NCBI RefSeq assembly: GCF_041435015.1
Contig: NZ_CP107989.1
Location: forward strand, 7,750,001 to 7,814,000
Direction of reading: 5' to 3'
Source of the DNA: Streptomyces canus
Lineage (GTDB): Bacteria > Actinomycetota > Actinomycetes > Streptomycetales > Streptomycetaceae
DNA length: 64,000 nucleotides
Shown: positions 1 to 64,000 of the stretch, piece by piece
How positions within the stretch are numbered: the first letter of the stretch is position 1
Layout: each line of letters starts with the position of its first letter
The notes under the pieces: model-generated
What the model saw: the letters and a program-made list of their open reading frames with translations, nothing else
Database searches by the model: none
Told to the model about the DNA's origin: nothing
Translations under genes and position numbers: made by a program

Positions 1-174
1 GAGGTCGGCACCCTGCTGATCACGCACTACACGCGCATCCTGCGCTACATCAAGCCCGACTTCGTCCACGTCTTCTCCGGCGGTCGCATCGTCGAGTCCG
101 GCGGCGCGGAGCTCGCCGACAAGCTGGAGAACGAGGGCTACGAGGCATACACGAAGGGTGGCGTATCCGCGTGA
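1..174 (+). CDS. sufC: Fe-S cluster assembly ATPase SufC, C-terminal part
   Basis: Only the last 57 residues are inside the window; the gene begins upstream. They carry the ABC-ATPase H-loop ([10 protein letters not shown]) and a typical SufC tail with [15 protein letters not shown]. SufC powers the SufBCD scaffold that builds Fe-S clusters in the cytoplasm. The stop codon overlaps the GTG start of sufS (GTGA at 171-174), which implies translational coupling within the suf operon. The adjacent sufS, sufU and sufT make the assignment firm although Walker A and the signature motif lie outside the window. Confidence 0.93.
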
Positions 175-1427
175 CGCAGCTGCCGGGCCTCCTCGACACA
201 GAGGCGATCCGCAAGGACTTCCCCATCCTGGACCGCCAGGTCCACGACGGTAAGAAGCTCGTGTACCTGGACAACGCGGCGACCTCGCAGAAGCCGCGCC
301 AGGTGCTCGACGCCCTGAACGAGTACTACGAGCGCTACAACGCCAACGTCCACCGCGGTGTGCATGTGCTCGCCGAGGAGGCCACGGCGCTGTACGAGGG
401 CGCGCGCGACAAGGTCGCCGCCTTCATCAACGCGCCGAGCCGCGACGAGGTGATCTTCACCAAGAACGCCTCCGAGTCGCTCAACCTCGTGGCGAACATG
501 CTGGGCTGGGCCGACGAGCCCTACCGGGTGGACCACGAGACCGAGATCGTCATCACGGAGATGGAGCACCACTCCAACATCGTGCCGTGGCAGCTGCTCG
601 CGCAGCGCACGGGCGCGAAGCTGAAGTGGTTCGGCCTGACCGACGACGGCCGGCTCGACCTGTCCAACATCGACGAGATCATCACCGAGAAGACGAAGAT
701 CGTCTCCTTCGTGCTGGTGTCGAACATCCTGGGCACGGTCAACCCGGTCGAGGCGATAGTGCGCCGCGCGCAGGAGGTCGGCGCGCTGGTCTGCATCGAC
801 GCCTCGCAGGCCGCGCCGCACATGCCGCTGGACGTACAGGCCCTCCAGGCCGACTTCGTGGCCTTCACCGGTCACAAGATGTGCGGCCCGACGGGCATCG
901 GCGTGCTCTGGGGTCGCCAGGAGCTCCTGGAGGACCTGCCGCCGTTCCTGGGCGGTGGCGAGATGATCGAGACCGTGTCGATGCACTCGTCGACGTACGC
1001 CCCGGCGCCGCACAAGTTCGAGGCGGGCACGCCTCCGATCGCGCAGGCGGTCGGTCTGGGCGCCGCGATCGACTATCTGAACTCGATCGGCATGGACAAG
1101 ATCCTCGCCCATGAGCACGCGATCACCGAGTACGCGGTGAAGCGCCTGGCGGAGGTCCCGGACCTCAGGATCATCGGCCCGGCCACGGCCGAGGACCGGG
1201 GCGCGGCGATCTCCTTCACGCTCGGCGACATCCACCCGCACGACGTGGGCCAGGTCCTCGACGAGCAGGGCATCGCGGTCCGGGTCGGTCACCACTGCGC
1301 GCGGCCGGTCTGCCTGCGGTACGGAATTCCCGCGACCACGCGAGCGTCGTTCTATCTGTACTCCACGCCGGCCGAGATCGACGCACTGGTCGAGGGGCTG
1401 GAGCACGTACGGAACTTCTTCGGCTGA
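171..1427 (+). CDS. sufS: Cysteine desulfurase SufS
   Basis: A 418-residue PLP-dependent class V aminotransferase-fold enzyme that takes sulfur from L-cysteine as a persulfide for Fe-S assembly, releasing alanine. The PLP lysine is K236 in [10 protein letters not shown], the PLP-stacking region is MEHHSN near residue 131, and the catalytic cysteine is C376 in GHHCARP. The short loop around that cysteine is typical of group II (SufS) enzymes. The GTG start overlaps the sufC stop; sufU follows after 16 nt. SufU is the expected sulfur acceptor in Gram-positive systems lacking SufE. Confidence 0.97.
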
Positions 1428-1443
1428 AGGGCGTGCTGAAACC

Positions 1444-1914
1444 GTGAAGCTGGACTCGATGTACCAGGAAGTCATCCTGGACCACTACAAGCACCCGCAC
1501 GGGCGTGGTCTGAGGGATGGCGACGCCGAGGTGCACCATGTGAACCCCACGTGCGGCGACGAGATCACCCTCCGTGTGAAGTACGACGGCAAGAGGATCG
1601 AGGACGTCTCGTACGAGGGCCAGGGCTGCTCGATCAGCCAGGCCAGCGCGTCCGTCCTGAACGATCTGCTGGTCGGCAAGGACCTGGCGGAGGCGCAGAA
1701 GATCCAGGAGACCTTCCTGGAACTGATGCAGTCGAAGGGCAGGATCGAGCCCGACGACGCGATGGAAGAGGTGCTGGAGGACGCGGTCGCGTTCGCCGGT
1801 GTCTCCAAGTACCCGGCCCGGGTCAAGTGCGCCCTCCTCAGCTGGATGGCCTGGAAGGACGCGACGGCCCAGGCGCTGGGCGCCGACGCCGAAGCCGAAA
1901 GGAAGACGGCATGA
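1444..1914 (+). CDS. sufU: SufU, zinc-dependent sulfurtransferase / NifU-like Fe-S assembly protein
   Basis: A 156-residue SufU/IscU-fold protein. It accepts the persulfide from SufS and passes it to the SufBCD scaffold. The three conserved cysteines are visible as C37 (NPTCGD), C62 (GCSIS) and C129 (RVKCALL), with D39 completing the zinc site described for Gram-positive SufU. The 18-21 residue insertion between the second and third cysteines, which distinguishes SufU from IscU, is present. The TGA stop overlaps the ATG of the next gene (ATGA at 1911-1914), so the two are probably translationally coupled. Confidence 0.95.
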   Translation: MKLDSMYQEVILDHYKHPHGRGLRDGDAEVHHVNPTCGDEITLRVKYDGKRIEDVSYEGQGCSISQASASVLNDLLVGKDLAEAQKIQETFLELMQSKGRIEPDDAMEEVLEDAVAFAGVSKYPARVKCALLSWMAWKDATAQALGADAEAERKTA

Positions 1915-2243
1915 CCGACACCGTTGAGATGAAGCCGGCCTCGGAGGAAGAGGTCCGCGAGGCGCTGTACGACGTCGTCGACCCCGAGCTGGGCATCGAT
2001 GTCGTCAACCTCGGCCTGATCTACGGCATCCACATCGACGACGCGAACATCGCGACCCTCGACATGACCCTGACCTCGGCGGCCTGTCCGCTGACGGACG
2101 TCATCGAGGACCAGGCCAAGTCCGCCACGGACGGCCTCGTGAGCGAACTCCGCATCAACTGGGTGTGGATGCCGCCGTGGGGACCGGACAAGATCACGGA
2201 CGACGGCCGGGAGCAGCTTCGGGCGCTCGGCTTCAACGTCTGA
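1911..2243 (+). CDS. sufT: SufT-type metal-sulfur cluster assembly factor (MIP18/DUF59)
   Basis: A 110-residue MIP18/DUF59-family protein, the last gene of the suf operon. Family hallmarks are the DPELGIDVVNLGLIY block near residues 22-36 and the T-S-A-A-C-P-L-T segment with the conserved cysteine near residue 57. SufT proteins act in maturation of Fe-S proteins, probably as carriers or auxiliary factors; the exact biochemical step is not settled. The start overlaps the sufU stop. A strong hairpin terminator begins 16 nt after the stop, so the operon ends here. Confidence 0.93.
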   Translation: MTDTVEMKPASEEEVREALYDVVDPELGIDVVNLGLIYGIHIDDANIATLDMTLTSAACPLTDVIEDQAKSATDGLVSELRINWVWMPPWGPDKITDDGREQLRALGFNV

Positions 2244-2258
2244 GCGACCCCGCACGTG

Positions 2259-2295
2259 GGAAAGCGGCGGCACCTTCCGGGTGCCGCCGCTTTCC
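2259..2295. terminator. Bidirectional hairpin terminator after the suf operon
   Basis: A perfect 16-bp inverted repeat (GGAAAGCGGCGGCACC at 2259-2274 and its complement at 2280-2295) with a 5-nt TTCCG loop. It lies between the converging ends of sufT and the AbfB-domain gene, so it can stop transcription from both sides. There is no long U-run, which is usual for Streptomyces terminators. Confidence 0.85.
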
Positions 2296-2311
2296 TGTGT
2301 TCATCCGCGGC

Positions 2312-3130
2312 TCAGGACAGTCCGCCCACCAGCTGGAACGAGGAGTCCGCCAGGTACTGGGAGCTGTACTCGAAGCGTTCGAGGCGGACCACGAAGTTCT
2401 GGTGGCGGAGGAAGTAGCCGGGGAAGTTGACCGACTCCAGCATTTTCGCGCCGGAGTAGGAGGAGTCCCGGGGGCAGAACGTGGCGTCCTGCTTGAAGAG
2501 GGAGGAGCCGTCGTTGCGGTCGGCCCGCAGGACGAAGTTGCGGTGGCGCAGGTACGTGCCGTCGTGGGTGGTGAAGGAGTAACAGGAGCTGTTCGCCAGC
2601 CCCTTGACCTGGGTGAAGGTGGCGTCCTCGCGGAACTCCGAGCCGCCGACCGGGTCCAGGCCCACATAGCCGTCGTCCACGTGCCAGTACCGGGCGGGGT
2701 AGTTGACCGAGCGGACCGAGCGGTAGGTCACGGACGGGTGGGGCTTCGACGAACTGCCCTTGGACGCCGTGGACTTGGGCGGCTTCGGGTTGGCCGTGAC
2801 CGTGGCGGTGGGCTCGGCTCCCTGCTGCCGGGGACCCCGGGGAGTGGGGGACACCGAGGAGAGGCCGCTGTCGCCCGGCGGGGGCGTGGTCGGTGCGGGG
2901 GGCTGCGAGGAGAAGGAGATCAGACCGGATCCCTCGTCCCGCGCGGTTTTCGCCGGTCCCCCGGACTTGTTGTCCGTGGCGGCTATCGCCGCCACACAGG
3001 CGATGATCGTGGCCACCGCCAACGCCCCGGCGAGATAGAGCCGTCGGGTGCCGGGCGTGCGGGAGGTGTCCAACGTCCAGCCGTTCTCCCAGGGGCGGTC
3101 CTGGGGCGGCCGGGACTTGTCTTCGGGCAT
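2312..3130 (-). CDS. Membrane-anchored AbfB-domain protein
   Basis: A 272-residue protein. A cytoplasmic N-terminus is followed by one membrane helix (about residues 31-50, LYLAGALAVATIIACVAAIA), then a Ser/Thr/Pro-rich linker (about 65-130) and a C-terminal AbfB domain (about 135-268). That domain has the repeated beta-trefoil pattern S-V-N-(Y/F)-P-x-x-(Y/F)-x-R-H-x-(N/D). AbfB domains bind arabinofuranose side chains of hemicellulose, so this looks like a surface sugar-binding protein without a catalytic domain. I chose ATG at 3130 because a GGAGG ribosome site sits about 8 nt upstream; an in-frame start at 3223 lacks one. Confidence 0.8.
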   Translation of the reverse strand: MPEDKSRPPQDRPWENGWTLDTSRTPGTRRLYLAGALAVATIIACVAAIAATDNKSGGPAKTARDEGSGLISFSSQPPAPTTPPPGDSGLSSVSPTPRGPRQQGAEPTATVTANPKPPKSTASKGSSSKPHPSVTYRSVRSVNYPARYWHVDDGYVGLDPVGGSEFREDATFTQVKGLANSSCYSFTTHDGTYLRHRNFVLRADRNDGSSLFKQDATFCPRDSSYSGAKMLESVNFPGYFLRHQNFVVRLERFEYSSQYLADSSFQLVGGLS

Positions 3131-3200
3131 GCGCTGTTCCTCCGGCGCGGCGCGAGGCGACGTGCCGCTGCTGTGGTGGCGCGGTATGTGAATGGTGAAA

Positions 3201-3231
3201 CACAAGTGGTTCCGGGGGAACACTAGTGGTT
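3201..3231. repeat. Direct repeat CACwAGTGGTT in the AbfB/SMR intergenic region
   Basis: Two 11-bp copies, CACAAGTGGTT (3201-3211) and CACTAGTGGTT (3221-3231), lie exactly 20 bp apart, about two helical turns. Between them is GTTCC-GGG-GGAAC-like sequence. The repeat sits 71 bp upstream of the AbfB-domain start and may be a regulator site for that gene. The rest of the 306-bp gap holds only the SMR promoter/operator. Confidence 0.35.
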
Positions 3232-3421
3232 ACCGGCGGTCCCGAGCAGCCCTTTGAACCGGCTGCTTTCCACATTCCTCTCTCGGAGTGTTCACAGTGT
3301 GGCAGCGTGGTCAGGTCTGAACCCCCTTGTCCTGAACGGCCCGTCTTCGTCCTGTGCTGCCCCCGATCAGTGGCTGACGATCGATCAGATACGGCTGTGC
3401 GACGCCACCCGCGTTTCGTTA

Positions 3422-3435
3422 TGTACGCTTGTACA
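3422..3435 (+). promoter_or_regulatory. TetR-type operator over the -10 of the SMR gene
   Basis: A perfect inverted repeat, TGTAC-GCTT-GTACA, ends 1 nt before the ATG of the SMR gene. It contains TACGCT (3424-3429), a good Streptomyces -10 (TAnnnT) placed 7 nt before the ATG, as in a leaderless promoter. Binding here would block transcription directly. The obvious candidate repressor is the TetR protein encoded immediately downstream. Confidence 0.6.
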
Positions 3436-3436
3436 C

Positions 3437-3757
3437 ATGGGATACCTGCTGCTCGCCGGAGCCATCGCCGCCGAGGTCGGAGCGACCACGGCCATGAAGT
3501 ACACCGAGGGCTTCAGTCGGCTGGCGCCCTCGCTGCTGACCGTGCTGGGGTACGTCCTCTCCTTCGCGCTGCTCGCCCAGACGCTCAAGACGGTGTCGGT
3601 CGGCACGGCCTACGCGATCTGGGCCGGGGTGGGCACCGCGGCCATCGTCGGCATCGGGATGCTCTTCCTCGGGGAGGGGATGACGGCCACCAAGGCCGCC
3701 GGGATCGTGCTGATCATCCTGGGGGTCGTGGTGCTGAACCTGGGCGGGGCGCACTGA
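3437..3757 (+). CDS. SMR-family small multidrug efflux protein
   Basis: A 106-residue, four-helix integral membrane protein of the small multidrug resistance family (EmrE/QacC/SugE type). The essential glutamate of helix 1 is at position 13 (AAEVGATT). Helix 3 carries the GTAYAIWAGVG signature, and the last helix ends in ILGVVVLNL. It would exchange protons for cationic drugs, or guanidinium if Gdx-like; the sequence alone does not separate these. It has no ribosome site and a -10 element 7 nt from the ATG, so it is probably translated from a leaderless mRNA. The next gene, a TetR regulator, overlaps by 1 nt. Confidence 0.9.
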   Translation: MGYLLLAGAIAAEVGATTAMKYTEGFSRLAPSLLTVLGYVLSFALLAQTLKTVSVGTAYAIWAGVGTAAIVGIGMLFLGEGMTATKAAGIVLIILGVVVLNLGGAH

Positions 3758-4305
3758 TGGCGCGGCGGCACGACCCCGAGCGCCGGCAGCGGATCATCGA
3801 CGCGGCCATCCGGGTCGTGGGGGAGAAGGGGCTCGCGGGGCTCAGTCACCGCAGCGCCGCCGCCGAGGCCGATGTGCCGCTCGGTTCGACGACGTACCAC
3901 TTCAAGAGCCTCGACGAGCTGATGGTCGCGGCGTTGCGCCAGGCCAGCGAGGGCTTCGCCAAGGCGGTCGCCGCGCACGGAGCCCTGGACGACCCCGGTG
4001 GTGACCTGGCCGCCGACCTCGCCCGCGTGCTCGGCGACTGGCTCGGCGGCGACCGCACCGGCGTCGAGCTGGAGTACGAGCTCTACCTCGCCGCCCTGCG
4101 CCGCCCCGCCCTGCGCCCCGTCGCCGCTGAATGGGCCGACGACCTCGCCGAACGCCTCACCCGCCGCACGGACCCGGTCTCGGCACGGGCGCTGGTCGCC
4201 CTGGCCGACGGGATCTGCCTACAGGTACTGCTGACGGGGGTGCCGTACGACGAGGGGTATGCGCGGGAGGTGCTGGGGCGGGTGATTCCGGCCGACTGCG
4301 GGTGA
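3757..4305 (+). CDS. TetR-family regulator of the SMR efflux gene
   Basis: A 182-residue TetR protein. Residues 1-55 form the DNA-binding domain, with the helix-turn-helix in GLAGLSHRSAAAEADVPLGSTTYHFKSLDEL; the rest is a ligand-binding helical domain. It overlaps the SMR stop codon (TGATG), so the pair is co-transcribed. It probably represses its own operon through the palindrome at 3422-3435 and is released by a pump substrate. Its last codons already belong to the tandem repeat that fills the downstream gap, so the C-terminus (IPADCG) may be altered from the ancestral one. Confidence 0.88.
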   Translation: MARRHDPERRQRIIDAAIRVVGEKGLAGLSHRSAAAEADVPLGSTTYHFKSLDELMVAALRQASEGFAKAVAAHGALDDPGGDLAADLARVLGDWLGGDRTGVELEYELYLAALRRPALRPVAAEWADDLAERLTRRTDPVSARALVALADGICLQVLLTGVPYDEGYAREVLGRVIPADCG

Positions 4306-4850
4306 TTCCCGTTGGCCTGAGTGGTCTCCGCTGATCGCGGGTGGTTCCGGTCGGCGTGCGTGATCCGCGGGGCCGGGGGTGGCGCCGGGTCGATCGCGGG
4401 TGATCCGCTCGGCCCGGGTGGTCTTCACTGATTGCGGGTGACCCTGATCGGCGTGCGTGATCCGCGGGGCCGGGGGTGGTCCCGGTCGACCGCGGGAGAT
4501 TTCCGTCGCGCCGGGTGGCCCCCGTCAATTGGCGGTGTCCCGGTCGGCACGGGTGGCCCCCGCCAGCTGCGGGTGGTCCCGGTCGGCCTGCCTGGGCGAT
4601 CCCCACGACCGTGCGTGGTCCCCGCCCGATCACTGGTGACCGCCACGACCGCGGCTGGTCTCGGCCGATCGCCATGACCGCGGATGATCCCGGCCGACCG
4701 CGGGTGACCCCCTCGACTTCGGGGTGATTTCCCTCGGCCCGGGGGAGCTCCACCGGCCGGGGGTGGTCCCCGTCGGCCCGGGGTGTCCCCGCCGACCGTC
4801 CGTGACCCCCGCCGACCCGTGTGGTCCCTACCGGCCCGGGTGATCTTCTC
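4279..4850. repeat. Degenerate tandem repeat, about 29 copies of a 19-20-bp unit
   Basis: A head-to-tail array of variants of GGGTGrTCCCsGTCGrCC, period about 19-20 bp, runs from the last codons of the TetR gene to about 100 bp before dapD. Neighbouring units alternate between a GATCGCGGGTG form and a GGCCCGGGTGG form, giving a weaker 39-bp period. A 32-bp stretch is repeated exactly at 4351-4382 and 4448-4479, 97 bp apart, evidence of recent internal duplication. The period is not a multiple of three and no frame looks coding. Function unknown. Confidence 0.8.
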
Positions 4851-4915
4851 CTGGGTGTCACGGGGTGCCGTCCGGGGGCCGGGCCGCTCGACTTCTGAGA
4901 CGTCCCGTGCAGGGT

Positions 4916-4945
4916 TCGCATCGCATGGCCTGTGCCGGTTAGGTT
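4916..4945 (+). promoter_or_regulatory. Leaderless promoter of dapD
   Basis: TTCGCA (4916-4921) and TAGGTT (4940-4945) are separated by 18 bp and the ATG of dapD starts 6 nt after the -10. The spacing puts the transcript start at or beside the A of ATG, and no Shine-Dalgarno sequence is present. This supports ATG at 4952 as the true start. Confidence 0.5.
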
Positions 4946-4951
4946 TCCCTC

Positions 4952-5941
4952 ATGACCGACACGACTGCTCCGCGCACCACCGGCGCCATCGCCGCAGGCC
5001 TCGCCACCGTCGCCGCCGACGGCACCGTACTCGACACCTGGTTCCCCGCCCCCGAACTCTCGGCCGAGCCCGGCCCCGCCGGTACCGAGCGGCTGTCGGC
5101 CGAGAAGGCCGTCGAACTGCTCGGCGAAGGCGCTGCCAAGGCGATCGGCCCGGACGCCCGCCGTGGCGTCGAGGTGATCGCGGTCCGTACGGTCATCGCC
5201 TCGCTCGACGAGAAGCCGCTCGACACGCACGACGCCTACCTGCGTCTGCACCTGCTCTCGCACCGTCTGGTCCAGCCGCACGGCCAGAGCCTGGACGGCA
5301 TCTTCGGCCTCCTCCCCAACGTCGCCTGGACCTCGCTCGGCCCGGTCGCCGTCGACGAGATCGAGAAGGTTCGGCTCAATGCCCGCGCCGCGGGCCTGTA
5401 CCTCACGGTCACCTCGGTCGACAAGTTCCCCCGTATGACGGACTACGTGGCCCCCAAGGGCGTCCGGATCGCCGACGCCGACCGGGTCCGCCTCGGCGCG
5501 CACCTCGCCGCGGGCACCACCGTCATGCACGAGGGCTTCGTCAACTTCAACGCGGGCACGCTCGGCACGTCGATGGTCGAGGGCCGCATCTCCGCCGGTG
5601 TCGTGGTCGGCGACGGCTCGGACATCGGCGGCGGCGCCTCCACCATGGGCACGCTCTCCGGCGGCGGCAACGTCCGCATCACCATCGGCGAGCGCTGCCT
5701 GATCGGCGCCGAGGCGGGCGTCGGCATCGCGCTCGGCGACGAGTGCGTCGTCGAGGCCGGTCTCTACGTCACCGCGGGCACCCGGGTCACCATGCCCGAC
5801 GGCCAGATCGTCAAGGCCCGTGAGCTGAGCGGCGCGTCGAACATCCTCTTCCGCCGCAACTCGGTCACCGGCACGGTCGAGGCCCGCCCGAACAACGCGG
5901 TCTGGGGCGGCCTCAACGACATCCTGCACAGCCACAACTGA
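4952..5941 (+). CDS. dapD: Tetrahydrodipicolinate N-succinyltransferase DapD
   Basis: A 329-residue acyltransferase of the succinylase branch of diaminopimelate/lysine synthesis. It transfers succinyl from succinyl-CoA to tetrahydrodipicolinate. The N-terminal half is the actinobacterial-type DapD domain. The C-terminal half (about 180-300) is a left-handed beta-helix of hexapeptide repeats ([26 protein letters not shown], then [13 protein letters not shown]). The [13 protein letters not shown] loop is typical. Length matches actinobacterial DapD. It is transcribed alone from a leaderless promoter; dapA lies 2 kb downstream on the other strand. Confidence 0.95.
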
Positions 5942-5997
5942 GCCGCTCCGGCACAGGCGAAGATCACTTACGGGTTACTCCGCGTGACCTCGGAGGT

Positions 5998-6183
5998 GTT
6001 TCGGCAACGGTCCTGGCGGCGGTGTGTCTCGTGCCCGTCGGCAACGCGCACGCCGACGAGACCAACACCGCCTCGCACAACGGGCCCCGGGTCGGCCTGG
6101 TCAACGTCGGCCAGGTCGACGATCCGATGGAGGACGTGCTGGAGCACCTGCTGCTGATCGGCGACGGGTACTCCTGGAACTGA
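5998..6183 (+). pseudogene. Small secreted protein, start lost or frameshifted
   Basis: This frame encodes SATVLAAVCLVPVGNAHADE, the end of a signal peptide with an AHA-type cleavage site, then a conserved-looking mature part (GPRVGLVNVGQVDDPMEDVLEHLLLIGDGY) and a stop. No ATG or GTG with a ribosome site opens the frame; the only in-frame GTG (6022) would cut the signal peptide in half. The preceding 40 nt in another frame read K-I-T-Y-G-L-L-R-V-T-S, as expected of the missing N-terminus. That suggests a single frameshift around 5990-6000 or a recently decayed gene. A strong terminator follows, so the locus was once an independent unit. Function unknown. Confidence 0.5.
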
Positions 6184-6200
6184 CCCGCGACCCCGTGTGG

Positions 6201-6244
6201 AAGTCGCCGTGGCGGATCGAATTTCCGCTACGGCGACTTTTTTT
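6201..6244 (+). terminator. Intrinsic terminator with U-run
   Basis: A perfect 10-bp stem AAGTCGCCGT (6201-6210) / ACGGCGACTT (6230-6239), with further inner pairing GGCGGA/TTCCGC, is followed by seven T residues (6238-6244). This is a classical Rho-independent terminator and unusually strong for a Streptomyces. It terminates the small secreted-protein gene. Confidence 0.9.
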
Positions 6245-6333
6245 CGTGGCGGTGGCATAGCGGCGGGCCACGGCACGCGTCACAAGGGTCGGAGGGGTGG
6301 CGCACAGGCGTCGCCGGGGAAGAGAAGGTGACG

Positions 6334-6903
6334 ATGAATGTCGAAGGGCTGGAGAGTTTCCGGGACTTCGTGGACAGCAGGTCGTCCGCCCTGCTGAAGA
6401 CCGCCGTGCTGCTGTGCGGGGGAGACCGGCACGCCGGCGAGGACCTGCTGCAGAACGCCCTGGTGAAGGCGGCCGGGCGGTGGCAGAAGATCGACGAACC
6501 GGAGGCCTACGTACGGCAGGTCCTCTACCGCCAGCAGGTCAGCCGCTGGCGGCTCAAGTGGCCCCGCCGGGAGGTCAGTGTCGCCGAGCCGCCCGAACCG
6601 CCCGGCACCGGCGAGCCCGGCCCCGACACCGCCGCCGCGGCCGAACTGCGTCTGGTGATACGCGAGGCCCTCTCCCGGCTCACCGCACGCCAGCGCACCG
6701 TGCTGGTGCTGCGCTACTTCGAGGATCTACCCGAGGCCGACGTGGCCCGCCTGCTCGGCTGCTCGGTCGGCACCGTACGGTCCACCACCCACCGTTCGCT
6801 GGCCCGGCTGCGTCAGCTCGCCCCCGAACTGGCCGCCCTGGGGCCCGCGGAGGCCGAGCAGTTCGACGCCCGTGACTATTCGCCCGTGGAGGTGCGTCCG
6901 TGA
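6334..6903 (+). CDS. SigE-type ECF RNA polymerase sigma factor
   Basis: A 189-residue sigma-70 family factor of the actinobacterial SigE family. Region 2 spans about residues 8-75 (SFRDFVDSRSSALLKTAVLLCGG, then EDLLQNALVKAAGRW) and region 4 about 112-160 (ALSRLTARQRTVLVLRYFEDLPEADVARLLGCSVGTVRSTTHRSLARLR). ATG at 6334 has AGAAGG 5 nt upstream; GTG at 6328 is an alternative. Its stop overlaps the start of the next gene (GTGA), a membrane protein that is the natural candidate for its partner. Confidence 0.87.
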   Translation: MNVEGLESFRDFVDSRSSALLKTAVLLCGGDRHAGEDLLQNALVKAAGRWQKIDEPEAYVRQVLYRQQVSRWRLKWPRREVSVAEPPEPPGTGEPGPDTAAAAELRLVIREALSRLTARQRTVLVLRYFEDLPEADVARLLGCSVGTVRSTTHRSLARLRQLAPELAALGPAEAEQFDARDYSPVEVRP

Positions 6904-8126
6904 ACGTCGACGACATCGTGCGCGACGCACTGCGCGAACAGGCCGCCGAACAGCCCCCGGCGGCTGCGGGATTCGCCGACCGGGTGTTCGCCGTCCGGCG
7001 CCGCCGCCGCAACCGCAGGATCGCGGCCGCCGCCGTGACCGCGGTCGCCGTGGTCGCCGTCGGGGTGGCGGTGCCGCTGCTGGACTCCGGCAAGCACGAC
7101 GTGCGCCCCTCGGGCGGCGGCGGGGTCGTGGTGGAGAAGAAGACCAAGGCCCACCCCGACCAGTCCCCGCCGCGCGAGGAGATCTCCGTCGGGGGCACGA
7201 CCCTGGCCGGGTACTTCGTCCCGGAGACGGTCAAGAAGACCGCGGAGACCGCCGTCTACCGGCGCACCTACCACCTGCTGAACCCGAGGACCGGCGAGTA
7301 CGCCAGGGCCGCGGACTGGTCCTGGGTCGCCGTCGCCCCCGGCGCGAAGACCGCCGTTGTCCTCGAACAGGACCTGCCCGCCTCCCGGATCGGTCTGCTC
7401 GACCTGACCACCGGCACGGTGGCGCGGTGGATCCCGGTCGACCACGGCGTCGGCGGACTCGCCTTCTCCCGCGACGGCCGCAAGCTGGTCGCCACGACCT
7501 ACACCAAGAACCCCGATCTGCTGATCAAGACGCAGGACGGCGACGACTGGGTTCAGGAGAGGACATCGAGCCGCACCGGCTTCTACGTCCTCGACGTGGC
7601 CTCCGGGAAGGGCGCCTGGAACGAGGTGAAGCTCGCCTCCGACAACGGTGAGTTCGGGAGTGGCTTCCTCAACTCCCGCCAGGACTTCGCTCTGACCGAC
7701 GACGGGCGGCACGTCTGGGCCGGGAACCCGATGGGGGACATCGGCAAGGAGTTCTGGGACCTCAAGGGCGTCAAGGTCCCCACGCCCGCGCAGGACAGGT
7801 ACCCGGAGTGGTTCGTCGACGCGGGCAAGTCGCCCAGCGGCATGCTCGTCGCCGGTGACTTCGCGGGCAAGAAGTGGAAGACCTCGTCCTGGGTCCTCGA
7901 CGCCAAGACCGGCGCCAAGACCGAGGTGCGTGGGCAGCAGTTGCTGGCCTGGGTGGGCAACAAGCAGCTCATCGCCTGGGACATCGGCGAGAACGACAAG
8001 AACGAGTTCCATCAGCGGCTCGTCCTGGTCACCATCGGCAGCGACAAGGAGGTCCCGCTCAGCGGCTTCCGCGAGGGCAACGACGGGGACGCCGGGCGCT
8101 GGGAGCCACTGTTCGCCCAGCCCTGA
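6900..8126 (+). CDS. Membrane-anchored beta-propeller-like protein paired with the sigma factor
   Basis: A 408-residue protein. A short cytoplasmic N-terminal helix (NVDDIVRDALREQAAEQ) is followed by an Arg-rich stretch, one membrane helix (about residues 42-60, AAAAVTAVAVVAVGVAVPLL) and an extracytoplasmic domain. That domain has repeated blades of W-x-x-V/F-D-x-x-x-G-K-x type suggestive of a WD40/TolB-like propeller. It is translationally coupled to the sigma gene. By position it may anchor or sense for the sigma factor, but it lacks a zinc-binding anti-sigma motif, so that role is inference. Its stop codon abuts the dapA stop on the other strand. Confidence 0.7.
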   Translation: MNVDDIVRDALREQAAEQPPAAAGFADRVFAVRRRRRNRRIAAAAVTAVAVVAVGVAVPLLDSGKHDVRPSGGGGVVVEKKTKAHPDQSPPREEISVGGTTLAGYFVPETVKKTAETAVYRRTYHLLNPRTGEYARAADWSWVAVAPGAKTAVVLEQDLPASRIGLLDLTTGTVARWIPVDHGVGGLAFSRDGRKLVATTYTKNPDLLIKTQDGDDWVQERTSSRTGFYVLDVASGKGAWNEVKLASDNGEFGSGFLNSRQDFALTDDGRHVWAGNPMGDIGKEFWDLKGVKVPTPAQDRYPEWFVDAGKSPSGMLVAGDFAGKKWKTSSWVLDAKTGAKTEVRGQQLLAWVGNKQLIAWDIGENDKNEFHQRLVLVTIGSDKEVPLSGFREGNDGDAGRWEPLFAQP

Positions 8127-9020
8127 TCAGGCGGCCACGAGGCGTTCGTACTCCGCCAGCAGCCCGTCGGCCGTCTTCCGGTCGGCGGGCCGCAGCGGGG
8201 CGCGGACCGGGCCCGCGGGCAGACCGAGCGCGTTCAGGAGGGCCTTGGCAGTGACCGTGCCGGGCAGGCCCGCCGACATCATCGCCTCGATCAGCGGCGT
8301 GGCCCGTTGTTGGAGGCGGGCGGACACGGGGGTGTCGCCCGCCTCGAACATGTCCAGGATCGCGCGGAGTTGAGCGGGGACCACGTTGGCCACCGTGCTG
8401 ACGTAGCCCGCCGCACCCACCGCGTACAGGGCGAGGATGTGCTCGTCGCAGCCCGCGTAGTACGCCAACTCCGTGCGGTTCAGGACCTTTTGGGTGCCGA
8501 GAAGGTCGTAGGAACAGTCCTTGACCGCGACGATCCGGGGGTGCTCGGCGAGCCGGATCATCGTCTCCGGCTCGATGCGGGTGCCGGTGCGGCCCGGGAT
8601 GTCGTAGAGCATGACGGGCAGTCCGGAGGCGTCCGCGATCTCCCTGAAGTGTGCCTCCAGCGCGTCCTGCGGCGGCCTGCTGTAGTAGGGGCTGACCACC
8701 AACACCCCGTCCGCGCCCGCCTTTTCGGCCGCGAGGGTCAGCTCCACGGTGTGCCGGGTGTCGAAGGTGCCCACCCCCGCCACCACCGAGGCCCGCTCGC
8801 CCACCGCCTCGCGCACGGCCGCCACCAGTGCCGCCTTCTCCGCGTCCGTCGTGGTCGGCGACTCGCCCGTGGTGCCGGAGAGGACGAGCCCGTCGCAGCC
8901 CTCCCTCACCAGGTGGTCGGCGAGCCCCTGCGCGCCGTCGAGATCGAGGGCGCCGGCCTCGTCGAAGGGCGTGATCATGGCGCAGAGGGCGCGGCCGAAG
9001 GGCGGGGCGGTTGTCGTCAT
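8127..9020 (-). CDS. dapA: 4-hydroxy-tetrahydrodipicolinate synthase DapA
   Basis: A 297-residue class I aldolase of the DHDPS family that condenses pyruvate with aspartate semialdehyde at the entry to lysine/DAP synthesis. Visible motifs are LSGTTGESPTT (pyruvate-binding TT pair), the YYSRPPQ segment, the catalytic tyrosine in MLYDIPGRTG and the Schiff-base lysine in IVAVKDCSYD. ATG at 9020 starts the conserved MTTTAPPFG; an upstream in-frame ATG (9056) adds an unconserved tail. Two other DHDPS-fold genes in this window (49013, 55094) belong to sugar-acid pathways; this one has the true DapA motifs. Confidence 0.92.
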   Translation of the reverse strand: MTTTAPPFGRALCAMITPFDEAGALDLDGAQGLADHLVREGCDGLVLSGTTGESPTTTDAEKAALVAAVREAVGERASVVAGVGTFDTRHTVELTLAAEKAGADGVLVVSPYYSRPPQDALEAHFREIADASGLPVMLYDIPGRTGTRIEPETMIRLAEHPRIVAVKDCSYDLLGTQKVLNRTELAYYAGCDEHILALYAVGAAGYVSTVANVVPAQLRAILDMFEAGDTPVSARLQQRATPLIEAMMSAGLPGTVTAKALLNALGLPAGPVRAPLRPADRKTADGLLAEYERLVAA

Positions 9021-9175
9021 ACGCGTAGTCTCGGCAGACCGACCGTGAAGCTCCACTTAATTCTTCTACGGCGTACTGGTAAGTGATGCTGCGAAAAGAA
9101 GGTCCTATGTCCAAAGGGGGCCCGCATGGGTCACCATGGTCAGGACGGTGCACGACCCCTGGTCCTGGAGGCGTC

Positions 9176-9304
9176 ATGAAGCTCGGCAAGGCACTCGCCA
9201 CCGGAGTCGCGGAAGAGCGGCCCGAGATCCACGACGCGGAGCTCGAGCTCCCCGAGGAGATCAAGGAGCTGAAGGCTCCCGAAGAGGTTCCGGCGGCCCG
9301 ATGA
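9176..9304 (+). CDS. Small acidic protein of unknown function
   Basis: A 42-residue protein with a basic start (MKLGKALATGVAEE) and a strongly acidic, Pro-containing tail (ELELPEEIKELKAPEEVPAA). GGAGG 5 nt before ATG 9176 supports this start; an in-frame ATG at 9107 exists with a weaker AAGG site. Its stop overlaps the ATG of the next gene (ATGA), so the two are coupled. I do not recognise a family. The charge pattern suggests a binding partner or inhibitor-like peptide rather than an enzyme. Confidence 0.6.
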   Translation: MKLGKALATGVAEERPEIHDAELELPEEIKELKAPEEVPAAR

Positions 9305-9993
9305 GACTGCGGCTTCCGGAGGAACGCCCGACGGAGCCGCCGACCGGATACAAGATCGCCCACCCGGTGCTGTCCCAGGACGGCACCCGGGCCGGGTTCA
9401 CCGGTGTGTCGCTCGGCGGCGCGCTGCCGTACGGAGTCCTGGCCGACGCGTCCTGCGTCTACGGCCTGCGGCACCGGGCGCCGAGCCGTCGCTGCGACTG
9501 CGGCTTCCACTGCGTGCACGACCGCGCGGCGGCCGAGGCGCTGCTGTGCACGGCCGAGCACCGTACGGCCGTCCTCCTCGACGTCCTGGTCCTCGGCCGC
9601 TACCTCCGCTTCGAGCGCGGCTTCCGCTACGCCCGCCAGCGGGTGCGGACCGCCACCGTCGGACCCTGCGCCTGCGGCACGGTCGCTGCGGCCCTCGCCG
9701 ACGCCGACTGGGGCAGACCCGGCTGGCGGGCCCTGGCGCCCTCGTGCGCGGGCTGCCTGCGCGGTCGTACGGCCGTCTCGCTCGCCGGGTTCGCGCGGCT
9801 GGCCGGAGAGGGGCTGCGGGTGGTGGCACGGCCGGCCACCGTGCTCACGCAAGGTGACCCCGGTCTGCCCGAGGGTCTCGGGGTGCCCGAACTCGCCGCC
9901 GAGGCGGCCCTGTTGCAGGCCAGGCTCGACTGGTTCCAGAGCCAGCTGGCCCGGCTCGGACAGCGTGGCCCGGACGGCGGTCCGCAGGGGTAG
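9301..9993 (+). CDS. Cysteine-rich protein of unknown function
   Basis: A 230-residue protein that I cannot assign to a known family. Two cysteine clusters are obvious: C-D-C-G-F-H-C-V-H near residue 64 and CACGTVAAAL / CAGCLRG around residues 122-152. They look like metal (zinc) sites. The N-terminal part reads GYKIAHPVLSQDGTRAGFTGVSLGG. It is coupled to the acidic mini-protein upstream and precedes the holin-X/DUF3618 pair by 52 nt. A regulatory or DNA/RNA-binding role is possible but unproven. Confidence 0.6.
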   Translation: MRLRLPEERPTEPPTGYKIAHPVLSQDGTRAGFTGVSLGGALPYGVLADASCVYGLRHRAPSRRCDCGFHCVHDRAAAEALLCTAEHRTAVLLDVLVLGRYLRFERGFRYARQRVRTATVGPCACGTVAAALADADWGRPGWRALAPSCAGCLRGRTAVSLAGFARLAGEGLRVVARPATVLTQGDPGLPEGLGVPELAAEAALLQARLDWFQSQLARLGQRGPDGGPQG

Positions 9994-10045
9994 CGGGGGC
10001 CGGGCCGGGTACCCGGGAGTTCCGACCGAGAGGAGGCGGAACACC

Positions 10046-10465
10046 GTGACCGGAACCACGGCCCCCAGGCCGGTGCACGACGAACATCACTCGGTGGGCG
10101 AACTCGTCGGACAGGCCACCGAACAGGTCTCGCGGCTGGTGCGGCAGGAAGTCGCCCTCGCGAAGGAGGAGCTGGCCGAGAAGGGCCGGCGGGCCGGCAG
10201 GGGCGGGGGGCTGCTCGGTGCGGCCGGCGCCTTCGCCTACGCAGGACTGCTCGCCCTGGCCGGAACGGCCACCGCCGCCCTCTCGCTGGTGCTGTCGGTG
10301 TGGGCCTCGGCGCTGATCGTGACGGCCGTGCTGTTCGTGATCGCAGGGGTGCTCGCCGCCATCGGCCGCGCCCAGCTGCGCCGCGCCACACCCCCGACGC
10401 CCGAGGAGGCCCTCGGCAGCGTCAAGGCGGACGTCGAGGAGATCAGGGAAAGGGCGCACCGATGA
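10046..10465 (+). CDS. Actinobacterial holin-X family membrane protein
   Basis: A 139-residue protein. An N-terminal amphipathic region (VGELVGQATEQVSRLVRQEVALAKEELAEKGRRAG) precedes two closely spaced membrane helices (about 55-77 and 82-105). This is the layout of the 'putative actinobacterial holin-X, superfamily III' family. Despite the name these are chromosomal proteins and no phage genes are nearby. GTG at 10046 has GAGAGGAGG upstream. The TGA overlaps the next ATG (ATGA), linking it to the DUF3618 protein; the pair is commonly adjacent in actinomycetes. Confidence 0.8.
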   Translation: MTGTTAPRPVHDEHHSVGELVGQATEQVSRLVRQEVALAKEELAEKGRRAGRGGGLLGAAGAFAYAGLLALAGTATAALSLVLSVWASALIVTAVLFVIAGVLAAIGRAQLRRATPPTPEEALGSVKADVEEIRERAHR

Positions 10466-10998
10466 CGGACAGGACGAGCGGCGAGCCCCCCGTGACGGGG
10501 GCCAAGGGACCCGATGAGCTGCGCCGCCAGATCGAGCGGACCCGCAGCGAACTAGGCGACACGGTAGAGGAGTTGGCAGGCAAGATGGACGTGAAGGGCC
10601 GCGCGCGGGCTCGTGCGGCAGATCTCAGGGACAAGGCGGGCGCGATGACCGTGCAGCTGCGCAGCAGCGCCGCACAGGCCGGTCACACCGTGCACGACCG
10701 GGCCATGCAGGCCGGTCACAAGGTCCAGGACACGGCGGCGAAGACCGGCCACCAGGTCCAGGACAAGGCGGTGAAGACCGGTCATCAGGTCCAGGACCGG
10801 ACGCAACGGGCCGGCCATGTCACCCAGGACAGGGCCTCGCAGACGAGTGCCGCCCTGGAGCGGAAGGCGCAGCACAGCGTGCCCGCTCCGGCCCGGCCCC
10901 TGGTCATGGCAGCGCTACGGCATCCGAGGCCGGTGCTGATCGTCGGCGCGGCCGTGGCCGCGGTCGTCGTGGTGTCGTGGCGGTACCCCAAGAAGTGA
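10462..10998 (+). CDS. DUF3618 protein with five 11-residue repeats
   Basis: A 178-residue protein. Residues 16-55 are a DUF3618 domain (PDELRRQIERTRSELGDTVEELAGKMDVK). Residues 72-126 are five tandem 11-residue units of the form (Q/K)xGHxVQDxAx, and a single membrane helix lies near 155-172. The repeats are predicted amphipathic helix, like apolipoprotein or LEA 11-mers, and could lie on a membrane surface. It is coupled to the holin-X gene and ends at a bidirectional terminator. Role unknown; the family is membrane-associated and often stress-related. Confidence 0.8.
   Translation: MTDRTSGEPPVTGAKGPDELRRQIERTRSELGDTVEELAGKMDVKGRARARAADLRDKAGAMTVQLRSSAAQAGHTVHDRAMQAGHKVQDTAAKTGHQVQDKAVKTGHQVQDRTQRAGHVTQDRASQTSAALERKAQHSVPAPARPLVMAALRHPRPVLIVGAAVAAVVVVSWRYPKK
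10675..10839 (+). repeat. Five 33-bp coding repeats
   Basis: Five in-phase 33-bp units encode the 11-residue (Q/K)xGHxVQDxAx repeats of the DUF3618 protein. Units 3 and 4 are the most similar. The repeat number is the kind of feature that can vary between strains. Confidence 0.8.
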
Positions 10999-11007
10999 GC
11001 GATGCGT

Positions 11008-11043
11008 ACGGCTGGGCGCGGGCGGTGGCCCGCGCCCAGCCGT
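11008..11043. terminator. Bidirectional hairpin terminator
   Basis: A perfect 16-bp stem (ACGGCTGGGCGCGGGC at 11008-11023 and its complement at 11028-11043) with a GGTG loop lies between the converging DUF3618 and YihY genes. No U-run. It is positioned to stop both transcripts. Confidence 0.85.
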
Positions 11044-11053
11044 GTGCCTACCG

Positions 11054-12025
11054 TCACCGCCCGCGGTTCGCCCGCAGCCTCGGCGGCCACTTCCGGGTGT
11101 CCCGGGGCTCCACGTACGGCTCCTCGGTCGGCTCGGCCTCGCCGGAGACGATCGCCCGCTCCCGGGCCAGTTCCGCGTCGAACTCCAGGCCCAGCAGGAT
11201 CGCCAGGTTCGTCAGCCAGAGCCACACCAGGAAGACGATGGCGCCGGCGAGGGTGCCGTAGGTCTTGTTGTAGGAGCCGAAGTTGGCGGCGTAGAGAGCG
11301 AAGCCCGCGGAGGCGGCGAGCCAGACCAGGGTGGCGAGGACACTGCCCGGCGAGATCCAGTGGAAGCCGCGGCCGCGGACGTTGGGGGCCGCCCAGTACA
11401 GCAGCGCGATCATCAGGACGACCAGGAGCAGCAGCACCGGCCACTTGGCCACGCCCCAGAGCGCGATCGCCGCGTCGCCGAACCCCACCGCCCTGCCCGC
11501 CCGTTCGGCCAGCGGGCCCGTGAACACCACGATCAGCGCGCTCGCCGCCAGCATCACCATCAAGGTCACGGTCAGCGCCAGCCGCAGCGGCGTCAGCTTC
11601 CACACCGGACGCCCCTCGGGAAGGTCGTACACCGCGTTGGACGTACGGATGAACGCGGCGACGTACCCGGACGCCGACCACAGCGCGGCGAACAGGCCGA
11701 CGATCGCGAGCACGCTGCCCGTGCCGCCGCTGTCGCCGAGTTGGACCACCGCGTCCCGCAGGATGTCCCGGGCCGGACCCGGCGCGAGGTCCCCGATGTT
11801 GTCCAGGATCTTGTCCGTGGCGCGCTGTCCCACCACGCCCAGCAGGGAGACCATCACCAGCAGGGCGGGGAACAGCGACAGGACGCCGTAGTACGTCAAC
11901 GCCGCCGCGCGGTCGGCGAGTTCGTCGTCCAGCAACTCCTTCCCCGTGCGCCGCAGCGCCGCACGCCAGGATCGCGCGGGCAACTCGGAGGGGCTGTTCG
12001 GCTGGTCGTCGGCCTGCTCGTCCAT
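11054..12025 (-). CDS. YihY/BrkB-family inner membrane protein
   Basis: A 323-residue polytopic membrane protein of the YihY/virulence-factor BrkB family (sometimes mislabelled ribonuclease BN). A cytoplasmic N-terminus precedes the conserved LADRAAALTYYGVLSLFPALLVMVSLLG entry helix; about six helices follow, ending with SYNKTYGTLAGAIVFLVWLWLTNLAILLGLEFDAEL. The tail is charged. ATG at 12025 matches the conserved start. Its biochemical function is unknown. It faces the DUF3618 gene across a shared terminator. Confidence 0.85.
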   Translation of the reverse strand: MDEQADDQPNSPSELPARSWRAALRRTGKELLDDELADRAAALTYYGVLSLFPALLVMVSLLGVVGQRATDKILDNIGDLAPGPARDILRDAVVQLGDSGGTGSVLAIVGLFAALWSASGYVAAFIRTSNAVYDLPEGRPVWKLTPLRLALTVTLMVMLAASALIVVFTGPLAERAGRAVGFGDAAIALWGVAKWPVLLLLVVLMIALLYWAAPNVRGRGFHWISPGSVLATLVWLAASAGFALYAANFGSYNKTYGTLAGAIVFLVWLWLTNLAILLGLEFDAELARERAIVSGEAEPTEEPYVEPRDTRKWPPRLRANRGR

Positions 12026-12140
12026 GCCGTGGCGGGTCTCCCGAAACGCCCCCGCGAACCGCCGACTTGACCTGAATCTTGGTTGAGGTTGAAGGGTGGT
12101 GGCTGCACACATCGAGCAGCGATCCGAGGAGGCCGTGCGC

Positions 12141-12842
12141 ATGACCCGCCGTACCGAAACCCATCCCGATCTCACCCGGCCCGAGGTGGGTGCGTCCCTT
12201 TTCAGTACCTGGCGGGTGGGCAACCCGCTGCGGCAGCGGCAGACCGTCGAGGCCGTCGCCGGTACCTGGGAACGCCGGCCGTGGCCCGCCGACGGACTGC
12301 TCGGCTACCACGTCTACACCGGACACGACACCGCGAGCCTCCTGCACTACTCGCAGTGGACGGACGAACAGACCTACGAGGCCTTCGCGCGGACACAGCG
12401 GCTGGAGCGCGTCGACGAGATCGACACCGCCGTCCCCCACATCGAGCGGGTGGGGCTCGGCCGCTACCGGCACTACCGCAGCGTCGCCCGGGACGGTGAC
12501 CGGCGGGTCCCGGGATGCATCGTGATCGTCGACATCGAGTTCGACGGTCCCGACCCCGACCGGCAGCGGGCCTGGGTCGACGCCGTCCTCGAGGCGCTGG
12601 AGAACGAGCCGAACCCGCATCCCGGTGGCATCGGCGCCCACTTCCACCTCAGTACCGACGGCACCCGCGTCCTCAACTACGCCGAGTGGGAGAGCGCTCA
12701 GGCGCATCTCGACGCGCTCGCCGCGCCGGGGGACGGGATCGGCTCGGCCTCGGACCGCTGGGAGCGCGTGCAGACCTGGCCGGGGCTGAAGAGCAGCGTG
12801 GTCAGCCGGTACGACCACGCTCTCGGGCTGATTCCCGGCTAG
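12141..12842 (+). CDS. Double ABM (antibiotic biosynthesis monooxygenase-like) domain protein
   Basis: A 233-residue protein with two dimeric alpha-beta-barrel halves. The first (about 18-105) contains ADGLLGYHVYTGHDTASLLHYSQWTDEQTYEAF; the second (about 118-225) contains GIGAHFHLSTDGTRVLNYAEWESAQAHLDAL. ABM domains range from quinone-forming monooxygenases to simple binding proteins, and no biosynthetic cluster surrounds this one, so a general redox or detoxification role is as likely. ATG 12141 has GGAGG 8 nt upstream. Confidence 0.75.
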   Translation: MTRRTETHPDLTRPEVGASLFSTWRVGNPLRQRQTVEAVAGTWERRPWPADGLLGYHVYTGHDTASLLHYSQWTDEQTYEAFARTQRLERVDEIDTAVPHIERVGLGRYRHYRSVARDGDRRVPGCIVIVDIEFDGPDPDRQRAWVDAVLEALENEPNPHPGGIGAHFHLSTDGTRVLNYAEWESAQAHLDALAAPGDGIGSASDRWERVQTWPGLKSSVVSRYDHALGLIPG

Positions 12843-12859
12843 GTCAACCGAAAACTCAA

Positions 12860-12894
12860 ACCGTCTGGACAAAAAAAGTGTTCGGTGAGACGGT
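12860..12894 (+). promoter_or_regulatory. Inverted repeat upstream of the ArsR-type regulator
   Basis: ACCGTCT (12860-12866) and AGACGGT (12888-12894) form a perfect 7-bp inverted repeat around an AT-rich centre containing seven A residues, ending 6 nt before the ATG of the regulator. Its position fits autoregulation by that protein. Confidence 0.4.
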
Positions 12895-12900
12895 GGACCC

Positions 12901-13497
12901 ATGCTGGACGTCACCGTGATCGAGGACCCCGAGGCCGCAGCCGTCTCCCTGGACCCCATAAGGGCGCGACTGCTCGCCGAGCTGGCGGCCGGCCCCGCGT
13001 CGGCCGCCATGCTGGCCGGCAAGGTCGAGCTGCCCAGACAGAAGGTGAACTACCACCTGAAGGCGCTGGAGCGGCACGGCCTGGTCGAGCTCGCCGGGGA
13101 GCGCCGCAAGGGCAACGTCACCGAGCGGCTGATGCGGGCGACCGCGGCGTCGTACGTGATCTCACCGCTCGCCCTCGCCGCCGTGCAGCCCGACCCGGAC
13201 CGCTTCCGCGACCAGCTCTCCGCGCGCTGGCTGCTGGCGCTCGGGGCCCGGCTGGTACGGGATGTCGGTTCGCTGATCACCGGCGCGGCGAAGGCCCGCA
13301 AGCGGCTGGCGACGTACGCGCTGGACGGCGAGGTGCGCTTCGCCTCGGCCGCCGAACGGGCCGCGTTCATTGAGGAGTTGACGGCCGGCATCACCGGCCT
13401 GATCCGCAAGTACGACGCCCCGGACGCCGAGGGGGGCCGGGACCACCGGATCGTGGTGGCCGTCCATCCCACGCTGAAACAGACCGAGTTGGAGTAG
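12901..13497 (+). CDS. ArsR-type winged-helix regulator
   Basis: A 198-residue protein. The N-terminal winged helix (about 16-85) reads LDPIRARLLAELAAGPASAAMLAGKVELPRQKVNYHLKALERHGLVELAGERRKGNVTERLMRAT; the C-terminal helical part is uncharacterised. It lies 3 nt upstream of an SRPBCC protein gene. ArsR/SRPBCC pairs are frequent in actinomycetes, where the regulator controls both genes. No metal-binding cysteine pair is present, so a metal sensor is unlikely. Confidence 0.82.
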   Translation: MLDVTVIEDPEAAAVSLDPIRARLLAELAAGPASAAMLAGKVELPRQKVNYHLKALERHGLVELAGERRKGNVTERLMRATAASYVISPLALAAVQPDPDRFRDQLSARWLLALGARLVRDVGSLITGAAKARKRLATYALDGEVRFASAAERAAFIEELTAGITGLIRKYDAPDAEGGRDHRIVVAVHPTLKQTELE

Positions 13498-13500
13498 ATC

Positions 13501-14235
13501 ATGTCCAAAGAGTTCGAGATCGCCCGCGAGTTCGAGGTCGACGCCACCCCCGAGCAGGTGTGGGAGGCGATCACCACCGGCACCGGTGGCTATCTGTGGC
13601 CGATGGAGCCGCCCGAGCCTCGCGTCGGCGGGACCGGCCCCTTCGGGTCCAAGGTCGTCGCCTGGGACCCGCCGCACCACTACACCAACCGGGTCGAGGA
13701 CGTCGAGGGCATCTCCCAGCAGACCCTCAACCAGCTCGACTACACCGTCGAACCCCGCGACGAGGGCCGACGCGCCTGGGTGCGGTACGTCCACAGCGGG
13801 ATCTTCGTCGACGACTGGGACAACCAGTACGACGGCGCCGCCAAGCACACCGACTTCTATCTGCACACCCTGCGCGAGTACCTGACCCACTTCGCGCCCC
13901 GCCCGGCCGCCTTCGCGACCTTCGACGGACCCGAGGCGTCCAAGGCCCCCGACGCCCTCGCCGCCGTGGGGCGGGCGCTCGGCGTCGGCGAGGACGTGGC
14001 CGCCGGGACGCGCGTGACGGTCCACGGGCCGGACACCTTCGGCGCCGTGGTCGACTTCCGCAACCCGTACTTCATCGGGCTGCGCACCGAGCGGAGCCTC
14101 ACCCGTGTCTTCGGCCGCAACCACTGGGGCCACCCGGTCGGGATCTCCCTGCACGACTTCGCATCCGACACCGACATCAAGGAGTGCGAGAGCGAGTGGC
14201 AGGCCTGGCTGAACGGGGTGTTCAACCAGGCCTGA
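13501..14235 (+). CDS. SRPBCC (AHSA1/START-like) protein
   Basis: A 244-residue protein with an N-terminal START-like fold (about 1-130): EFEIAREFEVDATPEQVWEAITTGTGGYLWPMEP, and a following W-D-P-P-H-H-Y. Such domains bind hydrophobic ligands or act as Aha1-like co-chaperones. A second, related segment follows after residue 150. It is co-transcribed with the ArsR-type regulator just upstream. The specific ligand is unknown. Confidence 0.8.
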   Translation: MSKEFEIAREFEVDATPEQVWEAITTGTGGYLWPMEPPEPRVGGTGPFGSKVVAWDPPHHYTNRVEDVEGISQQTLNQLDYTVEPRDEGRRAWVRYVHSGIFVDDWDNQYDGAAKHTDFYLHTLREYLTHFAPRPAAFATFDGPEASKAPDALAAVGRALGVGEDVAAGTRVTVHGPDTFGAVVDFRNPYFIGLRTERSLTRVFGRNHWGHPVGISLHDFASDTDIKECESEWQAWLNGVFNQA

Positions 14236-14246
14236 CCCTTCGTGGG

Positions 14247-16070
14247 TTACGGCTTGAAGCGCAGCACCTGCGGGTCGTGGTCGCTGATCTGGTCGTTGAA
14301 CTCCGAGTTGATGTGCACGCTGTCGTACTCGAAGTCGCAGCCGCGCCGGATCGACGGGCTGACCAGGATCTGGTCCAGGACCTGCTGGTTGCCCTGGTAG
14401 TCGTAGGTGTAACGCTCGCTCCTGGGCAGCGACTTGATCGCCGACCAGAGCTCGCCGTCACCCTCCAGGATCTTCGCGGTGTCGGAGAACTCGAAGTCGT
14501 TGATGTCGCCGAGGGCGATGACGTCCGCGTTCTTCTGGGTGTCGAGGATGTCCTTGACGAAGGCGTTGACCAGCGTCGCCTGCTGGTGGCGCTGGATCTC
14601 CGAGCTGCGCGGCACCGGCTGGGTCGCCGAGCTCAGACCGAAGTCGCCGCCCTTGGAGTTGAGGTGGTTGGCGATCACGAAGACCGTGCGGCCACGGAAG
14701 ACGAACTCGCCGGCCAGCGGCTTGCGGCTGCTGTTCCAGGCCGTGTTCGTCGGGTCGATACGGCCCGGGGAGACCGTCAGCGCGGCCTTCCCGTGGGTCC
14801 TCGTCACGCCGACGGCCGTCGTGGCGTCGCCGCCCGCGCGGTCCGTGAAGGAGACCCGCTGCGGGTTGAAGAGGAACACCTGGCGGATGTTGCCGCCCGG
14901 CTCGCCGCCGTCGGTGTCGTTGGCCGGGTCGATCGAGCGCGACTCGTACCTCGGGCCGCCCGCCGCGACGATCGCGTCGATCAGCTTGTTCACCGTCACG
15001 TCGGCGGCGGTCGTGCCGTCGTCCTTGGCGCCGTTGTTGTCCTGGATCTCCTCCAGGGACACGATGTCGGGCGACTTCAGGTTGTTCACGATCGCGGAGG
15101 CGTGCTCCTCGAAGGTGGCGTCGGTCGGGTCGAGGTTCTCGACGTTGTACGTCGCGACCGCCAGCTCGCCGTTCTTCTGCTTCTGCGTGGTCTCCCGCTC
15201 GAGACCGGCGCTCTTCAGCGTGCCGATCTCGTTCGCCACCAGGGTGTAGCCGCCGAACTGGTTGTAGTCCAGCGGGCCCGCGGTGCTGCCGGTGAGGACG
15301 TCACCGACGTTCGCGACGGGGAAGGCGGAGGTCGAGCCCAGCGACTGGATCTGCAGCCGTCCGGCGTTCTGCGACGTGTAGGAGCCGTAGAGGGTGCCGC
15401 CGCGGCGGGTGGTGTTCTCGCGCGGCTTCACCGTCACCCACAGCTCGGTGTACGGGTCGGTCGCGCCGACCACGCGGGTGTCGGCGACCTTGACGTTCAT
15501 GCCCTCCAGGGACTCGTAGAAGTCCAGGGCGTACTTCTTCGGCTCCAGCGTCAGGCCGTTGATCGAGTTGCCCGCGGCGGGGTCGCCCGCCGGGGCGTAG
15601 GCGGCCGGCACCGACCTCGCGTCGATCACCGTGGCCGCGGGGACCGTGTTGCCGCTGGAGACGACCGTGACGGTCGGCTTGGTGATCTCGGTCAGCGACT
15701 GGTTCCCGGTCGACGTGCCGCCCGGGACGTACTCCGAGACCGTGCCGGTGACCGTGACGGCGTCGCCGACGGCGACCTTCGGGGCGGAGCTGGTGAAGAC
15801 GAAGACGCCCTCACTGGTGGCCGGGTCGGCGTCGGGGTTCGGATCCTGGATCCAGAAACCCTTGGAGGAGCCGTAGGTGCGCACACCGGTGACGATTCCG
15901 GCCACATCCGCGACCTTCTGACCGGCGTACGGGGATATCCGGGTCGCGCCCTGGATGTCATGGATGCTCACGCCGGCCGCATGGGCGGGGGAGACGAGGA
16001 CGACGGTGGAAGCCGCCGACAGGGCGGCGACGGTGAGCGCGGCGAGACGCGCGGACTTCTTGCTCGGCAA
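14247..16070 (-). CDS. Secreted endonuclease/exonuclease/phosphatase (EEP) family protein
   Basis: A 607-residue exported protein. A signal peptide (KKSARLAALTVAALSAASTVVLVSPAHAAG) is followed by an OB-fold-like N-terminal region (VADVAGIVTGVRTYGSSKGFWIQDPNPD), as in large extracellular nucleases. The C-terminal EEP domain (about 300-607) has catalytic motifs ATYNVENLDP, SLEEIQDNNG, FVIANHLNSKGGD, ALGDINDFE and ISDHDP. TTG at 16070 has GGAGGG 7 nt upstream and opens directly on the signal peptide, so I prefer it to an ATG at 16208. It probably degrades external DNA/RNA for phosphate or nitrogen. Confidence 0.87.
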   Translation of the reverse strand: MPSKKSARLAALTVAALSAASTVVLVSPAHAAGVSIHDIQGATRISPYAGQKVADVAGIVTGVRTYGSSKGFWIQDPNPDADPATSEGVFVFTSSAPKVAVGDAVTVTGTVSEYVPGGTSTGNQSLTEITKPTVTVVSSGNTVPAATVIDARSVPAAYAPAGDPAAGNSINGLTLEPKKYALDFYESLEGMNVKVADTRVVGATDPYTELWVTVKPRENTTRRGGTLYGSYTSQNAGRLQIQSLGSTSAFPVANVGDVLTGSTAGPLDYNQFGGYTLVANEIGTLKSAGLERETTQKQKNGELAVATYNVENLDPTDATFEEHASAIVNNLKSPDIVSLEEIQDNNGAKDDGTTAADVTVNKLIDAIVAAGGPRYESRSIDPANDTDGGEPGGNIRQVFLFNPQRVSFTDRAGGDATTAVGVTRTHGKAALTVSPGRIDPTNTAWNSSRKPLAGEFVFRGRTVFVIANHLNSKGGDFGLSSATQPVPRSSEIQRHQQATLVNAFVKDILDTQKNADVIALGDINDFEFSDTAKILEGDGELWSAIKSLPRSERYTYDYQGNQQVLDQILVSPSIRRGCDFEYDSVHINSEFNDQISDHDPQVLRFKP

Positions 16071-16154
16071 CGGGATCCCTCCGGGGACGAACGTAGGCGC
16101 CGGGACGAGGGTGAACGTGGAACGGTGGGAGCCGCGACCTGTGGGGCGGTGGCG

Positions 16155-16207
16155 ACGCGCGTAGAAAATACAGTGAACAGATGTCCGCCGGATTTCTACG
16201 CGCGTCA
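16155..16207. promoter_or_regulatory. 14-bp perfect inverted repeat between nuclease and unknown gene
   Basis: GACGCGCGTAGAAA (16155-16168) and TTTCTACGCGCGTC (16194-16207) are perfect complements around a 25-nt centre. The element lies 85 bp upstream of the nuclease TTG and 139 bp upstream of the divergent gene, so it is placed as a shared regulatory site or a stable stem in the nuclease leader. A reverse-strand GTTCACC heptamer (16110-16116) lies between it and the nuclease start. Confidence 0.5.
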
Positions 16208-16346
16208 ATCTCCTGCCTGGTCAGCCCAGTTGTCAAGGTTTCAGCCATGTACGGACCCTGTCGGGAACATGAACCGGGCGGCATAGGTGGATATCCGTCT
16301 ACGCTGAGCGGCTGAGTGGCACGACGCGTCCGAGGAGAACCAGCCG

Positions 16347-17771
16347 ATGTCAGACAGCTCCCCCCTGCCGCCGGTGCGGCTGCACCCCGAAGCGGAGCTG
16401 GCGCGGGACGCCCTGTCCACGCCGCTGCTCGCCCGAGCCGCCCGGCTCGCCCGCTGGGCCGGCGAGGACACGCGGGTCGACGCCGGGGGCGGACTCGTCG
16501 AGGAGCAGCTGCCCGCGGCGGCCGCGCACCTCGGACTGACCGGGGACGAGGCGGCGGCGAGTGCGAGCGAGGCCTGGCGGGTGGCCCTCGACACCGGGCT
16601 CGTCGAGATCGTCGACGAGGAGGAGGGCACGGTCGCCACCAGCGAGGACCTGGCTCTGCTGTCCGGGTCCCCGCAGGACGTGCTCGGCGTGTGGCTGACG
16701 GCGCTGGAGACGGCGCTGGCCGACGCGAGCGTGCCCGATCTGGACGATCTGGTCGATGCCATGGACGACGGCGGCGAGGTCGACTTCGCCTCCCTGGACT
16801 GGGACCCGCAGGCCGAGCAGGAGTTCCTCGACGGTGTGCTCGGCAACCTCTACCTGCTCACGGTCAGCGAGGACGGCCCCGGCAACGGACCCGTGCCGCT
16901 GCCCGCCCTCGCCGCGTCGATGATCGTGCCGAGCGACATGGGCGAGCCGACCAACGACGTCCTGGAGCAGGTGTCCGACGCGATGATGCGGCTGGACGAC
17001 CAGTTCCGGGTCCTGGAGCCGGTGGGGATCGTCGAGTACCAGCCCGTCGACGAGGCCCTGATGGCGGACACCGACGAGGAGCCCGCGGCGGTCGTCGACG
17101 AGACCGACGTCTCCCGGTACGGCATGGTCCGGCTCACCCCGCTCGGGCTGTACGGGCTGCGGTCGCGGCTGCTGGAGGCGGGCATCACGGCACCGGCCGT
17201 CGGCGACCTCGCCGACAAGGGAGCGGACGCGCTGCTCGACGGGACCTCGACATTCCCGCCCTCCGCCGCGCAGGCCGAGACCGAGCAGTGGCTGGACCGG
17301 CGTGAACCTCTCGCGGCGGTCCGGGAACTGCTGACGGCGGCCCGGGGGAGCGACTCAGGTGCGCCCCTGCGCAGGCTGCGGTGTCAGCAGGCGTTGTCCC
17401 TGGTCGGTGCGGTCGCCGAACCCGCGTTGCGGGAGGTCCTCGACGACGCCGAGCTGGGTGGGCTGGCCCGGGTCTGGCTGACCGAGCGGGGGTTCGGGGA
17501 GGTGCCCCCGCCTTCCCAGGACATGGTGTTCTGGCTGACCATCGACACGATCGCCGCGCAGCTCGCCGCTGAGGGGAACTCCGAGGAGCTACAGGCGCTG
17601 GTGGAAGGACTGGCCCAGCAGCACGGTGGGTTCTTCGCCGCGGCCTGGCGGGTCGACCACCCGGCCACCGCGGATGTGCTGGAGGCGATGGGGCGGTTGC
17701 ATCCGGACAAGCGGGTGGCGAAGGAGGCCCGGAAGGCCGCGTTCAAGGCGCGGTCGCAGCAAGGGGGTTGA
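16347..17771 (+). CDS. Conserved protein of unknown function, helical-repeat C-terminus
   Basis: A 474-residue cytoplasmic protein without membrane helices or a recognised catalytic motif. The N-terminal half is acidic and helical (LAADALSTPLL-like start, then LPAAAAHLGLTGDEAAASASEAWRVALDTG). The C-terminal third (about 300-465) looks like HEAT/ALK-type helical pairs, e.g. ALSLVGAVAEPALREVLDDAELGGLARVWL and ADVLEAMGRLHPDKRVAKEARKAAFKAR. TACGCT at 16300-16305 may be its -10. I cannot name a function; the repeats suggest protein-protein interaction. Confidence 0.7.
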   Translation: MSDSSPLPPVRLHPEAELARDALSTPLLARAARLARWAGEDTRVDAGGGLVEEQLPAAAAHLGLTGDEAAASASEAWRVALDTGLVEIVDEEEGTVATSEDLALLSGSPQDVLGVWLTALETALADASVPDLDDLVDAMDDGGEVDFASLDWDPQAEQEFLDGVLGNLYLLTVSEDGPGNGPVPLPALAASMIVPSDMGEPTNDVLEQVSDAMMRLDDQFRVLEPVGIVEYQPVDEALMADTDEEPAAVVDETDVSRYGMVRLTPLGLYGLRSRLLEAGITAPAVGDLADKGADALLDGTSTFPPSAAQAETEQWLDRREPLAAVRELLTAARGSDSGAPLRRLRCQQALSLVGAVAEPALREVLDDAELGGLARVWLTERGFGEVPPPSQDMVFWLTIDTIAAQLAAEGNSEELQALVEGLAQQHGGFFAAAWRVDHPATADVLEAMGRLHPDKRVAKEARKAAFKARSQQGG

Positions 17772-17877
17772 GGGCGGCTTGCGAGTCCCGGGGCTCACTG
17801 TGGCCGGTCACGCACCTAAAGGACTCCCCATCAACGTGTGTTGATTCATTCAAGCCACTCCACTGAATCCTCTCGCT

Positions 17878-17899
17878 GTTCAGCTGGCGTTCAGACATG
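17878..17899 (+). promoter_or_regulatory. PHO box (PhoP site) upstream of phoX
   Basis: Two adjacent 11-nt direct repeats, GTTCAGCTGGC (17878-17888) and GTTCAGACATG (17889-17899), match the Streptomyces PhoP repeat pattern GTTCACC-N4 at the first five positions (GTTCA); the site lies 68 bp upstream of the phoX ATG. The expected outcome is induction during phosphate starvation. Confidence 0.65.
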
Positions 17900-17967
17900 G
17901 GCGGGACCGTAGCGCCGACCCGAGGTCCCCCACCCTCCACGGCATACCCACCGTCTCAGGAGACACC

Positions 17968-19413
17968 ATGTCGCTCACCCGCAGGGATTTTGCCGCGAAA
18001 TCCGCCATCACCGGAGCCGGTGTCGCGCTGGCGGGCAGTGTCGGCGCCCTCGCCACCGCACCCAACGCGCTCGCGGCCACCGACGTCGAGAGCGAGGGCG
18101 CGGAGATCGCGGGCGCCCACGGCGGCGTCGGCTACGGGCCGCTGATCGCCGACCCCGAGGGCCTGCTCGCGCTGCCCGCCGGGTTCACGTACAAGGTCAT
18201 CACCTACAGCGGCAGGACCAAGCTGGAGTCCGGCGAGTTCACGCCGTCCAACCACGACGGTACGGCCACCTTCTGTGGCCCCCGCGGCGCGACCCTCCTG
18301 GTCAACAACCACGAGCTCAAGGGCCCGCGTGCCAACTGGCCCCACCCCGTGCCGCTCACCGAGGGCCTCGTCTACGACCCCGCCGCCTCCGGTGGCTGCA
18401 CGGTCGTCGAGGTCCGTCACGGGCATGTCGCCGAGTGGGTCGGCATCGCCGGCACCTCCACCAACTGCGCGGGCGGCACCACCCCTTGGGGCACCTGGCT
18501 CACCGGCGAGGAGACCGAGGACAAGGCCGGCCAGAACGGCATGACCAAGGACCACGGCTACATCTTCGAGGTCGACCCCGAGGACCACCGCGCCAACCGC
18601 GACCCCAAGCCCGTCAAGGCGTTCGGCCGGTACGCCCACGAGGCGGTCGTCATCGACCCCAAGCGCGGCCACGCCTACCTGACCGAGGACGCTTCCGGCC
18701 CCAACGGCCTGCTCTTCCGCTGGACCCCGCCGGCGGGCTTCCACCACGGCCGCGGCAAGCTGCGCACCCTCGCGGACAACGCGGGGGTCCTGCAGGCCTT
18801 CAAGTGCTTCGACTCCGGCGGCAAGTTCGTCGACGACCTCTCCCGCGCCACGAAGATCGGTACGGTGTACGGCGTCGACTGGGTCGACGTGCCCGACCGC
18901 GACGCCAAGACGGTCTCCGTCCGCAAGCAGTTCACCGACGGCCAGGTCACCCGCGCCCGCAAGCTCGAGGGCATGTGGTGGGGCGACGGCGGCGCGTACG
19001 TCGTCTCCTCGTACGCCCGTGAGGAGAGCCCCGTCCAGCACGACGGCCAGGTCTGGTTCTACGACCCCAAGCGCCGCACCCTCACCCTGAAGGTCCTCCT
19101 CGGCGTCAACCCCGACCCGTCCAAGGACGGCGCCTTCGACGGCCCCGACAACATCACCGTGTCCCCGTACGGCGGCCTCGTGATCGCCGAGGACGGCGAG
19201 GGCGTCCAGCACCTGTTCGGCGCCACGGAGAGCGGCCGCACCTACCCGATCGCCCGCAACGAACTGAACCTCGGCACCGAAGAGGAGCCCGAGTACAGCG
19301 AGTTCACCGGCGTCACCTTCTCGCCCGACGGCCGGACCCTGTACGCCAACATCCAGACGCCGGGGATCATGCTGGCGATCACGGGGCCCTGGAAGCGGCA
19401 GAAGCGCGGCTGA
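17968..19413 (+). CDS. phoX: PhoX-family Tat-secreted alkaline phosphatase
   Basis: A 481-residue PhoX (DUF839) protein. The N-terminus is a twin-arginine signal (SLTRRDFAAKSAITGAGVALAGSVGALATAP), so the folded enzyme is exported by Tat, as expected for the Ca/Fe-dependent PhoX type. Family motifs include NHDGTATF, LLVNNHEL, TPWGTWLTGEET, YAHEAVVIDP, LTEDASGPNGLLFRW and YGGLVIAEDG. It liberates phosphate from organic phosphomonoesters outside the cell. AGGAGA precedes ATG 17968, and a PHO box lies upstream. Confidence 0.92.
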   Translation: MSLTRRDFAAKSAITGAGVALAGSVGALATAPNALAATDVESEGAEIAGAHGGVGYGPLIADPEGLLALPAGFTYKVITYSGRTKLESGEFTPSNHDGTATFCGPRGATLLVNNHELKGPRANWPHPVPLTEGLVYDPAASGGCTVVEVRHGHVAEWVGIAGTSTNCAGGTTPWGTWLTGEETEDKAGQNGMTKDHGYIFEVDPEDHRANRDPKPVKAFGRYAHEAVVIDPKRGHAYLTEDASGPNGLLFRWTPPAGFHHGRGKLRTLADNAGVLQAFKCFDSGGKFVDDLSRATKIGTVYGVDWVDVPDRDAKTVSVRKQFTDGQVTRARKLEGMWWGDGGAYVVSSYAREESPVQHDGQVWFYDPKRRTLTLKVLLGVNPDPSKDGAFDGPDNITVSPYGGLVIAEDGEGVQHLFGATESGRTYPIARNELNLGTEEEPEYSEFTGVTFSPDGRTLYANIQTPGIMLAITGPWKRQKRG

Positions 19414-19424
19414 ATTTAATTCGC

Positions 19425-19453
19425 TCGCCAGTCCCGCGGCCCCCTCCTAAAGT
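19425..19453 (+). promoter_or_regulatory. Predicted promoter of the first Y-RNA-like element
   Basis: TCGCCA (19425-19430) and TAAAGT (19448-19453) are separated by 17 bp. The start predicted 7 nt after the -10 falls at 19460, exactly where the outer stem of the RNA element begins. That agreement supports both the promoter and the RNA 5' end. Confidence 0.5.
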
Positions 19454-19459
19454 GATGTA

Positions 19460-19598
19460 TGTCCAGGTGCGAAGGCAGGACCTACTTCCACTCTTAATGG
19501 GGAGGCCGCGGGTTCGAATCCCGCCACCGGTACCACGTGCCGGTGTAGCTCAGAGGCAGAGCACCTAATGTCGGTTCCGCCGATCTGAACTCTGGACA
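19460..19598 (+). ncRNA. Y-RNA-like element 1: permuted class I tRNA body on a Ro60-type stem
   Basis: In order: outer stem TGTCCAG (19460-19466) with CTGGACA (19592-19598); internal loop; second stem GGCAGGACC (19474-19482) with GGTTCCGCC (19573-19581), one A-C mismatch; anticodon-stem-like ATGGGG (19497-19502) with CCTAAT (19564-19569), one G-A mismatch; 5-nt variable loop; T-arm GCGGG-TTCGAAT-CCCGC (19508-19524); 7-bp acceptor CACCGGT (19525-19531) with GCCGGTG (19539-19545) closed by ACCACGT; TA; D-arm GCTC-AGAGGCA-GAGC (19548-19562). Every spacing equals a normal class I tRNA, but the 3' half precedes the 5' half. It lies upstream of a Ro60 gene, as bacterial Y RNAs do; those are known tRNA mimics. 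Function as a Ro60 tether or gate is inferred. Confidence 0.72.
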
Positions 19599-19613
19599 CC
19601 ACAACTTCATGCA

Positions 19614-19645
19614 CCTCCCGGTGCGAGCACTTTGATCTCGGGAGG
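19614..19645 (+). other. Hairpin between the two Y-RNA-like elements
   Basis: CCTCCCG (19614-19620) and CGGGAGG (19639-19645) form a perfect 7-bp stem, extendable by two G-C pairs after an A-C mismatch. The loop begins GTGCGAGCAC and ends GATCT. The flanking pattern C-C-C-G-GTGCG...GATCT-CGGG resembles the internal-loop region of both Y-RNA-like elements, so it may be a relic or minimal Ro60-binding stem. Alternatively it terminates element 1; there is no U-run. Confidence 0.4.
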
Positions 19646-19658
19646 CGCAGCTCATGGT

Positions 19659-19820
19659 GGGTGCCCGGTGCGCAGGCAGCGGATACTTCGGGAACTGGTG
19701 GGGGGAAAGCCCTCGTGCGGGTTCGAATCCCGTCATCGACCCAGGGTCGATGTGGCGGAACGGAAGACGCGCCAGTTTATAAGCACCGCAGTCGACTTCG
19801 ACCTCGGGCACCCTCCTTTT
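19659..19820 (+). ncRNA. Y-RNA-like element 2: permuted class II (tRNA-Leu-like) body on a Ro60-type stem
   Basis: In order: outer stem GGGTGCCCG (19659-19667) with CGGGCACCC (19805-19813), followed by TCCTTTT; second stem GGCAGCGG (19675-19682) with CCGCAGTC (19786-19793), one A-A mismatch and one G-U pair; anticodon-stem-like AACTGG (19693-19698) with CCAGTT (19772-19777); long variable arm GGGGG-AAA-GCCCTC; T-arm GCGGG-TTCGAAT-CCCGT (19717-19733); acceptor CATCGAC (19734-19740) with GTCGATG (19746-19752) closed by CCAGG; TG; D-arm GCG...CGC (19755-19770). The D-arm and variable arm are of tRNA-Leu type. The 5' strand motif GGTGCGCAGGCAG is shared with element 1. The stem plus U-run can act as its own terminator before the Ro60 gene. 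Confidence 0.75.
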
Positions 19821-19865
19821 GCTGCGTCTCCCTCCGAAACGGAAACGAATTCGGGGGAATTCACC

Positions 19866-21446
19866 ATGACGCGATTCAACAAGAAGGCCGCACGGGCCCG
19901 CCCCACCTCGCGAGTGACGTCGACGGGACGCATCCTGCGGACCTACGAGGGCGGCCGGGGACATGAGCGTGACGCACGCTCCGAGCTCTTTCTGCTCGCG
20001 GTCGCCAACTTCGTCTCCCAGCAGACCTCTTACGAGTCCGGCGCGAACCGCGACGACCGGTTCGCCACGCTCGTACGGCAGCTCGCCGTCACCGACCCGG
20101 CCTGGACGGCCGGCCTGCTCGGCTGGCTGCGCGGCGAGGGCAACCTCCGTACCGCCTCGATCGTGGGCGCCGCCGAGTACGTCAAGGCACGCCTCGACGC
20201 GGGCACCACCGACGGCCCCTCGAACCGCCAGGTCGTGGCCTCCGTACTCCAGCGGCCCGACGAGCCCGGCGAATTCCTCGGATACTGGACGGCGCAGTAC
20301 GGCCGTAACGTGCCGAAGCCCGTCAAGCGCGGGATCGCCGACGCCGTACGCCGTTTGTACAGCGGCAAGTCGCTGCTGAAGTACGACACCGCGTCCAAGG
20401 GCTACCGTTTCGGCGACATCCTCAACCTCGTGCACGCGGCCCCGGACCCGGACAAGCCGTGGCAGGGCGAGCTGTTCCAGTACGCCCTCGACCGCCGGCA
20501 CAACCCGGACACGGCCGTGCCGCCCGAGTCGAGCCGGGTGCTCACCGCGCACCGCGAGCTGATGGCGGTGCCGCCCGGCCGGCGGCGTGCGCTGGTCACG
20601 TCCGAGGGCGGGGCCGAGCGGCTGGCCGCGGCCGGGATGACGTGGGAGGCGCTGGCCGGCTGGCTGCAGGGGCCGATGGACAAGGCGGCCTGGGAGGCGG
20701 TGATTCCGTCCACGGGCGCGATGGCATTGGCGCGTAACCTGCGCAACTTCGACGAGGCCGGAGTCTCCGACGAGGTCGCGGCCCAGGTGGCGGCCCGGAT
20801 CAGCGACCCGGCGGAGGTCGCACGTTCGCGGCAGTTCCCCTTCCGGTACCTCGCCGCTTACCAGCACGCGCCGTCGCTGCGCTGGTCCTACCCGCTGGAG
20901 CAGGCGCTCGGCCACTCGCTGGCCAACGTGCCCGCACTGCCCGGCCGGACCCTGGTGCTCGTCGACCGCTCCGGCTCGATGTGGACGCGGCTGTCCGACC
21001 GCTCGCGGCTCAACCGGGCCGACGCGGCGGCGATCTTCGGCACGGCGCTCGCGCTGCGGGCGGCCGACGCGGATCTCGTCGAGTTCGGCACCACGAGCCG
21101 GCGTCTGACGTTCGGCGAGGGCGAGTCGGTGCTGAAGATCCTCGGCCGCTTCGGCGACCTGGGCGGCACCGACACCACCTCGGCCGTCCGCGCGCACTAC
21201 CGGGGCCAGGACCGGGTGCTGATCGTCACCGACGAGCAGTACACGTACAACCGGCACGGCGGCCCGACCGAGCAGATCCCGGCCGAGGTACCGGTCTACA
21301 CCTGGAACCTCGCCGGCTACCGGGCGGGCCACGGCCCTTCCGGCATCGGCAACCGCCACACCTTCGGAGGCCTCTCGGACGCGGCCTTCCGGATGGTTCC
21401 GCTGCTCGAGGCGGCCCAGGACGCCGACTGGCCCTGGGCCGCCTGA
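19866..21446 (+). CDS. rsr: Bacterial Ro60 (Rsr), TROVE and vWA domain RNA-binding protein
   Basis: A 526-residue Ro60 orthologue. Residues about 20-345 are the TROVE ring of helical repeats (start TRILRTYEGG-like, LFLLAVANFVSQQTSYESGANRDDRF). Residues 360-526 are a vWA domain with an intact MIDAS: D367-R-S-G-S371, T435-D-T and D456 in VTDEQ. Ro60 binds Y RNAs on its outer surface and misfolded RNA ends in its central hole, and in Deinococcus it feeds RNA to PNPase. Two Y-RNA-like elements lie directly upstream. GGGGGAA precedes ATG 19866 inside a small GAATT/AATTC hairpin. No rtcB or PNPase gene is adjacent. Confidence 0.93.
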   Translation: MTRFNKKAARARPTSRVTSTGRILRTYEGGRGHERDARSELFLLAVANFVSQQTSYESGANRDDRFATLVRQLAVTDPAWTAGLLGWLRGEGNLRTASIVGAAEYVKARLDAGTTDGPSNRQVVASVLQRPDEPGEFLGYWTAQYGRNVPKPVKRGIADAVRRLYSGKSLLKYDTASKGYRFGDILNLVHAAPDPDKPWQGELFQYALDRRHNPDTAVPPESSRVLTAHRELMAVPPGRRRALVTSEGGAERLAAAGMTWEALAGWLQGPMDKAAWEAVIPSTGAMALARNLRNFDEAGVSDEVAAQVAARISDPAEVARSRQFPFRYLAAYQHAPSLRWSYPLEQALGHSLANVPALPGRTLVLVDRSGSMWTRLSDRSRLNRADAAAIFGTALALRAADADLVEFGTTSRRLTFGEGESVLKILGRFGDLGGTDTTSAVRAHYRGQDRVLIVTDEQYTYNRHGGPTEQIPAEVPVYTWNLAGYRAGHGPSGIGNRHTFGGLSDAAFRMVPLLEAAQDADWPWAA

Positions 21447-21455
21447 GCCCCGAGC

Positions 21456-21487
21456 GTGGCCCGCACCTCACGGGGGGTGCGGGCCAC
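21456..21487. terminator. Hairpin terminator after the Ro60 gene
   Basis: A perfect 12-bp stem GTGGCCCGCACC (21456-21467) / GGTGCGGGCCAC (21476-21487) with an 8-nt loop starts 10 nt after the Ro60 stop. No U-run. Confidence 0.8.
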
Positions 21488-21503
21488 TCGCATGCCCGCA
21501 CCC

Positions 21504-21537
21504 TTGTGCGCGGTCCTCATTGACATCTAACATTTCA
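21504..21537 (+). promoter_or_regulatory. Leaderless promoter and operator of the FCD regulator
   Basis: TTGTGC (21504-21509) and TAACAT (21528-21533) are 18 bp apart, and the ATG follows 8 nt after the -10. An imperfect 17-bp palindrome, TGACATCTAACATTTCA (21521-21537; pattern TGAnATnTnAnATnTCA), covers the -10. That is the right size and position for autorepression by the GntR/FCD protein that starts 4 nt later. Confidence 0.55.
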
Positions 21538-21541
21538 GTCC

Positions 21542-22189
21542 ATGGAAGCCATGCGTCCACTCGCTCGCACCCTTCTCCGGGACCGCGCCTACGCGTCCAT
21601 CCGGGACGCCATCGTGGCCGGCGAGATCGAGCCCGGGGCGGTGGTGCGGGACGCCGATCTCGCCGAGCGGCTCGGGCTGTCACGGGCGCCCGTGCGGGAG
21701 GCCTTCGCGCGGCTCGTCGACGACGGGCTGCTGGAGAGCAAGCCGCAGAGCTACACGCGGGTGACCCAGGTCGTCGCCGCCGAGGTGCGGGACGCCGCCG
21801 CCGTGGTCGGGGCCATGCACGAACTGGTCACGCGGGTCGCCGTGCCCCGGCTGTTCGCCGCCGACATCGAGACGATGCGCGCGGCCAACGAACGGTTCGC
21901 GGCCGCCGTCACCGCCGGTGATGTGGACGAAGCCGTGCACGCCGACGACGCCCTGCACGACGTCCTCGTCCGCGTCAGCGGCAACCGCGCGGCCGCCGCC
22001 ACCACCGCCCGCTACACCCCTCTCATCCGCAGGCTGGAGCGCCGGCGCTTCGGCGAGGGCGGCAACTGCCGCTCGGCGGGCCTGCACGACCGGCTGATCG
22101 AGGCCTGCACGGCCGGTGACGTGGACGAGGCGGTCCGGGTCACGGCGGAGATCTGGCGGGGCCTGGCCGAGCTGGCCGACAGCGACTGA
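21542..22189 (+). CDS. GntR/FCD-family regulator of the ACC deaminase gene
   Basis: A 215-residue GntR protein of the FadR (FCD) subfamily. The winged helix is at about 8-70 ([51 protein letters not shown]). The FCD ligand domain follows, with its metal-site histidines in [11 protein letters not shown] and the late [11 protein letters not shown]. It starts 29 nt upstream of acdS, so the two genes form one unit. Binding of an amino-acid-like ligand would relieve repression at the overlapping palindrome. An ATG at 21551 is an alternative start. Confidence 0.85.
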
Positions 22190-22218
22190 GCCCACAGCGA
22201 CCGACCCGGGAGGTCCCC

Positions 22219-23235
22219 GTGCCCCTTTCGTCCTACGACCGTTATCCCCTCCTCTTCGGACCGTCCCCCGTGCACCGCCTGGAGCGCCTCACCGCGCACC
22301 TCGGCGGCGCCGCGCTGTGGGCCAAGCGCGAGGACTGCAACTCCGGGATCGCGTACGGCGGCAACAAGACCCGCAAGTTGGAGTACCTGGTCGCGGACGC
22401 CCTTGCCAAGGGCTGCGACACCCTTGTCTCGATCGGCGGGGTCCAGTCCAACCACACCCGTCAGGTCGCCGCCTGTGCCGCCCGGGCCGGGCTCAAGTGC
22501 GTGCTGGTGCAGGAGAGTTGGGTGGACTGGCCGGACGCCGTCTACGACAAGGTCGGCAACATCCTGATCAGCCGGCTCGCCGGGGCCGACGTACGGCTGG
22601 TGAAGGCCGGGTTCGGCATCGGGTTCAAGGAGAGCTGGGAGCAGGCGCTCAGGGATGTCGAGGAAGGGGGCGGCACGCCGTACGCCATCCCCGCCGGCGC
22701 CTCCGACCACCCGCTCGGCGGCCTCGGCTTCGCCGCGTGGGCCTATGAAGTAGCCGATCAGGAACGCGAGTTGGGCGTCTTCTTCGACACGGTCGTGGTC
22801 TGCTCGGTGACCGGCTCCACCCAGGCCGGCATGGTCGCCGGGTTCCGGGCGCTGGAGGAGGCGGGCGGGCGGCCCCGGCGGGTGCTCGGCATCGACGCCT
22901 CCGCCAAGCCCGTCGCCACCCGGGAACAGATCGCGCGGATCGCCCACGGCACCGGGCAACTCATCGGCGTACAGAAGGAGTTGACCGAGGAGGACGTAGA
23001 GCTGGACGAGCGGTACCACGCGGGTGTCTACGGCATCCCCGACGACACCACGCTGGACGCGATGCGCCTCGCCGCCCGCACCGAGGGGATGGTCACCGAC
23101 CCCGTGTACGAGGGCAAGTCGATGGCCGGGATGATCGACCTGGTCAGGCGGGGCGAGATCGGCGCGGACTCCACCGTGCTCTACGCCCACCTCGGAGGGC
23201 AGCCGGCCCTCAACGGGTACAGCGCGCTGTTCTAG
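22219..23235 (+). CDS. acdS: 1-Aminocyclopropane-1-carboxylate deaminase
   Basis: A 338-residue PLP enzyme of the tryptophan synthase beta fold that opens the ring of ACC, the plant ethylene precursor, to 2-oxobutyrate and ammonia. The PLP lysine lies in [10 protein letters not shown] near residue 51. [15 protein letters not shown] and GSTQAGM are family motifs. The residues said to separate true ACC deaminase from D-cysteine desulfhydrase, Glu in VYEGKSM and Leu in AHLGG, are both present. GGGAGG precedes GTG 22219. It would let the bacterium feed on, and lower, plant ACC, fitting a soil or root lifestyle. Confidence 0.92.
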
Positions 23236-23267
23236 CCCGGGCCGGGCCCGTCCCCGTGCCGGCTGGA

Positions 23268-23279
23268 TACAGTGCACTG
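23268..23279 (+). promoter_or_regulatory. Leaderless -10 and palindromic operator of the LacI regulator
   Basis: TACAGT (23268-23273) lies 7 nt before ATG 23281, as in a leaderless promoter. It overlaps the perfect 10-bp palindrome CAGTGCACTG (23270-23279), a plausible autoregulatory half of a LacI-type operator. No convincing -35 is seen. Confidence 0.4.
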
Positions 23280-23280
23280 C

Positions 23281-24321
23281 ATGTGGACCGACGAGCAGCA
23301 GCGGGAGCCCGGTGGTCAGGCGTCCGACGGTCCTCGCCGCCGGGCCACGATTCACGACGTGGCGCAGCTCGCGGGAGTGTCTCGGCAGACGGTCTCGCGG
23401 GCGGTGAACGACAAGGGCGAGATCGACCCGGACACCAAGGCGCGGGTACTCGAAGCCGTGCGGATGCTGGACTACCGGCCCAGCCGGTTCGCGCGCGGGC
23501 TGGTGCGGAAGGGGACGGTGACCGCGGGGCTGGTCATTCCGGATCTGATGAATCCGTTCTTTCCCGAGGTCGCGGCCGGGGTGCTGGAGGCCGCCGAGGA
23601 GCGTGGCTGGCAGGTGGTGGTGTGGGACACCCGCACCGACGGTGCCAAGGAGCGGGAGGCGCTCGGCGTGCTGTCCCACCAGGCGGACGCCGTGCTGGGC
23701 TACTTCAAGAACGACGACGAGGTCCTCGCCCGGTACCTCGGCGGTCTGCCGCTCGTCCTGCTGGAGCGCGGCCCGCAGCAGACCCGGTTCGCGGCCGTCG
23801 GTATCGACGCCGCCGCGGGCCTTGAACAGGGCATCGCCCACCTGGTCCGGGCAGGTCACCGCCGGATCGGCATGCTGGACGGTGACCGGCTCAGCCCCGG
23901 TCCCCGACGGGAGGCGTTCCTGGCCGAGGTGCGGCGGCACGGGCTGCCGGTCGACGACGGCTGGATCGCGATGTCCGACGGCCACGGCGTCGCGGGCGGC
24001 GAGGCGGCGATGGAGCAACTCCTCGACGCCCGGCCCCAGCTGACGGCGGTGTTCGGCTTCAACGACCTGATCGCCGTCGGCGCGATGCGGGCCGCCCGGC
24101 GCCGGGGCCGGCGGGTACCGGAGGACCTGGCCGTGCTGGGCTTCGACGGGCTCTCCCTGGGCGAACTGGTGGAACCCGCCCTCACCACCCTGCGGCTCGA
24201 CAAGCGGCGGCTGGGGCGGCTGGCCGTCGAGCAGGTCGCTCGGCTGCGGGCCGGCGAGAAGCCGCTGACCGGCGCGGATGCCTGGGTGGCGCCTGAGCTG
24301 GTGGTACGCGCCTCGGCCTGA
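23281..24321 (+). CDS. LacI-family transcriptional regulator
   Basis: A 346-residue LacI/PurR-type repressor. The headpiece is ATIHDVAQLAGVSRQTVSRAVNDKGEIDPDTKARVLEAVRMLDYRPSRFARGL (about 20-75), with the hinge after it. The periplasmic-binding-protein-like ligand domain starts GTVTAGLVIPDLMNPFFPEVAAGV and ends with the conserved VLGFDGLSLGELVEPALTTLRLDKRRLGRLAVEQ. There is no sugar gene next to it, so it is an orphan regulator here; its targets may be elsewhere. I used ATG 23281, preceded by a leaderless -10. Confidence 0.88.
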   Translation: MWTDEQQREPGGQASDGPRRRATIHDVAQLAGVSRQTVSRAVNDKGEIDPDTKARVLEAVRMLDYRPSRFARGLVRKGTVTAGLVIPDLMNPFFPEVAAGVLEAAEERGWQVVVWDTRTDGAKEREALGVLSHQADAVLGYFKNDDEVLARYLGGLPLVLLERGPQQTRFAAVGIDAAAGLEQGIAHLVRAGHRRIGMLDGDRLSPGPRREAFLAEVRRHGLPVDDGWIAMSDGHGVAGGEAAMEQLLDARPQLTAVFGFNDLIAVGAMRAARRRGRRVPEDLAVLGFDGLSLGELVEPALTTLRLDKRRLGRLAVEQVARLRAGEKPLTGADAWVAPELVVRASA

Positions 24322-24403
24322 GAGCTGCCGGGGCCATCGCGCACGCGATCGCCTTGATCCTGGCCACGTCCGATGTCCGCACCGGTGACGGCCGGCGTGC
24401 CCC

Positions 24404-26026
24404 TCATGCGCCGGGAACTGTTGCTTCTTGTGCGTCCAGGACCAGCACCGCGACGTGCAGGGACGTGCGCTGCAGGCCCGATTCCAGGTCGCAGCCGAGG
24501 AGCCGTTCGATGGTGTGGAGGCGCTGGTAGTACGCCTGCCGGGACATGCCGACGCGTTTCGCCGCGACCGACTTGTTCCCGGCCGCCGTCAGATAGGCGC
24601 GCAGTGCCGGGAGCAGATCGCCGCTGTTGCGGTCGTCGTGCTCGATGAGGCGGGTCAGCTGCCGTTCCGCGTACCGCTGAAGACGGGTGTCCTGCCGCAG
24701 GACGCCCAGCAACTCCGGCAACTGCACGTCGGCGGGGACGTAGAACCACCGTTCCGGGGAGGCCGGTGTGATGGCCTCGGCCGTCTGCTCCGCCTCCTGC
24801 CACGACCGGGCGATCCCGGCGAGGTCGGTCACCCCGGGGCCGACGGCGACGACGGCCTCCGGCCCCAGCTCCTCCCGGGTCAGCCGGCCGATCCGCTCGG
24901 CGACCGGCTGCCAGGCGCTCGCCTGTGCCAGTGCCAGAAGCACGCCGATCCGGCCCGGGGCCGTCTCGCCGACCAGGGCGCGGACGCCGGTATGCGCCAG
25001 CGCCTTCGCGATCCGTTCGTCGAGGTGCTCACCCTCGGTGCCGGTGTACGTGTGGCGGATGACCACGGCGAACAGCCGGTGCCCGAGGGCCGGGAGCCCC
25101 AGCGCCTCGGCGCGGGCGCGCGCATCCGCGGGGGAGCGGAACCGCCGTTCGTACAGGTCCCGCAGTACGGAGCGGTGGGCCCGGCGCTCCCACCAGGCCG
25201 GCCCGGCCAGGCGCGCCATGGTCAGCGCGATCGCCGCACGCTCCAGCACCAGGACGTGTTCCGGGTCGGGCTCGGCGTTCAGCCGGCCCTCCAGCAGGAC
25301 CAGCCGCCCCCACAGCCCCTGGTGGTCCTGCACCGGCGCGATCAGCCACCCCTCCGGGCCGCTCGGCGTGATCCTCTCCGGCGTCGGGGCGGCCCGCGAA
25401 CGCCGCGACCAGGCCGACACCACCGGCTCGTACGGCCGGCCGAGCAGCTCGCACATCAGGACCCGGTGGGTGAGATCCTCCAGCACCACCGGGGCTCCGG
25501 TGAGCTCCGCCGTGGTGTGCACCAGTTCCTCGGGATCCGCGCCCCGCAGCGTCAGGGCGGTGAAGACGTCCTGGATGTCCCTCCCGCGCCGCAGCAGGGC
25601 CCCCTGGGCGTCAAGGATGAGCGCGTGCACCGTCTGCGTGACGTCGATGAACCGGACGCCCCGGGCCAGCTCGACCAGCGGCACGTCACGGGCACGGCAC
25701 GCCGCCACCAGCTCGCCGGGCACCTTCCGGTACCGGTAACCGAGCTCCACGATGAGACCGGCCGCGCCGACGTCGGCCAACTGGTCGACATAGCCTCGCA
25801 GCTCGGAGGTGTCCTCGGGATGCGGCATGCCGGTCGTCAGCACCAGCTCGCCGCCCTCCAGGAAATCTGCGGGATTGAGCAGCTCCGTGACGTGCACCCA
25901 GCGCACCGCCCTGTCCAGCTGTGACTCACCGGCCAGCACGCGTGGCATCCCCTCGGTGAGCACGGGCAGCCGCAGTACCTCCGCGATCGTGGGGAAGTGC
26001 CCGTTTGCGGGCCGTCTGGGCGGCAT
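24404..26026 (-). CDS. PucR-family transcriptional regulator
   Basis: A 540-residue PucR protein. The N-terminal PucR ligand domain is about 10-140 (TIAEVLRLPVLTEGMPRVLAGESQLDRAVRWVHVTELLNPADFLEGGELVLTTG). A middle GGDEF-like region follows, and the C-terminal helix-turn-helix reads LPALRAYLTAAGNKSVAAKRVGMSRQAYYQRLHTIERLLG (about 480-520). It is divergent from the amine catabolic unit starting at 26306, with 279 bp between them. PucR proteins are typically activators of nitrogen-compound catabolism (purines, GABA, proline), so it probably controls that unit. Confidence 0.87.
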   Translation of the reverse strand: MPPRRPANGHFPTIAEVLRLPVLTEGMPRVLAGESQLDRAVRWVHVTELLNPADFLEGGELVLTTGMPHPEDTSELRGYVDQLADVGAAGLIVELGYRYRKVPGELVAACRARDVPLVELARGVRFIDVTQTVHALILDAQGALLRRGRDIQDVFTALTLRGADPEELVHTTAELTGAPVVLEDLTHRVLMCELLGRPYEPVVSAWSRRSRAAPTPERITPSGPEGWLIAPVQDHQGLWGRLVLLEGRLNAEPDPEHVLVLERAAIALTMARLAGPAWWERRAHRSVLRDLYERRFRSPADARARAEALGLPALGHRLFAVVIRHTYTGTEGEHLDERIAKALAHTGVRALVGETAPGRIGVLLALAQASAWQPVAERIGRLTREELGPEAVVAVGPGVTDLAGIARSWQEAEQTAEAITPASPERWFYVPADVQLPELLGVLRQDTRLQRYAERQLTRLIEHDDRNSGDLLPALRAYLTAAGNKSVAAKRVGMSRQAYYQRLHTIERLLGCDLESGLQRTSLHVAVLVLDAQEATVPGA

Positions 26027-26305
26027 GGGGGGTGCTTTCGTCCGAGGGGATCGGGCACACCCTCGCACCGGCCACTCACCGTGACAAGAGGGGGCAGACA
26101 TTTTGTACGGCCCGGCCGTCCGCGGTGACAGACCGTCTCGAGAAGGCCCTCAGGTGGAACACAGTGTGGGTTGACCTGCAGGTTCCCCCGGGCCGAGAGT
26201 GAACGCCATCCCCAGCGGGACCCGAACCGGAAGAGTCCCCACGATGTCTTCACCGTGCTGGGGCCCGACTGCCACCCGGACCACACCATCGAAAGGAGCG
26301 ACCTC
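26027..26305. promoter_or_regulatory. Divergent control region, PucR gene / catabolic unit
   Basis: The 279-bp gap must carry promoters for both directions. I see no clear -35/-10 pair or strong palindrome. The only AT-rich patch is CATTTTGTAC near 26098-26107, and a TTGACC near 26170 lacks a matching -10. An AAAGGAG ribosome site precedes the ATG at 26306. Confidence 0.3.
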
Positions 26306-27460
26306 ATGCGCAACCCGAAGCGCGTCGCCGTGATCGGTGCCGGCAGCATGGGCAGCCAGGCCATGTGGCGACTGGCCGCCCGCGGAGCCGAGGTCATCGG
26401 CTACGACCGGTACGCGCCGGGTCATGACCGCGGTGCGGCCGGGGGCGAGACCCGCATCTTCCGAGCCGTCCACCTCGGCGAACCCCGCTACATCCCGCTG
26501 CTGCGGCTCGCCGACCGGATGTGGGACCACCTCCAGGAAGAGACCGGATTCTCACTGCGACGCCGCAGCGGATGCCTGGTGATGGGCGAAACCGCGTCGC
26601 CCTCCATGGGCCTCCTCCTCGCCGCCGGCTCCACCCACCGGCTGGATCACGAGGTACTGGACCGGGAGGAACTCGCCCGCCGCTACCCGCAGCACCGCCT
26701 CCCGGACGGGCACACCGCCGTCCTCGACCGGAGGGGCGCCGTCATCAGGCCCGAGGCGTCGATCCAGGCCGCCGCCACCCGTGCCGAGCAACTGGGCGCC
26801 CGGCTGCACCGCTACACCCCGGTGCGGGAGATCGCGCCCGCGGCAGGCGGCGGGGTGCACATCGTCACCGACCAGGGCACGGATCACGTGGACACCGCGG
26901 TGGTGACCGTGGGCCCCTGGATCAACACCCTGCTCCCGGACCTGCCGCGCGCGGTCGACGTCCGCCGGCTGATCAGCTCCTGGCACATCCCCACCCGCCA
27001 CGACTGGTTCGCGGGCGGCGCCCCCGCCTTCGTACGCAGCACACCCCACGACTGCTACGGGCTCCCCTCGCCCGACGGCATGTCCGTCAAGCTGGGCCTC
27101 TCCTTCAAGCTGGGCGTCCACTCCGCGCGCCATCTGCCGGTATCCGACCCCGAACGGCTCGACCGGACGGTCCGTCCGGAGGAACTCGCCACCATGCGTG
27201 AGTTCATCAGCGAGCTGATGCCCGACCTGAACCCCGATCCCATCAGGATGTCGGCCTACATGGAGGGCTACACCGACTCCGGCGACCCGCTCGTCGGCCG
27301 CCTCCCCGGCGAGGACGACATCATCGTCATGGCCGGCTTCTCCGGCAGCGGCTTCAAACTGTCCCCCGCCATGGGCGAGATCGCCGCCGACCTCGCCCTG
27401 GACGGCACCACCGACCATCCCGTCGGCTTCCTGGCACCGGCCGCGGCCGACGCTGCCTGA
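26306..27460 (+). CDS. SolA/sarcosine-oxidase-like FAD-dependent oxidase
   Basis: A 384-residue DAO-family flavoprotein. The FAD-binding GAGSMGSQAMWRLAARG opens the protein at residue 9, followed by GGETRIFRAVH, the segment typical of N-methyltryptophan/monomeric sarcosine oxidases. C-terminal FAD motif GFSGSGFKLSPAMGEIAADLAL is intact. The stretch that carries the covalent-FAD cysteine in sarcosine oxidases reads SAYMEGYTDSGD here and has no cysteine, so FAD is probably non-covalent. It likely oxidises a secondary amine or N-methyl amino acid. ATG 26306 has AAAGGAG; the frame extends further upstream without support. Confidence 0.82.
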   Translation: MRNPKRVAVIGAGSMGSQAMWRLAARGAEVIGYDRYAPGHDRGAAGGETRIFRAVHLGEPRYIPLLRLADRMWDHLQEETGFSLRRRSGCLVMGETASPSMGLLLAAGSTHRLDHEVLDREELARRYPQHRLPDGHTAVLDRRGAVIRPEASIQAAATRAEQLGARLHRYTPVREIAPAAGGGVHIVTDQGTDHVDTAVVTVGPWINTLLPDLPRAVDVRRLISSWHIPTRHDWFAGGAPAFVRSTPHDCYGLPSPDGMSVKLGLSFKLGVHSARHLPVSDPERLDRTVRPEELATMREFISELMPDLNPDPIRMSAYMEGYTDSGDPLVGRLPGEDDIIVMAGFSGSGFKLSPAMGEIAADLALDGTTDHPVGFLAPAAADAA

Positions 27461-27572
27461 CCTGAAGTCACCCGCCTCCCCTCATGGGGAAGTCCGTCAC
27501 CGATGTGCCGGACAAACAGCGACAAATGCTGAATCGAAACCTGTTCCTGCAGCAAAGAACTGGAGTTCGTCC

Positions 27573-28253
27573 ATGCCCATTCCGTCGTTTCAGTTCCGGC
27601 CGAAGTACGTCTCGTTCGACTGCTACGGCACGTTGATCGAGTGGCCGATGACGCCCATCACGCGTGAGCTCGTCGGCGACCAGATCCCCGCGGAGCACTG
27701 GGACCAGTTCCTCCGGGAGTTCCGCGGCTACCGCTACGACCAGGTCCGCGGCGCGTACTACCCCTACGAGCAGGTGCTGCAGGACTCCTTCGAGCGGGTC
27801 TGCCGCAAGTGGGGTGTGAAGGCGGCGCCGGACGCGGGCAAGCGGTTCGCCGACGGCGTGCGCAGCTGGGGTCCGCACGCCGACGTGCCCGAGCCGCTGA
27901 AGAAGATGGGCGAGCACTACAAGCTGGTGATCTTCTCCAACGCTGAGGACTCCTTCCTGGAGGAGAGCGTGCCCCGGCTCGGGGCGGACTTCCACGCGGT
28001 CTTCACCGCGGAGCAGGCCGGCTACTACAAGCCCCGGTACGCAGCGTTCGAGTACATGCTCGACCAGCTCGACGCGTCCCCCGAGGACTTCGTGCACGTC
28101 TCCTCGCACACCCGCTACGACCTGATGCCGATGCACGACCTGGGCTTCCGCAACCTGATCCTCCTGGACCGGGGCTACGACCCGGTCACCCACGGCTACG
28201 ACTACGTGCCGGTGAAGTCCCTGGACGAGCTCAACACCATGCTCGGCATCTGA
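27573..28253 (+). CDS. HAD-superfamily hydrolase, haloacid dehalogenase type II-like
   Basis: A 226-residue HAD protein. The nucleophile aspartate is in YVSFDCYGTLIEW (D15), motif II in KLVIFSNAED and motif III lysine in YYKPRYAAFEYML. This arrangement is that of L-2-haloacid dehalogenases, but many members act on phosphates or are uncharacterised. It sits between an amine oxidase and a PotD-type importer, so an unhalogenated intermediate of the pathway may be the true substrate. That is inference. Confidence 0.82.
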   Translation: MPIPSFQFRPKYVSFDCYGTLIEWPMTPITRELVGDQIPAEHWDQFLREFRGYRYDQVRGAYYPYEQVLQDSFERVCRKWGVKAAPDAGKRFADGVRSWGPHADVPEPLKKMGEHYKLVIFSNAEDSFLEESVPRLGADFHAVFTAEQAGYYKPRYAAFEYMLDQLDASPEDFVHVSSHTRYDLMPMHDLGFRNLILLDRGYDPVTHGYDYVPVKSLDELNTMLGI

Positions 28254-28351
28254 ATCTCCACGCACACCGTCCCGCACGGACCGCCCAGAAGGACCCCCCA
28301 CCCAGTGTTTTCCGTTCCCCCGAATCCACACCCAGCACCAGGAGGCGCCCG

Positions 28352-29446
28352 ATGGAAGCCAACCGAATAGGACGCAGAACCGTACTCAGCACCGCAGGCG
28401 CGCTGGCCGCCGCCACCGTGGTGACCGGCTGCGGCACCCTCATGGGCAGCAGCGAAAGCCGCGGCTCGGGCAGCTCCAAGAAGCGACTCGTCGTCAGCAA
28501 CAGCGGTGGCGCCTACAACGACGCCCTGACCAAGGCGATCTACGAGCCGTTCGCCAAGGAGACCGGCATCACGGTCACGACGGTCAACTACCAGTCGGCG
28601 CAAATCATCGCCCAGGTCAAGCAGGGCCGTCCGCAGGTGGACCTGATGGACAACACACTGCTGAACTTCCAGAAGATGGCCCGCCTGGAGTGTCTGGAGC
28701 CGGTGGACCACGATCGGCTGAAGAGCGTCAAGGGCGCCGGGATCGCGGAGAACAACCTGCCGGAGCACGCGGTCGGCAAGAACGTGTGGGCGAGCGTGAT
28801 GGCCTACCGCACGGACAGTCTCAAGCGCGCCCCGAAGAGCTGGGCCGACTTCTGGAACACGCATTCCTTCAGCGGCCCCCGGTCGCTGCAGAGCGCGGAG
28901 GCCGACCTGCCGGAGCTGGAGTTCGCGCTGCTGGCCGACGGTGTGCCGCTGGACAAGCTGTACCCGCTGGATGTGGACCGGGCGTTCGCGTCGATGTCGC
29001 GGATCCGCGGCGATGTGAAGAAGTTCTGGAACACCGGCGCCCTGCCGGCCGTCCTGCTCGGCCGCAAGGAGGTCGTCATGACCTCCCTGTGGGGCGGCCG
29101 CGCGGATGAACTGATCAAGCAGGGGCAGCCGGTCGCCTACCAGTGGAACGGCGCCCGCAGGATGACCAACGGCTGGGGCATCCCGAAGGGCGCGGACAAC
29201 ACGGACGCGGCCTACCGGCTGATCGACTTCTCGCTGCGTCCCGAGGTGCAGGCGGCGTTCGCCAAGCTCAGCCCCACCGGCGGCCCGGTCGTCCCGGCGG
29301 CGACCAAGCTGCTCTCGGAGGACGTCCTGGCCACGCTGCCGACCTCACCGCAGAACCTCAAGATCGGGTTCGACGCGGATGCCGCCTGGTGGGACAAGAA
29401 CCGTGACGCCGTCACCAAGCGCTGGCAGGAGTGGGCCGATGCGTGA
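28352..29446 (+). CDS. PotD-type ABC transporter substrate-binding lipoprotein
   Basis: A 364-residue exported lipoprotein. The signal contains twin arginines (GRRTVLSTAGALAAATV) and the lipobox VTGC with the lipidated cysteine at residue 28. The mature part starts KRLVVSNSGGAYNDALTKAIYEPFAKETGI, typical of the spermidine/putrescine-binding family. It delivers the substrate to the two permeases and ATPase that follow. Its stop lies just beyond the start of the ATPase gene (8-nt overlap). Confidence 0.88.
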   Translation: MEANRIGRRTVLSTAGALAAATVVTGCGTLMGSSESRGSGSSKKRLVVSNSGGAYNDALTKAIYEPFAKETGITVTTVNYQSAQIIAQVKQGRPQVDLMDNTLLNFQKMARLECLEPVDHDRLKSVKGAGIAENNLPEHAVGKNVWASVMAYRTDSLKRAPKSWADFWNTHSFSGPRSLQSAEADLPELEFALLADGVPLDKLYPLDVDRAFASMSRIRGDVKKFWNTGALPAVLLGRKEVVMTSLWGGRADELIKQGQPVAYQWNGARRMTNGWGIPKGADNTDAAYRLIDFSLRPEVQAAFAKLSPTGGPVVPAATKLLSEDVLATLPTSPQNLKIGFDADAAWWDKNRDAVTKRWQEWADA

Positions 29447-30605
29447 GCGGACCCAGACCCCGACCGCCGCGAAGCTGTCCGCCGACGACCTCGCCGCCGC
29501 CCTGGCCCCTCGCTCCTCCTCACCGACGGGCAAGTCGTTGTCGGTGACGGGGCTGTGCAAGTCCTACGGCGGGACGACAGTGGTCGACGGCGTGGACATG
29601 GACATAGCGGCGGGTGAGTTCGTCACCTTCCTCGGCTCCTCCGGTTCCGGCAAGACGACCACGCTGATGATGCTGGCCGGGTTCACCGAGCCCGACTCCG
29701 GCGCCATCGCAGTGGACGGCCGGGACATCACCGAACTCAACCCGGGCAAGCGGGACTTCGGTTTCGTCTTCCAGCAGTACCTGCTCTTCCCGCACATGAC
29801 GGTCGCCGAGAACGTCGCCTTCCCCCTACAACTGCGAGGGGTGGACAAGGCGGAGATCCGCCGCCGGGTGGGGGAGACCCTGGAGGCGGCGGGCCTGTCG
29901 AAGTTCGCCGGCCGCAAGCCCCGTGAGCTCTCCGGCGGTCAGCAGCAGCGCGTCGCCCTGTGCCGGGTGCTGGTCTACCGCCCGCCGATCGTGCTGATGG
30001 ACGAACCGCTGGGTGCGCTGGACAAGAGGCTCCGCGACCAGATGCAGACCGAGATCAAGTCCATCCAGCGCGAACTCGGCCTGACCGTCGTCTATGTGAC
30101 GCACGATCAGGAGGAGGCGCTGGTTCTCTCGGACCGGATCGCCATCATGAAGGACGGCCGCATCGAGCAGTTCGACACCCCCCGCGGCCTGTTCGAACGC
30201 CCCCGTACCCCGTTCGTCGCCGACTTCCTGGGCGCCGCCAACTTCCTCACCGGCAAGGTCGAGGACGGCGGAACAGACGACTGCACCCGCGTACGGCTGG
30301 ACACCGGCGGTGTCCTCACGGCCCGCGCCCACCCCTGCGTGCCAGGACAGAGCGTGCGCGCCGCGGTGCGGCCGGGCAAGCTGCGCCTGGTCGGCGCCGA
30401 GGAGGGCTGCTGCACCGGCACGGTCGAGACGGCCGTCTACGTCGGCTCGCTCACCCGGATCGGCGTCCGCCTGGACGGGGCCGCTCCGGGGACCCCGCCG
30501 CTGCGGATCGAGACCGCCGCCGTCCCGCCGCGCACGGGCGAGCGGGTGTGTGTCACCGCCGACCGGGACGACGTCAGCGTCTTCGACGCCACGGACGGGG
30601 GGTGA
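29439..30605 (+). CDS. PotA-type ABC transporter ATP-binding protein
   Basis: A 388-residue importer ATPase. After an unconserved 25-residue leader come Walker A GSSGSGKTT, Q-loop FVFQQYLLFPHMTVAENVAF, signature LSGGQQQRVALCR, Walker B VLMDEPLGALD and H-loop VTHDQEE. A C-terminal TOBE domain (about 300-388) marks it as a spermidine/putrescine-class ATPase. ATG 29439 overlaps the binding-protein gene; the next permease starts 3 nt after the stop. Confidence 0.9.
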   Translation: MRERTQTPTAAKLSADDLAAALAPRSSSPTGKSLSVTGLCKSYGGTTVVDGVDMDIAAGEFVTFLGSSGSGKTTTLMMLAGFTEPDSGAIAVDGRDITELNPGKRDFGFVFQQYLLFPHMTVAENVAFPLQLRGVDKAEIRRRVGETLEAAGLSKFAGRKPRELSGGQQQRVALCRVLVYRPPIVLMDEPLGALDKRLRDQMQTEIKSIQRELGLTVVYVTHDQEEALVLSDRIAIMKDGRIEQFDTPRGLFERPRTPFVADFLGAANFLTGKVEDGGTDDCTRVRLDTGGVLTARAHPCVPGQSVRAAVRPGKLRLVGAEEGCCTGTVETAVYVGSLTRIGVRLDGAAPGTPPLRIETAAVPPRTGERVCVTADRDDVSVFDATDGG

Positions 30606-30608
30606 ACC

Positions 30609-31511
30609 GTGGCCGGCACCGCTCTCGCACCCGGCAAGGTGCGTGTGAAGACGTCCGCGATGCGCGGGCACCGCTCCCGGCTCGCCCTGGTCAACGCCGT
30701 CCCCGTCACGGTGTTCCTGCTGGTGCTGTTCGTGTACCCGATCATCGGGGTGCTCTCGCTGAGCCTCAAGGGCGACAGCGGCGGATTCACCCTGCACTGG
30801 TACGCCGACGCTCTCAGCGGCGTGAACCTGTCCGTGCTGCTCTCCACCCTGCGGATCTCCGCGGAGACCGCGGTGCTCAGTCTCCTGGTGGGTTTCGTCC
30901 TGGCGCACGCCATCGCCCGGATGCGGCCCGTCTTCGCCGCGCCGGCCATGCTGATCGTGGTGGTGCCGCACTTCATCAGTGCCCTGGTGCGCACCTACGG
31001 GTGGATCATCATGCTCGGTGACCACGGCCTCATCAACACGCTGTTGACTTCGCTGCACGTGCCCGGAGCCCCGTTCCCGCTGCTCTACAACGAGACCGGT
31101 GTGGTCATCGGGACCACCTCGGTGATGCTGCCCTACACCGTCCTGATCCTGCAGGGCGTGATGCGCGGCGTCGACGGCCGGCTCCTGGCCGCGGCGGCCG
31201 GCTTCGGCGCGAGCCGGTTCACCATCTTCCGCAGGATCTACCTGCCGTTGGTCGCGCCCGGGATCGGCACCGCGGGACTGCTCAGCTTCATCCTGTGCCT
31301 GGGCTACTACATCACCCCGGCCCTGATGGGCGGCGACAAGCAGACCGTCGTCGCCGCGCTCATCGACCAGCAGGTGATGCAGCAGGACCAGTGGAACTCC
31401 GCCGCCGCCTTCGGCGTCATCCTGCTCCTGCTCACCTTCGCCGGCCTGGGCGTGCTCGGCCTGGCCAAGCTCCGCCGCAAGAAGGCACACGCCCGAAGGA
31501 GCAGCTCATGA
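30609..31511 (+). CDS. PotB-type ABC transporter permease
   Basis: A 300-residue permease with six predicted membrane helices. The EAA-like loop is reads as AAAAGFGASRFTIFRRIYLPLVAPGIGTAG (about 195-225). The N-terminal VTVFLLVLFVYPIIGVLSLSLKG is typical of PotB. A GTG start at 30609 follows the ATPase stop by 3 nt, and its stop overlaps the next permease (ATGA). Confidence 0.88.
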   Translation: MAGTALAPGKVRVKTSAMRGHRSRLALVNAVPVTVFLLVLFVYPIIGVLSLSLKGDSGGFTLHWYADALSGVNLSVLLSTLRISAETAVLSLLVGFVLAHAIARMRPVFAAPAMLIVVVPHFISALVRTYGWIIMLGDHGLINTLLTSLHVPGAPFPLLYNETGVVIGTTSVMLPYTVLILQGVMRGVDGRLLAAAAGFGASRFTIFRRIYLPLVAPGIGTAGLLSFILCLGYYITPALMGGDKQTVVAALIDQQVMQQDQWNSAAAFGVILLLLTFAGLGVLGLAKLRRKKAHARRSSS

Positions 31512-32347
31512 TGGAACTGCCCGCCACCCGGGCCGGACACATCGGCCGCGCCCTGAGCGCCACCGCGATCCTGCTGTTCCTGGCGATGCCCATCGTCATC
31601 ATCCTGGTCACCTCCTTCGGCGCGGACGGCATCGGCACCTTCCCGCCCAAGGAGTACAGCACCCACTGGTACGAGCAGATGGCCGCGCCCGGCGGCAACT
31701 GGGCCACCTCCATCGCCCTGTCCAGCCTCATCGCCTCCCTCACCACGGTGTTCTCCCTCATCCTGGGAGCCACCGCCGCCACCGCCCTGGCCCGCGGCCG
31801 GCTGCCCCTGCACACGGCGGTCTACGGGCTGGTCCTGGCTCCGCTGCTCATCCCCCAAGTGGTCATCGCGCTCGGCCTGTTCCTGTTCTTCGAACCGGCC
31901 GGAATGCTCGGCAGCCCCCTGGCCATCGCCCTCGGCCACACCGTGCTCGCCGCGCCCATCGCCATCCTCATCATGATCTCCACGCTGCGGGGCATCGACG
32001 AACGGCTGGAGGACGCCGCCGCGAGCATGGGTGCCGGCCGGCTCACCATCGCCCGGCGCATCACCTTCCCCCTGGCCACACCCGGGTTGATCGCCGCCGC
32101 GGTGTTCTCGTTCATCACCAGCTTCGACGAGTTCTTCATCGCGCAGTTCATGTCGACCCCCGACACCCGCACCCTGCCGGTCCTCGTCTTCAACGCCCTG
32201 CAGTTCGACGTCGACCCGACCGTCACCGCGGTCAGCGCCGTCCTCATCGCCCTGGCCGTCCTGGCGCTCGCCCTGGTCGCCCTCGTCCGCAAACTCGGCG
32301 GTCACCGCGACGGCCGGAACGCCCTCCCCGTGGAACCGCTCGCCTGA
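31508..32347 (+). CDS. PotC-type ABC transporter permease
   Basis: A 279-residue second permease of the same importer. The EAA-like loop is DAAASMGAGRLTIARRITFPLATPGLIAAAVFSFITSFDEFFIAQF, whose TSFDEF segment is characteristic of PotC. It starts inside the stop of the PotB gene. A second in-frame ATG at 31511 is possible. The complete PotD-A-B-C set in one run suggests a polyamine, amino acid or related small amine as cargo. Confidence 0.88.
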   Translation: MMELPATRAGHIGRALSATAILLFLAMPIVIILVTSFGADGIGTFPPKEYSTHWYEQMAAPGGNWATSIALSSLIASLTTVFSLILGATAATALARGRLPLHTAVYGLVLAPLLIPQVVIALGLFLFFEPAGMLGSPLAIALGHTVLAAPIAILIMISTLRGIDERLEDAAASMGAGRLTIARRITFPLATPGLIAAAVFSFITSFDEFFIAQFMSTPDTRTLPVLVFNALQFDVDPTVTAVSAVLIALAVLALALVALVRKLGGHRDGRNALPVEPLA

Positions 32348-32450
32348 GCCCTGCGCCGGCACGGGCCCGCGCTACCGCTGACAGCGCCGTGCCCCACCCC
32401 CGGTGTGCCCGGCCGCGCCCTCCCCGAACACATCCCGCAGGAGACCCGTT

Positions 32451-33731
32451 ATGAAGACGATCCCGTACTGGATTGAGACCGCCGGTCCGTTTCCCGACCG
32501 CTCGGGCAAGCCCCTCTCCGAGGACGCCGACCTGGTGGTCGTAGGCGCCGGCCTGACGGGTCTGTCCACCGCCCTCCACACCGCCCGCAAGGGTGCTCGC
32601 GTCACCCTCGTCGAAAAGGGCCAGATCGGCTCCGGTGCCTCAGCTCGCAACGGCGGCATGGCCAACCTGGGCTTCACCATCGGTGTGGGCCAGGCCATCC
32701 GCCGGTACGGACTGGAGCGGGCCCGCGAGATCTACACCTCCTACGGCGAGGCCGTGGACACCGTCGAGCGGCTCGTGAACGAGGAGTCCATCGACTGCGA
32801 GTTCCGCCGCGTCGGACGCCTGGGTGTCGCGTCCCGCCCCGCGCACTTCGAAGGCAAGAAGGCCCAACAGCGCGACCTGGCCAAGCACTTCGGACACGAG
32901 ACCATTCTGATCGGTAAGTCCGAGCTGCGTTCCGAGATCGGCTCCGACGCCTACCACGGCGGCCTGCTCGACCCGTTCAGCGCCGCACTGCACGTCGGCC
33001 GCTTCGTACGCGGCATGGCCGAGGCCTGCGAGCGCACCGGTGTCGAGATCCACGAGCGCAACGCGGCCATCGGTGTGCGGCGCACCGCCGGCGGCCGGTT
33101 CGAGGTCAGCACCGAGCGCGGTGTGATCCGCGCCGGGCAGGTCATGATGGCCACCGACGCCTACACCGACAAGAACTTCCCGTGGCTGCGCCGCCGGCAG
33201 GTCTGCCTGGGCAGCTTCATCATCGTGACCGAGCCGCTCGGCGAGGACCTCGCCCGGGACATCATCCCGAAGGCCCGCCTCATCGTCGACTCCAACCAGG
33301 TCTGCCACTACTTCCGGCTCACCCCGGACAACCGGCTGCTGTTCGGCGGCCGAGCCCGCTTCGCGCCGTCGGACCCCACCTCGGACAAGAAGAGCGGGGC
33401 CGTCCTGTTCCGTGAGATGTGCGAGATCTTCCCCCAACTCGCCCGCACGAAGGTCGAGTACGTGTGGGGCGGCTCCGTCGGCTTCGCGATGGACCGCATC
33501 GTGCACGCCGGGCAGACCGAGGACGGCGTCCACTACTCCATGGGATACGCGGGCCACGGCGTGCAGATGGCCACGCACATGGGCCAGGTCATGGCCGAGG
33601 TGATCGACGGCCACCCCGAGGTCAGCCCGGTCCGCGACCTGGCCCCGCCCCGCATCCCCCTCTACAACGGCACCGCCTGGTTCCTGCCCTTCGCGGGCGC
33701 CTACTACAAGACGCTGGACCGCATCCGCTGA
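32451..33731 (+). CDS. FAD-dependent oxidoreductase, PuuB/DadA-like
   Basis: A 426-residue DAO-family flavoprotein. It begins YWIETAGPFPDRSGKPL, then the FAD-binding VVVGAGLTGLSTALHTARKGARVTLVE and GASARNGGM, the combination typical of gamma-glutamylputrescine oxidase-like enzymes. The C-terminal GYAGHGVQMATHMGQVMAE closes the FAD site. It probably oxidises an amine to an aldehyde, the substrate of the dehydrogenase encoded next. ATG 32451 has GGAGA 7 nt upstream; the 103-bp gap before it may hold a separate promoter. Confidence 0.85.
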   Translation: MKTIPYWIETAGPFPDRSGKPLSEDADLVVVGAGLTGLSTALHTARKGARVTLVEKGQIGSGASARNGGMANLGFTIGVGQAIRRYGLERAREIYTSYGEAVDTVERLVNEESIDCEFRRVGRLGVASRPAHFEGKKAQQRDLAKHFGHETILIGKSELRSEIGSDAYHGGLLDPFSAALHVGRFVRGMAEACERTGVEIHERNAAIGVRRTAGGRFEVSTERGVIRAGQVMMATDAYTDKNFPWLRRRQVCLGSFIIVTEPLGEDLARDIIPKARLIVDSNQVCHYFRLTPDNRLLFGGRARFAPSDPTSDKKSGAVLFREMCEIFPQLARTKVEYVWGGSVGFAMDRIVHAGQTEDGVHYSMGYAGHGVQMATHMGQVMAEVIDGHPEVSPVRDLAPPRIPLYNGTAWFLPFAGAYYKTLDRIR

Positions 33732-33772
33732 CCGGTCGGCAGCCCCTCCACACCTTCAAGGAGATACCCACG

Positions 33773-35224
33773 ATGACTGTCGTCCGTGATGTTCCCAAGC
33801 AGCTGTTCATCGGCGGTGCCTGGCAGGACGCCGCGTCCGGCCGGACCCTGTCCGTCGACAACCCGGCCACCGGCGAGGAACTGTGCCGGGTCGCCGACGC
33901 CTCACCCGCCGACGGCCGGCGTGCCGTTGAGGCGGCGGTCGCCGCGCAGGCCGCCTGGGCCGCCACTCCGCCCCGGGTGCGCAGCGAGATCCTGCGCCGC
34001 GCCTACGACCTCATCATCGCGCGCACCGAGGACCTCGCGCTGCTGATGACCCTGGAGATGGGCAAGCCGCTGGCCGAGGCGCGTGCCGAAGTCGCCTACG
34101 GCGCGGAGTTCTTCCGCTGGTTCTCCGAGGAGGCCGTCCGTATCGACGGAGGCCTGACCACCGCCCCCGACGGCAGGAACCGCCTGCTGGTCACCCGTCA
34201 GCCCGTCGGCCCCTGCCTGCTCATCACCCCCTGGAACTTCCCCCTCGCGATGGGTACGCGCAAGATCGGCCCCGCCATCGCCGCCGGCTGCACCATCGTC
34301 CTCAAACCCGCCCCCCAGACCCCCCTGACCAGCCTCGCCCTGGCGGAGATCCTCACCGAAGCGGGTCTGCCGGCCGGTGTGCTCAACATCGTCACCACCA
34401 CCGACGCCGCCGGCCTCGTCGAACCTCTCCTGCGCGGCGGGAAAATCCGCAAACTCTCCTTCACCGGCTCCACCCAGGTCGGCCGGATCCTGCTGGCCCA
34501 GTGCGCCGACACCGTCATCCGCACCTCGATGGAACTGGGCGGAAACGCCCCCCTCATCGTCTTCGACGACGCCGAGCTCGACGTCGCCATCGAGGGCACC
34601 ATGGTCGCCAAGATGCGCAACATGGGCGAATCCTGCTGCGCAGCCAACCGCATCTACGTCCACACCTCCGTCGCCGACGAGTTCGCCACCCGCCTCGCCG
34701 CCCGCATGGCCGCCCTGAAGGTCGGCGACGGCACCGCACCCGGCACCGACGTCGGACCCCTCATCGACATCGCCGGCCGCAGCAAGGCCCACGACCTGGT
34801 ACGGGACGCCGTCAAGCGCGGCGCCACCGTGCTCACCGGCGGTGAACTCCCCGACGGGCCGGGCTGCTTCTACCCGCCCACCGTCCTCACCGGCATCGCC
34901 GCCGAATCGGCGATCATCGACAGCGAGATCTTCGGCCCGGTCGCCGCGATCCGTACCTTCGACACCGAGGACGAGGCCGTCACCGCCGCCAACGACACGG
35001 AATTCGGCCTGGCCGCCTACCTGTTCACCCAGAACCTCGACCGCGCCCTGCGCGTCGCCGAACGCCTCGAAAGCGGCATGATCGGCCTCAACACCGGACT
35101 GGTCTCCAACCCCGCAGCGCCCTTCGGCGGCGTCAAGCAGTCCGGCCTGGGCCGCGAAGGCGGACGCGTCGGCATCGACGAGTTCCTGGAGTACAAGTAC
35201 ATAGCCGTCCCCGTCGGAGCCTGA
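33773..35224 (+). CDS. NAD(P)-dependent succinate-semialdehyde dehydrogenase-like enzyme
   Basis: A 483-residue aldehyde dehydrogenase of the GabD class. Visible are the oxyanion asparagine in ITPWNFPLAM, cofactor motif FTGSTQVGR, general base in MELGGNAPLIVF and the catalytic cysteine region GESCCAANRIYVH, where two adjacent cysteines occur. The C-terminal PFGGVKQSGLGREGG matches SSADH. It would oxidise the semialdehyde produced by the upstream flavoenzyme to a dicarboxylate entering the TCA cycle. The next gene starts 1 nt after its stop. Confidence 0.88.
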   Translation: MTVVRDVPKQLFIGGAWQDAASGRTLSVDNPATGEELCRVADASPADGRRAVEAAVAAQAAWAATPPRVRSEILRRAYDLIIARTEDLALLMTLEMGKPLAEARAEVAYGAEFFRWFSEEAVRIDGGLTTAPDGRNRLLVTRQPVGPCLLITPWNFPLAMGTRKIGPAIAAGCTIVLKPAPQTPLTSLALAEILTEAGLPAGVLNIVTTTDAAGLVEPLLRGGKIRKLSFTGSTQVGRILLAQCADTVIRTSMELGGNAPLIVFDDAELDVAIEGTMVAKMRNMGESCCAANRIYVHTSVADEFATRLAARMAALKVGDGTAPGTDVGPLIDIAGRSKAHDLVRDAVKRGATVLTGGELPDGPGCFYPPTVLTGIAAESAIIDSEIFGPVAAIRTFDTEDEAVTAANDTEFGLAAYLFTQNLDRALRVAERLESGMIGLNTGLVSNPAAPFGGVKQSGLGREGGRVGIDEFLEYKYIAVPVGA

Positions 35225-35225
35225 C

Positions 35226-36209
35226 ATGCCCGAGCGACTCGTCGTCCTCCACCGCGGCAACCGGCCCCCCGCCACCGCACTCATCGAACGCCTCGCGGAC
35301 ACCGTCTACGCCACCGAGGAAGAACTGCCCTACCTCCTCCCCGGCGCCGACGCCCTCCTGGCCTGGGTCACCATCACCCCGGCCATCCGCGAGGCCTGGC
35401 CCGACAACCCGGACAAGGCACCCCGCTGGGTCCACGCGGCCTCGGCGGGCGTGGACTCCTTCCTGTTCCCCGCCCTGGTGGACGATCCGGGCGTTGTCCT
35501 GACCAACGCCCGCGGGGTCTACGACCAGCCGACCGCCGAGTACGTCCTCGGCCTGATCCTCGCCCTGGCCAAGGACTTCCCCGGCACCTGGGAGCACCAG
35601 CGGCGCCGCGAGTGGCGTCCGCGCCCCAGCGACGGCATCACCGGACGCACCGTGCTGGTCTGGGGGACGGGGCCGATCGGCCGGGCCATCGCCCGGCTGC
35701 TGCGCGCCGTCGGGATGCGGGTGTGCGGCGCGGGCCGCAAGGCCCGCACGGACGACCCCGACTTCGGCACGGTCCACGGTGCGTCGACCCTGCGCTCCGC
35801 CCTGACGGAAGCGGACTACGTCGTCCTGGCCGCACCCCTCACCCAGGGCACCCGGGGCATGGTCGACGCCTCCGTGCTCGCCGCCATGAAGCTCGGGGCA
35901 CGGCTGATCAACGTGGGCCGGGGCGGACTCGTCGACGAGGAGGCGCTGGTCGACCATCTCGCCGCCGGACGGCTCGGCGGCGCGGCCCTGGACGTGTTCG
36001 CCCAGGAACCGCTGCCTGCCGTATCACCCCTGTGGGACATGCCCGGCGTGATGATCTCCCCGCACACGGCGGGCGAGACCACCAGCGAGCGGGAGGCGCT
36101 CGTCGAGGTGTTCCTCGACAACCTCACCCGGCACCTCGAGGGCCGGCCGCTGCGCAACGTGGTGGACAAGCGGCGCGGATACGTGGTCGACGGGACGCAC
36201 CCCGCCTGA
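35226..36209 (+). CDS. D-2-hydroxyacid dehydrogenase family protein
   Basis: A 327-residue NAD-binding dehydrogenase. The Rossmann motif is VLVWGTGPIGRAIARLLRAVG; the catalytic arginine lies in INVGRGGLVDEEALVDHL, the glutamate in ALDVFAQEPLP and the histidine in ISPHTAGET. It is the last gene of the run starting at 26306. It would reduce a 2-oxoacid or oxidise a D-2-hydroxyacid; which one in this pathway is unknown. Confidence 0.85.
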   Translation: MPERLVVLHRGNRPPATALIERLADTVYATEEELPYLLPGADALLAWVTITPAIREAWPDNPDKAPRWVHAASAGVDSFLFPALVDDPGVVLTNARGVYDQPTAEYVLGLILALAKDFPGTWEHQRRREWRPRPSDGITGRTVLVWGTGPIGRAIARLLRAVGMRVCGAGRKARTDDPDFGTVHGASTLRSALTEADYVVLAAPLTQGTRGMVDASVLAAMKLGARLINVGRGGLVDEEALVDHLAAGRLGGAALDVFAQEPLPAVSPLWDMPGVMISPHTAGETTSEREALVEVFLDNLTRHLEGRPLRNVVDKRRGYVVDGTHPA

Positions 36210-36266
36210 GGGCGGCACTATCGGCACAAAAGGACAGGCACTCAACACGTCGCGCCCGCACATGTC

Positions 36267-36321
36267 TTGACTCCTGTTTTCAGCCACCCCAATACTCGTC
36301 GGCAACGTTCACGTGAACGTT
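36267..36321 (+). promoter_or_regulatory. Promoter and palindromic operator of the sugar importer operon
   Basis: TTGACT (36267-36272) and AATACT (36291-36296) with 18-bp spacing form a good vegetative promoter. The predicted start near 36303 abuts a perfect 18-bp palindrome, AACGTTCACGTGAACGTT (36304-36321), which is of the size and symmetry of LacI-family operators. A repressor here would block the operon starting at 36374. No regulator is encoded beside it. Confidence 0.65.
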
Positions 36322-36373
36322 CACGGCAGCTTGACATCGTTGTCCTACCCGTCCGGAAAGCGAGTGCGCGCCC

Positions 36374-37675
36374 ATGCCACACCGAACGATGTCCCGAAGG
36401 CGCCTGCTCGGTGCCTCTCTCGGCGGGGCGGGTGCCGCTCTGCTGGGCCTGTCGGGGTGCGGGAGCGCGAGCGGCTCGATCTCCGCGGGCACCGACCACC
36501 TGACGATCTGGTACTGGAACGGCTCGCTGAGTGCCAAGCTGCTCGCCACCTCCGCACGCGGCGTGCCGGGGGCGAGGGGGCTGAAGGTCAAGGGTGCCTC
36601 GATCGCGGGCGATTACCGGGGCAAGCTGCGGACCGTCATGGCGGCCCGTGCCTATGTGCCGGACCTGGCCTGTCTCAACTCCCCGATCGGGGACTACTTC
36701 CCGGACGAGAGCGAGTTCGTGGACCTGAAGGACCTGGGCGCGGACGCCGTCGAGGACGAGTACCTCGCCTGGAAGTGGAAGAGCTGCGTCAGCCCGTCCG
36801 GCCGGATGATCGGTTTCCCGCTGGACGCCGGTCCCACCGCGCTCTACTACCGACGTGACCTGTTCGAGCAGGCCGGTCTGCCCACCGAACCGGAGGAGGT
36901 CGCGGAGGCCACCTCGACCTGGGAGAAGTACCTCCAGGTCGGCAAGACCCTCAAGGCGAAGGCGCCGAGCCACCCGTATCTGGTCTCGCAGATCGCCTAC
37001 GTGTTCCGGATGGCGCTCTACCAGAGCCCCAAGCAGTTCGTGGACGCCGACAACCGCTTCATCGGCGACCAGGAACACGTGAAGCGCGCCTGGGACCTGG
37101 CCGTGGAGACCTACCGGCAGGGGTTGAGCGCCCGGGCCCTGGACGGCACGCCCGACTTCAACTCGGCCCTCAGCGGCGGCCGTATCGGCACGATCAACAA
37201 CGCGGTCTGGTACATCGGCGGCCTCAAGGACACCGCGCCCAGGACCTCGGGGAAGTGGCGGCTGACCACCATGCCGGACGGCCCGGCGAACTACGGCGGG
37301 TCCTACGTCGGCATCACCCGCTACTGCCGTGATCCGGAAGGGGCGTTCGCCTTCCTGAAGTGGATGCTCGGCCCCGCGAACCAGCTGAAGAGCTATCAGG
37401 AGATGTCGCTGTTCCCCACCACCCCGGCCGTGTACTCCCAGCCGGCGATGCGCGAACCGGACCCGTTCTTCGGCGGGCAGATCCCCGTCGACGTCTTCGG
37501 ACCGGCGGCGAAGAAGGCCCCGGTGATCTTCTTCAGCGCCTACGAGAACACCGCGAACACCCCGGTCTACCAGGAGCTGACGAACGTGGAGACGCTCGGC
37601 AAGAACCCCGACAAGGCCTGGCGCGACGCCATGAACGCCGCCGAACGGGCGCTCGCCCAGCGGGGGGTGAGCTGA
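36374..37675 (+). CDS. Sugar ABC transporter substrate-binding lipoprotein
   Basis: A 433-residue family 1 solute-binding protein. The export signal has three arginines (SRRRLLGASLGGAGAALLGLSGC) and a lipobox with the lipidated cysteine near residue 29. The mature protein begins DHLTIWYWNGS. The conserved binding-fold segment FPLDAGPTALYYRRDLFEQAGL identifies it as a carbohydrate binder. It opens an operon with two permeases and no ATPase, so a shared MsiK-type ATPase is expected, as usual in Streptomyces. Confidence 0.88.
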   Translation: MPHRTMSRRRLLGASLGGAGAALLGLSGCGSASGSISAGTDHLTIWYWNGSLSAKLLATSARGVPGARGLKVKGASIAGDYRGKLRTVMAARAYVPDLACLNSPIGDYFPDESEFVDLKDLGADAVEDEYLAWKWKSCVSPSGRMIGFPLDAGPTALYYRRDLFEQAGLPTEPEEVAEATSTWEKYLQVGKTLKAKAPSHPYLVSQIAYVFRMALYQSPKQFVDADNRFIGDQEHVKRAWDLAVETYRQGLSARALDGTPDFNSALSGGRIGTINNAVWYIGGLKDTAPRTSGKWRLTTMPDGPANYGGSYVGITRYCRDPEGAFAFLKWMLGPANQLKSYQEMSLFPTTPAVYSQPAMREPDPFFGGQIPVDVFGPAAKKAPVIFFSAYENTANTPVYQELTNVETLGKNPDKAWRDAMNAAERALAQRGVS

Positions 37676-37676
37676 C

Positions 37677-38678
37677 ATGGCCACCCTGGCACAGGCACCT
37701 CCGTCCGACAGCACCGAGGAGCCGGCCCGCACGGAGGCACCGCGGGGGAGGTGGCGGCGTCATCTTCCGCCGTACGTCGCCATCTCGCCGTACTACATCC
37801 TCTTCGCCCTCTTCGGCGCCTTCCCGGTGTTCTTCTCGTTCTACCTGTCCTTCCACGACTGGGACGGCATCGGGAGCATGAAGTTCGTCGGGTTCCGGCA
37901 GTACTACTGGCTGCTGCATGACTCGGTGTTCTGGCACTCGATCGTCAACACCTTCGAGATCTGGTTCATGTCCACGGTGCCGATGCTCTTCCTGGCGCTG
38001 GTACTGGCGTTCCTGCTGCACTCGCAGGTGCGGTACTCGGCCGCCTGGCGGGTGGCGTACTTCATTCCGAACGTCACCTCCATGGTCGCCATGACCATCG
38101 TGTTCGGGTCGGTCTTCGCGCAGGCGGGGCTCGCCAACTCGCTGCTCAAGGCGGTCGGGGTGGACGGCATCGGCTGGCTGACCTCCTCCCTCGGGATCAA
38201 GTCGGCGATCTCCCTCATGGTCATCTGGCGGTGGGTCGGTTACAACGCCCTGATCTTCCTGGCCGGTCTCCAGGCCATCCCGAACGAGCTCTTCGAGGCC
38301 GCCCGGGTCGACGGGGCGAGCAGCCGCCAGGTGCTGTTCCGGGTCGTCGTGCCGCAGCTCAGGCCGGTGATCCTGTTCGCCATCATCACCTCCACCATCG
38401 GCGGCCTCCAGATCTTCACCGAGTCGCAGGTGCTCTTCTACTCGGACGACCCGGGCACCGCGGGCGGTCCCGGCCAGGAAGGCATGACGATCGTGCTCTA
38501 TCTGTGGCAGAAGTCCTTCAACGACCTCCAGTTCGGCTACGGCGCCGCGATGGGCTGGATCCTCTTCGCACTGATCGCCGTCTTCGCCGTCATCAACTGG
38601 CGGCTGGTGTCCGGGGGCGACCGCGACGACCGCCGCGGTATCCCGCTGCTGCGCAAGGGAGGCCGCAATGGCCGCTGA
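37677..38678 (+). CDS. Carbohydrate ABC transporter permease (MalF type)
   Basis: A 333-residue permease with six helices. The EAA loop is ELFEAARVDGASSRQVLFRVVVPQLRPVILF (about 203-233). The N-terminal YVAISPYYILFALFGAFPVFFSFYLSFHDWDG is typical of sugar importers. The ATG follows the binding-protein stop by 1 nt, and its end overlaps the next permease by 11 nt. Confidence 0.9.
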   Translation: MATLAQAPPSDSTEEPARTEAPRGRWRRHLPPYVAISPYYILFALFGAFPVFFSFYLSFHDWDGIGSMKFVGFRQYYWLLHDSVFWHSIVNTFEIWFMSTVPMLFLALVLAFLLHSQVRYSAAWRVAYFIPNVTSMVAMTIVFGSVFAQAGLANSLLKAVGVDGIGWLTSSLGIKSAISLMVIWRWVGYNALIFLAGLQAIPNELFEAARVDGASSRQVLFRVVVPQLRPVILFAIITSTIGGLQIFTESQVLFYSDDPGTAGGPGQEGMTIVLYLWQKSFNDLQFGYGAAMGWILFALIAVFAVINWRLVSGGDRDDRRGIPLLRKGGRNGR

Positions 38679-39537
38679 GCACACGAACTCCCACGCCGGC
38701 CTCGCGATCGGCGCCGGCAGCAGGCGGACCCGGGTCCTGGTACGGGTCGCCCTGCTCCTCGGGGTGCTGGTCTCCCTCTTCCCGTTCTACTGGCTGGTGG
38801 TGATGGCCTCCGTCACCACCCAGGACATCCTGGCCTACCCGCCCCGGCTGGTGCCCGGCACCCAACTCCTGCACAACATGCGGGAGGTGATCGACCGGAT
38901 CGATTTCTTCACCTCCCTCTTCAACACGGTCGTGGTGGCCACGGTCGGCACACTGCTGGTGCTGTTCTTCGACTCCCTGGCGGCCTTCGCCTTCGCCAAG
39001 TACGAGTTCCCGGGGAAGGGGATTCTCTTCGGCATCCTGATGGCGACGTACATGATCCCGTCGCAGCTGGCGCTGGTGCCGCAGTTCGTCACCATGGCCG
39101 AGTTCGGCTGGGCGGGCACGTTGAAGGCGTTGATCATCCCGGGGGCGGCCAACGCGTTCGGCATCTTCTGGATGCGCCAGTACGCCCAGAACTCGTTGCC
39201 GGACGAACTCCTCGACGCCGGCCGGATCGACGGCGCCGGCTTCTTCCGGCTCTACGCGCAGGTCGCGCTGCCGCTGTTCCGGCCCGCGCTCGCCTTCCTC
39301 GGCATCTTCACCTTCATCAGCCTCTGGAACGACTACATCTGGCCCCTGGTGGTGATGGTCAACCCCGACAAGGTCACCCTCCAGGTCGCCCTGGCCAACC
39401 TCAACATCGCCTACAACACCGACTACGCGGTGGTGATGGCCGGCGCGCTGATGAGCGTCCTGCCGCTGATCGTCGTCTTCCTGATCGGCGCACGGCACTT
39501 CCTGCGGGATCTCGCGGCGGGGGCGACGAAGATGTGA
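38668..39537 (+). CDS. Carbohydrate ABC transporter permease (MalG type)
   Basis: A 289-residue second permease. The EAA loop is ELLDAGRIDGAGFFRLYAQVALPLFRPALAFLGIFTFISLWNDYIWPLVV, whose WNDYIWPL is a MalG-type signature. The operon ends here, 23 nt before the Nudix gene. Substrate is not evident from sequence; the nearby plant-polymer genes suggest an oligosaccharide. Confidence 0.9.
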   Translation: MAAEHTNSHAGLAIGAGSRRTRVLVRVALLLGVLVSLFPFYWLVVMASVTTQDILAYPPRLVPGTQLLHNMREVIDRIDFFTSLFNTVVVATVGTLLVLFFDSLAAFAFAKYEFPGKGILFGILMATYMIPSQLALVPQFVTMAEFGWAGTLKALIIPGAANAFGIFWMRQYAQNSLPDELLDAGRIDGAGFFRLYAQVALPLFRPALAFLGIFTFISLWNDYIWPLVVMVNPDKVTLQVALANLNIAYNTDYAVVMAGALMSVLPLIVVFLIGARHFLRDLAAGATKM

Positions 39538-39560
39538 ACGCGGGTGGGTAGGGTCCCGGG

Positions 39561-39965
39561 ATGGGAAAGGGTGAGGGCGTTCCGGAGAAGGTGGCCTGGG
39601 TTCTCGTGCGTGACGGGCGGGTGCTCGTGACACGCAGCCGCGGTGTGGATGTCTTCTACTTCCCGGGCGGGAAGAGGGAGCCGGGCGAGTCCGATGCCGA
39701 GACCTTGGCGCGCGAGATCGTCGAAGAACTCCGGTCCCGGGTCGATACGACCACGATGGTGCACGTCGGCACCTTCGAGACGCGGAGGGACGACGGACGC
39801 ACCGAGTTCCGGATGATCTGTTACACCGCCGAGTGCACCGGTCCGCTGGTTGCCTCGAGCGAGATCGAAGAGACGGACTGGTTCGGCTACGGCGACCGTG
39901 AGCGGGTCTCGGCCGTGGACCGGATGGTGTTCGACGCGCTGCACGCCTCCGGCCTACTGCTCTGA
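39561..39965 (+). CDS. Nudix hydrolase
   Basis: A 134-residue Nudix protein. The Nudix box reads G-G-K-R-E-P-G-E-S-D-A-E-T-L-A-R-E-I-V-E-E-L (about 38-59), with the metal-binding REIVEE intact but the usual glycine after EE replaced. It hydrolyses a nucleoside-diphosphate-linked compound; the exact substrate is unknown. TAGGGT (39549-39554) lies 6 nt before the ATG with no ribosome site, suggesting a leaderless transcript independent of the permease operon. Confidence 0.88.
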   Translation: MGKGEGVPEKVAWVLVRDGRVLVTRSRGVDVFYFPGGKREPGESDAETLAREIVEELRSRVDTTTMVHVGTFETRRDDGRTEFRMICYTAECTGPLVASSEIEETDWFGYGDRERVSAVDRMVFDALHASGLLL

Positions 39966-40026
39966 GGGGACAGGCCGGGGTTCGGTACCATGCGGGGAGA
40001 GTCTCCGGTTCGCGAGGAGTGTCTGG

Positions 40027-40593
40027 ATGACGCCGGTCAGGCCCATGCGCGCGGACGCTCGGCGCAACTACGAGCGGTTGCTGAAGGTGGCGGCGGAAGC
40101 CTTCGCCGAGCATGGGGAGGGCGCGTCGCTGGACGACATCGCCAAGCGGGCCGGTGTGGGGTCCGGGACGCTGTACCGGCATTTCCCCACGCGGCAGGCC
40201 CTGCTGGAGGCGGCGTACGTGGACCGTGTCGAGGGGTTCGCGCGCCGGGCCGACGAGCTCGCGGAGGAGTTGCCGCCGGGGGAGGCGCTGGCGGAGTGGC
40301 TGTACGAGCTGTGCGTCGGGACGATTCAGGTACGCGGGCTGAAGACGCTGCTGGGGTCGGCGGTGGCGGACGCGAGCGATGCGGTGCTCACGGTGTGCGG
40401 GACGCATGTGCGGGGGGCGGCGACGCGGCTCGTGGAGGCGGCGCGGGCGGAGGGGACGCTGCGGGCGGATGTCGAGCCGATCGAGTTGCTGCGGCTGGCG
40501 CACGGGGTCGTCGGCGCGGCGGAGTTGGCGGACGGCGGGGGCGAGTCCATCCGGCGTTACCTGTCACTGCTCACGGAGGGGCTGCGGGCGTAG
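40027..40593 (+). CDS. TetR-family transcriptional regulator
   Basis: A 188-residue TetR protein. The helix-turn-helix is in NYERLLKVAAEAFAEHGEGASLDDIAKRAGVGSGTLYRHFPTRQALLEAAY (about 15-65); the C-terminal domain reads VRGLKTLLGSAVADASDAVLTVCGTHVRGAATRLVEAA. ATG 40027 has GAGGAG upstream. Targets are unknown; it is tail-to-tail with a methyltransferase and downstream of a Nudix gene. Confidence 0.87.
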   Translation: MTPVRPMRADARRNYERLLKVAAEAFAEHGEGASLDDIAKRAGVGSGTLYRHFPTRQALLEAAYVDRVEGFARRADELAEELPPGEALAEWLYELCVGTIQVRGLKTLLGSAVADASDAVLTVCGTHVRGAATRLVEAARAEGTLRADVEPIELLRLAHGVVGAAELADGGGESIRRYLSLLTEGLRA

Positions 40594-40604
40594 TCGGTCG
40601 TGGG

Positions 40605-41369
40605 TCAGCCTGCCAGCCGCGCTTTCCAGATCTCCTCGCTGGGCCATTGCCGGGCCCAGTCGGCGGAAACCTCCGGATAGTCCTGGTGGGCATGCCGGGG
40701 CGCTTGAATCTCCAGCAGGTCCTCGACGACGAAGCCGCAGGAGCGAAGCAGACGGAGCATCTCACCATGCGGCAGGATGAACTCCACGTGCGATTCCCGG
40801 TGCAGCCGGGTCAGGCCGAACTGCCCGCGGGACAGCGTGGTGGACACCGGTCCCTCGGACGGCACGCACAGCGCGAACAGCGGTGAGTAGCGCATGAAGA
40901 CCAGCCGGCCACCGGGAACGAGGAGCCGGGCCGCCTCCGGGATCCACTGGTAGGGGTCGCACCACAACGAGGCGCCGAATTCGCTGATCGCCAAGTCGAA
41001 GGTGTTGTCCTCGTAGGGCACCTTCTCGGCATTGCCCAGGATCAGCGGGAAGTCGATGCCGAACTCCGCCTGCATCGCGCGAGCGGTGGCGAGCTGCTTC
41101 TCCGAGAGGTCGATCCCGACCGGGTGGGCGCCCGCTCCGGCGAGCCAGGCGGAAACGTAGGCGGTACCGCAGCCCAGCTCGATGGCGCGCATCCCGTCGA
41201 TGCCGTCGGGAAGGACGCGGGCCTGCGACTCGGGGGTGGCCCACAGTCCCCAGGACGGTTCCGTGCGCGCCCAGTGATCACGGGCGAGCGGCCCGTGCCA
41301 CGCGGCCGCCTCGTCATCCCAGAAGCGTCGGTTCTGCTCCAGATGGTCCGCAGGGCCGTCATGAGTCAT
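40605..41369 (-). CDS. Class I SAM-dependent methyltransferase
   Basis: A 254-residue Rossmann-fold methyltransferase. Motif I is AIELGCGTAYVSAWLAGAG, followed by the acidic ribose-binding VGIDLSEKQL and the motif II/III segment EDNTFDLAISEFGASLW. The end reads SADWARQWPSEEIWKARL. The family methylates small molecules; substrate unknown. ATG 41369 begins the conserved THDGPADHLEQNRRFWDDEA. Confidence 0.85.
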   Translation of the reverse strand: MTHDGPADHLEQNRRFWDDEAAAWHGPLARDHWARTEPSWGLWATPESQARVLPDGIDGMRAIELGCGTAYVSAWLAGAGAHPVGIDLSEKQLATARAMQAEFGIDFPLILGNAEKVPYEDNTFDLAISEFGASLWCDPYQWIPEAARLLVPGGRLVFMRYSPLFALCVPSEGPVSTTLSRGQFGLTRLHRESHVEFILPHGEMLRLLRSCGFVVEDLLEIQAPRHAHQDYPEVSADWARQWPSEEIWKARLAG

Positions 41370-41420
41370 GAAGGCATTCGATCGAAGATGCCGGTGCTGC
41401 GGCAACGCAATTACACAGTC

Positions 41421-41452
41421 GGTGGGGGGCCGACTCGCGCAGGCCCCCCACC
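41421..41452 (-). terminator. Hairpin terminator of the TerD gene
   Basis: A perfect 11-bp stem GGTGGGGGGCC (41421-41431) / GGCCCCCCACC (41442-41452) with a 10-nt loop begins 33 nt after the stop of the TerD gene on the reverse strand. No U-run. Confidence 0.75.
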
Positions 41453-41484
41453 ACTCACCGCCTGGCCATGCACCGCATCGTGCA

Positions 41485-42720
41485 CTAGAGCGCCTGTGCC
41501 GCCGGCTTCACCATCCCCCTCACCGTGCGGGACTTCACGAAGTCGCCGATCGCCGTCATCTCCCATTCACCGGAGAACTGCTTGATCAGCTTGGCCATCA
41601 TGACGCCCGTCTGCGCCTCGGCGTTCGTGAGGTCGAAGCGGACCAGTTCCTCTCCGCTCGCGGCGTCGATGAGGCGGCAGTACGCCTTGGCGACCTCCGT
41701 GAACTTCTGGCCGGAGAAGGAGTTGACGGTGAAGACGAGGCCGGTGACCTCCTGGGGGAGCCGGCCGAGGTCGACGACGATCACCTCGTCGTCACCGCCG
41801 CCCTCACCCGTGAGGTTGTCACCGGAGTGCTTGATCGCGCCGCCGACGATGGACAGCTTGCCGAAGTAGCAGCTGTCGATGTGGTTGCGCTGCGGCCCGT
41901 AGGCGATGACGGACGCGTCGAGGTCGATGTCCTTGCCGCGGTAGGCGGGCTCCCAGCCGAGACCCATCTTGACCTGGGAGAGCAGCGGACGTCCGCCCTT
42001 GACCAGGGACACCGTCTGGTTCTTCTGGAGGCTGACCCGGCCCTTGTCGAGGTTGATCTTCCCGGCGCCGGGAGCGGGCGGAGCCGGGGCAGCGGGCGGC
42101 GCCGGCGGGGCGAGCCGCGGGTCCATGGCCGGGGTCGGCGGGGCCACCGGGGTCTGCATGGTCGGCGCGGGCGGCGGAGTCACCGGCTGCGGCGGGGCGA
42201 CAGGGGCCGCGGCGGGCGCCGGGGCGGGTTCCTCCACCGTCACGCCGAAGTCCGTCGCGATCCCGGCCAGCCCGTTGGCGTACCCCTGCCCCACCGCCCG
42301 GGCCTTCCAGGCGCCGTTGCGCAGGTAGACCTCCACGATCACCAGCGCCGTCTCGGTGCCGAGCTGCGGGGGTGTGAACGTGGCCAGCACGCTGTTGTCG
42401 TCCGCGTCACGGATCGTGGCCGTCGGCTCGATGCCCTGGAAGGTCTGGCCCGCGGCGTCCGGGCTGGCGGTGACGACGATCTTCTCGATGCCCGGCGGTA
42501 CGGCCGACGTGTCGACGGTGATCGCGTCGGGGGCCGTACCACCGCCCGAGCGGTACGTCACCCCCGGGCCGGAGGGCTGGTTGTAGAAGATGAAGTCGTC
42601 GTCGGAGCGCACCTTGCCGTCGGCGGTGAGCAGCAGGCCCGATACGTCGAGCCGCACGGGCGCGGCGACGTCCACCGTCACGCGGGCGGCGGACAGGGGG
42701 ATGTTCGAGCCGGGGGTCAT
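41485..42720 (-). CDS. Double TerD-domain protein (tellurium resistance family)
   Basis: A 411-residue protein with two TerD domains joined by a long Pro/Ala linker. Domain 1 (about 1-165) has DDDFIFYNQPSGPGVTYR and domain 2 (about 230-411) has IDLDASVIAYGPQ, IKHSGDNLTGEGGGDDEVIVVDLGRLPQEVTGLVFTVNSFSG. The D-rich loops bind calcium in characterised TerD proteins. Members are linked to stress, tellurite and membrane-associated defence functions. I chose ATG 42720 since GGGG lies 10 nt upstream; ATG 42729 is in frame. Confidence 0.9.
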   Translation of the reverse strand: MTPGSNIPLSAARVTVDVAAPVRLDVSGLLLTADGKVRSDDDFIFYNQPSGPGVTYRSGGGTAPDAITVDTSAVPPGIEKIVVTASPDAAGQTFQGIEPTATIRDADDNSVLATFTPPQLGTETALVIVEVYLRNGAWKARAVGQGYANGLAGIATDFGVTVEEPAPAPAAAPVAPPQPVTPPPAPTMQTPVAPPTPAMDPRLAPPAPPAAPAPPAPGAGKINLDKGRVSLQKNQTVSLVKGGRPLLSQVKMGLGWEPAYRGKDIDLDASVIAYGPQRNHIDSCYFGKLSIVGGAIKHSGDNLTGEGGGDDEVIVVDLGRLPQEVTGLVFTVNSFSGQKFTEVAKAYCRLIDAASGEELVRFDLTNAEAQTGVMMAKLIKQFSGEWEMTAIGDFVKSRTVRGMVKPAAQAL

Positions 42721-42792
42721 AGCTGTCATGCCCCGTGAACGATCGGGCCCACTTTGCCGTTCCCTTACCCGACGGCCAAATGGCCGAGCGGG

Positions 42793-43782
42793 CTACGGCA
42801 CCACCACGATCTTGCGTCCCACCCCCGCGGCGAACTGCTCCAGGGCCTCCGGATACCGGTCCAGAGGCAGCCGGTCGCTGATGAAGATCTCCGGATCCAG
42901 GACACCGGTCGCGAACAGCTCAGCCGCGCGTTCGAAGCTGTGCAGGACGGCCATGGAGCCGGTGATGGTGATCTCCTGGTTGTAGATGCGGTACGGGTCG
43001 ATCGTCACCCGCGTCGCGTAGTCGGCCACCCCGAACTGGAGGAAGGTGCCCGCCTTGGCCACCCGCTCCAGGCCGTCCTGGATCGCCGCCGCGTTGCCCG
43101 TCGCGTCGACCACCAGGTCCCAGCCCTGCGGACGGTCCAGCTCGTCCGGGTTCGCGGCGGACGCCGAGACGCCGAGGCTGCGGGCCGTCTCCAGGCGGGC
43201 CGGGTTCACGTCCACCATGTCCACGCTCGCCGCGCCCGTCCGCTTGGCCAGCTCCAGCATCATCAGGCCCATCGTCCCCGAGCCGTAGATCAGGACATGG
43301 GCACCCAGGCGGGACTGCAGGACGTCGTACCCCCGGACCGCACAGGACAACGGCTCCACCAGCGCCGCGTCCTGGGTACGGACGTGTTCGGGCAGCCGTA
43401 CGCAATTGGCCACCGGCGCGACCGCGTACTGTGCCGCGCCACCCGCCGTCGTGACGCCGATCGCGGCCCAGCGTTCGCAGAGGTTGTTGTGGCCCGTACG
43501 GCAGTAGCGGCACTCGTAGCAGTACAGGGACGGGTCGACCGCCACCCGGTCGCCGACCGAGAGCTCGGTGACCTGGGTGCCGACGCCGACCACCTGGCCG
43601 GCGAACTCGTGGCCCGGCACGATCGGCAGCTTGGGGGCGAACTCGCCCTGGAGGATGTGCAGGTCGGTGCCGCACAGACCGCACGCGGCGACCTCGACGA
43701 CGACCTCGCGCGGGCCCGGCGTCGGGTCCGGGACCTCGGCGACGACGGCACGGCCCACGGACTCGATGACGGCGGCCTTCAT
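42793..43782 (-). CDS. Zinc-dependent alcohol/polyol dehydrogenase
   Basis: A 329-residue medium-chain dehydrogenase. The catalytic zinc ligands appear in AACGLCGTDLH and PGHEFAG, the structural zinc site in CYECRYCRTGHNNLCERW (four cysteines), and the NAD site in VLIYGSGTMGLMMLELAKRTG. It resembles sorbitol/threonine dehydrogenases. It is the last gene of a reverse-strand unit with a sugar ABC importer (ATGA overlap with the permease), so it probably oxidises the imported polyol or sugar. Confidence 0.9.
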   Translation of the reverse strand: MKAAVIESVGRAVVAEVPDPTPGPREVVVEVAACGLCGTDLHILQGEFAPKLPIVPGHEFAGQVVGVGTQVTELSVGDRVAVDPSLYCYECRYCRTGHNNLCERWAAIGVTTAGGAAQYAVAPVANCVRLPEHVRTQDAALVEPLSCAVRGYDVLQSRLGAHVLIYGSGTMGLMMLELAKRTGAASVDMVDVNPARLETARSLGVSASAANPDELDRPQGWDLVVDATGNAAAIQDGLERVAKAGTFLQFGVADYATRVTIDPYRIYNQEITITGSMAVLHSFERAAELFATGVLDPEIFISDRLPLDRYPEALEQFAAGVGRKIVVVP

Positions 43783-44615
43783 TTCACGGCTCCCAGCGAC
43801 AGGCCCTGGACCAGTTTGTCCTGGGCGGCGAACCCCGCGGCGAGTACCGGCAGGGAGATGACGAGCGACGCGGCGCACACCTTGGCCAGGAACAGGCCCT
43901 GGCTGGTGATGAAGCCGGTCAGGAACACGGGGGCGGTCTCGGCCACCACGCCGGTCAGCACCCTCGCGAACAGCAGTTCGTTCCAGCTGAAGATGAAGCA
44001 GATCAGGGCGGTCGCCGCGATGCCGGGCAGGGCGATGGGGGCCACCACGCGCGCGAGGATCGTCGGAAGCCGGGCGCCGTCCACGCGCGCGGCCTCGATC
44101 ACGGCCACCGGGACCTCGGCGAGGAAGGACTGCATCATCCAGACGGCGATCGGCAGGTTCATCGACGTGTAGAGGATGACCAGCAGCCAGATGTTGTCGA
44201 GCATGTCGGTGTTCTTCGCGAACAGGTAGATGGGGAGCAGGCCCGCCACCACCGGGAGCATCTTCGTCGACAGGAAGAAGAACAGGACGTCCGTCCACTT
44301 CCTGACCGGGCGGATGGAGAGCGCGTACGCCGCCGGGAGGGCCAGGAGCAGGACGAAGAGGGTCGAGGCCAGCGAGGCGACCGTCGAGTTGATCAGGGCC
44401 GGCCAGGGGCTCGCGCCGCCGCCGGTGCCGAAGAACTCGCGGTAGCCGTCCAGGGTCAGGGCGGCGCCGAAGGAGGGCGGGTTGGTGGCCGCGTCCGTCT
44501 CCGAGTGGAAGGACGTCAGGGCCATCCACGCGATCGGCAGGAAGAAGACGATTCCCAGCAGCCAGGCCACCAGACCCAGGCCAAGTCCCTTGCGTTTCAC
44601 GGCGATCGTGCTCAT
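43779..44615 (-). CDS. Carbohydrate ABC transporter permease (MalG type)
   Basis: A 278-residue permease. The EAA loop is AVIEAARVDGARLPTILARVVAPIALPGIAATALICFIFSWNELLFARVL, with the SWNELLFA variant of mannitol/sorbitol importers. It overlaps the partner permease upstream and the dehydrogenase downstream by 4 nt each. Confidence 0.9.
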   Translation of the reverse strand: MSTIAVKRKGLGLGLVAWLLGIVFFLPIAWMALTSFHSETDAATNPPSFGAALTLDGYREFFGTGGGASPWPALINSTVASLASTLFVLLLALPAAYALSIRPVRKWTDVLFFFLSTKMLPVVAGLLPIYLFAKNTDMLDNIWLLVILYTSMNLPIAVWMMQSFLAEVPVAVIEAARVDGARLPTILARVVAPIALPGIAATALICFIFSWNELLFARVLTGVVAETAPVFLTGFITSQGLFLAKVCAASLVISLPVLAAGFAAQDKLVQGLSLGAVK

Positions 44616-45550
44616 GCCCGGCCCACCTCCTCACGGAACAGGGACGACACCACGCGCAGGGCGAAGGTCGCGATGATGATGGAGCCGATGACGACCAGGA
44701 CGCCGGCGGCCGAGGCGAGGCCGTTCTCGTGGGCCTGGTAGAAGCTCTGGTAGACGGTGTAGGGGAGGTTGGCGGTCCCGAGGCCGCCGGAGGTGATCGT
44801 GAAGACCGCGTCGAAGTTCTGGACGATGTAGATCGAGCCCAGCAGGGCGCCCAGCTCCAGATACCTGCGCAGATGCGGGAGGGTCAGATAGCGGAAGATC
44901 TGCCAGTCGCTCGCGCCGTCCACCCGCGCGGCCTCCATCTGCTGCTGGTCGCGGCTCTGGAGGCCGGCCAGCAGGATGAGCATCATGAACGGTGTCCACT
45001 GCCAGACCAGGGAGGCCTCGACGGCGAGCAGCGGGGTGTTGGATATCCAGTCCGGCTGTGGGCCGCCCACATAGTGCAACAACCCATTGAGTAGGCCGTA
45101 TTCGGGGTTGTAGAGCACATGTTTCCAGAGCAGTGCGGCTGCCACCGGGACCACCAGGAAGGGCGCGATCAGCAGCGTGCGGACCACGCCACGGCCTTTG
45201 AAGCGACGGTCCAGGAGCAGGGCCAGGAGCAGTCCGAGGACGAGGCTGACCAGGACCACCGTCACCGTCAGCAGGACCGTCGTCCACACGGAGTGGCGCA
45301 GGTCCGCGTCGGTGAGGACGTCCTTGTAGTTGTCGACGCCGGTGAAGTGACGGGCCTTGGGATAGAGGGAGTTCCAGTCGAAGAACGAGATCACCACCGT
45401 GGCCACGAACGGCAGCTGGGTGACCACGATCATGAAGATCAGGGCGGGGAGCAGCGGGGCGCGGGTGGCCCAGGCGCGGAGGCGGGCCTTCGACGGGTCC
45501 GCGGTGCGTACGGTCTGAGTGGCCGGCGGGGCCACGGTTGTCGCGGTCAT
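44612..45550 (-). CDS. Carbohydrate ABC transporter permease (MalF type)
   Basis: A 312-residue permease with a roughly 30-residue cytoplasmic leader and six helices. The EAA loop is QMEAARVDGASDWQIFRYLTLPHLRRYLELGALLGSIYIVQNFDAVFTIT, where the QNFDAVF segment matches sorbitol/mannitol importers (SmoF class). Start and stop overlap the neighbouring genes by 4 nt, so all four genes are one transcript. Confidence 0.9.
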   Translation of the reverse strand: MTATTVAPPATQTVRTADPSKARLRAWATRAPLLPALIFMIVVTQLPFVATVVISFFDWNSLYPKARHFTGVDNYKDVLTDADLRHSVWTTVLLTVTVVLVSLVLGLLLALLLDRRFKGRGVVRTLLIAPFLVVPVAAALLWKHVLYNPEYGLLNGLLHYVGGPQPDWISNTPLLAVEASLVWQWTPFMMLILLAGLQSRDQQQMEAARVDGASDWQIFRYLTLPHLRRYLELGALLGSIYIVQNFDAVFTITSGGLGTANLPYTVYQSFYQAHENGLASAAGVLVVIGSIIIATFALRVVSSLFREEVGRA

Positions 45551-46920
45551 CGTCCCTCGTACTCCTCGGAGATCTTCTCGGCGAGCTGCTGGGACTTCTT
45601 CAGGGCCGACTCGACGGACTGGCGTCCGGCGATGGCCGCGCTGATCTCCTGGGAGACCCTGGTGCCCAGATCGGTGAACTCGGGGATGCCGACGAACTGG
45701 ATGCCGGGCGCGGGGCGCGGCTGCACCCCCGGGTCGTTCGGCCGGGCCTGCTCGATGGCCTCCTTGGTCATCTCCTGGAAGGCGGCGGCCTCTTTCACGT
45801 AGGCGGGGTTGGTGTACGTCGACGCGCGTTTGCCGGCCGGCACGTTGGACCAGCCGATCTGGTCGCCGACCAGCTGCTCGTACTGCTTGCTGGAGGCCCA
45901 GGAGACGAACTTCCAGGCCTTGTCGGGGTTGCGTGAGGCGTCCTGGATGCCCCAGGCCCAGGTGTAGAGCCAGCCGGAGGACTTCGTCTCCTCGACGGGG
46001 GCGGGGGCGTAGCCCACCTTGCCTTTGACCGGGGAGCCCTTCGCCTCCAGGGAACCCGCCGCGGAGGTGGCGTCGTACCACATGGCGACCTTGCCCTGGG
46101 TCATGTTGTTGAGGCACTCGGCGAAGCCGGACTGGGCGGCGCCGGACTCGCCGTGGTCGCGGACGAGGTCGACATAGAACTTCACCGCCTTCTCGAACTC
46201 GGGGGAGTCGAGGCGGGCCTTCCAGCCCTTGTCGAACCAGGTGCCGCCGAAGGTGTTCACGACCGTGGTGAGCGGGGCCATGACCTCACCCCAGCCGGGC
46301 AGGCCGCGCAGACAGATGCCCTTCATGCCGGACTCGGCGCCGTCCACCTTCGCGGCCAGGTCGGCCACCTGGGTCCAGGTGGGACGGGCCGGCATCGTCA
46401 GCCCTTTCTGCTCGAAGAGGTCCTTGCGGTACATCAGGAAGGACGACTCGCCGTAGAAGGGCTGGCCGTAGAGCTTGCCGTCGTCGCCGGTCAGCGACTG
46501 GCGCATCGGCGCGAGGACGTCCCTCTCGTCGTACGACGGGTCCCTGGCGACGTACGAGTTCATCTCGTGCAGCCAGCCGTTGCGGGCGTAGATCGGGATC
46601 TCGTAGTTGGACAGGGTCGCCACGTCGTACTGGCCGGCCTGGTTGGCGAAGTCCTGGCTGATCTTGTCGCGGACGTCGTTCTCGGGCAGGACGGTGAAGT
46701 TGACCTTGATCCCGGTCTCCTTGGTGAAGTGGGCCTTGGTCAGCTTCTGCAGCTCGGTCATCTGGGGGTTGTTGACCATCAGGACGTTGATGGCGTCGCC
46801 GCCCGACCCCGCCCCGCCGGCTCCGACCCAGCAGCCGGAGAGCAGCGGGGCGAGCAGCGTCCCTGCGGCGGCCATGGCGAGCGTGGCTCGCGGCGGCCGT
46901 CGTCGGCTCTGGGTTCGCAT
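45547..46920 (-). CDS. Sugar/polyol ABC transporter substrate-binding lipoprotein
   Basis: A 457-residue solute-binding lipoprotein: signal SRRRPPRATLAMAAAGTLLAPLLSGC with a lipobox cysteine near residue 30. The mature start is INVLMVNNPQMTELQKLTKAHFTKETGIKVNFTVLPENDVRDKI, resembling SmoE-type polyol-binding proteins. It opens the importer/dehydrogenase operon. TATATA on the reverse strand (46944-46949) may be its -10. The DeoR regulator encoded 77 bp upstream is the likely controller. Confidence 0.88.
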   Translation of the reverse strand: MRTQSRRRPPRATLAMAAAGTLLAPLLSGCWVGAGGAGSGGDAINVLMVNNPQMTELQKLTKAHFTKETGIKVNFTVLPENDVRDKISQDFANQAGQYDVATLSNYEIPIYARNGWLHEMNSYVARDPSYDERDVLAPMRQSLTGDDGKLYGQPFYGESSFLMYRKDLFEQKGLTMPARPTWTQVADLAAKVDGAESGMKGICLRGLPGWGEVMAPLTTVVNTFGGTWFDKGWKARLDSPEFEKAVKFYVDLVRDHGESGAAQSGFAECLNNMTQGKVAMWYDATSAAGSLEAKGSPVKGKVGYAPAPVEETKSSGWLYTWAWGIQDASRNPDKAWKFVSWASSKQYEQLVGDQIGWSNVPAGKRASTYTNPAYVKEAAAFQEMTKEAIEQARPNDPGVQPRPAPGIQFVGIPEFTDLGTRVSQEISAAIAGRQSVESALKKSQQLAEKISEEYEGR

Positions 46921-46997
46921 GGATCGCTCCTGGACATAGAGGGATATATAGGGCGCTTCATGGTGCGGAAGGCCCGCTGATCACGGCAGTTCGACGT

Positions 46998-47768
46998 TCA
47001 GACCCTGATGACCTGTGGTCCCAGCAGGGAGTACCGATGGGCCTCGGGCGAGGGCAGCAGCGTGCTCGTCACGATCGCCTCCAGCGCGCCGATCTCCGCG
47101 AAGCGGCAGAAGCTGACCGCGCCGAACTTGGTGTGCACGCCGGCGAACACGGTGCGGCGCGCGGCTCGGATCGCCTGTGCCTTGACCTCGCTGACCGCCG
47201 GGTCGGGGGTGGTGAGGCCGTGTTCGCGGGAGATGCCGTTGGCGCCGATGAAGGCCAGGTCGAGGACGAAGCCGGCCAGCATCTTCGTCGTCCAGTGGTC
47301 GACGGTCGCCAGGGTGCCGGGGCGGACCCGGCCGCCGAGCAGCAGGACGGAGGTGTGCTCGGCCTCGGCAAGGGCTCCCGCGACCGGCAGGGACGCGGTG
47401 ACCACGGTCAGCGGCCGGTCCCGGGGCAGGGCCTCGGCGATGAGCTGCGGGGTGAAGCCCTCGTCGACGAAGACGGTCTCGGCGTCCCCGAGCAGCTCGG
47501 CCGCGGCGGCCGCGACCCGGCGCTTCTCGGGCACATGGCTGGTGGCCCGGAAGGCGAGCGTGGTCTCGAACCCGGCGCTCTCCACGGGATAGGCCCCGCC
47601 GTGCGTACGACGCACCAGCCCGTGGTCCTCGAGGGCGCGCAGATCCCGTCGTACGGTCTCCTTGGCCACGCCCAGTGCGGCGGCGAGCGCGTTGACGTCG
47701 ACCGAGCCGGTGGCGCGCGCGGTGCGCACGATCTCGCGCTGGCGTTCCTCCGCGGTTCTCGCGTCCAT
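46998..47768 (-). CDS. DeoR/GlpR-family transcriptional regulator
   Basis: A 256-residue DeoR-family repressor. The winged helix is ERQREIVRTARATGSVDVNALAAALGVAKETVRRDLRALEDHGLVRRTHGGA (about 8-60), including the DeoR RRDL-x-x-L-x-x-G signature. The sugar-phosphate-sensing domain follows, with VFVDEGFT and LAFIGANGIS. It is encoded just upstream of the importer operon in the same direction and probably responds to a phosphorylated product of the imported sugar. ATG 47768 starts the conserved MDARTAEER. Confidence 0.88.
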   Translation of the reverse strand: MDARTAEERQREIVRTARATGSVDVNALAAALGVAKETVRRDLRALEDHGLVRRTHGGAYPVESAGFETTLAFRATSHVPEKRRVAAAAAELLGDAETVFVDEGFTPQLIAEALPRDRPLTVVTASLPVAGALAEAEHTSVLLLGGRVRPGTLATVDHWTTKMLAGFVLDLAFIGANGISREHGLTTPDPAVSEVKAQAIRAARRTVFAGVHTKFGAVSFCRFAEIGALEAIVTSTLLPSPEAHRYSLLGPQVIRV

Positions 47769-47955
47769 GGCCGACACCCGCCTCTCGCACGCGCTGCTCT
47801 GCCCGTTCGGGCCCGGTGTGGCCCTTGGGGGAAGTTCTACAGCGGGTACGGGGGACTGACCAGGCCTGTTGCGGGTCCGATGCTGCCCGTGTGTGCCCGT
47901 TTGCGGAGCGGAGTGACCGCCTCGGACCTGCGGAGGCGTCCGAAAAGGCGTGGGA

Positions 47956-48011
47956 TCGGGCACCGCCGGTGCCCGAAGACGGCTATGGGCGGGCCCGTTC
48001 GGTGCCCGCCC
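47956..48011 (-). terminator. Double hairpin after uronate dehydrogenase
   Basis: Two strong hairpins lie downstream of the uronate dehydrogenase stop. One has a 9-bp stem TCGGGCACC/GGTGCCCGA (47956-47976, 3-nt loop), the other an 8-bp stem GGGCGGGC/GCCCGCCC (47987-48011, 9-nt loop). They separate this gene from the DeoR gene. Apart from them the 259-bp gap holds nothing I can identify. Confidence 0.7.
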
Positions 48012-48027
48012 GTCCGTCTCGGGGGTG

Positions 48028-48837
48028 TCAGTACGGCCAGATCGGTGGGTCCGTCACGAACTGGCCGCCCAGGTAGGCGTGCCCCTCGTTGCCGTCCTGG
48101 AGCTCGCCCTGCTCGGCGATCAGCTTGTCCGCGTACGGCTCGGAGTCGTCCTGCGGGTCGTAGCCGAGCGCCCGCGCGGTGGTGAGGTCCCACCACAGAC
48201 GGGTGTTGGCGGAGGAGCCGTAGACCACGCTGTGGCCGACCTGCTCGGCGGTCAGGGCCGCGTGGAGGAGGCGGGCGCCGTCGGCCGGGCTCATCCAGAG
48301 CGAGAGCATGCGCACGCTGGTCGGCTCGGGGAAACAGGAGCCGATGCGCACGGAGACGCTCTCCAGGCCGTGCTTGTCCCAGTAGAACTGCGCGAGGTCC
48401 TCGCCGAAGGACTTGGACAGGCCGTAGAAGGTGTCCGGGCGGCGCGGGGTGTCGATGGGGATGAGCGGGTCGGCGCCCTGGGGGCGGGGGGTGTAGCCGA
48501 CGGCGTGGTTGGAGGAGGCGAAGACGATCCGTCCGACGCCCTCGGCGTGAGCGGCCTCGTACAGGTTGTAGGTGCCCTCGATGTTCGCCTTGAGGATCTT
48601 CTCGAAAGGGGCTTCCAGGGAGATGCCCGCGAGGTGGATGATCGCGTCGACACCCCGAACGGCTTCGCGTACCGCGTCCTTGTCGGCGAGGTCGGCGACG
48701 ACCGCGTCCGGCTCGCCCTCGACGGGCCGCAGATCGAGCAGGCGCAGGTCGTAGCCGTAGGCCGGGAGCAGATCCCGCATCAGGGTGCCGAGCCCGCCGG
48801 CGGCACCGGTGAGCAGAACGGTACGGGGAGCGGGCAT
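48028..48837 (-). CDS. udh: Uronate dehydrogenase
   Basis: A 269-residue short-chain (extended) dehydrogenase. The N-terminal Rossmann motif is LLTGAAGGLG; the catalytic pair is Y138-GLS-K142, and FASSNHAVGYTPRP plus SIRIGSCFPEP-like SVRIGSCFPEPTSVRMLSLWMSP match uronate dehydrogenases. It oxidises D-glucuronate/galacturonate with NAD to the aldarolactone. It is divergent from a 5-dehydro-4-deoxyglucarate dehydratase gene, the downstream step of the same pathway, which supports the call. Confidence 0.88.
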   Translation of the reverse strand: MPAPRTVLLTGAAGGLGTLMRDLLPAYGYDLRLLDLRPVEGEPDAVVADLADKDAVREAVRGVDAIIHLAGISLEAPFEKILKANIEGTYNLYEAAHAEGVGRIVFASSNHAVGYTPRPQGADPLIPIDTPRRPDTFYGLSKSFGEDLAQFYWDKHGLESVSVRIGSCFPEPTSVRMLSLWMSPADGARLLHAALTAEQVGHSVVYGSSANTRLWWDLTTARALGYDPQDDSEPYADKLIAEQGELQDGNEGHAYLGGQFVTDPPIWPY

Positions 48838-48940
48838 CCTCGGGTCTCCTTGGGGCGACGGCCGTATGAGTGCACGGTATTCACATTCGTGGACAAGCTA
48901 AGGATCATTCCGCTTCTCCGTCAAGGGTGGCGCGACCCAT

Positions 48941-48956
48941 GTTCATAAATATAAAC
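48941..48956. promoter_or_regulatory. Palindromic operator in the udh/kdgD divergent region
   Basis: GTTCATAAATATAAAC (48941-48956) fits the symmetric pattern GTTnATAnnTATnAAC: 12 of 16 positions obey dyad symmetry. It lies 103 bp from the udh start and 56 bp from the GTG of the dehydratase in an otherwise GC-rich region. Its AT content and place suggest a shared regulator site that may also include a -10 (TATAAA). Confidence 0.55.
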
Positions 48957-49012
48957 TTCGATCAGAATCCCGCACGCCCGTTCTTCTCGTCCACTCGTTC
49001 TAGGGAGAGCCT

Positions 49013-49954
49013 GTGACGTCTGCCGACCTCGCCCATCGACTCGGCATCCCCAGCGGGCCGCTGTTCTTCCCGGTCACGGCGTACGGCGCCGACGGCTCCG
49101 TCGACCTCGACACCTACCGCGCGCATGTGCGCCAGGGCGTGGCGGCGGGGGCCGCCGCCGTGTTCGCGTGCTGTGGCACCGGGGAGTTCCACGCGCTCAC
49201 GCCCGAGGAGTTCGAGGCGTGCGTCCGCGCGGCCGTCGAGGAGACGGCGGGGCGGGTGCCGGTGGTGGCGGGCGCCGGATATGGCACCGCGCTCGCCGTA
49301 CGGTACGCGCGGCTCGCCGAGGCGGCCGGGGCCGACGGGCTGCTCGCCATGCCGCCCTACCTCGTCGTCGCCGGGCAGGAGGGGCTGCTGCGGCACTACC
49401 GGGAGGTGGCCGCCGCGACCGCGCTCCCGGTGATCGTCTACCAGCGCGACAACGCCGTCTTCACCCCGGAGACCGTCGTCGAACTGGCCCGCACCGAGGG
49501 GATCATCGGCCTCAAGGACGGCCTCGGCGACCTCGACCTGATGCAGCGGATCGTCAGCGCGGTGCGCACCGAGGTACCCGGCGACTTCCTCTACTTCAAC
49601 GGACTGCCGACCGCCGAGCAGACCCAGCTCGCCTACCTCGCCATCGGCGTCCCCCTGTACTCCTCGGCCGTCTTCTGCTTCGCCCCCGAGATCGCCCTCG
49701 CCTTCCACCGCGCGATCGTCGACGGCGACCGGGCCACCGTCGACCGCCTGCTCGACGGCTTCTACCGCCCCTTCGTCGAACTGCGCGCGCGTGGCCGTGG
49801 ATACGCGGTCTCCCTGGTGAAGGCCGGCGTCCGGATGCGGGGCCTCGACGTGGGGGAGGTCCGCCCGCCGCTGCACGAGCCGGGCGAGGATCATGTGAAG
49901 CAGCTCGCGGAGATCATCGAGCGCGGATACGCGCTCCTGGAGGAGGCACAGTGA
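49013..49954 (+). CDS. kdgD: 5-dehydro-4-deoxyglucarate dehydratase
   Basis: A 313-residue DHDPS-fold enzyme. Motifs are LFFPVTAYGADGSVD, FACCGTGEFHALTPEEF (substrate loop) and the Schiff-base lysine in GIIGLKDGLGDLDLMQRI, the last being diagnostic for this dehydratase. It converts 5-keto-4-deoxyglucarate to 2-oxoglutarate semialdehyde with loss of water and CO2. GGGAGAG precedes the GTG start. The stop overlaps the next gene (GTGA). With udh it forms most of the oxidative uronate pathway; a glucarate/galactarate dehydratase is not in the window. Confidence 0.92.
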   Translation: MTSADLAHRLGIPSGPLFFPVTAYGADGSVDLDTYRAHVRQGVAAGAAAVFACCGTGEFHALTPEEFEACVRAAVEETAGRVPVVAGAGYGTALAVRYARLAEAAGADGLLAMPPYLVVAGQEGLLRHYREVAAATALPVIVYQRDNAVFTPETVVELARTEGIIGLKDGLGDLDLMQRIVSAVRTEVPGDFLYFNGLPTAEQTQLAYLAIGVPLYSSAVFCFAPEIALAFHRAIVDGDRATVDRLLDGFYRPFVELRARGRGYAVSLVKAGVRMRGLDVGEVRPPLHEPGEDHVKQLAEIIERGYALLEEAQ

Positions 49955-51111
49955 AGGCGTCCACGTTCGTCTACCCCTGGGACGTCAACGGGGACCCGGA
50001 GGCCGCGACGCGTATCGCCGGGCTCGGCGTACAGCAGGCGACCCTCGCCGCCGCCTACCACTCCACGCGCGCCCTGACCCCCCGCCACCCGCGGCACCGC
50101 ATCGTCACCGCCGAGCACGCGTCCGTGCTGTATCCGACGGACGCACGCTGGGAAGGGCGTGCACTGCGTCCGTACGCGGCCGGCGACTGGGCCCCCGGCG
50201 ACGCCTTCGGCGAGGCGGCCGCGCAGCTTTCCGAGGCGGGCCTCGACGTGCACACCTGGGTGGTCCTCGCGCACAACTCCCGCCTGGGCGCCGAGCATCC
50301 GGACACCTCGGTCGTCAACGCCTACGGTGACCGCTACCCGTGGGCCCCGTGCATCGCACAGCCCGCCACGCGCGCGTACCTGATCGACCTCGCCGTCGAG
50401 GCGGCGCTGCGCCCGGGGGCGGCCGGCACCGAACTCGAGTCCCTCGGCTGGTACGGCCTCCAGCACCTGCACGCCCACGACAAGACCGGCGGGGTGCCGC
50501 TCGGCGACGCCGGGATGTACCTCATGGCGCTCTGCTTCTGCGGGACGTGCCGCGAGGGGTACGGCGAGCAGGGGCTGGACGCCGACTCGCTGGCCGCGGC
50601 CGTGCGCACCGCCCTGGAGCCGCTGTGGCAGGGCGCGCCGGACGACGGGGGCTGGGCCGGGGTCGAGAAGCTCCTCGGCGCCGGTACGGCGGCGGCCACG
50701 CGCGCGTGGCGTGACGAGACCGCCCGTACGCTCCAGGAGTCGGCGGTCCGCGCGGTCCGCTCGGCCGCTCCCGAGGGCTTCCAGATCCTGCTGCACGCCG
50801 ACCCCGTGACGTACCACGTCGGTGCCAACCCGGGTGTCGACCCCGAGCACATCCTGTCCGTCGCGGACGGTGTCGTCGTGCCCTGCGCGGGCGGACCGGA
50901 CCTGCTCACGCCCTTTGCGCGGGCCCGCGAGGACGCGGTGATCGCCGCCAACTTCCCCGTCGTCTCGCAGATGGGCGGCAGCCCGGGCACGCTCGCGGCG
51001 GACGTGGCGCGGGCACGGGAGCTGGGAGCGACCGAGATCCGGCTGTATCACGCGGGGTTGGCGTCGGACGGCGACCTGGACGCGATCCGTGAGGCACTGG
51101 CCGGCCGCTGA
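49951..51111 (+). CDS. Unknown protein, possibly TIM-barrel glycoside hydrolase-like
   Basis: A 386-residue cytoplasmic protein coupled to the dehydratase gene. It starts KASTFVYPWDVNGDPEAATRIAGLGVQQATLAAAYHS. Alternating strand/helix segments, such as DVHTWVVLAHNSRLG, LESLGWYGLQHLHAHDKTG and FQILLHADPVTYHVG, suggest a (beta-alpha)8 barrel; a C-F-C-G-T-C cluster is near residue 195. I do not recognise the family. Its link to uronate catabolism points to a sugar-active role, by context only. Its last 64 bp overlap the converging MFS gene. Confidence 0.65.
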   Translation: MKASTFVYPWDVNGDPEAATRIAGLGVQQATLAAAYHSTRALTPRHPRHRIVTAEHASVLYPTDARWEGRALRPYAAGDWAPGDAFGEAAAQLSEAGLDVHTWVVLAHNSRLGAEHPDTSVVNAYGDRYPWAPCIAQPATRAYLIDLAVEAALRPGAAGTELESLGWYGLQHLHAHDKTGGVPLGDAGMYLMALCFCGTCREGYGEQGLDADSLAAAVRTALEPLWQGAPDDGGWAGVEKLLGAGTAAATRAWRDETARTLQESAVRAVRSAAPEGFQILLHADPVTYHVGANPGVDPEHILSVADGVVVPCAGGPDLLTPFARAREDAVIAANFPVVSQMGGSPGTLAADVARARELGATEIRLYHAGLASDGDLDAIREALAGR

Positions 51112-52568
51112 AACAACGGCACTGCCGTGGCCAGCCAGGCCACGCCCAGGAGGGCCGACAGCGGCCGCTGGTCGACCAGTTCGACCAGGGCCGCGCCGGC
51201 CGCGAGGCCGAGCACGTTCGGGGTGTACACCAGCGTGTGCGCCGTGGCGACGGCACGGCCCAGGAGTGCGTCCGGGGTCTCGCCCTGTACGGCCGTGAGC
51301 GCGGCGATCAGCACACAGGGGAGACCCGCGCCGATCGCCGCACTGGACACCAGGGCCAGCGGGTCGGACGGGATCGCCCGCAGGCCGGCGGCGACGGCGG
51401 TCAGGGCGATGCCGTACGCGGCGAACCGGCGCTCGCCCAGCCGGCGCAGAGCGGGCCCGGAGACCAGCCCCACCGCCAGGGAACCGGCGCCCTGGGCGGC
51501 GTACAGCGCACCGGCGTACGCGGGGGAGTGGCCGAGTCCGTCGATCACGGCGTAGATCAGCGCGCCGTTGATCCCGGCGCACAGCATGGTGGTGCCGCCG
51601 GCCAGGACCAGCGGCCGGAGTATGGGGTGGGCCCATATGTGGCGGGCTCCGGCGCCGGCGGGGGTGCGCCTGGACAGCGTGCGGCGGCGGGTGGTGGCCG
51701 GGCCGAGGCCGGGTGTCTTGGGCGCGGCTGCCGTGCGTCTGAACAGTCTGGGGCGGCTGGGGGTGGTCGGGCCGAGGCCGGGTGTCTTGGGTGTGGCTGC
51801 CGTGCGTCTGAACAGTCTGAGGCGGCTGGGGGTGGTCGGGTCGTCGGGTGTTTTGGGTGTGGTTGCCGTGCGCTGTCCGGGGAGGCTCGTGGCGGTCGGG
51901 CTGCGGCTGGGTGACGGCGGCGGGGTCGCCGTTCGCCCGGACGGCTCGTCCCCGCTGCCAGTGCTCGTCGGCGGCGCGAGGGGATCCGGTCGGGTCTCGC
52001 GGACCCGCAGCCCGGCGTACAACAGCGCGGCCAGGACGAACGTGATCGCGTCCAGGAGTGCCACGCCCGGTCCGCCCTGGAGTGCGTAGAGCCCTGCTCC
52101 CGCCAGCGGCGCCACCAGCTTCATGCCCTCCGTGACCGCCATCCGCAGCCCGTTGAAGTCGCCGAGCAGGGACGGGGGGACGGCGCCGGCGACCAGGGCC
52201 GACTCCGCCGCGTCATGGACAACGCCCGCGGCGCCGTACACGAAAAGGACCGTGAGGACGAGCCACACCCGGTCGGGGCCGTCGACGGCGAGGAGGGCCG
52301 GGAGCAGGACCGCCATCAGGAGGCTGCCGCCGATCAGCAGGCGCTTGCGCGGGACCCGGTCGGCCAGTGCGCCGAGCAGCGGGCCCGCCAGGGCCGGTGC
52401 CCACATCGCGAGCATGCACAGCGCGGCCAGGCCGTCCGAGCCGGTGAGGTCCTTGACCCAGACGCCGGACACCAGCCACAGGGCCGAGGTGCCGAAGCCC
52501 GAGACGGTCACCGCGGTGAGAAAGAGCCTGGCGTTGCGGTCGTGGAACACCGCCCATGTCTTCGTCAT
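51048..52568 (-). CDS. MFS transporter with a repeat-filled central loop
   Basis: A 506-residue major facilitator with about 12 helices in two bundles. The N-terminal bundle contains the loop GALADRVPRKRLLIGG. The cytoplasmic loop (about 200-310) is unusually long and made of Pro/Thr/Arg repeats. Drug or metabolite export is likely; the substrate is unknown. The gene overlaps the 3' end of the convergent gene by 64 bp, so the two mRNAs are complementary there. ATG 52568 begins TKTWAVFHDRNARLFL, typical of this MFS group. Confidence 0.8.
   Translation of the reverse strand: MTKTWAVFHDRNARLFLTAVTVSGFGTSALWLVSGVWVKDLTGSDGLAALCMLAMWAPALAGPLLGALADRVPRKRLLIGGSLLMAVLLPALLAVDGPDRVWLVLTVLFVYGAAGVVHDAAESALVAGAVPPSLLGDFNGLRMAVTEGMKLVAPLAGAGLYALQGGPGVALLDAITFVLAALLYAGLRVRETRPDPLAPPTSTGSGDEPSGRTATPPPSPSRSPTATSLPGQRTATTPKTPDDPTTPSRLRLFRRTAATPKTPGLGPTTPSRPRLFRRTAAAPKTPGLGPATTRRRTLSRRTPAGAGARHIWAHPILRPLVLAGGTTMLCAGINGALIYAVIDGLGHSPAYAGALYAAQGAGSLAVGLVSGPALRRLGERRFAAYGIALTAVAAGLRAIPSDPLALVSSAAIGAGLPCVLIAALTAVQGETPDALLGRAVATAHTLVYTPNVLGLAAGAALVELVDQRPLSALLGVAWLATAVPLFQRPASASRIASRSPSDANPA
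51702..51880 (-). repeat. 69-bp coding repeats in the MFS loop
   Basis: A 69-bp unit (23 residues; R-L-F-R-R-T-A-A-x-P-K-T-P-G-L-G-P-x-T-P-S-R) is present as two nearly identical copies (51702-51770, 51771-51839) and a shorter, more diverged third. The copies differ by only a few bases, indicating recent expansion inside the gene without loss of frame. Confidence 0.75.
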
Positions 52569-52702
52569 GCCTGGACATCGTGGGCCTAAGGCCCCGGGCC
52601 CGGGATGGGGCAGGTGCCCTACATCCGCGGTCGTGCGAGCGATGAGTTCTCGGGGCGGGGGCGGTCTAACCCTTACGACACCGTGACCACGAGGAGTACC
52701 GC

Positions 52703-53287
52703 ATGACCGTCCCACCCCTGGACCTCGGACCACAGACACGCGTCATCGCCCTTCTGGCCGAGGCCGTCACCGATGATCAGCTGGGGAACGCCACGCCCTG
52801 TCCGAAGTACGCGGCGCACCACATGCTCGGCCACCTGCTCGGCCTCTCCGCGGCCTTCCGTGACGCCGCCCGCAAGGACCTCGGCGCCACGACCGACACC
52901 CCGCCGACCGACTCCGTCCCGGACATCGGCCCCGGCTGGCGCGAGGAACTCCCCAAGGTCCTCGACGAACTCGCGGAGGCCTGGCGCGACCCGGCCGCCT
53001 GGACCGGAATGACCCGCGCGGGCGGCGTCGACCTGCCCGGAGAGATCGCCGCAGCCGTCGCCGTCGACGAACTGGTCGTCCACGGCTGGGACCTGGCCCG
53101 CGCCACCGGCCAGGCGTACGACCCGGACCCCGCCGCGCTCCAGGCGACGTACGACTTCCTCCAGGCCTCCGCAAAGGACCCGAGCCGGGACGCCATCTTC
53201 GGCCCGATCGTCCCCGTGCCCCAGGACGCGTCCCTGCTGGACCGGGCGATCGGCCTCAGCGGGCGGAACCCGGGCCGGACGTCGTAA
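52703..53287 (+). CDS. TIGR03086-type mycothiol-dependent (DinB-like) metal-binding protein
   Basis: A 194-residue four-helix DinB-like protein of the TIGR03086/maleylpyruvate isomerase N-terminal group. Hallmarks are NATPCPKYAAHHMLGHLLGLSAAF with the first metal histidine and AVDELVVHGWDLARATGQ with the others. Relatives are mycothiol-dependent transferases or isomerases, consistent with an actinomycete. Substrate unknown. It is transcribed away from the MFS gene across a 134-bp gap. Confidence 0.85.
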   Translation: MTVPPLDLGPQTRVIALLAEAVTDDQLGNATPCPKYAAHHMLGHLLGLSAAFRDAARKDLGATTDTPPTDSVPDIGPGWREELPKVLDELAEAWRDPAAWTGMTRAGGVDLPGEIAAAVAVDELVVHGWDLARATGQAYDPDPAALQATYDFLQASAKDPSRDAIFGPIVPVPQDASLLDRAIGLSGRNPGRTS

Positions 53288-53523
53288 CAGGGCCCCCGGC
53301 TCTCGTGGACGCCGTCACGGGAGGCGCCCCCCGTCGGCGTCCCCTTCGCTGCCCGCGACACCGGCCTGCCCCGTCCGCCTCGCCGCGCCCGGGTGGCCAT
53401 CGGGCCAGGACCGTCCCCGCGTCCCACGCGCGGCGCCCGGCTGCCGTAGACACCGGTACGACCCTGCCGTAGAGGAACGGAAACCGGCGGCGGGCGGCAG
53501 GCCCGGACCGTACGCTCCCCACC

Positions 53524-54279
53524 ATGCCGCCCCTCAGCCTCACCGTCCTCGGTACCGCCTCCCCGCACCCGGCGCCGGGCCGCCCCTGCTCCGGCTATCT
53601 GCTGCGCGGCGGGGGCGCCGAGGTGTGGGTGGACGCCGGGCCCGGCACCTTCGCCGAGTTGCAGCGGCACACGGATCCCTCCCGGCTGACGGCGATCTGG
53701 ATCTCCCATCTGCACGCCGACCACAGCGCGGACCTGCTGTCCGCCGTCTACGCCTTCGCGTTCGGCGGACTCACCCCGCCCGCCCCGATCCCGGTGTACG
53801 CGCCACCCGGCTGCGCCCATCGGCTCGCCGGGTTCTTCGGGCGGTCCGACGTGCGCTTCCTCGAGGGCATCCTCGCCTTCCATCCCCTGTACGACGGTCA
53901 CACCGTCCGGCACTGGAACCTCCGGCTCGCCGCGCGGGCCGTCGCGCACGACGCCGAGGCGTACGGGCTGCGCGCCGAGTGCGCCGGACGCGTCTTCGCC
54001 TACTCCGGGGACAGCGGGCCCTGTGCCGCCCTCGTCGAACTCGCCGCGGAGTCGGACGTGTTCCTGTGCGAGGCGGACATCGACCGTCATCGCGAAGGCG
54101 AACAGACCCACCTGACGCCCGAGGACGCCGGCGGCATCGCCCGCAAGGCCGGGGTGCGCGAACTGATCGTCACCCACGTCGGACCCACGCTCACCAGGGA
54201 GGCGGCCACCACACGCGCGGCCGTCGCCTTCGCCGGGCGCACCAGCACGGCGTTCGAGGGCGCCACCCGGCTGGTCTGA
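53524..54279 (+). CDS. MBL-fold metallo-hydrolase
   Basis: A 251-residue metallo-beta-lactamase fold protein of the RNase Z-like group. The zinc motif is SHLHADHSADL (H-x-H-x-D-H), with further ligands in VAHDAEAYGL, SGDSGPC and the terminal THVGPTL. The early LTVLGTASPHPAPGRPCSGYLL is typical of ElaC/arylsulfatase-like members. Actual substrate unknown. TACGCT (53511-53516) lies 7 nt before the ATG with no ribosome site: a probable leaderless mRNA. Confidence 0.87.
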   Translation: MPPLSLTVLGTASPHPAPGRPCSGYLLRGGGAEVWVDAGPGTFAELQRHTDPSRLTAIWISHLHADHSADLLSAVYAFAFGGLTPPAPIPVYAPPGCAHRLAGFFGRSDVRFLEGILAFHPLYDGHTVRHWNLRLAARAVAHDAEAYGLRAECAGRVFAYSGDSGPCAALVELAAESDVFLCEADIDRHREGEQTHLTPEDAGGIARKAGVRELIVTHVGPTLTREAATTRAAVAFAGRTSTAFEGATRLV

Positions 54280-54372
54280 CCCTCGTCTTCACCGCAACTT
54301 CAACTTCCTCTGCCAGAAGCATTGACGAAACATCGCACCCCTCCCTACCTTCAACGCGTCGTACTTCATACG

Positions 54373-54429
54373 TCATATATGAGACGCGATATGCGAGATC
54401 AGATACGCAAGATCCGATACGCGAGATCC
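54373..54429 (+). promoter_or_regulatory. Palindrome and three 14-bp repeats upstream of the GntR regulator
   Basis: TCATATATGA (54373-54382) is a perfect palindrome in an AT-rich patch. It is followed by three tandem 14-bp units, GATATGCGAGATCA (54388-54401), GATACGCAAGATCC (54402-54415) and GATACGCGAGATCC (54416-54429), ending 11 nt before the ATG. Repeated regularly spaced boxes before a GntR/FCD gene suggest cooperative autoregulation. Confidence 0.5.
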
Positions 54430-54440
54430 GAGAGGCGCGC

Positions 54441-55097
54441 ATGACCTCTGTGCCCACGCCGATCCCCTCCCGCACGCAGTACGTGCTGGAGGAGATCAAA
54501 CGCCGCATCCTCACCGGGCGCCTGACGCCTGGTCAGGCCCTGGTGGAGACCGAACTCGCCGCAGAGTTCGGGGTGTCCAAGACCCCGGTGCGCGAGGCGC
54601 TCAAGACCCTGGCCGGGACCGGGCTCGTCGTGATGAGCCAGTACAAGGGCGTCACGGTGCGCATGGTGGACGCGGACATGGCGCGCGAGGTCTACGACGT
54701 CCGGCTGCTCCTCGAACCCGAGGCGCTGAAGCGGGCCGTACGGCGCGGGGCCTCCCTCGACGCCGCACGGGACGCGCTGACCCGGGCCGACGACGCCACC
54801 GACACCGCCGAACGCTCCCTCGCCAACCGGGAGTTCCACCGCTCGCTCTACCTGCCCTGCGGCAACCCGCTGCTCGGCCGGATGCTCGACGAGGTCCGCG
54901 ACCAGGCCGCCCTCGTCTCCGCCGTCGCCTGGGCGGCCTCGCCCTCCTGGGAACGGGAGGCGGGCGAGCACCGGGAGATCCTGCGGCTCGCCCTGGAGGG
55001 CGACGCGGACGGAGCGGCCCGCGCCCTGCACGCCCACATCGCGTCCTTCGTGGAACGAGCGTTCCCCGGAGTGCTGGACGAGGAAGGTCAGGAATGA
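54441..55097 (+). CDS. GntR/FCD-family regulator of the sugar-acid cluster
   Basis: A 218-residue FadR-subfamily GntR protein. The winged helix is YVLEEIKRRILTGRLTPGQALVETELAAEFGVSKTPVREALKTLAGTGLVVMS (about 14-70). The FCD domain has the metal-binding pattern REFHRSLY and GEHREIL. It is the first gene of the unit with the DHDPS-like lyase and IlvD/Edd dehydratase (ATGA overlap), so it probably senses an intermediate of that pathway and represses its own operon. Confidence 0.87.
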   Translation: MTSVPTPIPSRTQYVLEEIKRRILTGRLTPGQALVETELAAEFGVSKTPVREALKTLAGTGLVVMSQYKGVTVRMVDADMAREVYDVRLLLEPEALKRAVRRGASLDAARDALTRADDATDTAERSLANREFHRSLYLPCGNPLLGRMLDEVRDQAALVSAVAWAASPSWEREAGEHREILRLALEGDADGAARALHAHIASFVERAFPGVLDEEGQE

Positions 55098-56005
55098 GCA
55101 GCGAGACGTTCGAGACCCGGCGGGCGGCCCTGGCCGACGTGGTGGCGATCCCGGTGACTCCGTTCGCCGAGGACGGCACCGTCGACCAGGACACCCACCG
55201 GGCCCTGCTGCGTCGGCTGCTCGACGGAGGGATCACCACCCTCACCCCCAACGGCAACACCGGCGAGTTCTACGCTCTGACCCCCGAAGAGCGCCGCCTG
55301 GTCACCGAGTTGACCGTCGAGGAGGCCGGGGACCGGGCGAACATCCTCGTCGGCGTCGGTCACGACGTCCCGACCGCCGTGGCCTCCGCCCGCCACGCCC
55401 GCGAGCTCGGCGCCGGGATGGTCATGGTCCACCAGCCCGTCCACCCCTATGTCTCGCAGGGCGGCTGGGTCGACTACCACCGCGCGATCGCCTCGGCCGT
55501 CCCGGAACTGGGAGTCGTTCCGTACATCCGCAACGCCCAGCTCAGCGGCGACCGCCTGGCCGAACTCGCCGACGCCTGCCCCAACGTGATCGGCGTGAAG
55601 TACGCCGTCCCGGACGCGGCCAGGTTCGGCGCCTTCGCACGGGACGCGGGACTCGAACGCTTCGTGTGGGTCGCCGGGCTCGCCGAGCCCTACGCGCCCT
55701 CCTACTTCTCGGCGGGTGCCACCGGCTTCACCTCGGGGCTGGTCAACGTCGCCCCCGCCGTCTCGCTGAACATGATCGAGGCGCTCCGGTCCGGTGACTA
55801 CCCGGCCGCCATGAAGGTCTGGGAGCAGATCCGCCGCTTCGAGGAACTCCGCGCCGCGAACGGCTCCGCGAACAACGTCACCGTCGTCAAGGAGGCCCTC
55901 GCCTCGCTTGGCCTGTGCCGCCGCGACGTGCGTCCGCCGAGCCGCGAGCTGCCCGAGGCCGAGCGCGCCGAGGTCGCCGCGATAGCCGCCGGGTGGTCGA
56001 TATGA
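55094..56005 (+). CDS. DHDPS-family lyase, probable 2-keto-3-deoxy sugar acid dehydratase/aldolase
   Basis: A 303-residue class I aldolase-fold enzyme. Motifs are VAIPVTPFAEDGTVD, LTPNGNTGEFYALTPEERR, the catalytic tyrosine in VPYIRNAQLS and the Schiff-base lysine in IGVKYAVPD. The lysine-pathway TT pair is replaced by N-T-G-E-F, so it is not DapA. Next to a sugar-acid dehydratase it most likely acts on the resulting 2-keto-3-deoxy acid, for example L-KDA dehydratase in non-phosphorylative arabinose catabolism. Exact substrate is inference. Overlaps neighbours at both ends (ATGA). Confidence 0.83.
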   Translation: MSSETFETRRAALADVVAIPVTPFAEDGTVDQDTHRALLRRLLDGGITTLTPNGNTGEFYALTPEERRLVTELTVEEAGDRANILVGVGHDVPTAVASARHARELGAGMVMVHQPVHPYVSQGGWVDYHRAIASAVPELGVVPYIRNAQLSGDRLAELADACPNVIGVKYAVPDAARFGAFARDAGLERFVWVAGLAEPYAPSYFSAGATGFTSGLVNVAPAVSLNMIEALRSGDYPAAMKVWEQIRRFEELRAANGSANNVTVVKEALASLGLCRRDVRPPSRELPEAERAEVAAIAAGWSI

Positions 56006-57732
56006 CCGACAGGAAGCGTCCCGAAGAGCTCAGAAGCCATCAGTGGTACGGCACCGAGGGCCAGCTGCGGACCTGGTCGCACAACGCCCGTATGCGCCAG
56101 CTCGGTTACGAGGCCGAGGAGTACCGCGGCCGCCCGGTGATCGCCGTCCTCAACACCTGGTCGGACATCAACCCCTGCCACGTCCATCTGCGCGAGCGCG
56201 CCGAGGCGGTCAAGCGGGGGGTGTGGCAGGCCGGGGGCTTCCCGCTCGAATTCCCGGTCTCCACCCTCTCGGAGACGTACCAGAAGCCCACCCCGATGTT
56301 CTACCGCAACCTCCTCGCGATGGAGACGGAGGAGCTGCTGCGGTCGTATCCGATCGACGCGGCGGTGCTGCTCGGCGGCTGCGACAAGTCGACGCCGGCG
56401 CTGCTCATGGGCGCGGCCTCGGCCGATGTCACCTCGATCTTCGTGCCCGCGGGGCCGATGCTGCCGGGGCACTGGCGGGGCGAGACCCTCGGGTCCGGCA
56501 CCGACATGTGGAAGTACTGGGACGAGCACCGCGCGGGCAACCTGACGGACTGTGAACTGCGCGAGCTCCAGGGCGGGTTGGCGCGCTCGCCCGGTCACTG
56601 CATGACCATGGGGACCGCGTCCACGATGACCGCGGCGGCGGAAACCCTGGGCATGACCCTGCCGGGTGCGTCCTCGATCCCGGCCGTCGACTCCGCGCAC
56701 GAGCGGATGGCCGCGGCCTCCGGGCGCCGCGCCGTGGAACTCGCCTGGACCGGCCTGAAGCCGTCCGAGATCCTCACCCGCGAGGCCTTCGAGGACGCTG
56801 TCACCACGGTGCTCGGGCTCGGCGGCTCCACCAACGCGGTCATCCATCTGATCGCCATGGCCGGCCGGGCGGGCATCAAGCTCACCCTGGACGACTTCGA
56901 CCGTATCGCGCGTACCGTGCCGGTGCTGGCGAACGTCCGGCCCGGCGGACAGACGTACCTCATGGAGGACTTCTACTTCGCCGGCGGTCTGCCCGCCTTC
57001 CTCTCGCGGATCACCGACCTGCTCCACCTGGACCGGCCGACCGTGAACGGCACCCTCGGGGAGCAGATCGAGGGCGCGGAAGTCCACAACGACGACGTCA
57101 TCCGCACCCGGGACAACCCGGTCGCGAGCGAGGGCGGGGTGGCCGTCCTGCGCGGCAACCTCTGCCCGGACGGCGCCGTCATCAAGCACATCTCCGCCGA
57201 GCAGCACCTGCTCAAGCACACCGGCACCGCGGTCGTCTTCGACGACTACAGGACCATGCAACGCACCCTCAACGACCCGGCGTTGAACATCACCGCCGAC
57301 AGCGTGCTGGTGCTGCGCAACGCCGGTCCCAAGGGCGGCCCGGGCATGCCCGAGTACGGGATGCTGCCGATCCCGGACCATCTGCTCAAGCAGGGCGTGC
57401 GGGACATGGTCCGGATCTCCGACGCCCGGATGAGCGGGACGAGTTACGGCACGTGTGTGCTGCACGTGGCGCCCGAGTCGTACGTCGGCGGACCGCTCGC
57501 CCTCGTGCGGTCGGGGGACGACATCACCCTCGATGTCGAGGCGCGCGTCCTCCAACTCAACGTGGACGACGAGGAGTTGGAGCGCCGACGGGCGGAGTGG
57601 ACACCGCCGCCCGCGCGTGACGAGCGCGGCTACGGCGCGCTCTACAACGAACAGATCACCCAGGCGGACACCGGCTGCGACTTCGAGTTCCTCGCCCGCC
57701 CGGGCAAGGTCGCCGACCCGTACGCGAGCTGA
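56002..57732 (+). CDS. IlvD/Edd-family sugar-acid dehydratase (arabonate/xylonate type)
   Basis: A 576-residue Fe-S dehydratase. Cysteines at C59 (DINPCH), C127 (LGGCDKS) and C200 (SPGHCMTMGT) sit where the [2Fe-2S] ligands are found in characterised pentonate dehydratases, and K129 is the carbamylated magnesium-binding lysine. Length and spacing fit the arabonate/xylonate dehydratase branch rather than IlvD. It removes water from an aldonic acid to give a 2-keto-3-deoxy acid for the neighbouring lyase. ATG 56002 overlaps the lyase stop. Confidence 0.88.
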   Translation: MTDRKRPEELRSHQWYGTEGQLRTWSHNARMRQLGYEAEEYRGRPVIAVLNTWSDINPCHVHLRERAEAVKRGVWQAGGFPLEFPVSTLSETYQKPTPMFYRNLLAMETEELLRSYPIDAAVLLGGCDKSTPALLMGAASADVTSIFVPAGPMLPGHWRGETLGSGTDMWKYWDEHRAGNLTDCELRELQGGLARSPGHCMTMGTASTMTAAAETLGMTLPGASSIPAVDSAHERMAAASGRRAVELAWTGLKPSEILTREAFEDAVTTVLGLGGSTNAVIHLIAMAGRAGIKLTLDDFDRIARTVPVLANVRPGGQTYLMEDFYFAGGLPAFLSRITDLLHLDRPTVNGTLGEQIEGAEVHNDDVIRTRDNPVASEGGVAVLRGNLCPDGAVIKHISAEQHLLKHTGTAVVFDDYRTMQRTLNDPALNITADSVLVLRNAGPKGGPGMPEYGMLPIPDHLLKQGVRDMVRISDARMSGTSYGTCVLHVAPESYVGGPLALVRSGDDITLDVEARVLQLNVDDEELERRRAEWTPPPARDERGYGALYNEQITQADTGCDFEFLARPGKVADPYAS

Positions 57733-57763
57733 CCCACGACCCGCTTCCGCGGGCGGCACCATC

Positions 57764-57824
57764 GCACAGCACTACCTGGCACAGCACGACCTGGCACAGC
57801 CATGTGCAGAGAGAAAGCGCTTCC
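57764..57824 (+). promoter_or_regulatory. 15-bp direct repeats and LacI-type operator before the permease operon
   Basis: GCACAGCACTACCTG (57764-57778) is repeated as GCACAGCACGACCTG (57779-57793), and a third copy starts at 57794. Then GAAAGCGCTTCC (57813-57824), an imperfect palindrome with a perfect AAGCGCTT core, resembles operators of LacI-family sugar repressors. The permease ATG is at 57877. Together they suggest that the transport genes have their own regulated promoter within the cluster. Confidence 0.5.
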
Positions 57825-57876
57825 CGCACGACGAACGCACGTCGCACGTCCGACGTACTGAGAACGGAGAACAGTC

Positions 57877-58812
57877 ATGGCCCAAGCCGCAGCCGTGGCG
57901 AAACCGCCCGCGCCACCCCGGCGGCGCCGTGCCTCCGCCACGCCGCGCAGACTGCCGTACCTGCTGATCGCGCCGGCGGCCCTGCTGATGCTGGGCTTCA
58001 TCGCCTACCCGGTCATCAGCGTCTTCTACTACAGCCTGCAGAACTACAACCCCACCAAGCCGTGGCGGAACGGGTACGCGGGCTTCGACAACTTCGTCCA
58101 GATCTTCACCAAGGACCCGCAGTTCTGGGACACGCTGACCTTCAGCGCCAAGTGGGTCTTCGTCGAGGTCGGGCTCCAGCTGCTGTTCGGCCTGGCGCTC
58201 GCGCTGATCGTCAACCAGACCTTCGTGGGCCGGGGACTGGGGCGCGCGATGGTCTTCTCGCCGTGGGCCGTCTCCGGAGTGCTGACCTCCGCGATCTGGG
58301 TGCTGCTCTACAACTCCCAGACGGGCATCACCCGTTACCTCGCCGACATGGGCATCGGCTCCTACGGCACCAGCTGGCTGTCGGACACCTCCACCGTCTT
58401 CTCGGCGGCGGTCGTCGCCGACCTGTGGCGCGGTGTGCCCTTCTTCGCGATCCTCATCCTCGCCGACCTCCAGTCCGTCTCGAAGGACCTGTACGAGGCC
58501 GCCGAGGTCGACGGGGCCAGCCGCTTCAAGCAGTTCTGGCACATCACGCTGCCGCACCTGAAGGACGCGATCATCCTGTCCACGCTGCTGCGCGCGGTGT
58601 GGGAGTTCAACAACGTCGACCTGCTCTACACGTTGACCGGCGGCGGACCGGCGGGCGAGACCACCACGTTGCCGCTGTACATCGCCAACACCAGCGTCGA
58701 CGCCCACAACTTCGGCTACGCGTCCGCCCTGACCACGGTCGCGTTCGTGATCCTGCTCTTCTGCTCGATGGTCTATCTGCGGCTGAGCAAGTTCGGAGGC
58801 GGTTCCAAGTGA
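57877..58812 (+). CDS. Carbohydrate ABC transporter permease (MalF type)
   Basis: A 311-residue permease with a basic Pro-rich N-terminus and six helices. The EAA loop is DLYEAAEVDGASRFKQFWHITLPHLKDAIILSTLLRAVWEFNNVDLLYTLTGGGPAGET. Unlike the two other sugar importers in the window, no solute-binding-protein gene precedes or follows it. Its stop overlaps the next permease (GTGA). Confidence 0.9.
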   Translation: MAQAAAVAKPPAPPRRRRASATPRRLPYLLIAPAALLMLGFIAYPVISVFYYSLQNYNPTKPWRNGYAGFDNFVQIFTKDPQFWDTLTFSAKWVFVEVGLQLLFGLALALIVNQTFVGRGLGRAMVFSPWAVSGVLTSAIWVLLYNSQTGITRYLADMGIGSYGTSWLSDTSTVFSAAVVADLWRGVPFFAILILADLQSVSKDLYEAAEVDGASRFKQFWHITLPHLKDAIILSTLLRAVWEFNNVDLLYTLTGGGPAGETTTLPLYIANTSVDAHNFGYASALTTVAFVILLFCSMVYLRLSKFGGGSK

Positions 58813-59705
58813 TCACCAAGGAGGCCACGGAGGTCGCGCCCGCGCCCGTGCGCGAGACACCCGAACCGCCGCGCTCGGTCAAGCACCGCCGTTCCTGGGA
58901 CGAGGTCCCGCGCTGGCAGATCTACACACCGCTGTCGATCTACCTCGTCTTCACGCTCATCCCCTTCTACTGGATCCTGCTCTTCGCGCTGCGCCCGGCC
59001 GGCTCGACCTCGCTCGTCCCCTGGCCGATCACCTTCGACCACTTCAAGAAGGTGTGGACGGAGCGGGCCTTCGGCACCTACTTCGAGAACAGCGTGTACG
59101 TCGGCCTCGCCACCCTGGTGATGACGACACTCGTCGCCCTGGCCGGCGGATACGCCCTCGCCCGGTTCGACTTCAAGGTCAAGAACGCGTTCATGCTGGC
59201 CCTGCTGTGCTCGCAGTTCGTGCCGGGTGCGCTGCTCCTGGTGCCGCTGTTCGAGATCTTCGCCGAGCTGAAGATGATCAACTCGCTGGGCAGTGTCATC
59301 ATCGCCGAGACGGTGTTCCAGCTGCCGCTGTCGATGATCCTGATCAGCAACTTCATCAAGAACGTGCCGTACTCGCTCGAAGAGGCGGCCTGGGTCGACG
59401 GCTGCAACAGGATGACGGCCTTCCGGATCGTCGTCCTGCCGCTCCTGCGGCCCGGTCTGATCGCCGTCGGATCCTTCGCCTTCGTGCACTCCTGGAACCA
59501 CTTCCTGTTCGCCCTGATGTTCCTCAACAACCAGGACAAGCAGACGATCCCGGTCGGCCTCAACACCCTGATGAGCGCGGACAGCGTCGACCTCGGCGCG
59601 CTCGCCGCCGGCGGCATCATCGCTGCCGTACCCGTGGTGATCGTGTTCGCCTTCATCCAGAAGTGGCTGATCACGGGCTTCAGCGCGGGGGCGGTGAAGG
59701 GATGA
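58809..59705 (+). CDS. Carbohydrate ABC transporter permease (MalG type)
   Basis: A 298-residue permease. A roughly 45-residue hydrophilic leader precedes six helices; the EAA loop is SLEEAAWVDGCNRMTAFRIVVLPLLRPGLIAVGSFAFVHSWNHFLFALMFLN. Starts at GTG inside the stop of its partner. The binding protein may be encoded outside this window, and an MsiK-like shared ATPase is expected. The following pectate-lyase relic overlaps its stop (ATGA). Confidence 0.9.
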   Translation: MITKEATEVAPAPVRETPEPPRSVKHRRSWDEVPRWQIYTPLSIYLVFTLIPFYWILLFALRPAGSTSLVPWPITFDHFKKVWTERAFGTYFENSVYVGLATLVMTTLVALAGGYALARFDFKVKNAFMLALLCSQFVPGALLLVPLFEIFAELKMINSLGSVIIAETVFQLPLSMILISNFIKNVPYSLEEAAWVDGCNRMTAFRIVVLPLLRPGLIAVGSFAFVHSWNHFLFALMFLNNQDKQTIPVGLNTLMSADSVDLGALAAGGIIAAVPVVIVFAFIQKWLITGFSAGAVKG

Positions 59706-61000
59706 TACCCCGTCGGATCGGCGTCGACATGGGCTTGTTGGAGAGTCTCTGCGTCCCCGCTCACGCCGAGGCCCGTGACCTCAGCCGCGAAACCTTGCCA
59801 CCGAACGACTGCTGGGCAGCCGCCGACGGCCGCATCACCGGCGGTGCGACGGTCGACGACGGTCACGTGTATACGGTCACCGACTGCGCCGGACTCGCCC
59901 ACGCCCTGGACGGCAGCAGCGACGCCCCGGAAATCATCAAGATCGCCGGGACGATCGCCGCCAACACGGACGACACCCGCCCCCAACTGGACTGCGCCGA
60001 GTACGCCACTGGCGGCTACAGGACGAAGAAGTACCTCGCCGCCTACGACCGTTCCTGGGCGGTCGGCAGGAGTGAGCCCGCTTACTGGCACGCCCCGAAC
60101 GGCCTTGGGCGTGCTGGGCGTCCGCCTTCGCCTCCGGAGGGCGACACGGATCCTGTCCGTGGTCCGGTCCTGGAAGGGCGGAGTCCCTCACGATCTGGCC
60201 ATGTGGGTGCGGCCAGAGGCGACGGGGAGGCCCTGAGCCATCTCGCTGGTGGAGCAGGGGCCCCGCACGCTGGCACCGCACCCGGCGTCCCAGATCGCAC
60301 AGCGACGCTACCTCGATCAGCCCAGTCCACCGCAAGCCTGCAAGCCGACGATCACACGATCGAGCTAAAGCGTCCCCCTGTATCCCCGGCGAACAGTTGC
60401 CACCCCGACGCCGACGAGCCCACCTACTTCGCCCGCAACTACCTCCGCCACGACGGCCTGCTGGACATCACCAACGGCTCCGACCTGGTCACCGTCTCCT
60501 GGAGCCGGTTCGCCGACCACGACAAGGCGATGCTCATCGGCAACAGCGACTCGGCCACCGGCGACCGCGGCAGACTCCGGGTCACCCTGCACCACAACCA
60601 GTTCGAGTCCGTCGTACAGCGCGCGCCCCGTGTCCGCTTCGGACAGGTGCACCTCTACAACAACCGGTACCTCGCCAGGAACGACGACTACCGCTACTCC
60701 CTCGGCATCTCCACCGAGTCCGCCGTCCACGCCGAGAACAACGCCTTCCACACCCCCGGCCACATCGAGGCGGCCGACCTCGTCAAGAGCTGGAACGGCA
60801 GCGCGCCGCACCAGACCGGCACCCTCTTCAACGGCTATCCGGTGGATCTGCTCGCCCTTTACAACGCCTACGACTCGGGCAGCGAGCGTGACCTCACGGC
60901 GGACGTCGGCTGGACGCCTACCCTGCACACAAAGATCGACAGCGCCGAAGCGGCCGACCGGCAGGTGGCCCGCGGCGCGGGCGCAGGGAGGATCCCATGA
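59702..61000 (+). pseudogene. Damaged pectate lyase (PL1) with a foreign central segment
   Basis: The frame is open for 432 codons but only its two ends look like a family 1 pectate lyase. The N-terminal part has ETLPPNDCWAAADG, VYTVTDCAGLAHALDGSSDAPEIIKIAGTI. The C-terminal part has YFARNYLRHDGLLDITNGSDLVTVSWSRFADHDKAMLIGNSDS and the catalytic-arginine region VVQRAPRVRFGQVHLYNNRY. Between about 60070 and 60400 the translation is low-complexity Pro/Gly/Arg text and lacks the calcium-binding core and W-I-D-H strand. The signal peptide is also degraded (GLLESLCVPAHAEA). I read it as a pseudogene by substitution or insertion/deletion. It still overlaps its neighbours (ATGA both sides). Confidence 0.72.
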
Positions 61001-62151
61001 GCACCGTAGACATCGTCCTGGCGGGCGCGCGCGGCCACGGCCGCTGGCACCTGGAGAACATCCGCCGACTGCAGGACAAGGGGATCGTACGACTGGCCGG
61101 GATCTGCGAGCTGACCCCGCTGACCGGCGACGAGATCCCCGAAGGCCTGGGAACGCCCGAGCAGTCCGCCGACTTCGGCGCGCTCCTCGACGCGACCGGC
61201 GCCCGGATCGCGGTGATCTGCACGCCGATCCCGACCCACACGGACCTGGCACTCGCGGCGGCCTCCCGAGGAGTGCACCTTCTTCTGGAGAAGCCCCCCG
61301 CTCCCTCCTACGCCGAGTTCCGCCGCATGGCCGACGGAGTCGCCGCGGCCGGTGTCGCCTGCCAGATCGGTTTCCAGTCGCTGGGCTCGCACGCCGTGCC
61401 CGCGATCCGCGAGCTGGTCGAGGAGGGAGCGATCGGCGAGGTGACCGGGATCGGCGGGGCCGGTGCCTGGGCGCGTGCCGAGGCGTACTACCGGCGTGCG
61501 CCCTGGGCGGGCAAGCGGCGGATGAACGGCGTCGACGTGATCGACGGAGCACTGACCAACCCGCTCGCGCACGCCGTCGCCACCGCGCTCGCCCTGGGCG
61601 ACGCGAGCCGCGCCGAGGACGTCACCCGTATCGAGACCGAGCTGCTGCGCGCGAACGACATCGAGTCCGACGACACCTCCTGTGTCCGCGTCACCACCGC
61701 GAACGGCCTCCAGGTGACCGTCGCCGTGACCCTGTGCGCGGAGGACCCCGACGAGCCGTACGTCGTCGTGCACGGCGACCGCGGCCGGATCACCTACTGG
61801 TACAAGCAGGACCGCGTGCTGCTCCAGCGGGCCGGCCACGGCCCCGAGGAGTACGAGTACGGCCGCACCGACCTGCTGGAGAATCTGGTCGACCACGTCA
61901 CCGACGGCGACGACCTGCTGGTCGTCCCGGACGCGACCGGCGCCTTCATGAAGGTCGTCGAAGCCATTCGGCTCGCCCCCGACCCGGACCCGCTCCCGGC
62001 GACGGCCTGGCACCTGCTCCCCGACGAGGACCGCCGGGTCGTCCCCGGCATCGACGGACTCGTCGCGGCCGCCGCCGACAGTCTCGCCCTCTACTCCGAG
62101 CTGGGCGCCGACTGGGCCCGGCCACACGTCGCGAACGAGGTGAGCACATGA
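60997..62151 (+). CDS. Gfo/Idh/MocA-family oxidoreductase
   Basis: A 384-residue NAD(P)-dependent oxidoreductase. The N-terminal Rossmann fold has DIVLAGARGHGRWHLENIRRL, the ICTPIPTHTDLALAAASRGVHLLLEKPPAPSYAEF block includes the conserved EKP lysine, and the alpha/beta C-terminal domain follows. Such enzymes act on sugars or sugar acids. It overlaps the pectate-lyase relic and the PmoA-like gene (ATGA), placing it in the plant-sugar cluster; its substrate is unknown. Confidence 0.87.
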   Translation: MSTVDIVLAGARGHGRWHLENIRRLQDKGIVRLAGICELTPLTGDEIPEGLGTPEQSADFGALLDATGARIAVICTPIPTHTDLALAAASRGVHLLLEKPPAPSYAEFRRMADGVAAAGVACQIGFQSLGSHAVPAIRELVEEGAIGEVTGIGGAGAWARAEAYYRRAPWAGKRRMNGVDVIDGALTNPLAHAVATALALGDASRAEDVTRIETELLRANDIESDDTSCVRVTTANGLQVTVAVTLCAEDPDEPYVVVHGDRGRITYWYKQDRVLLQRAGHGPEEYEYGRTDLLENLVDHVTDGDDLLVVPDATGAFMKVVEAIRLAPDPDPLPATAWHLLPDEDRRVVPGIDGLVAAAADSLALYSELGADWARPHVANEVST

Positions 62152-62993
62152 CGACCCCCGATTCCCCGGTCCTGCGTGTCGCGGGCCGCCCGGTCGGCCG
62201 CTACGTCACCCGGCCCGAGCTGCCCGCCCGGCTCTCCCCGCGCCCCTACCTGCACCCCGTCACCACCCTGGCCGGCACGGCTGTCACCGAAGTCAGCCCC
62301 GCCGACCACATCCACCACCTCGGCGTCGGTGTCGCCGTTCCCGACGTCGAGGGGCACAACTTCTGGGGCGGGCGCACCTACGTCCGCGACCAGGGCCCGA
62401 CCGAGCTCGACAACCACGGTGCCCAGCGCCACAACTCCTTCCAGCTCCGCGACCCGGACGGCTTCGTGGAGGAGCTGCGCTGGGTCGCCTCCGGAACCGA
62501 GCTGCTGCGCGAGCGCCGTACCGTCGCGGCCACCGAACTGACCGGCTCCGCATGGGCGTTGGACTTCACCTTCTCCCTCACCAACGTCACCTCGGACCCC
62601 CTGTCGATCGGCAGCCCCGCGACCAACGGCCGCCCGGGCGCGGCCTACGGCGGGTTCTTCTGGCGGGCCCGGAAGGAACAGGACGCGCCGGACGTCTTCA
62701 CCGTCGACCGCGAAGGCGAGGACGCGATCCACGGCACCCGCGCCGACTGGGTCGCCCTCACCGGCGCCACCTGGACGCTCGTCTTCGCCGGGGCCACCGA
62801 CCGGACCCGCCGCGACCCGTGGTTCGTGCGCGTCGGCGAATACCCGGGCGTCGGATCATCGCTGGCTTACGACTCAAGGCTGCCCATCCCGCCCGGCGAG
62901 ACCGTCGTCCGCCGGATCGTCACCGTCGTGGCCGACGGACGCCTGCCCCGGCTCGAAGTGGCGGCCCTGGTACGGAAGGCGGTCAGCCAGTGA
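62148..62993 (+). CDS. PmoA-like (DUF6807) protein
   Basis: A 281-residue beta-sandwich protein of the 'methane oxygenase PmoA' (DUF6807) family, a name with no functional support here. Motifs are ADHIHHLGVGVAVPDVEGHNFWGGRTYV and the late GAAYGGFFWRA. These proteins co-occur with Gfo/Idh/MocA oxidoreductases and glycoside hydrolases, as here, and probably act on carbohydrates. Exact activity unknown. Start and stop overlap both neighbours. Confidence 0.83.
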   Translation: MTTPDSPVLRVAGRPVGRYVTRPELPARLSPRPYLHPVTTLAGTAVTEVSPADHIHHLGVGVAVPDVEGHNFWGGRTYVRDQGPTELDNHGAQRHNSFQLRDPDGFVEELRWVASGTELLRERRTVAATELTGSAWALDFTFSLTNVTSDPLSIGSPATNGRPGAAYGGFFWRARKEQDAPDVFTVDREGEDAIHGTRADWVALTGATWTLVFAGATDRTRRDPWFVRVGEYPGVGSSLAYDSRLPIPPGETVVRRIVTVVADGRLPRLEVAALVRKAVSQ

Positions 62994-64000
62994 CGTACAC
63001 GAATCCGATCCTGAACGCCGACTGGTCCGACCCGGACGTGCTCCGCGTCGGCGACGACTTCTACCTCACCGCCTCCAGCTTCGGCCGGGTCCCCGGACTG
63101 CCGCTGCTGCACTCCCGCGACCTGGTCAACTGGACGCTGATCGGCCACGCCCTCCAACACCTGGAGCCTGCGGGGGAGTTCACGAAGCCCCGGCACGACT
63201 GCGGGGTCTGGGCCCCCTCGCTGCGCCACCACGACGAACGGTTCTGGATCTTCTGGGGCGACCCGGACCAGGGCATCTTCCAGATCAACGCCCCCGAGAT
63301 CAGGGGCCCTTGGACCCGCCCGCACCTCGTCAAGTCGGGCAAGGGCCTGATCGACCCCTGCCCCCTGTGGGACGAGGAGACCGGCGAGGCCTATCTGGTG
63401 CACGCCTGGGCCAAGTCCCGCTCCGGCGTCAAGAACCGCCTCACCGGCCACCGCATGGACCTCGACGGCCGCGAACTCCTCGACGAGGGCAAGGTGATCG
63501 TCGACGGCGACCGGTTACCAGGCTGGTTCACCCTGGAGGGCCCCAAGCTCTACCGGCACGACGGCTGGTTCTGGATCCTCGCTCCGGCGGGGGGAGTGGA
63601 GACCGGCTGGCAGGGTGCCTTCCGCTCGCGCGGGTTCTTCGGCCCGTACGAGGAGAAGGTCGTCCTGGAGCAGCAGGACTCCGACGTCAACGGGCCGCAC
63701 CAGGGCGGCTGGGTGCGCACCCCGTCCGGCCAGGACTGGTTCCTGCACTTCCAGCAGAAGGGCGCCTACGGCAGGGTCGTCCATCTCCAGCCGATGCGCT
63801 GGGGTGACGACGGCTGGCCGGTGATCGGCGACGACGGCGCCCCCGTCGCCGTACACGAGAGGCCCGACCTGCCGCCGCAGCAGGACGCGGCGCCCGCCAC
63901 CGACGACGACTTCCCCGGCGGACGCTTCGGCCGCCAGTGGCAGTGGACCGCGAACCCGCAGCCCGGCTGGGCCACCCACCACTCGGGCGACGGGCTACGG
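62990..64000 (+). CDS. Glycoside hydrolase family 43 protein, 5' part
   Basis: The first 337 residues of a GH43 enzyme; the gene runs off the window. The five-bladed propeller begins YTNPILNADWSDPDVLRVGDDFYLTASSF, with the catalytic base aspartate in WSDPDV. The pKa-modulating aspartate is in LIDPCPLWDE and the acid glutamate in FTLEGPKLY. A second domain starts near residue 310 (DDFPGGRFGRQWQW), as in two-domain xylosidases/arabinofuranosidases. No signal peptide, so it probably cleaves imported oligosaccharides. The GTG start overlaps the previous stop. Confidence 0.9.
   Translation, partial: MTYTNPILNADWSDPDVLRVGDDFYLTASSFGRVPGLPLLHSRDLVNWTLIGHALQHLEPAGEFTKPRHDCGVWAPSLRHHDERFWIFWGDPDQGIFQINAPEIRGPWTRPHLVKSGKGLIDPCPLWDEETGEAYLVHAWAKSRSGVKNRLTGHRMDLDGRELLDEGKVIVDGDRLPGWFTLEGPKLYRHDGWFWILAPAGGVETGWQGAFRSRGFFGPYEEKVVLEQQDSDVNGPHQGGWVRTPSGQDWFLHFQQKGAYGRVVHLQPMRWGDDGWPVIGDDGAPVAVHERPDLPPQQDAAPATDDDFPGGRFGRQWQWTANPQPGWATHHSGDGLR

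Follow-up and report, generated by a model that had tools for sequence, protein, structure and literature searches.

The Ro60 locus and its probable Y RNA array

The window, i.e. the whole stretch of 64,000 nucleotides from Streptomyces canus that was analysed here, carries a gene for a Ro60/Rsr protein, which is 98% identical to its counterpart in Streptomyces canus DSM 40017. The gene is preceded by an array of three RNA elements and by a promoter-like motif, and all these features lie on the plus strand between positions 19444 and 21446 (Table 1). The last unit of the array ends 52 nt upstream of the Ro60 start codon. The sequence-only reading had recognized two Y RNAs at this site, and both elements are real and lie where it had placed them; three frames are present, since a reduced, module-free element between the two had been missed.

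Table 1. Coordinates of the Ro60 gene, the upstream elements and their structural parts in the window
Feature	Position	Strand	Description and basis
Promoter-like motif CTCCTAAAGT, candidate -10 region	19444..19453	+	Precedes the whole array; motif match
E1	19461..19599	+	Very likely Y RNA; predicted to hold a whole class I tRNA in circularly permuted order (29-72, then 1-28)
E1 anticodon arm	19488..19502	+	Stem 29-31 CCA, loop CTCTTAA (19491-19497), stem 39-43 TGGGG; RNAalifold consensus of 40 rows
E1 T-arm GCGGG/CCCGC	19508..19524	+	Arm parsing, E1 alignment
E1 acceptor stem CACCGGT/GCCGGTG with 7-nt loop ACCACGT	19525..19545	+	Arm parsing, E1 alignment
E1 D-arm, A26, and C27'-C28' able to pair with G43-G42	19548..19565	+	27'-43 and 28'-42 covariation in relatives
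Reduced third Y element	19612..19645	+	Outer frame stem CCTCCCG..CGGGAGG, no tRNA module; TACTTC part missing
E2	19659..19813	+	Very likely Y RNA; class II core of tRNA-Leu type in permuted order, open at the anticodon loop
E2 outer frame stem, 5' strand	19659..19667	+	Pairs with 19805-19813; 98.0% of cells paired, double changes at 2/9 pairs
E2 anticodon stem, 39-43 side	19693..19698	+	Pairs with 19772-19777; 93.3% paired, double changes at 4/6 pairs
E2 variable arm (class II)	19701..19714	+	99.2% paired, double changes at 5/5 pairs; gap in 6 to 10 of 33 rows
E2 T-arm and acceptor stem, loop CCAGG	19717..19752	+	Acceptor: double changes at 3/7 pairs
E2 D-arm, tRNA-Leu-like	19755..19770	+	Leu best match in 33/34 class II elements
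Ro60/Rsr gene, TROVE domain protein, 526 aa	19866..21446	+	PF05731, E 2.1e-11, 44.1 bits, cut-off 23

The motif CTCCTANRG begins 17-18 nt upstream of E1 in 40 of the 55 E1-bearing Streptomyces loci, and 27-29 nt upstream of the middle element in 21 of the 26 Streptomyces loci without E1. It may be considered a promoter-like motif, a candidate -10 region. Since the units of the window are only about 12-16 nt apart, the array is likely to be transcribed as one RNA, which would then be processed into several RNAs.

Recognition of the elements by model searches

The presence of two permuted-tRNA elements beside the Ro60 gene was confirmed. When the whole genome was searched with the covariance model R2, trained without the window row, three matches with E<=1 were obtained among the 150 best of 10,140 first-look candidates: E2 (93.2 bits, E 7.7e-18), E1 (70.9 bits, E 1.4e-12) and the point where two tandem tRNA-Asn genes adjoin (48.7 bits, E 2.3e-7). 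The genes of this tRNA-Asn pair (G000:C1:6843834-6843985, L149) lie a few nt apart, and their junction imitates a permuted tRNA core. E1 scored 158.3 bits with R1, a model trained on the window row and 39 other E1 rows, and E2 scored 183.8 bits with R3, in which the window row is likewise included.

Rfam at the gathering threshold gave no match in the window, and no tRNA was called there by ARAGORN. In a permissive search the Rfam YrlA model (RF02553) reached 36.0 bits on E1 against a gathering score of 69, E2 was absent from its matches at E<=5, and the gathering score was attained in none of the 197 genomes of the class. The tandem tRNA-Asn junction of the same genome obtained 39.3 bits with this model, i.e. 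more than E1, hence the YrlA score was rejected as a proof of E1 membership. Single-sequence folding of the two elements was only moderately better than that of shuffled sequences (z -2.91 and -2.47).

It is extremely improbable that the elements are chance products or tRNA pseudogenes beside Ro60. The tRNA-Asn junction, with its scores in both models, does demonstrate that the permuted order can be mimicked, but the common frame, the constant position, the compensatory changes and the covariation of tertiary pairs described below argue against such an origin.

Structure and covariation of E2

Three alignments were used, comprising 40 of the 55 E1 elements (A1), 40 of the 43 class I E2 elements (A2) and 33 of the 34 class II E2 elements (A3). 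E2 of the window consists of an anticodon stem that is left open (AACTGG/CCAGTT), a variable arm of 5 bp, a T-arm, a 7-bp acceptor stem and a Leu-like D-arm. In the class II alignment 97.3% of the cells are paired (91.6% in shuffled and 38-46% in slid alignments) and double changes occur at 15 of 42 pairs; the corresponding values of the class I alignment are 97.0% (94.3% shuffled, 25-47% slid) and 8 of 37 pairs. The outer stem is paired in 98.0% (class II) and 98.9% (class I) of its cells, double changes included. The stems of E2 are therefore maintained by compensatory changes in both classes, and the earlier description of E2 as class II and tRNA-Leu-like proved to be right: Leu is the best match in 33 of 34 elements and the variable arm covaries at 5 of 5 pairs.

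These stems also bear on another possible role of the array. The units might constitute the leader of the Ro60 mRNA, so that Ro60 would bind its own 5' UTR and regulate itself, the free Y RNAs being by-products or absent. The arrangement in the window (short distance to the start codon on the same strand, closely spaced units, a single promoter-like motif) suits this explanation, as does the distance from the last TACTTC to Ro60, which is mostly 150-180 nt in relatives. We find it unlikely, however, since every E2 is closed by its own covarying outer stem, as fits a separate RNA, and known bacterial Y RNAs are RNAs of 90-150 nt according to PMC8394870. The common frame, the permuted tRNA core and the constant place before Ro60 make it very likely that E1 and E2 are the Y RNAs belonging to this Ro60, as had been proposed.

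E1 as a probable complete permuted tRNA

The class I spacing reported earlier for E1 (7-bp acceptor stem, 4-bp D-stem, 5-nt variable loop, 5-bp T-stem) was found again, with a TA link, a 7-nt loop on the D-stem and A26. The view that E1 is a three-armed mimic like E2 had to be abandoned: upstream of the variable loop RNAalifold predicts a hairpin TTCCA-loop-TGGGG, a closed anticodon arm with a 7-nt loop, which covaries in other actinobacteria. Judged from the sequences, E1 is a complete four-armed class I tRNA, including the 7-nt anticodon loop, opened between positions 28 and 29. Likewise, the idea that the RNA ends continue from the anticodon stem holds for E2 but not for E1, whose ends emerge from a nick within that stem. 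After re-joining in tRNA order the window E1 was called by ARAGORN as a tRNA-Lys(ctt) of 75 nt.

Within Streptomyces E1 is strongly conserved. The mean column identity is 92%, the sequence of the anticodon stem is invariant, and the outer stem is paired in 40 of 40 rows and never varies. Only 1 of 35 pairs is changed on both sides; it is in relatives outside the genus that the geometry and compensatory changes of the anticodon stem are seen.

The sample from outside Streptomyces comprised 82 loci, 12 from a TROVE search and 70 from R1 matches in one family. Elements were chosen solely by the frame motif and the T, acceptor and D arms, which yielded 118 elements at 68 loci. All five anticodon-stem pairs could be formed with exactly the geometry of a tRNA (7-nt loop, variable loop of 4 or 5 nt) in 66 of the 118, a share that is inflated because 70 of the 82 loci came through R1, whose structure includes the anticodon hairpin. 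The complete-tRNA units are also carried by L157, L158 and L159, which were found by the TROVE search. The variable loop was 4 nt long in 25 and 5 nt long in 41 of the 66 elements. With 54 other geometries at most 13 of the 118 elements had 5/5 pairs in any one. In Streptomyces 53 of 133 elements had 5/5 pairs, all with a 5-nt variable loop and a single stem sequence (best other geometry: 18), while the anticodon stem is represented by 17 different sequence pairs outside the genus. The compensatory changes expected for E1 were thus observed in other actinobacteria.

The anticodon loop of the 66 elements has T33 in 64, a purine at position 37 in 63 and A38 in 63 cases. The entropy of positions 34-36 is near-maximal, and 27 anticodons occur.

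For the remaining comparisons elements were selected by the three upper (upstream) anticodon pairs, the loop length and T33, so that of these pairs it is their variety alone that can serve as evidence. Among 69 distinct elements the pair 27'-43 is Watson-Crick in 66 (shuffled 54.5) and 28'-42 in 64 (shuffled 28.4), and the next possible pair gives no signal (5 versus 4.2 after shuffling), which places the opening of the tRNA between positions 28 and 29. At the Levitt pair 15-48, G-C or A-T occurs in 74 of 76 elements (shuffled 40.6); T8 is found in 76, A14 in 75 and A58 in 76 of the 76. These conserved features support a tRNA fold across the permuted strands. The loop is identical to a tRNA loop of the window's genome in 45 of 76 elements (column-shuffled mean 14.9, maximum 27), and 15 of 41 distinct loops are identical to real tRNA loops (mean 6.0; 0 of 5000 shuffles as high). 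The tRNA 36-37 rule is obeyed by 62 of 76 loops (shuffled 40.0) and by 30 of 41 distinct ones. It should be taken into account that the shuffles for the two stem pairs, the Levitt pair, the loop identity and the 36-37 rule treat related elements as independent.

ARAGORN recognized a tRNA in all modules re-joined at 28/29 (76/76 outside Streptomyces and 54/54 in Streptomyces, 130/130 altogether), with no calls in native order or after shuffling. Since modules re-joined 4 nt off were still mostly accepted (66/76 and 50/54), the program does not locate the joint.

Two features of the Streptomyces E1 loops were considered and set aside. The loop with U36, A38 (53/53) and A37 (49/53) had suggested a t6A-specific form, which was dropped as position 36 is free in other actinobacteria; 4 of the 53 loops have no purine at 37. 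The identity of Streptomyces E1 loops with real tRNA loops was not counted as evidence: of the 8 possible CT-S34-N35-TAA loops, 7 occur in tRNAs of this genome. In addition, CCA is seen in some E1 acceptor loops and may be a fossil 3' end.

That the units are permuted tRNA genes processed into working tRNAs is very improbable, even if the re-joined modules resemble complete tRNAs, many of them with real anticodon loops. The acceptor loops are often just 3-5 nt long (TTCG among them), E2 and the module-free units cannot yield a tRNA, and the genome already has 69 ordinary tRNA matches.

The E1-type units might instead serve as decoys for anticodon nucleases or anticodon-modifying enzymes, with the variable anticodons reflecting an arms race. 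Such a role would agree with the kept loop architecture and variable positions 34-36, with the adherence to the 36-37 rule and with the finding that Ro60 genes with such units also occur in tRNA clusters of actinophages; moreover, a role of the YrlA tRNA-like domain as competitive inhibitor is suggested in PMC7790460. The same source states that cleavage of Salmonella YrlA was not detected. The variety of anticodons could reflect which tRNA was captured, and neither E2 nor the module-free units possess an anticodon loop; the decoy role therefore appears possible but doubtful.

Distribution of the units at Ro60 loci

The Streptomyces sample contained 81 Ro60 loci, i.e. 80 named records and the window. 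A motif search combined with a parser, in which five labels were assigned manually, recorded E1 at 55 and E2 at 77 of them, as did R1, in the training of which 40 of the 55 E1 had been used. Both E1 and E2 are present at L031, a locus recorded under S. violaceoruber. In the middle, module-free unit TACTTC is present at 60 loci and missing at 18, and no frame was found at 3; two of the 18 (L006 and L023) are of full length with TCCTTC. Four Streptomyces loci (L059, L068, L023, L052) have E1 and a module-free unit and no E2.

Outside Streptomyces a Ro60 gene follows downstream on the same strand at 65 of the 68 loci with parsed elements, and at the other 3 no Ro60 was found within the stretch examined. 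As to the 14 loci without parsed elements, Ro60 is present at nine, and five have neither. The arrays comprise up to four units (L157, L158, L159). Compared by eye with tRNAs, the modules in other actinobacteria have Glu-, Gln- or Ser/Tyr-like D-arms, consist of a T-arm only, or are lacking. A further unit type (L157 377-488, L158 2704-2815, L184 1651-1762), with the T-arm directly after TACTT and no anticodon arm, has a GCCC..GGGC D-arm.

Similar units were encountered on phages and on a plasmid. An E1-type Y RNA (R1 102.1 bits, loop CTTCTAA) stands upstream of the phage Ro60 in Gordonia phage VanLee (L256 2204-2341), where its 5' part coincides with a publicly annotated tRNA-Arg(tct) (2204-2275). 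In Streptomyces phage Alone3 (L255 2270-2415) a Y-type unit with an anticodon-like loop CTGCTAA (R1 31.1 bits) is situated upstream of Ro60 and is overlapped by an annotated tRNA-Ser(gct) (2274-2347). These two phage records thus seem to label such units as tRNAs, and the units of the window are missed by Rfam at the gathering score and by ARAGORN. The Ro60 gene lies inside a tRNA gene cluster in the Streptomyces phages BRock, Alone3 and pSt2308 and in Arthrobacter phage Atuin (L254, L255, L257, L259). A Rhodococcus rhodochrous plasmid (L258 2011-2449) carries Y-type units upstream of Ro60, one of them with the anticodon arm TTCGA-CTGTTAA-TCGAG.

Exchange of the tRNA modules

While the Ro60-type frame is constant, the tRNA module has been exchanged repeatedly. 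At the E2 position of the 81 Streptomyces loci a class I core stands in 43 cases, a Leu-like class II core in 34 and none in 4, and the two never occur together. Parsimony on the Ro60 gene tree (a quick tree, in which 23 of 78 forks are weak) requires 17 changes of E2 class, compared with a mean of 25.5 and a minimum of 18 in 1000 shuffles, and both classes are contained in 6 disjoint clades with support of at least 95. In the close pairs L010/L022, L039/L043 and L037/L045 the flanks, which are not free of differences, are much more alike than the cores; L022 has extra bases upstream of Ro60. This difference between flanks and cores fits a local replacement of the core, from another Y RNA or from a tRNA gene; an allele with flanks of similar sequence may also have been imported.

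The sources of the modules differ in clarity. Beside the Leu-like class II cores, L017 and L019 are clearly Arg(ACG)-like (scores of 100 and 95 with tRNA-Arg(ACG) versus 68 with any other). The best matches of the class I E2 elements are His in 18, Asn in 13, Arg in 10 and Pro in 1 (n=42), those of E1 His in 39, Met in 12 and Thr in 4 (n=55), and no clear source tRNA emerges for these two groups. The earlier suggestion of separate tRNA origins, as opposed to simple duplication, is supported by the consistent Leu match of class II and by the interchange of class I and class II cores in close relatives. Tandem tRNA genes are a plausible origin of the permuted order, since the 3' half of one gene and the 5' half of the next form a permuted core; they would provide a simple source for it.

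Proposed role of the array

We consider it probable that the array is the Y RNA array of the downstream Ro60, made up of Ro60-type stems which bear circularly permuted tRNA modules that are replaced over time. Each unit would be a stem with the frame GGTGCG.AGGC..TACTTC / CCG..GCCG..CTCGG, which carries the tRNA-derived module and would be bound by Ro60. E1 would expose the elbow, the acceptor arm and the anticodon loop together, and E2 would present a class II tRNA of Leu type that is open at the anticodon loop and whose anticodon stem passes into the outer stem. As has been suggested for YrlA, the module would act as a tRNA-shaped handle, by which tRNA-binding proteins are recruited or competed for and the Ro60 ring is gated. 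Modules would decay in the course of time and then be replaced by conversion from other Y RNAs or tRNA genes. More tentatively, the actinobacterial Ro60 might display, on a constant frame, exchangeable whole permuted tRNAs whose anticodon loops are intact and diverse in isotype and which are replaced again and again from the tRNA pool; they would be bait for enzymes that recognize both the tRNA body and the anticodon loop, such as anticodon nucleases or modifying enzymes.

A Y RNA with a whole tRNA makes the purpose of tRNA mimicry testable, since the loop and the elbow can be mutated separately. Furthermore, the constant frame with swapped modules offers a natural experiment on the origin of Y RNAs from tRNAs.

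Comparison with known systems

Transfer-messenger RNA and its permuted form share with these units a tRNA-like domain within a larger RNA, and weak T-arm matches were found here, but the two models gave 20.6 and 14.5 bits, far below the gathering score of 47. The circularly permuted tRNA genes of algae and archaea likewise begin with the 3' part of the tRNA and have the 5' part behind it. The units described here differ from those genes in being opened inside the anticodon stem, in their very short acceptor loops and in the Y-type end stem.

A functional likeness may exist to the Deinococcus Y RNA/Rsr/PNPase complex (RYPER), where, according to PMC8394870 and PMC7790460, the Y RNA tethers the Ro60 protein to a partner. 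In PMC8394870 YrlA is described as an RNA with a long stem formed by its ends and with a tRNA-like domain that resembles the D, T and acceptor arms; it serves as a substrate for DusA and TruB and links Rsr to PNPase. PMC7790460 suggests that an anticodon nuclease may be inhibited by the tRNA-like domain, and it reports no fragments derived from YrlA. PMC9569102 speaks of yrlA in mycobacteria only as a predicted ncRNA. Our literature search found no report of a Y RNA with a complete tRNA; the primary YrlA papers were outside this search, which does not establish absence from print.

The closest likeness is that to YrlA (RF02553), with which the units share the place beside Ro60/Rsr, the permuted T- and D-arms with a loop-closed acceptor and the long stem between the 5' and 3' ends (PMC8394870). 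The architecture of YrlA itself is seen in E2 with a class I core, where the strands of the anticodon stem run into the outer stem. As described in PMC8394870 and in the Rfam model, YrlA mimics the tRNA body without an anticodon arm: ahead of the T-arm the Rfam consensus shows no hairpin, and hence no such arm, whereas E1 has one. Class II and other cores and arrays with module exchange distinguish the present system from YrlA as well. E1 and E2 are accordingly very likely to be variant members of the YrlA kind of Y RNA, E1 and the class II form being variants of the YrlA architecture.
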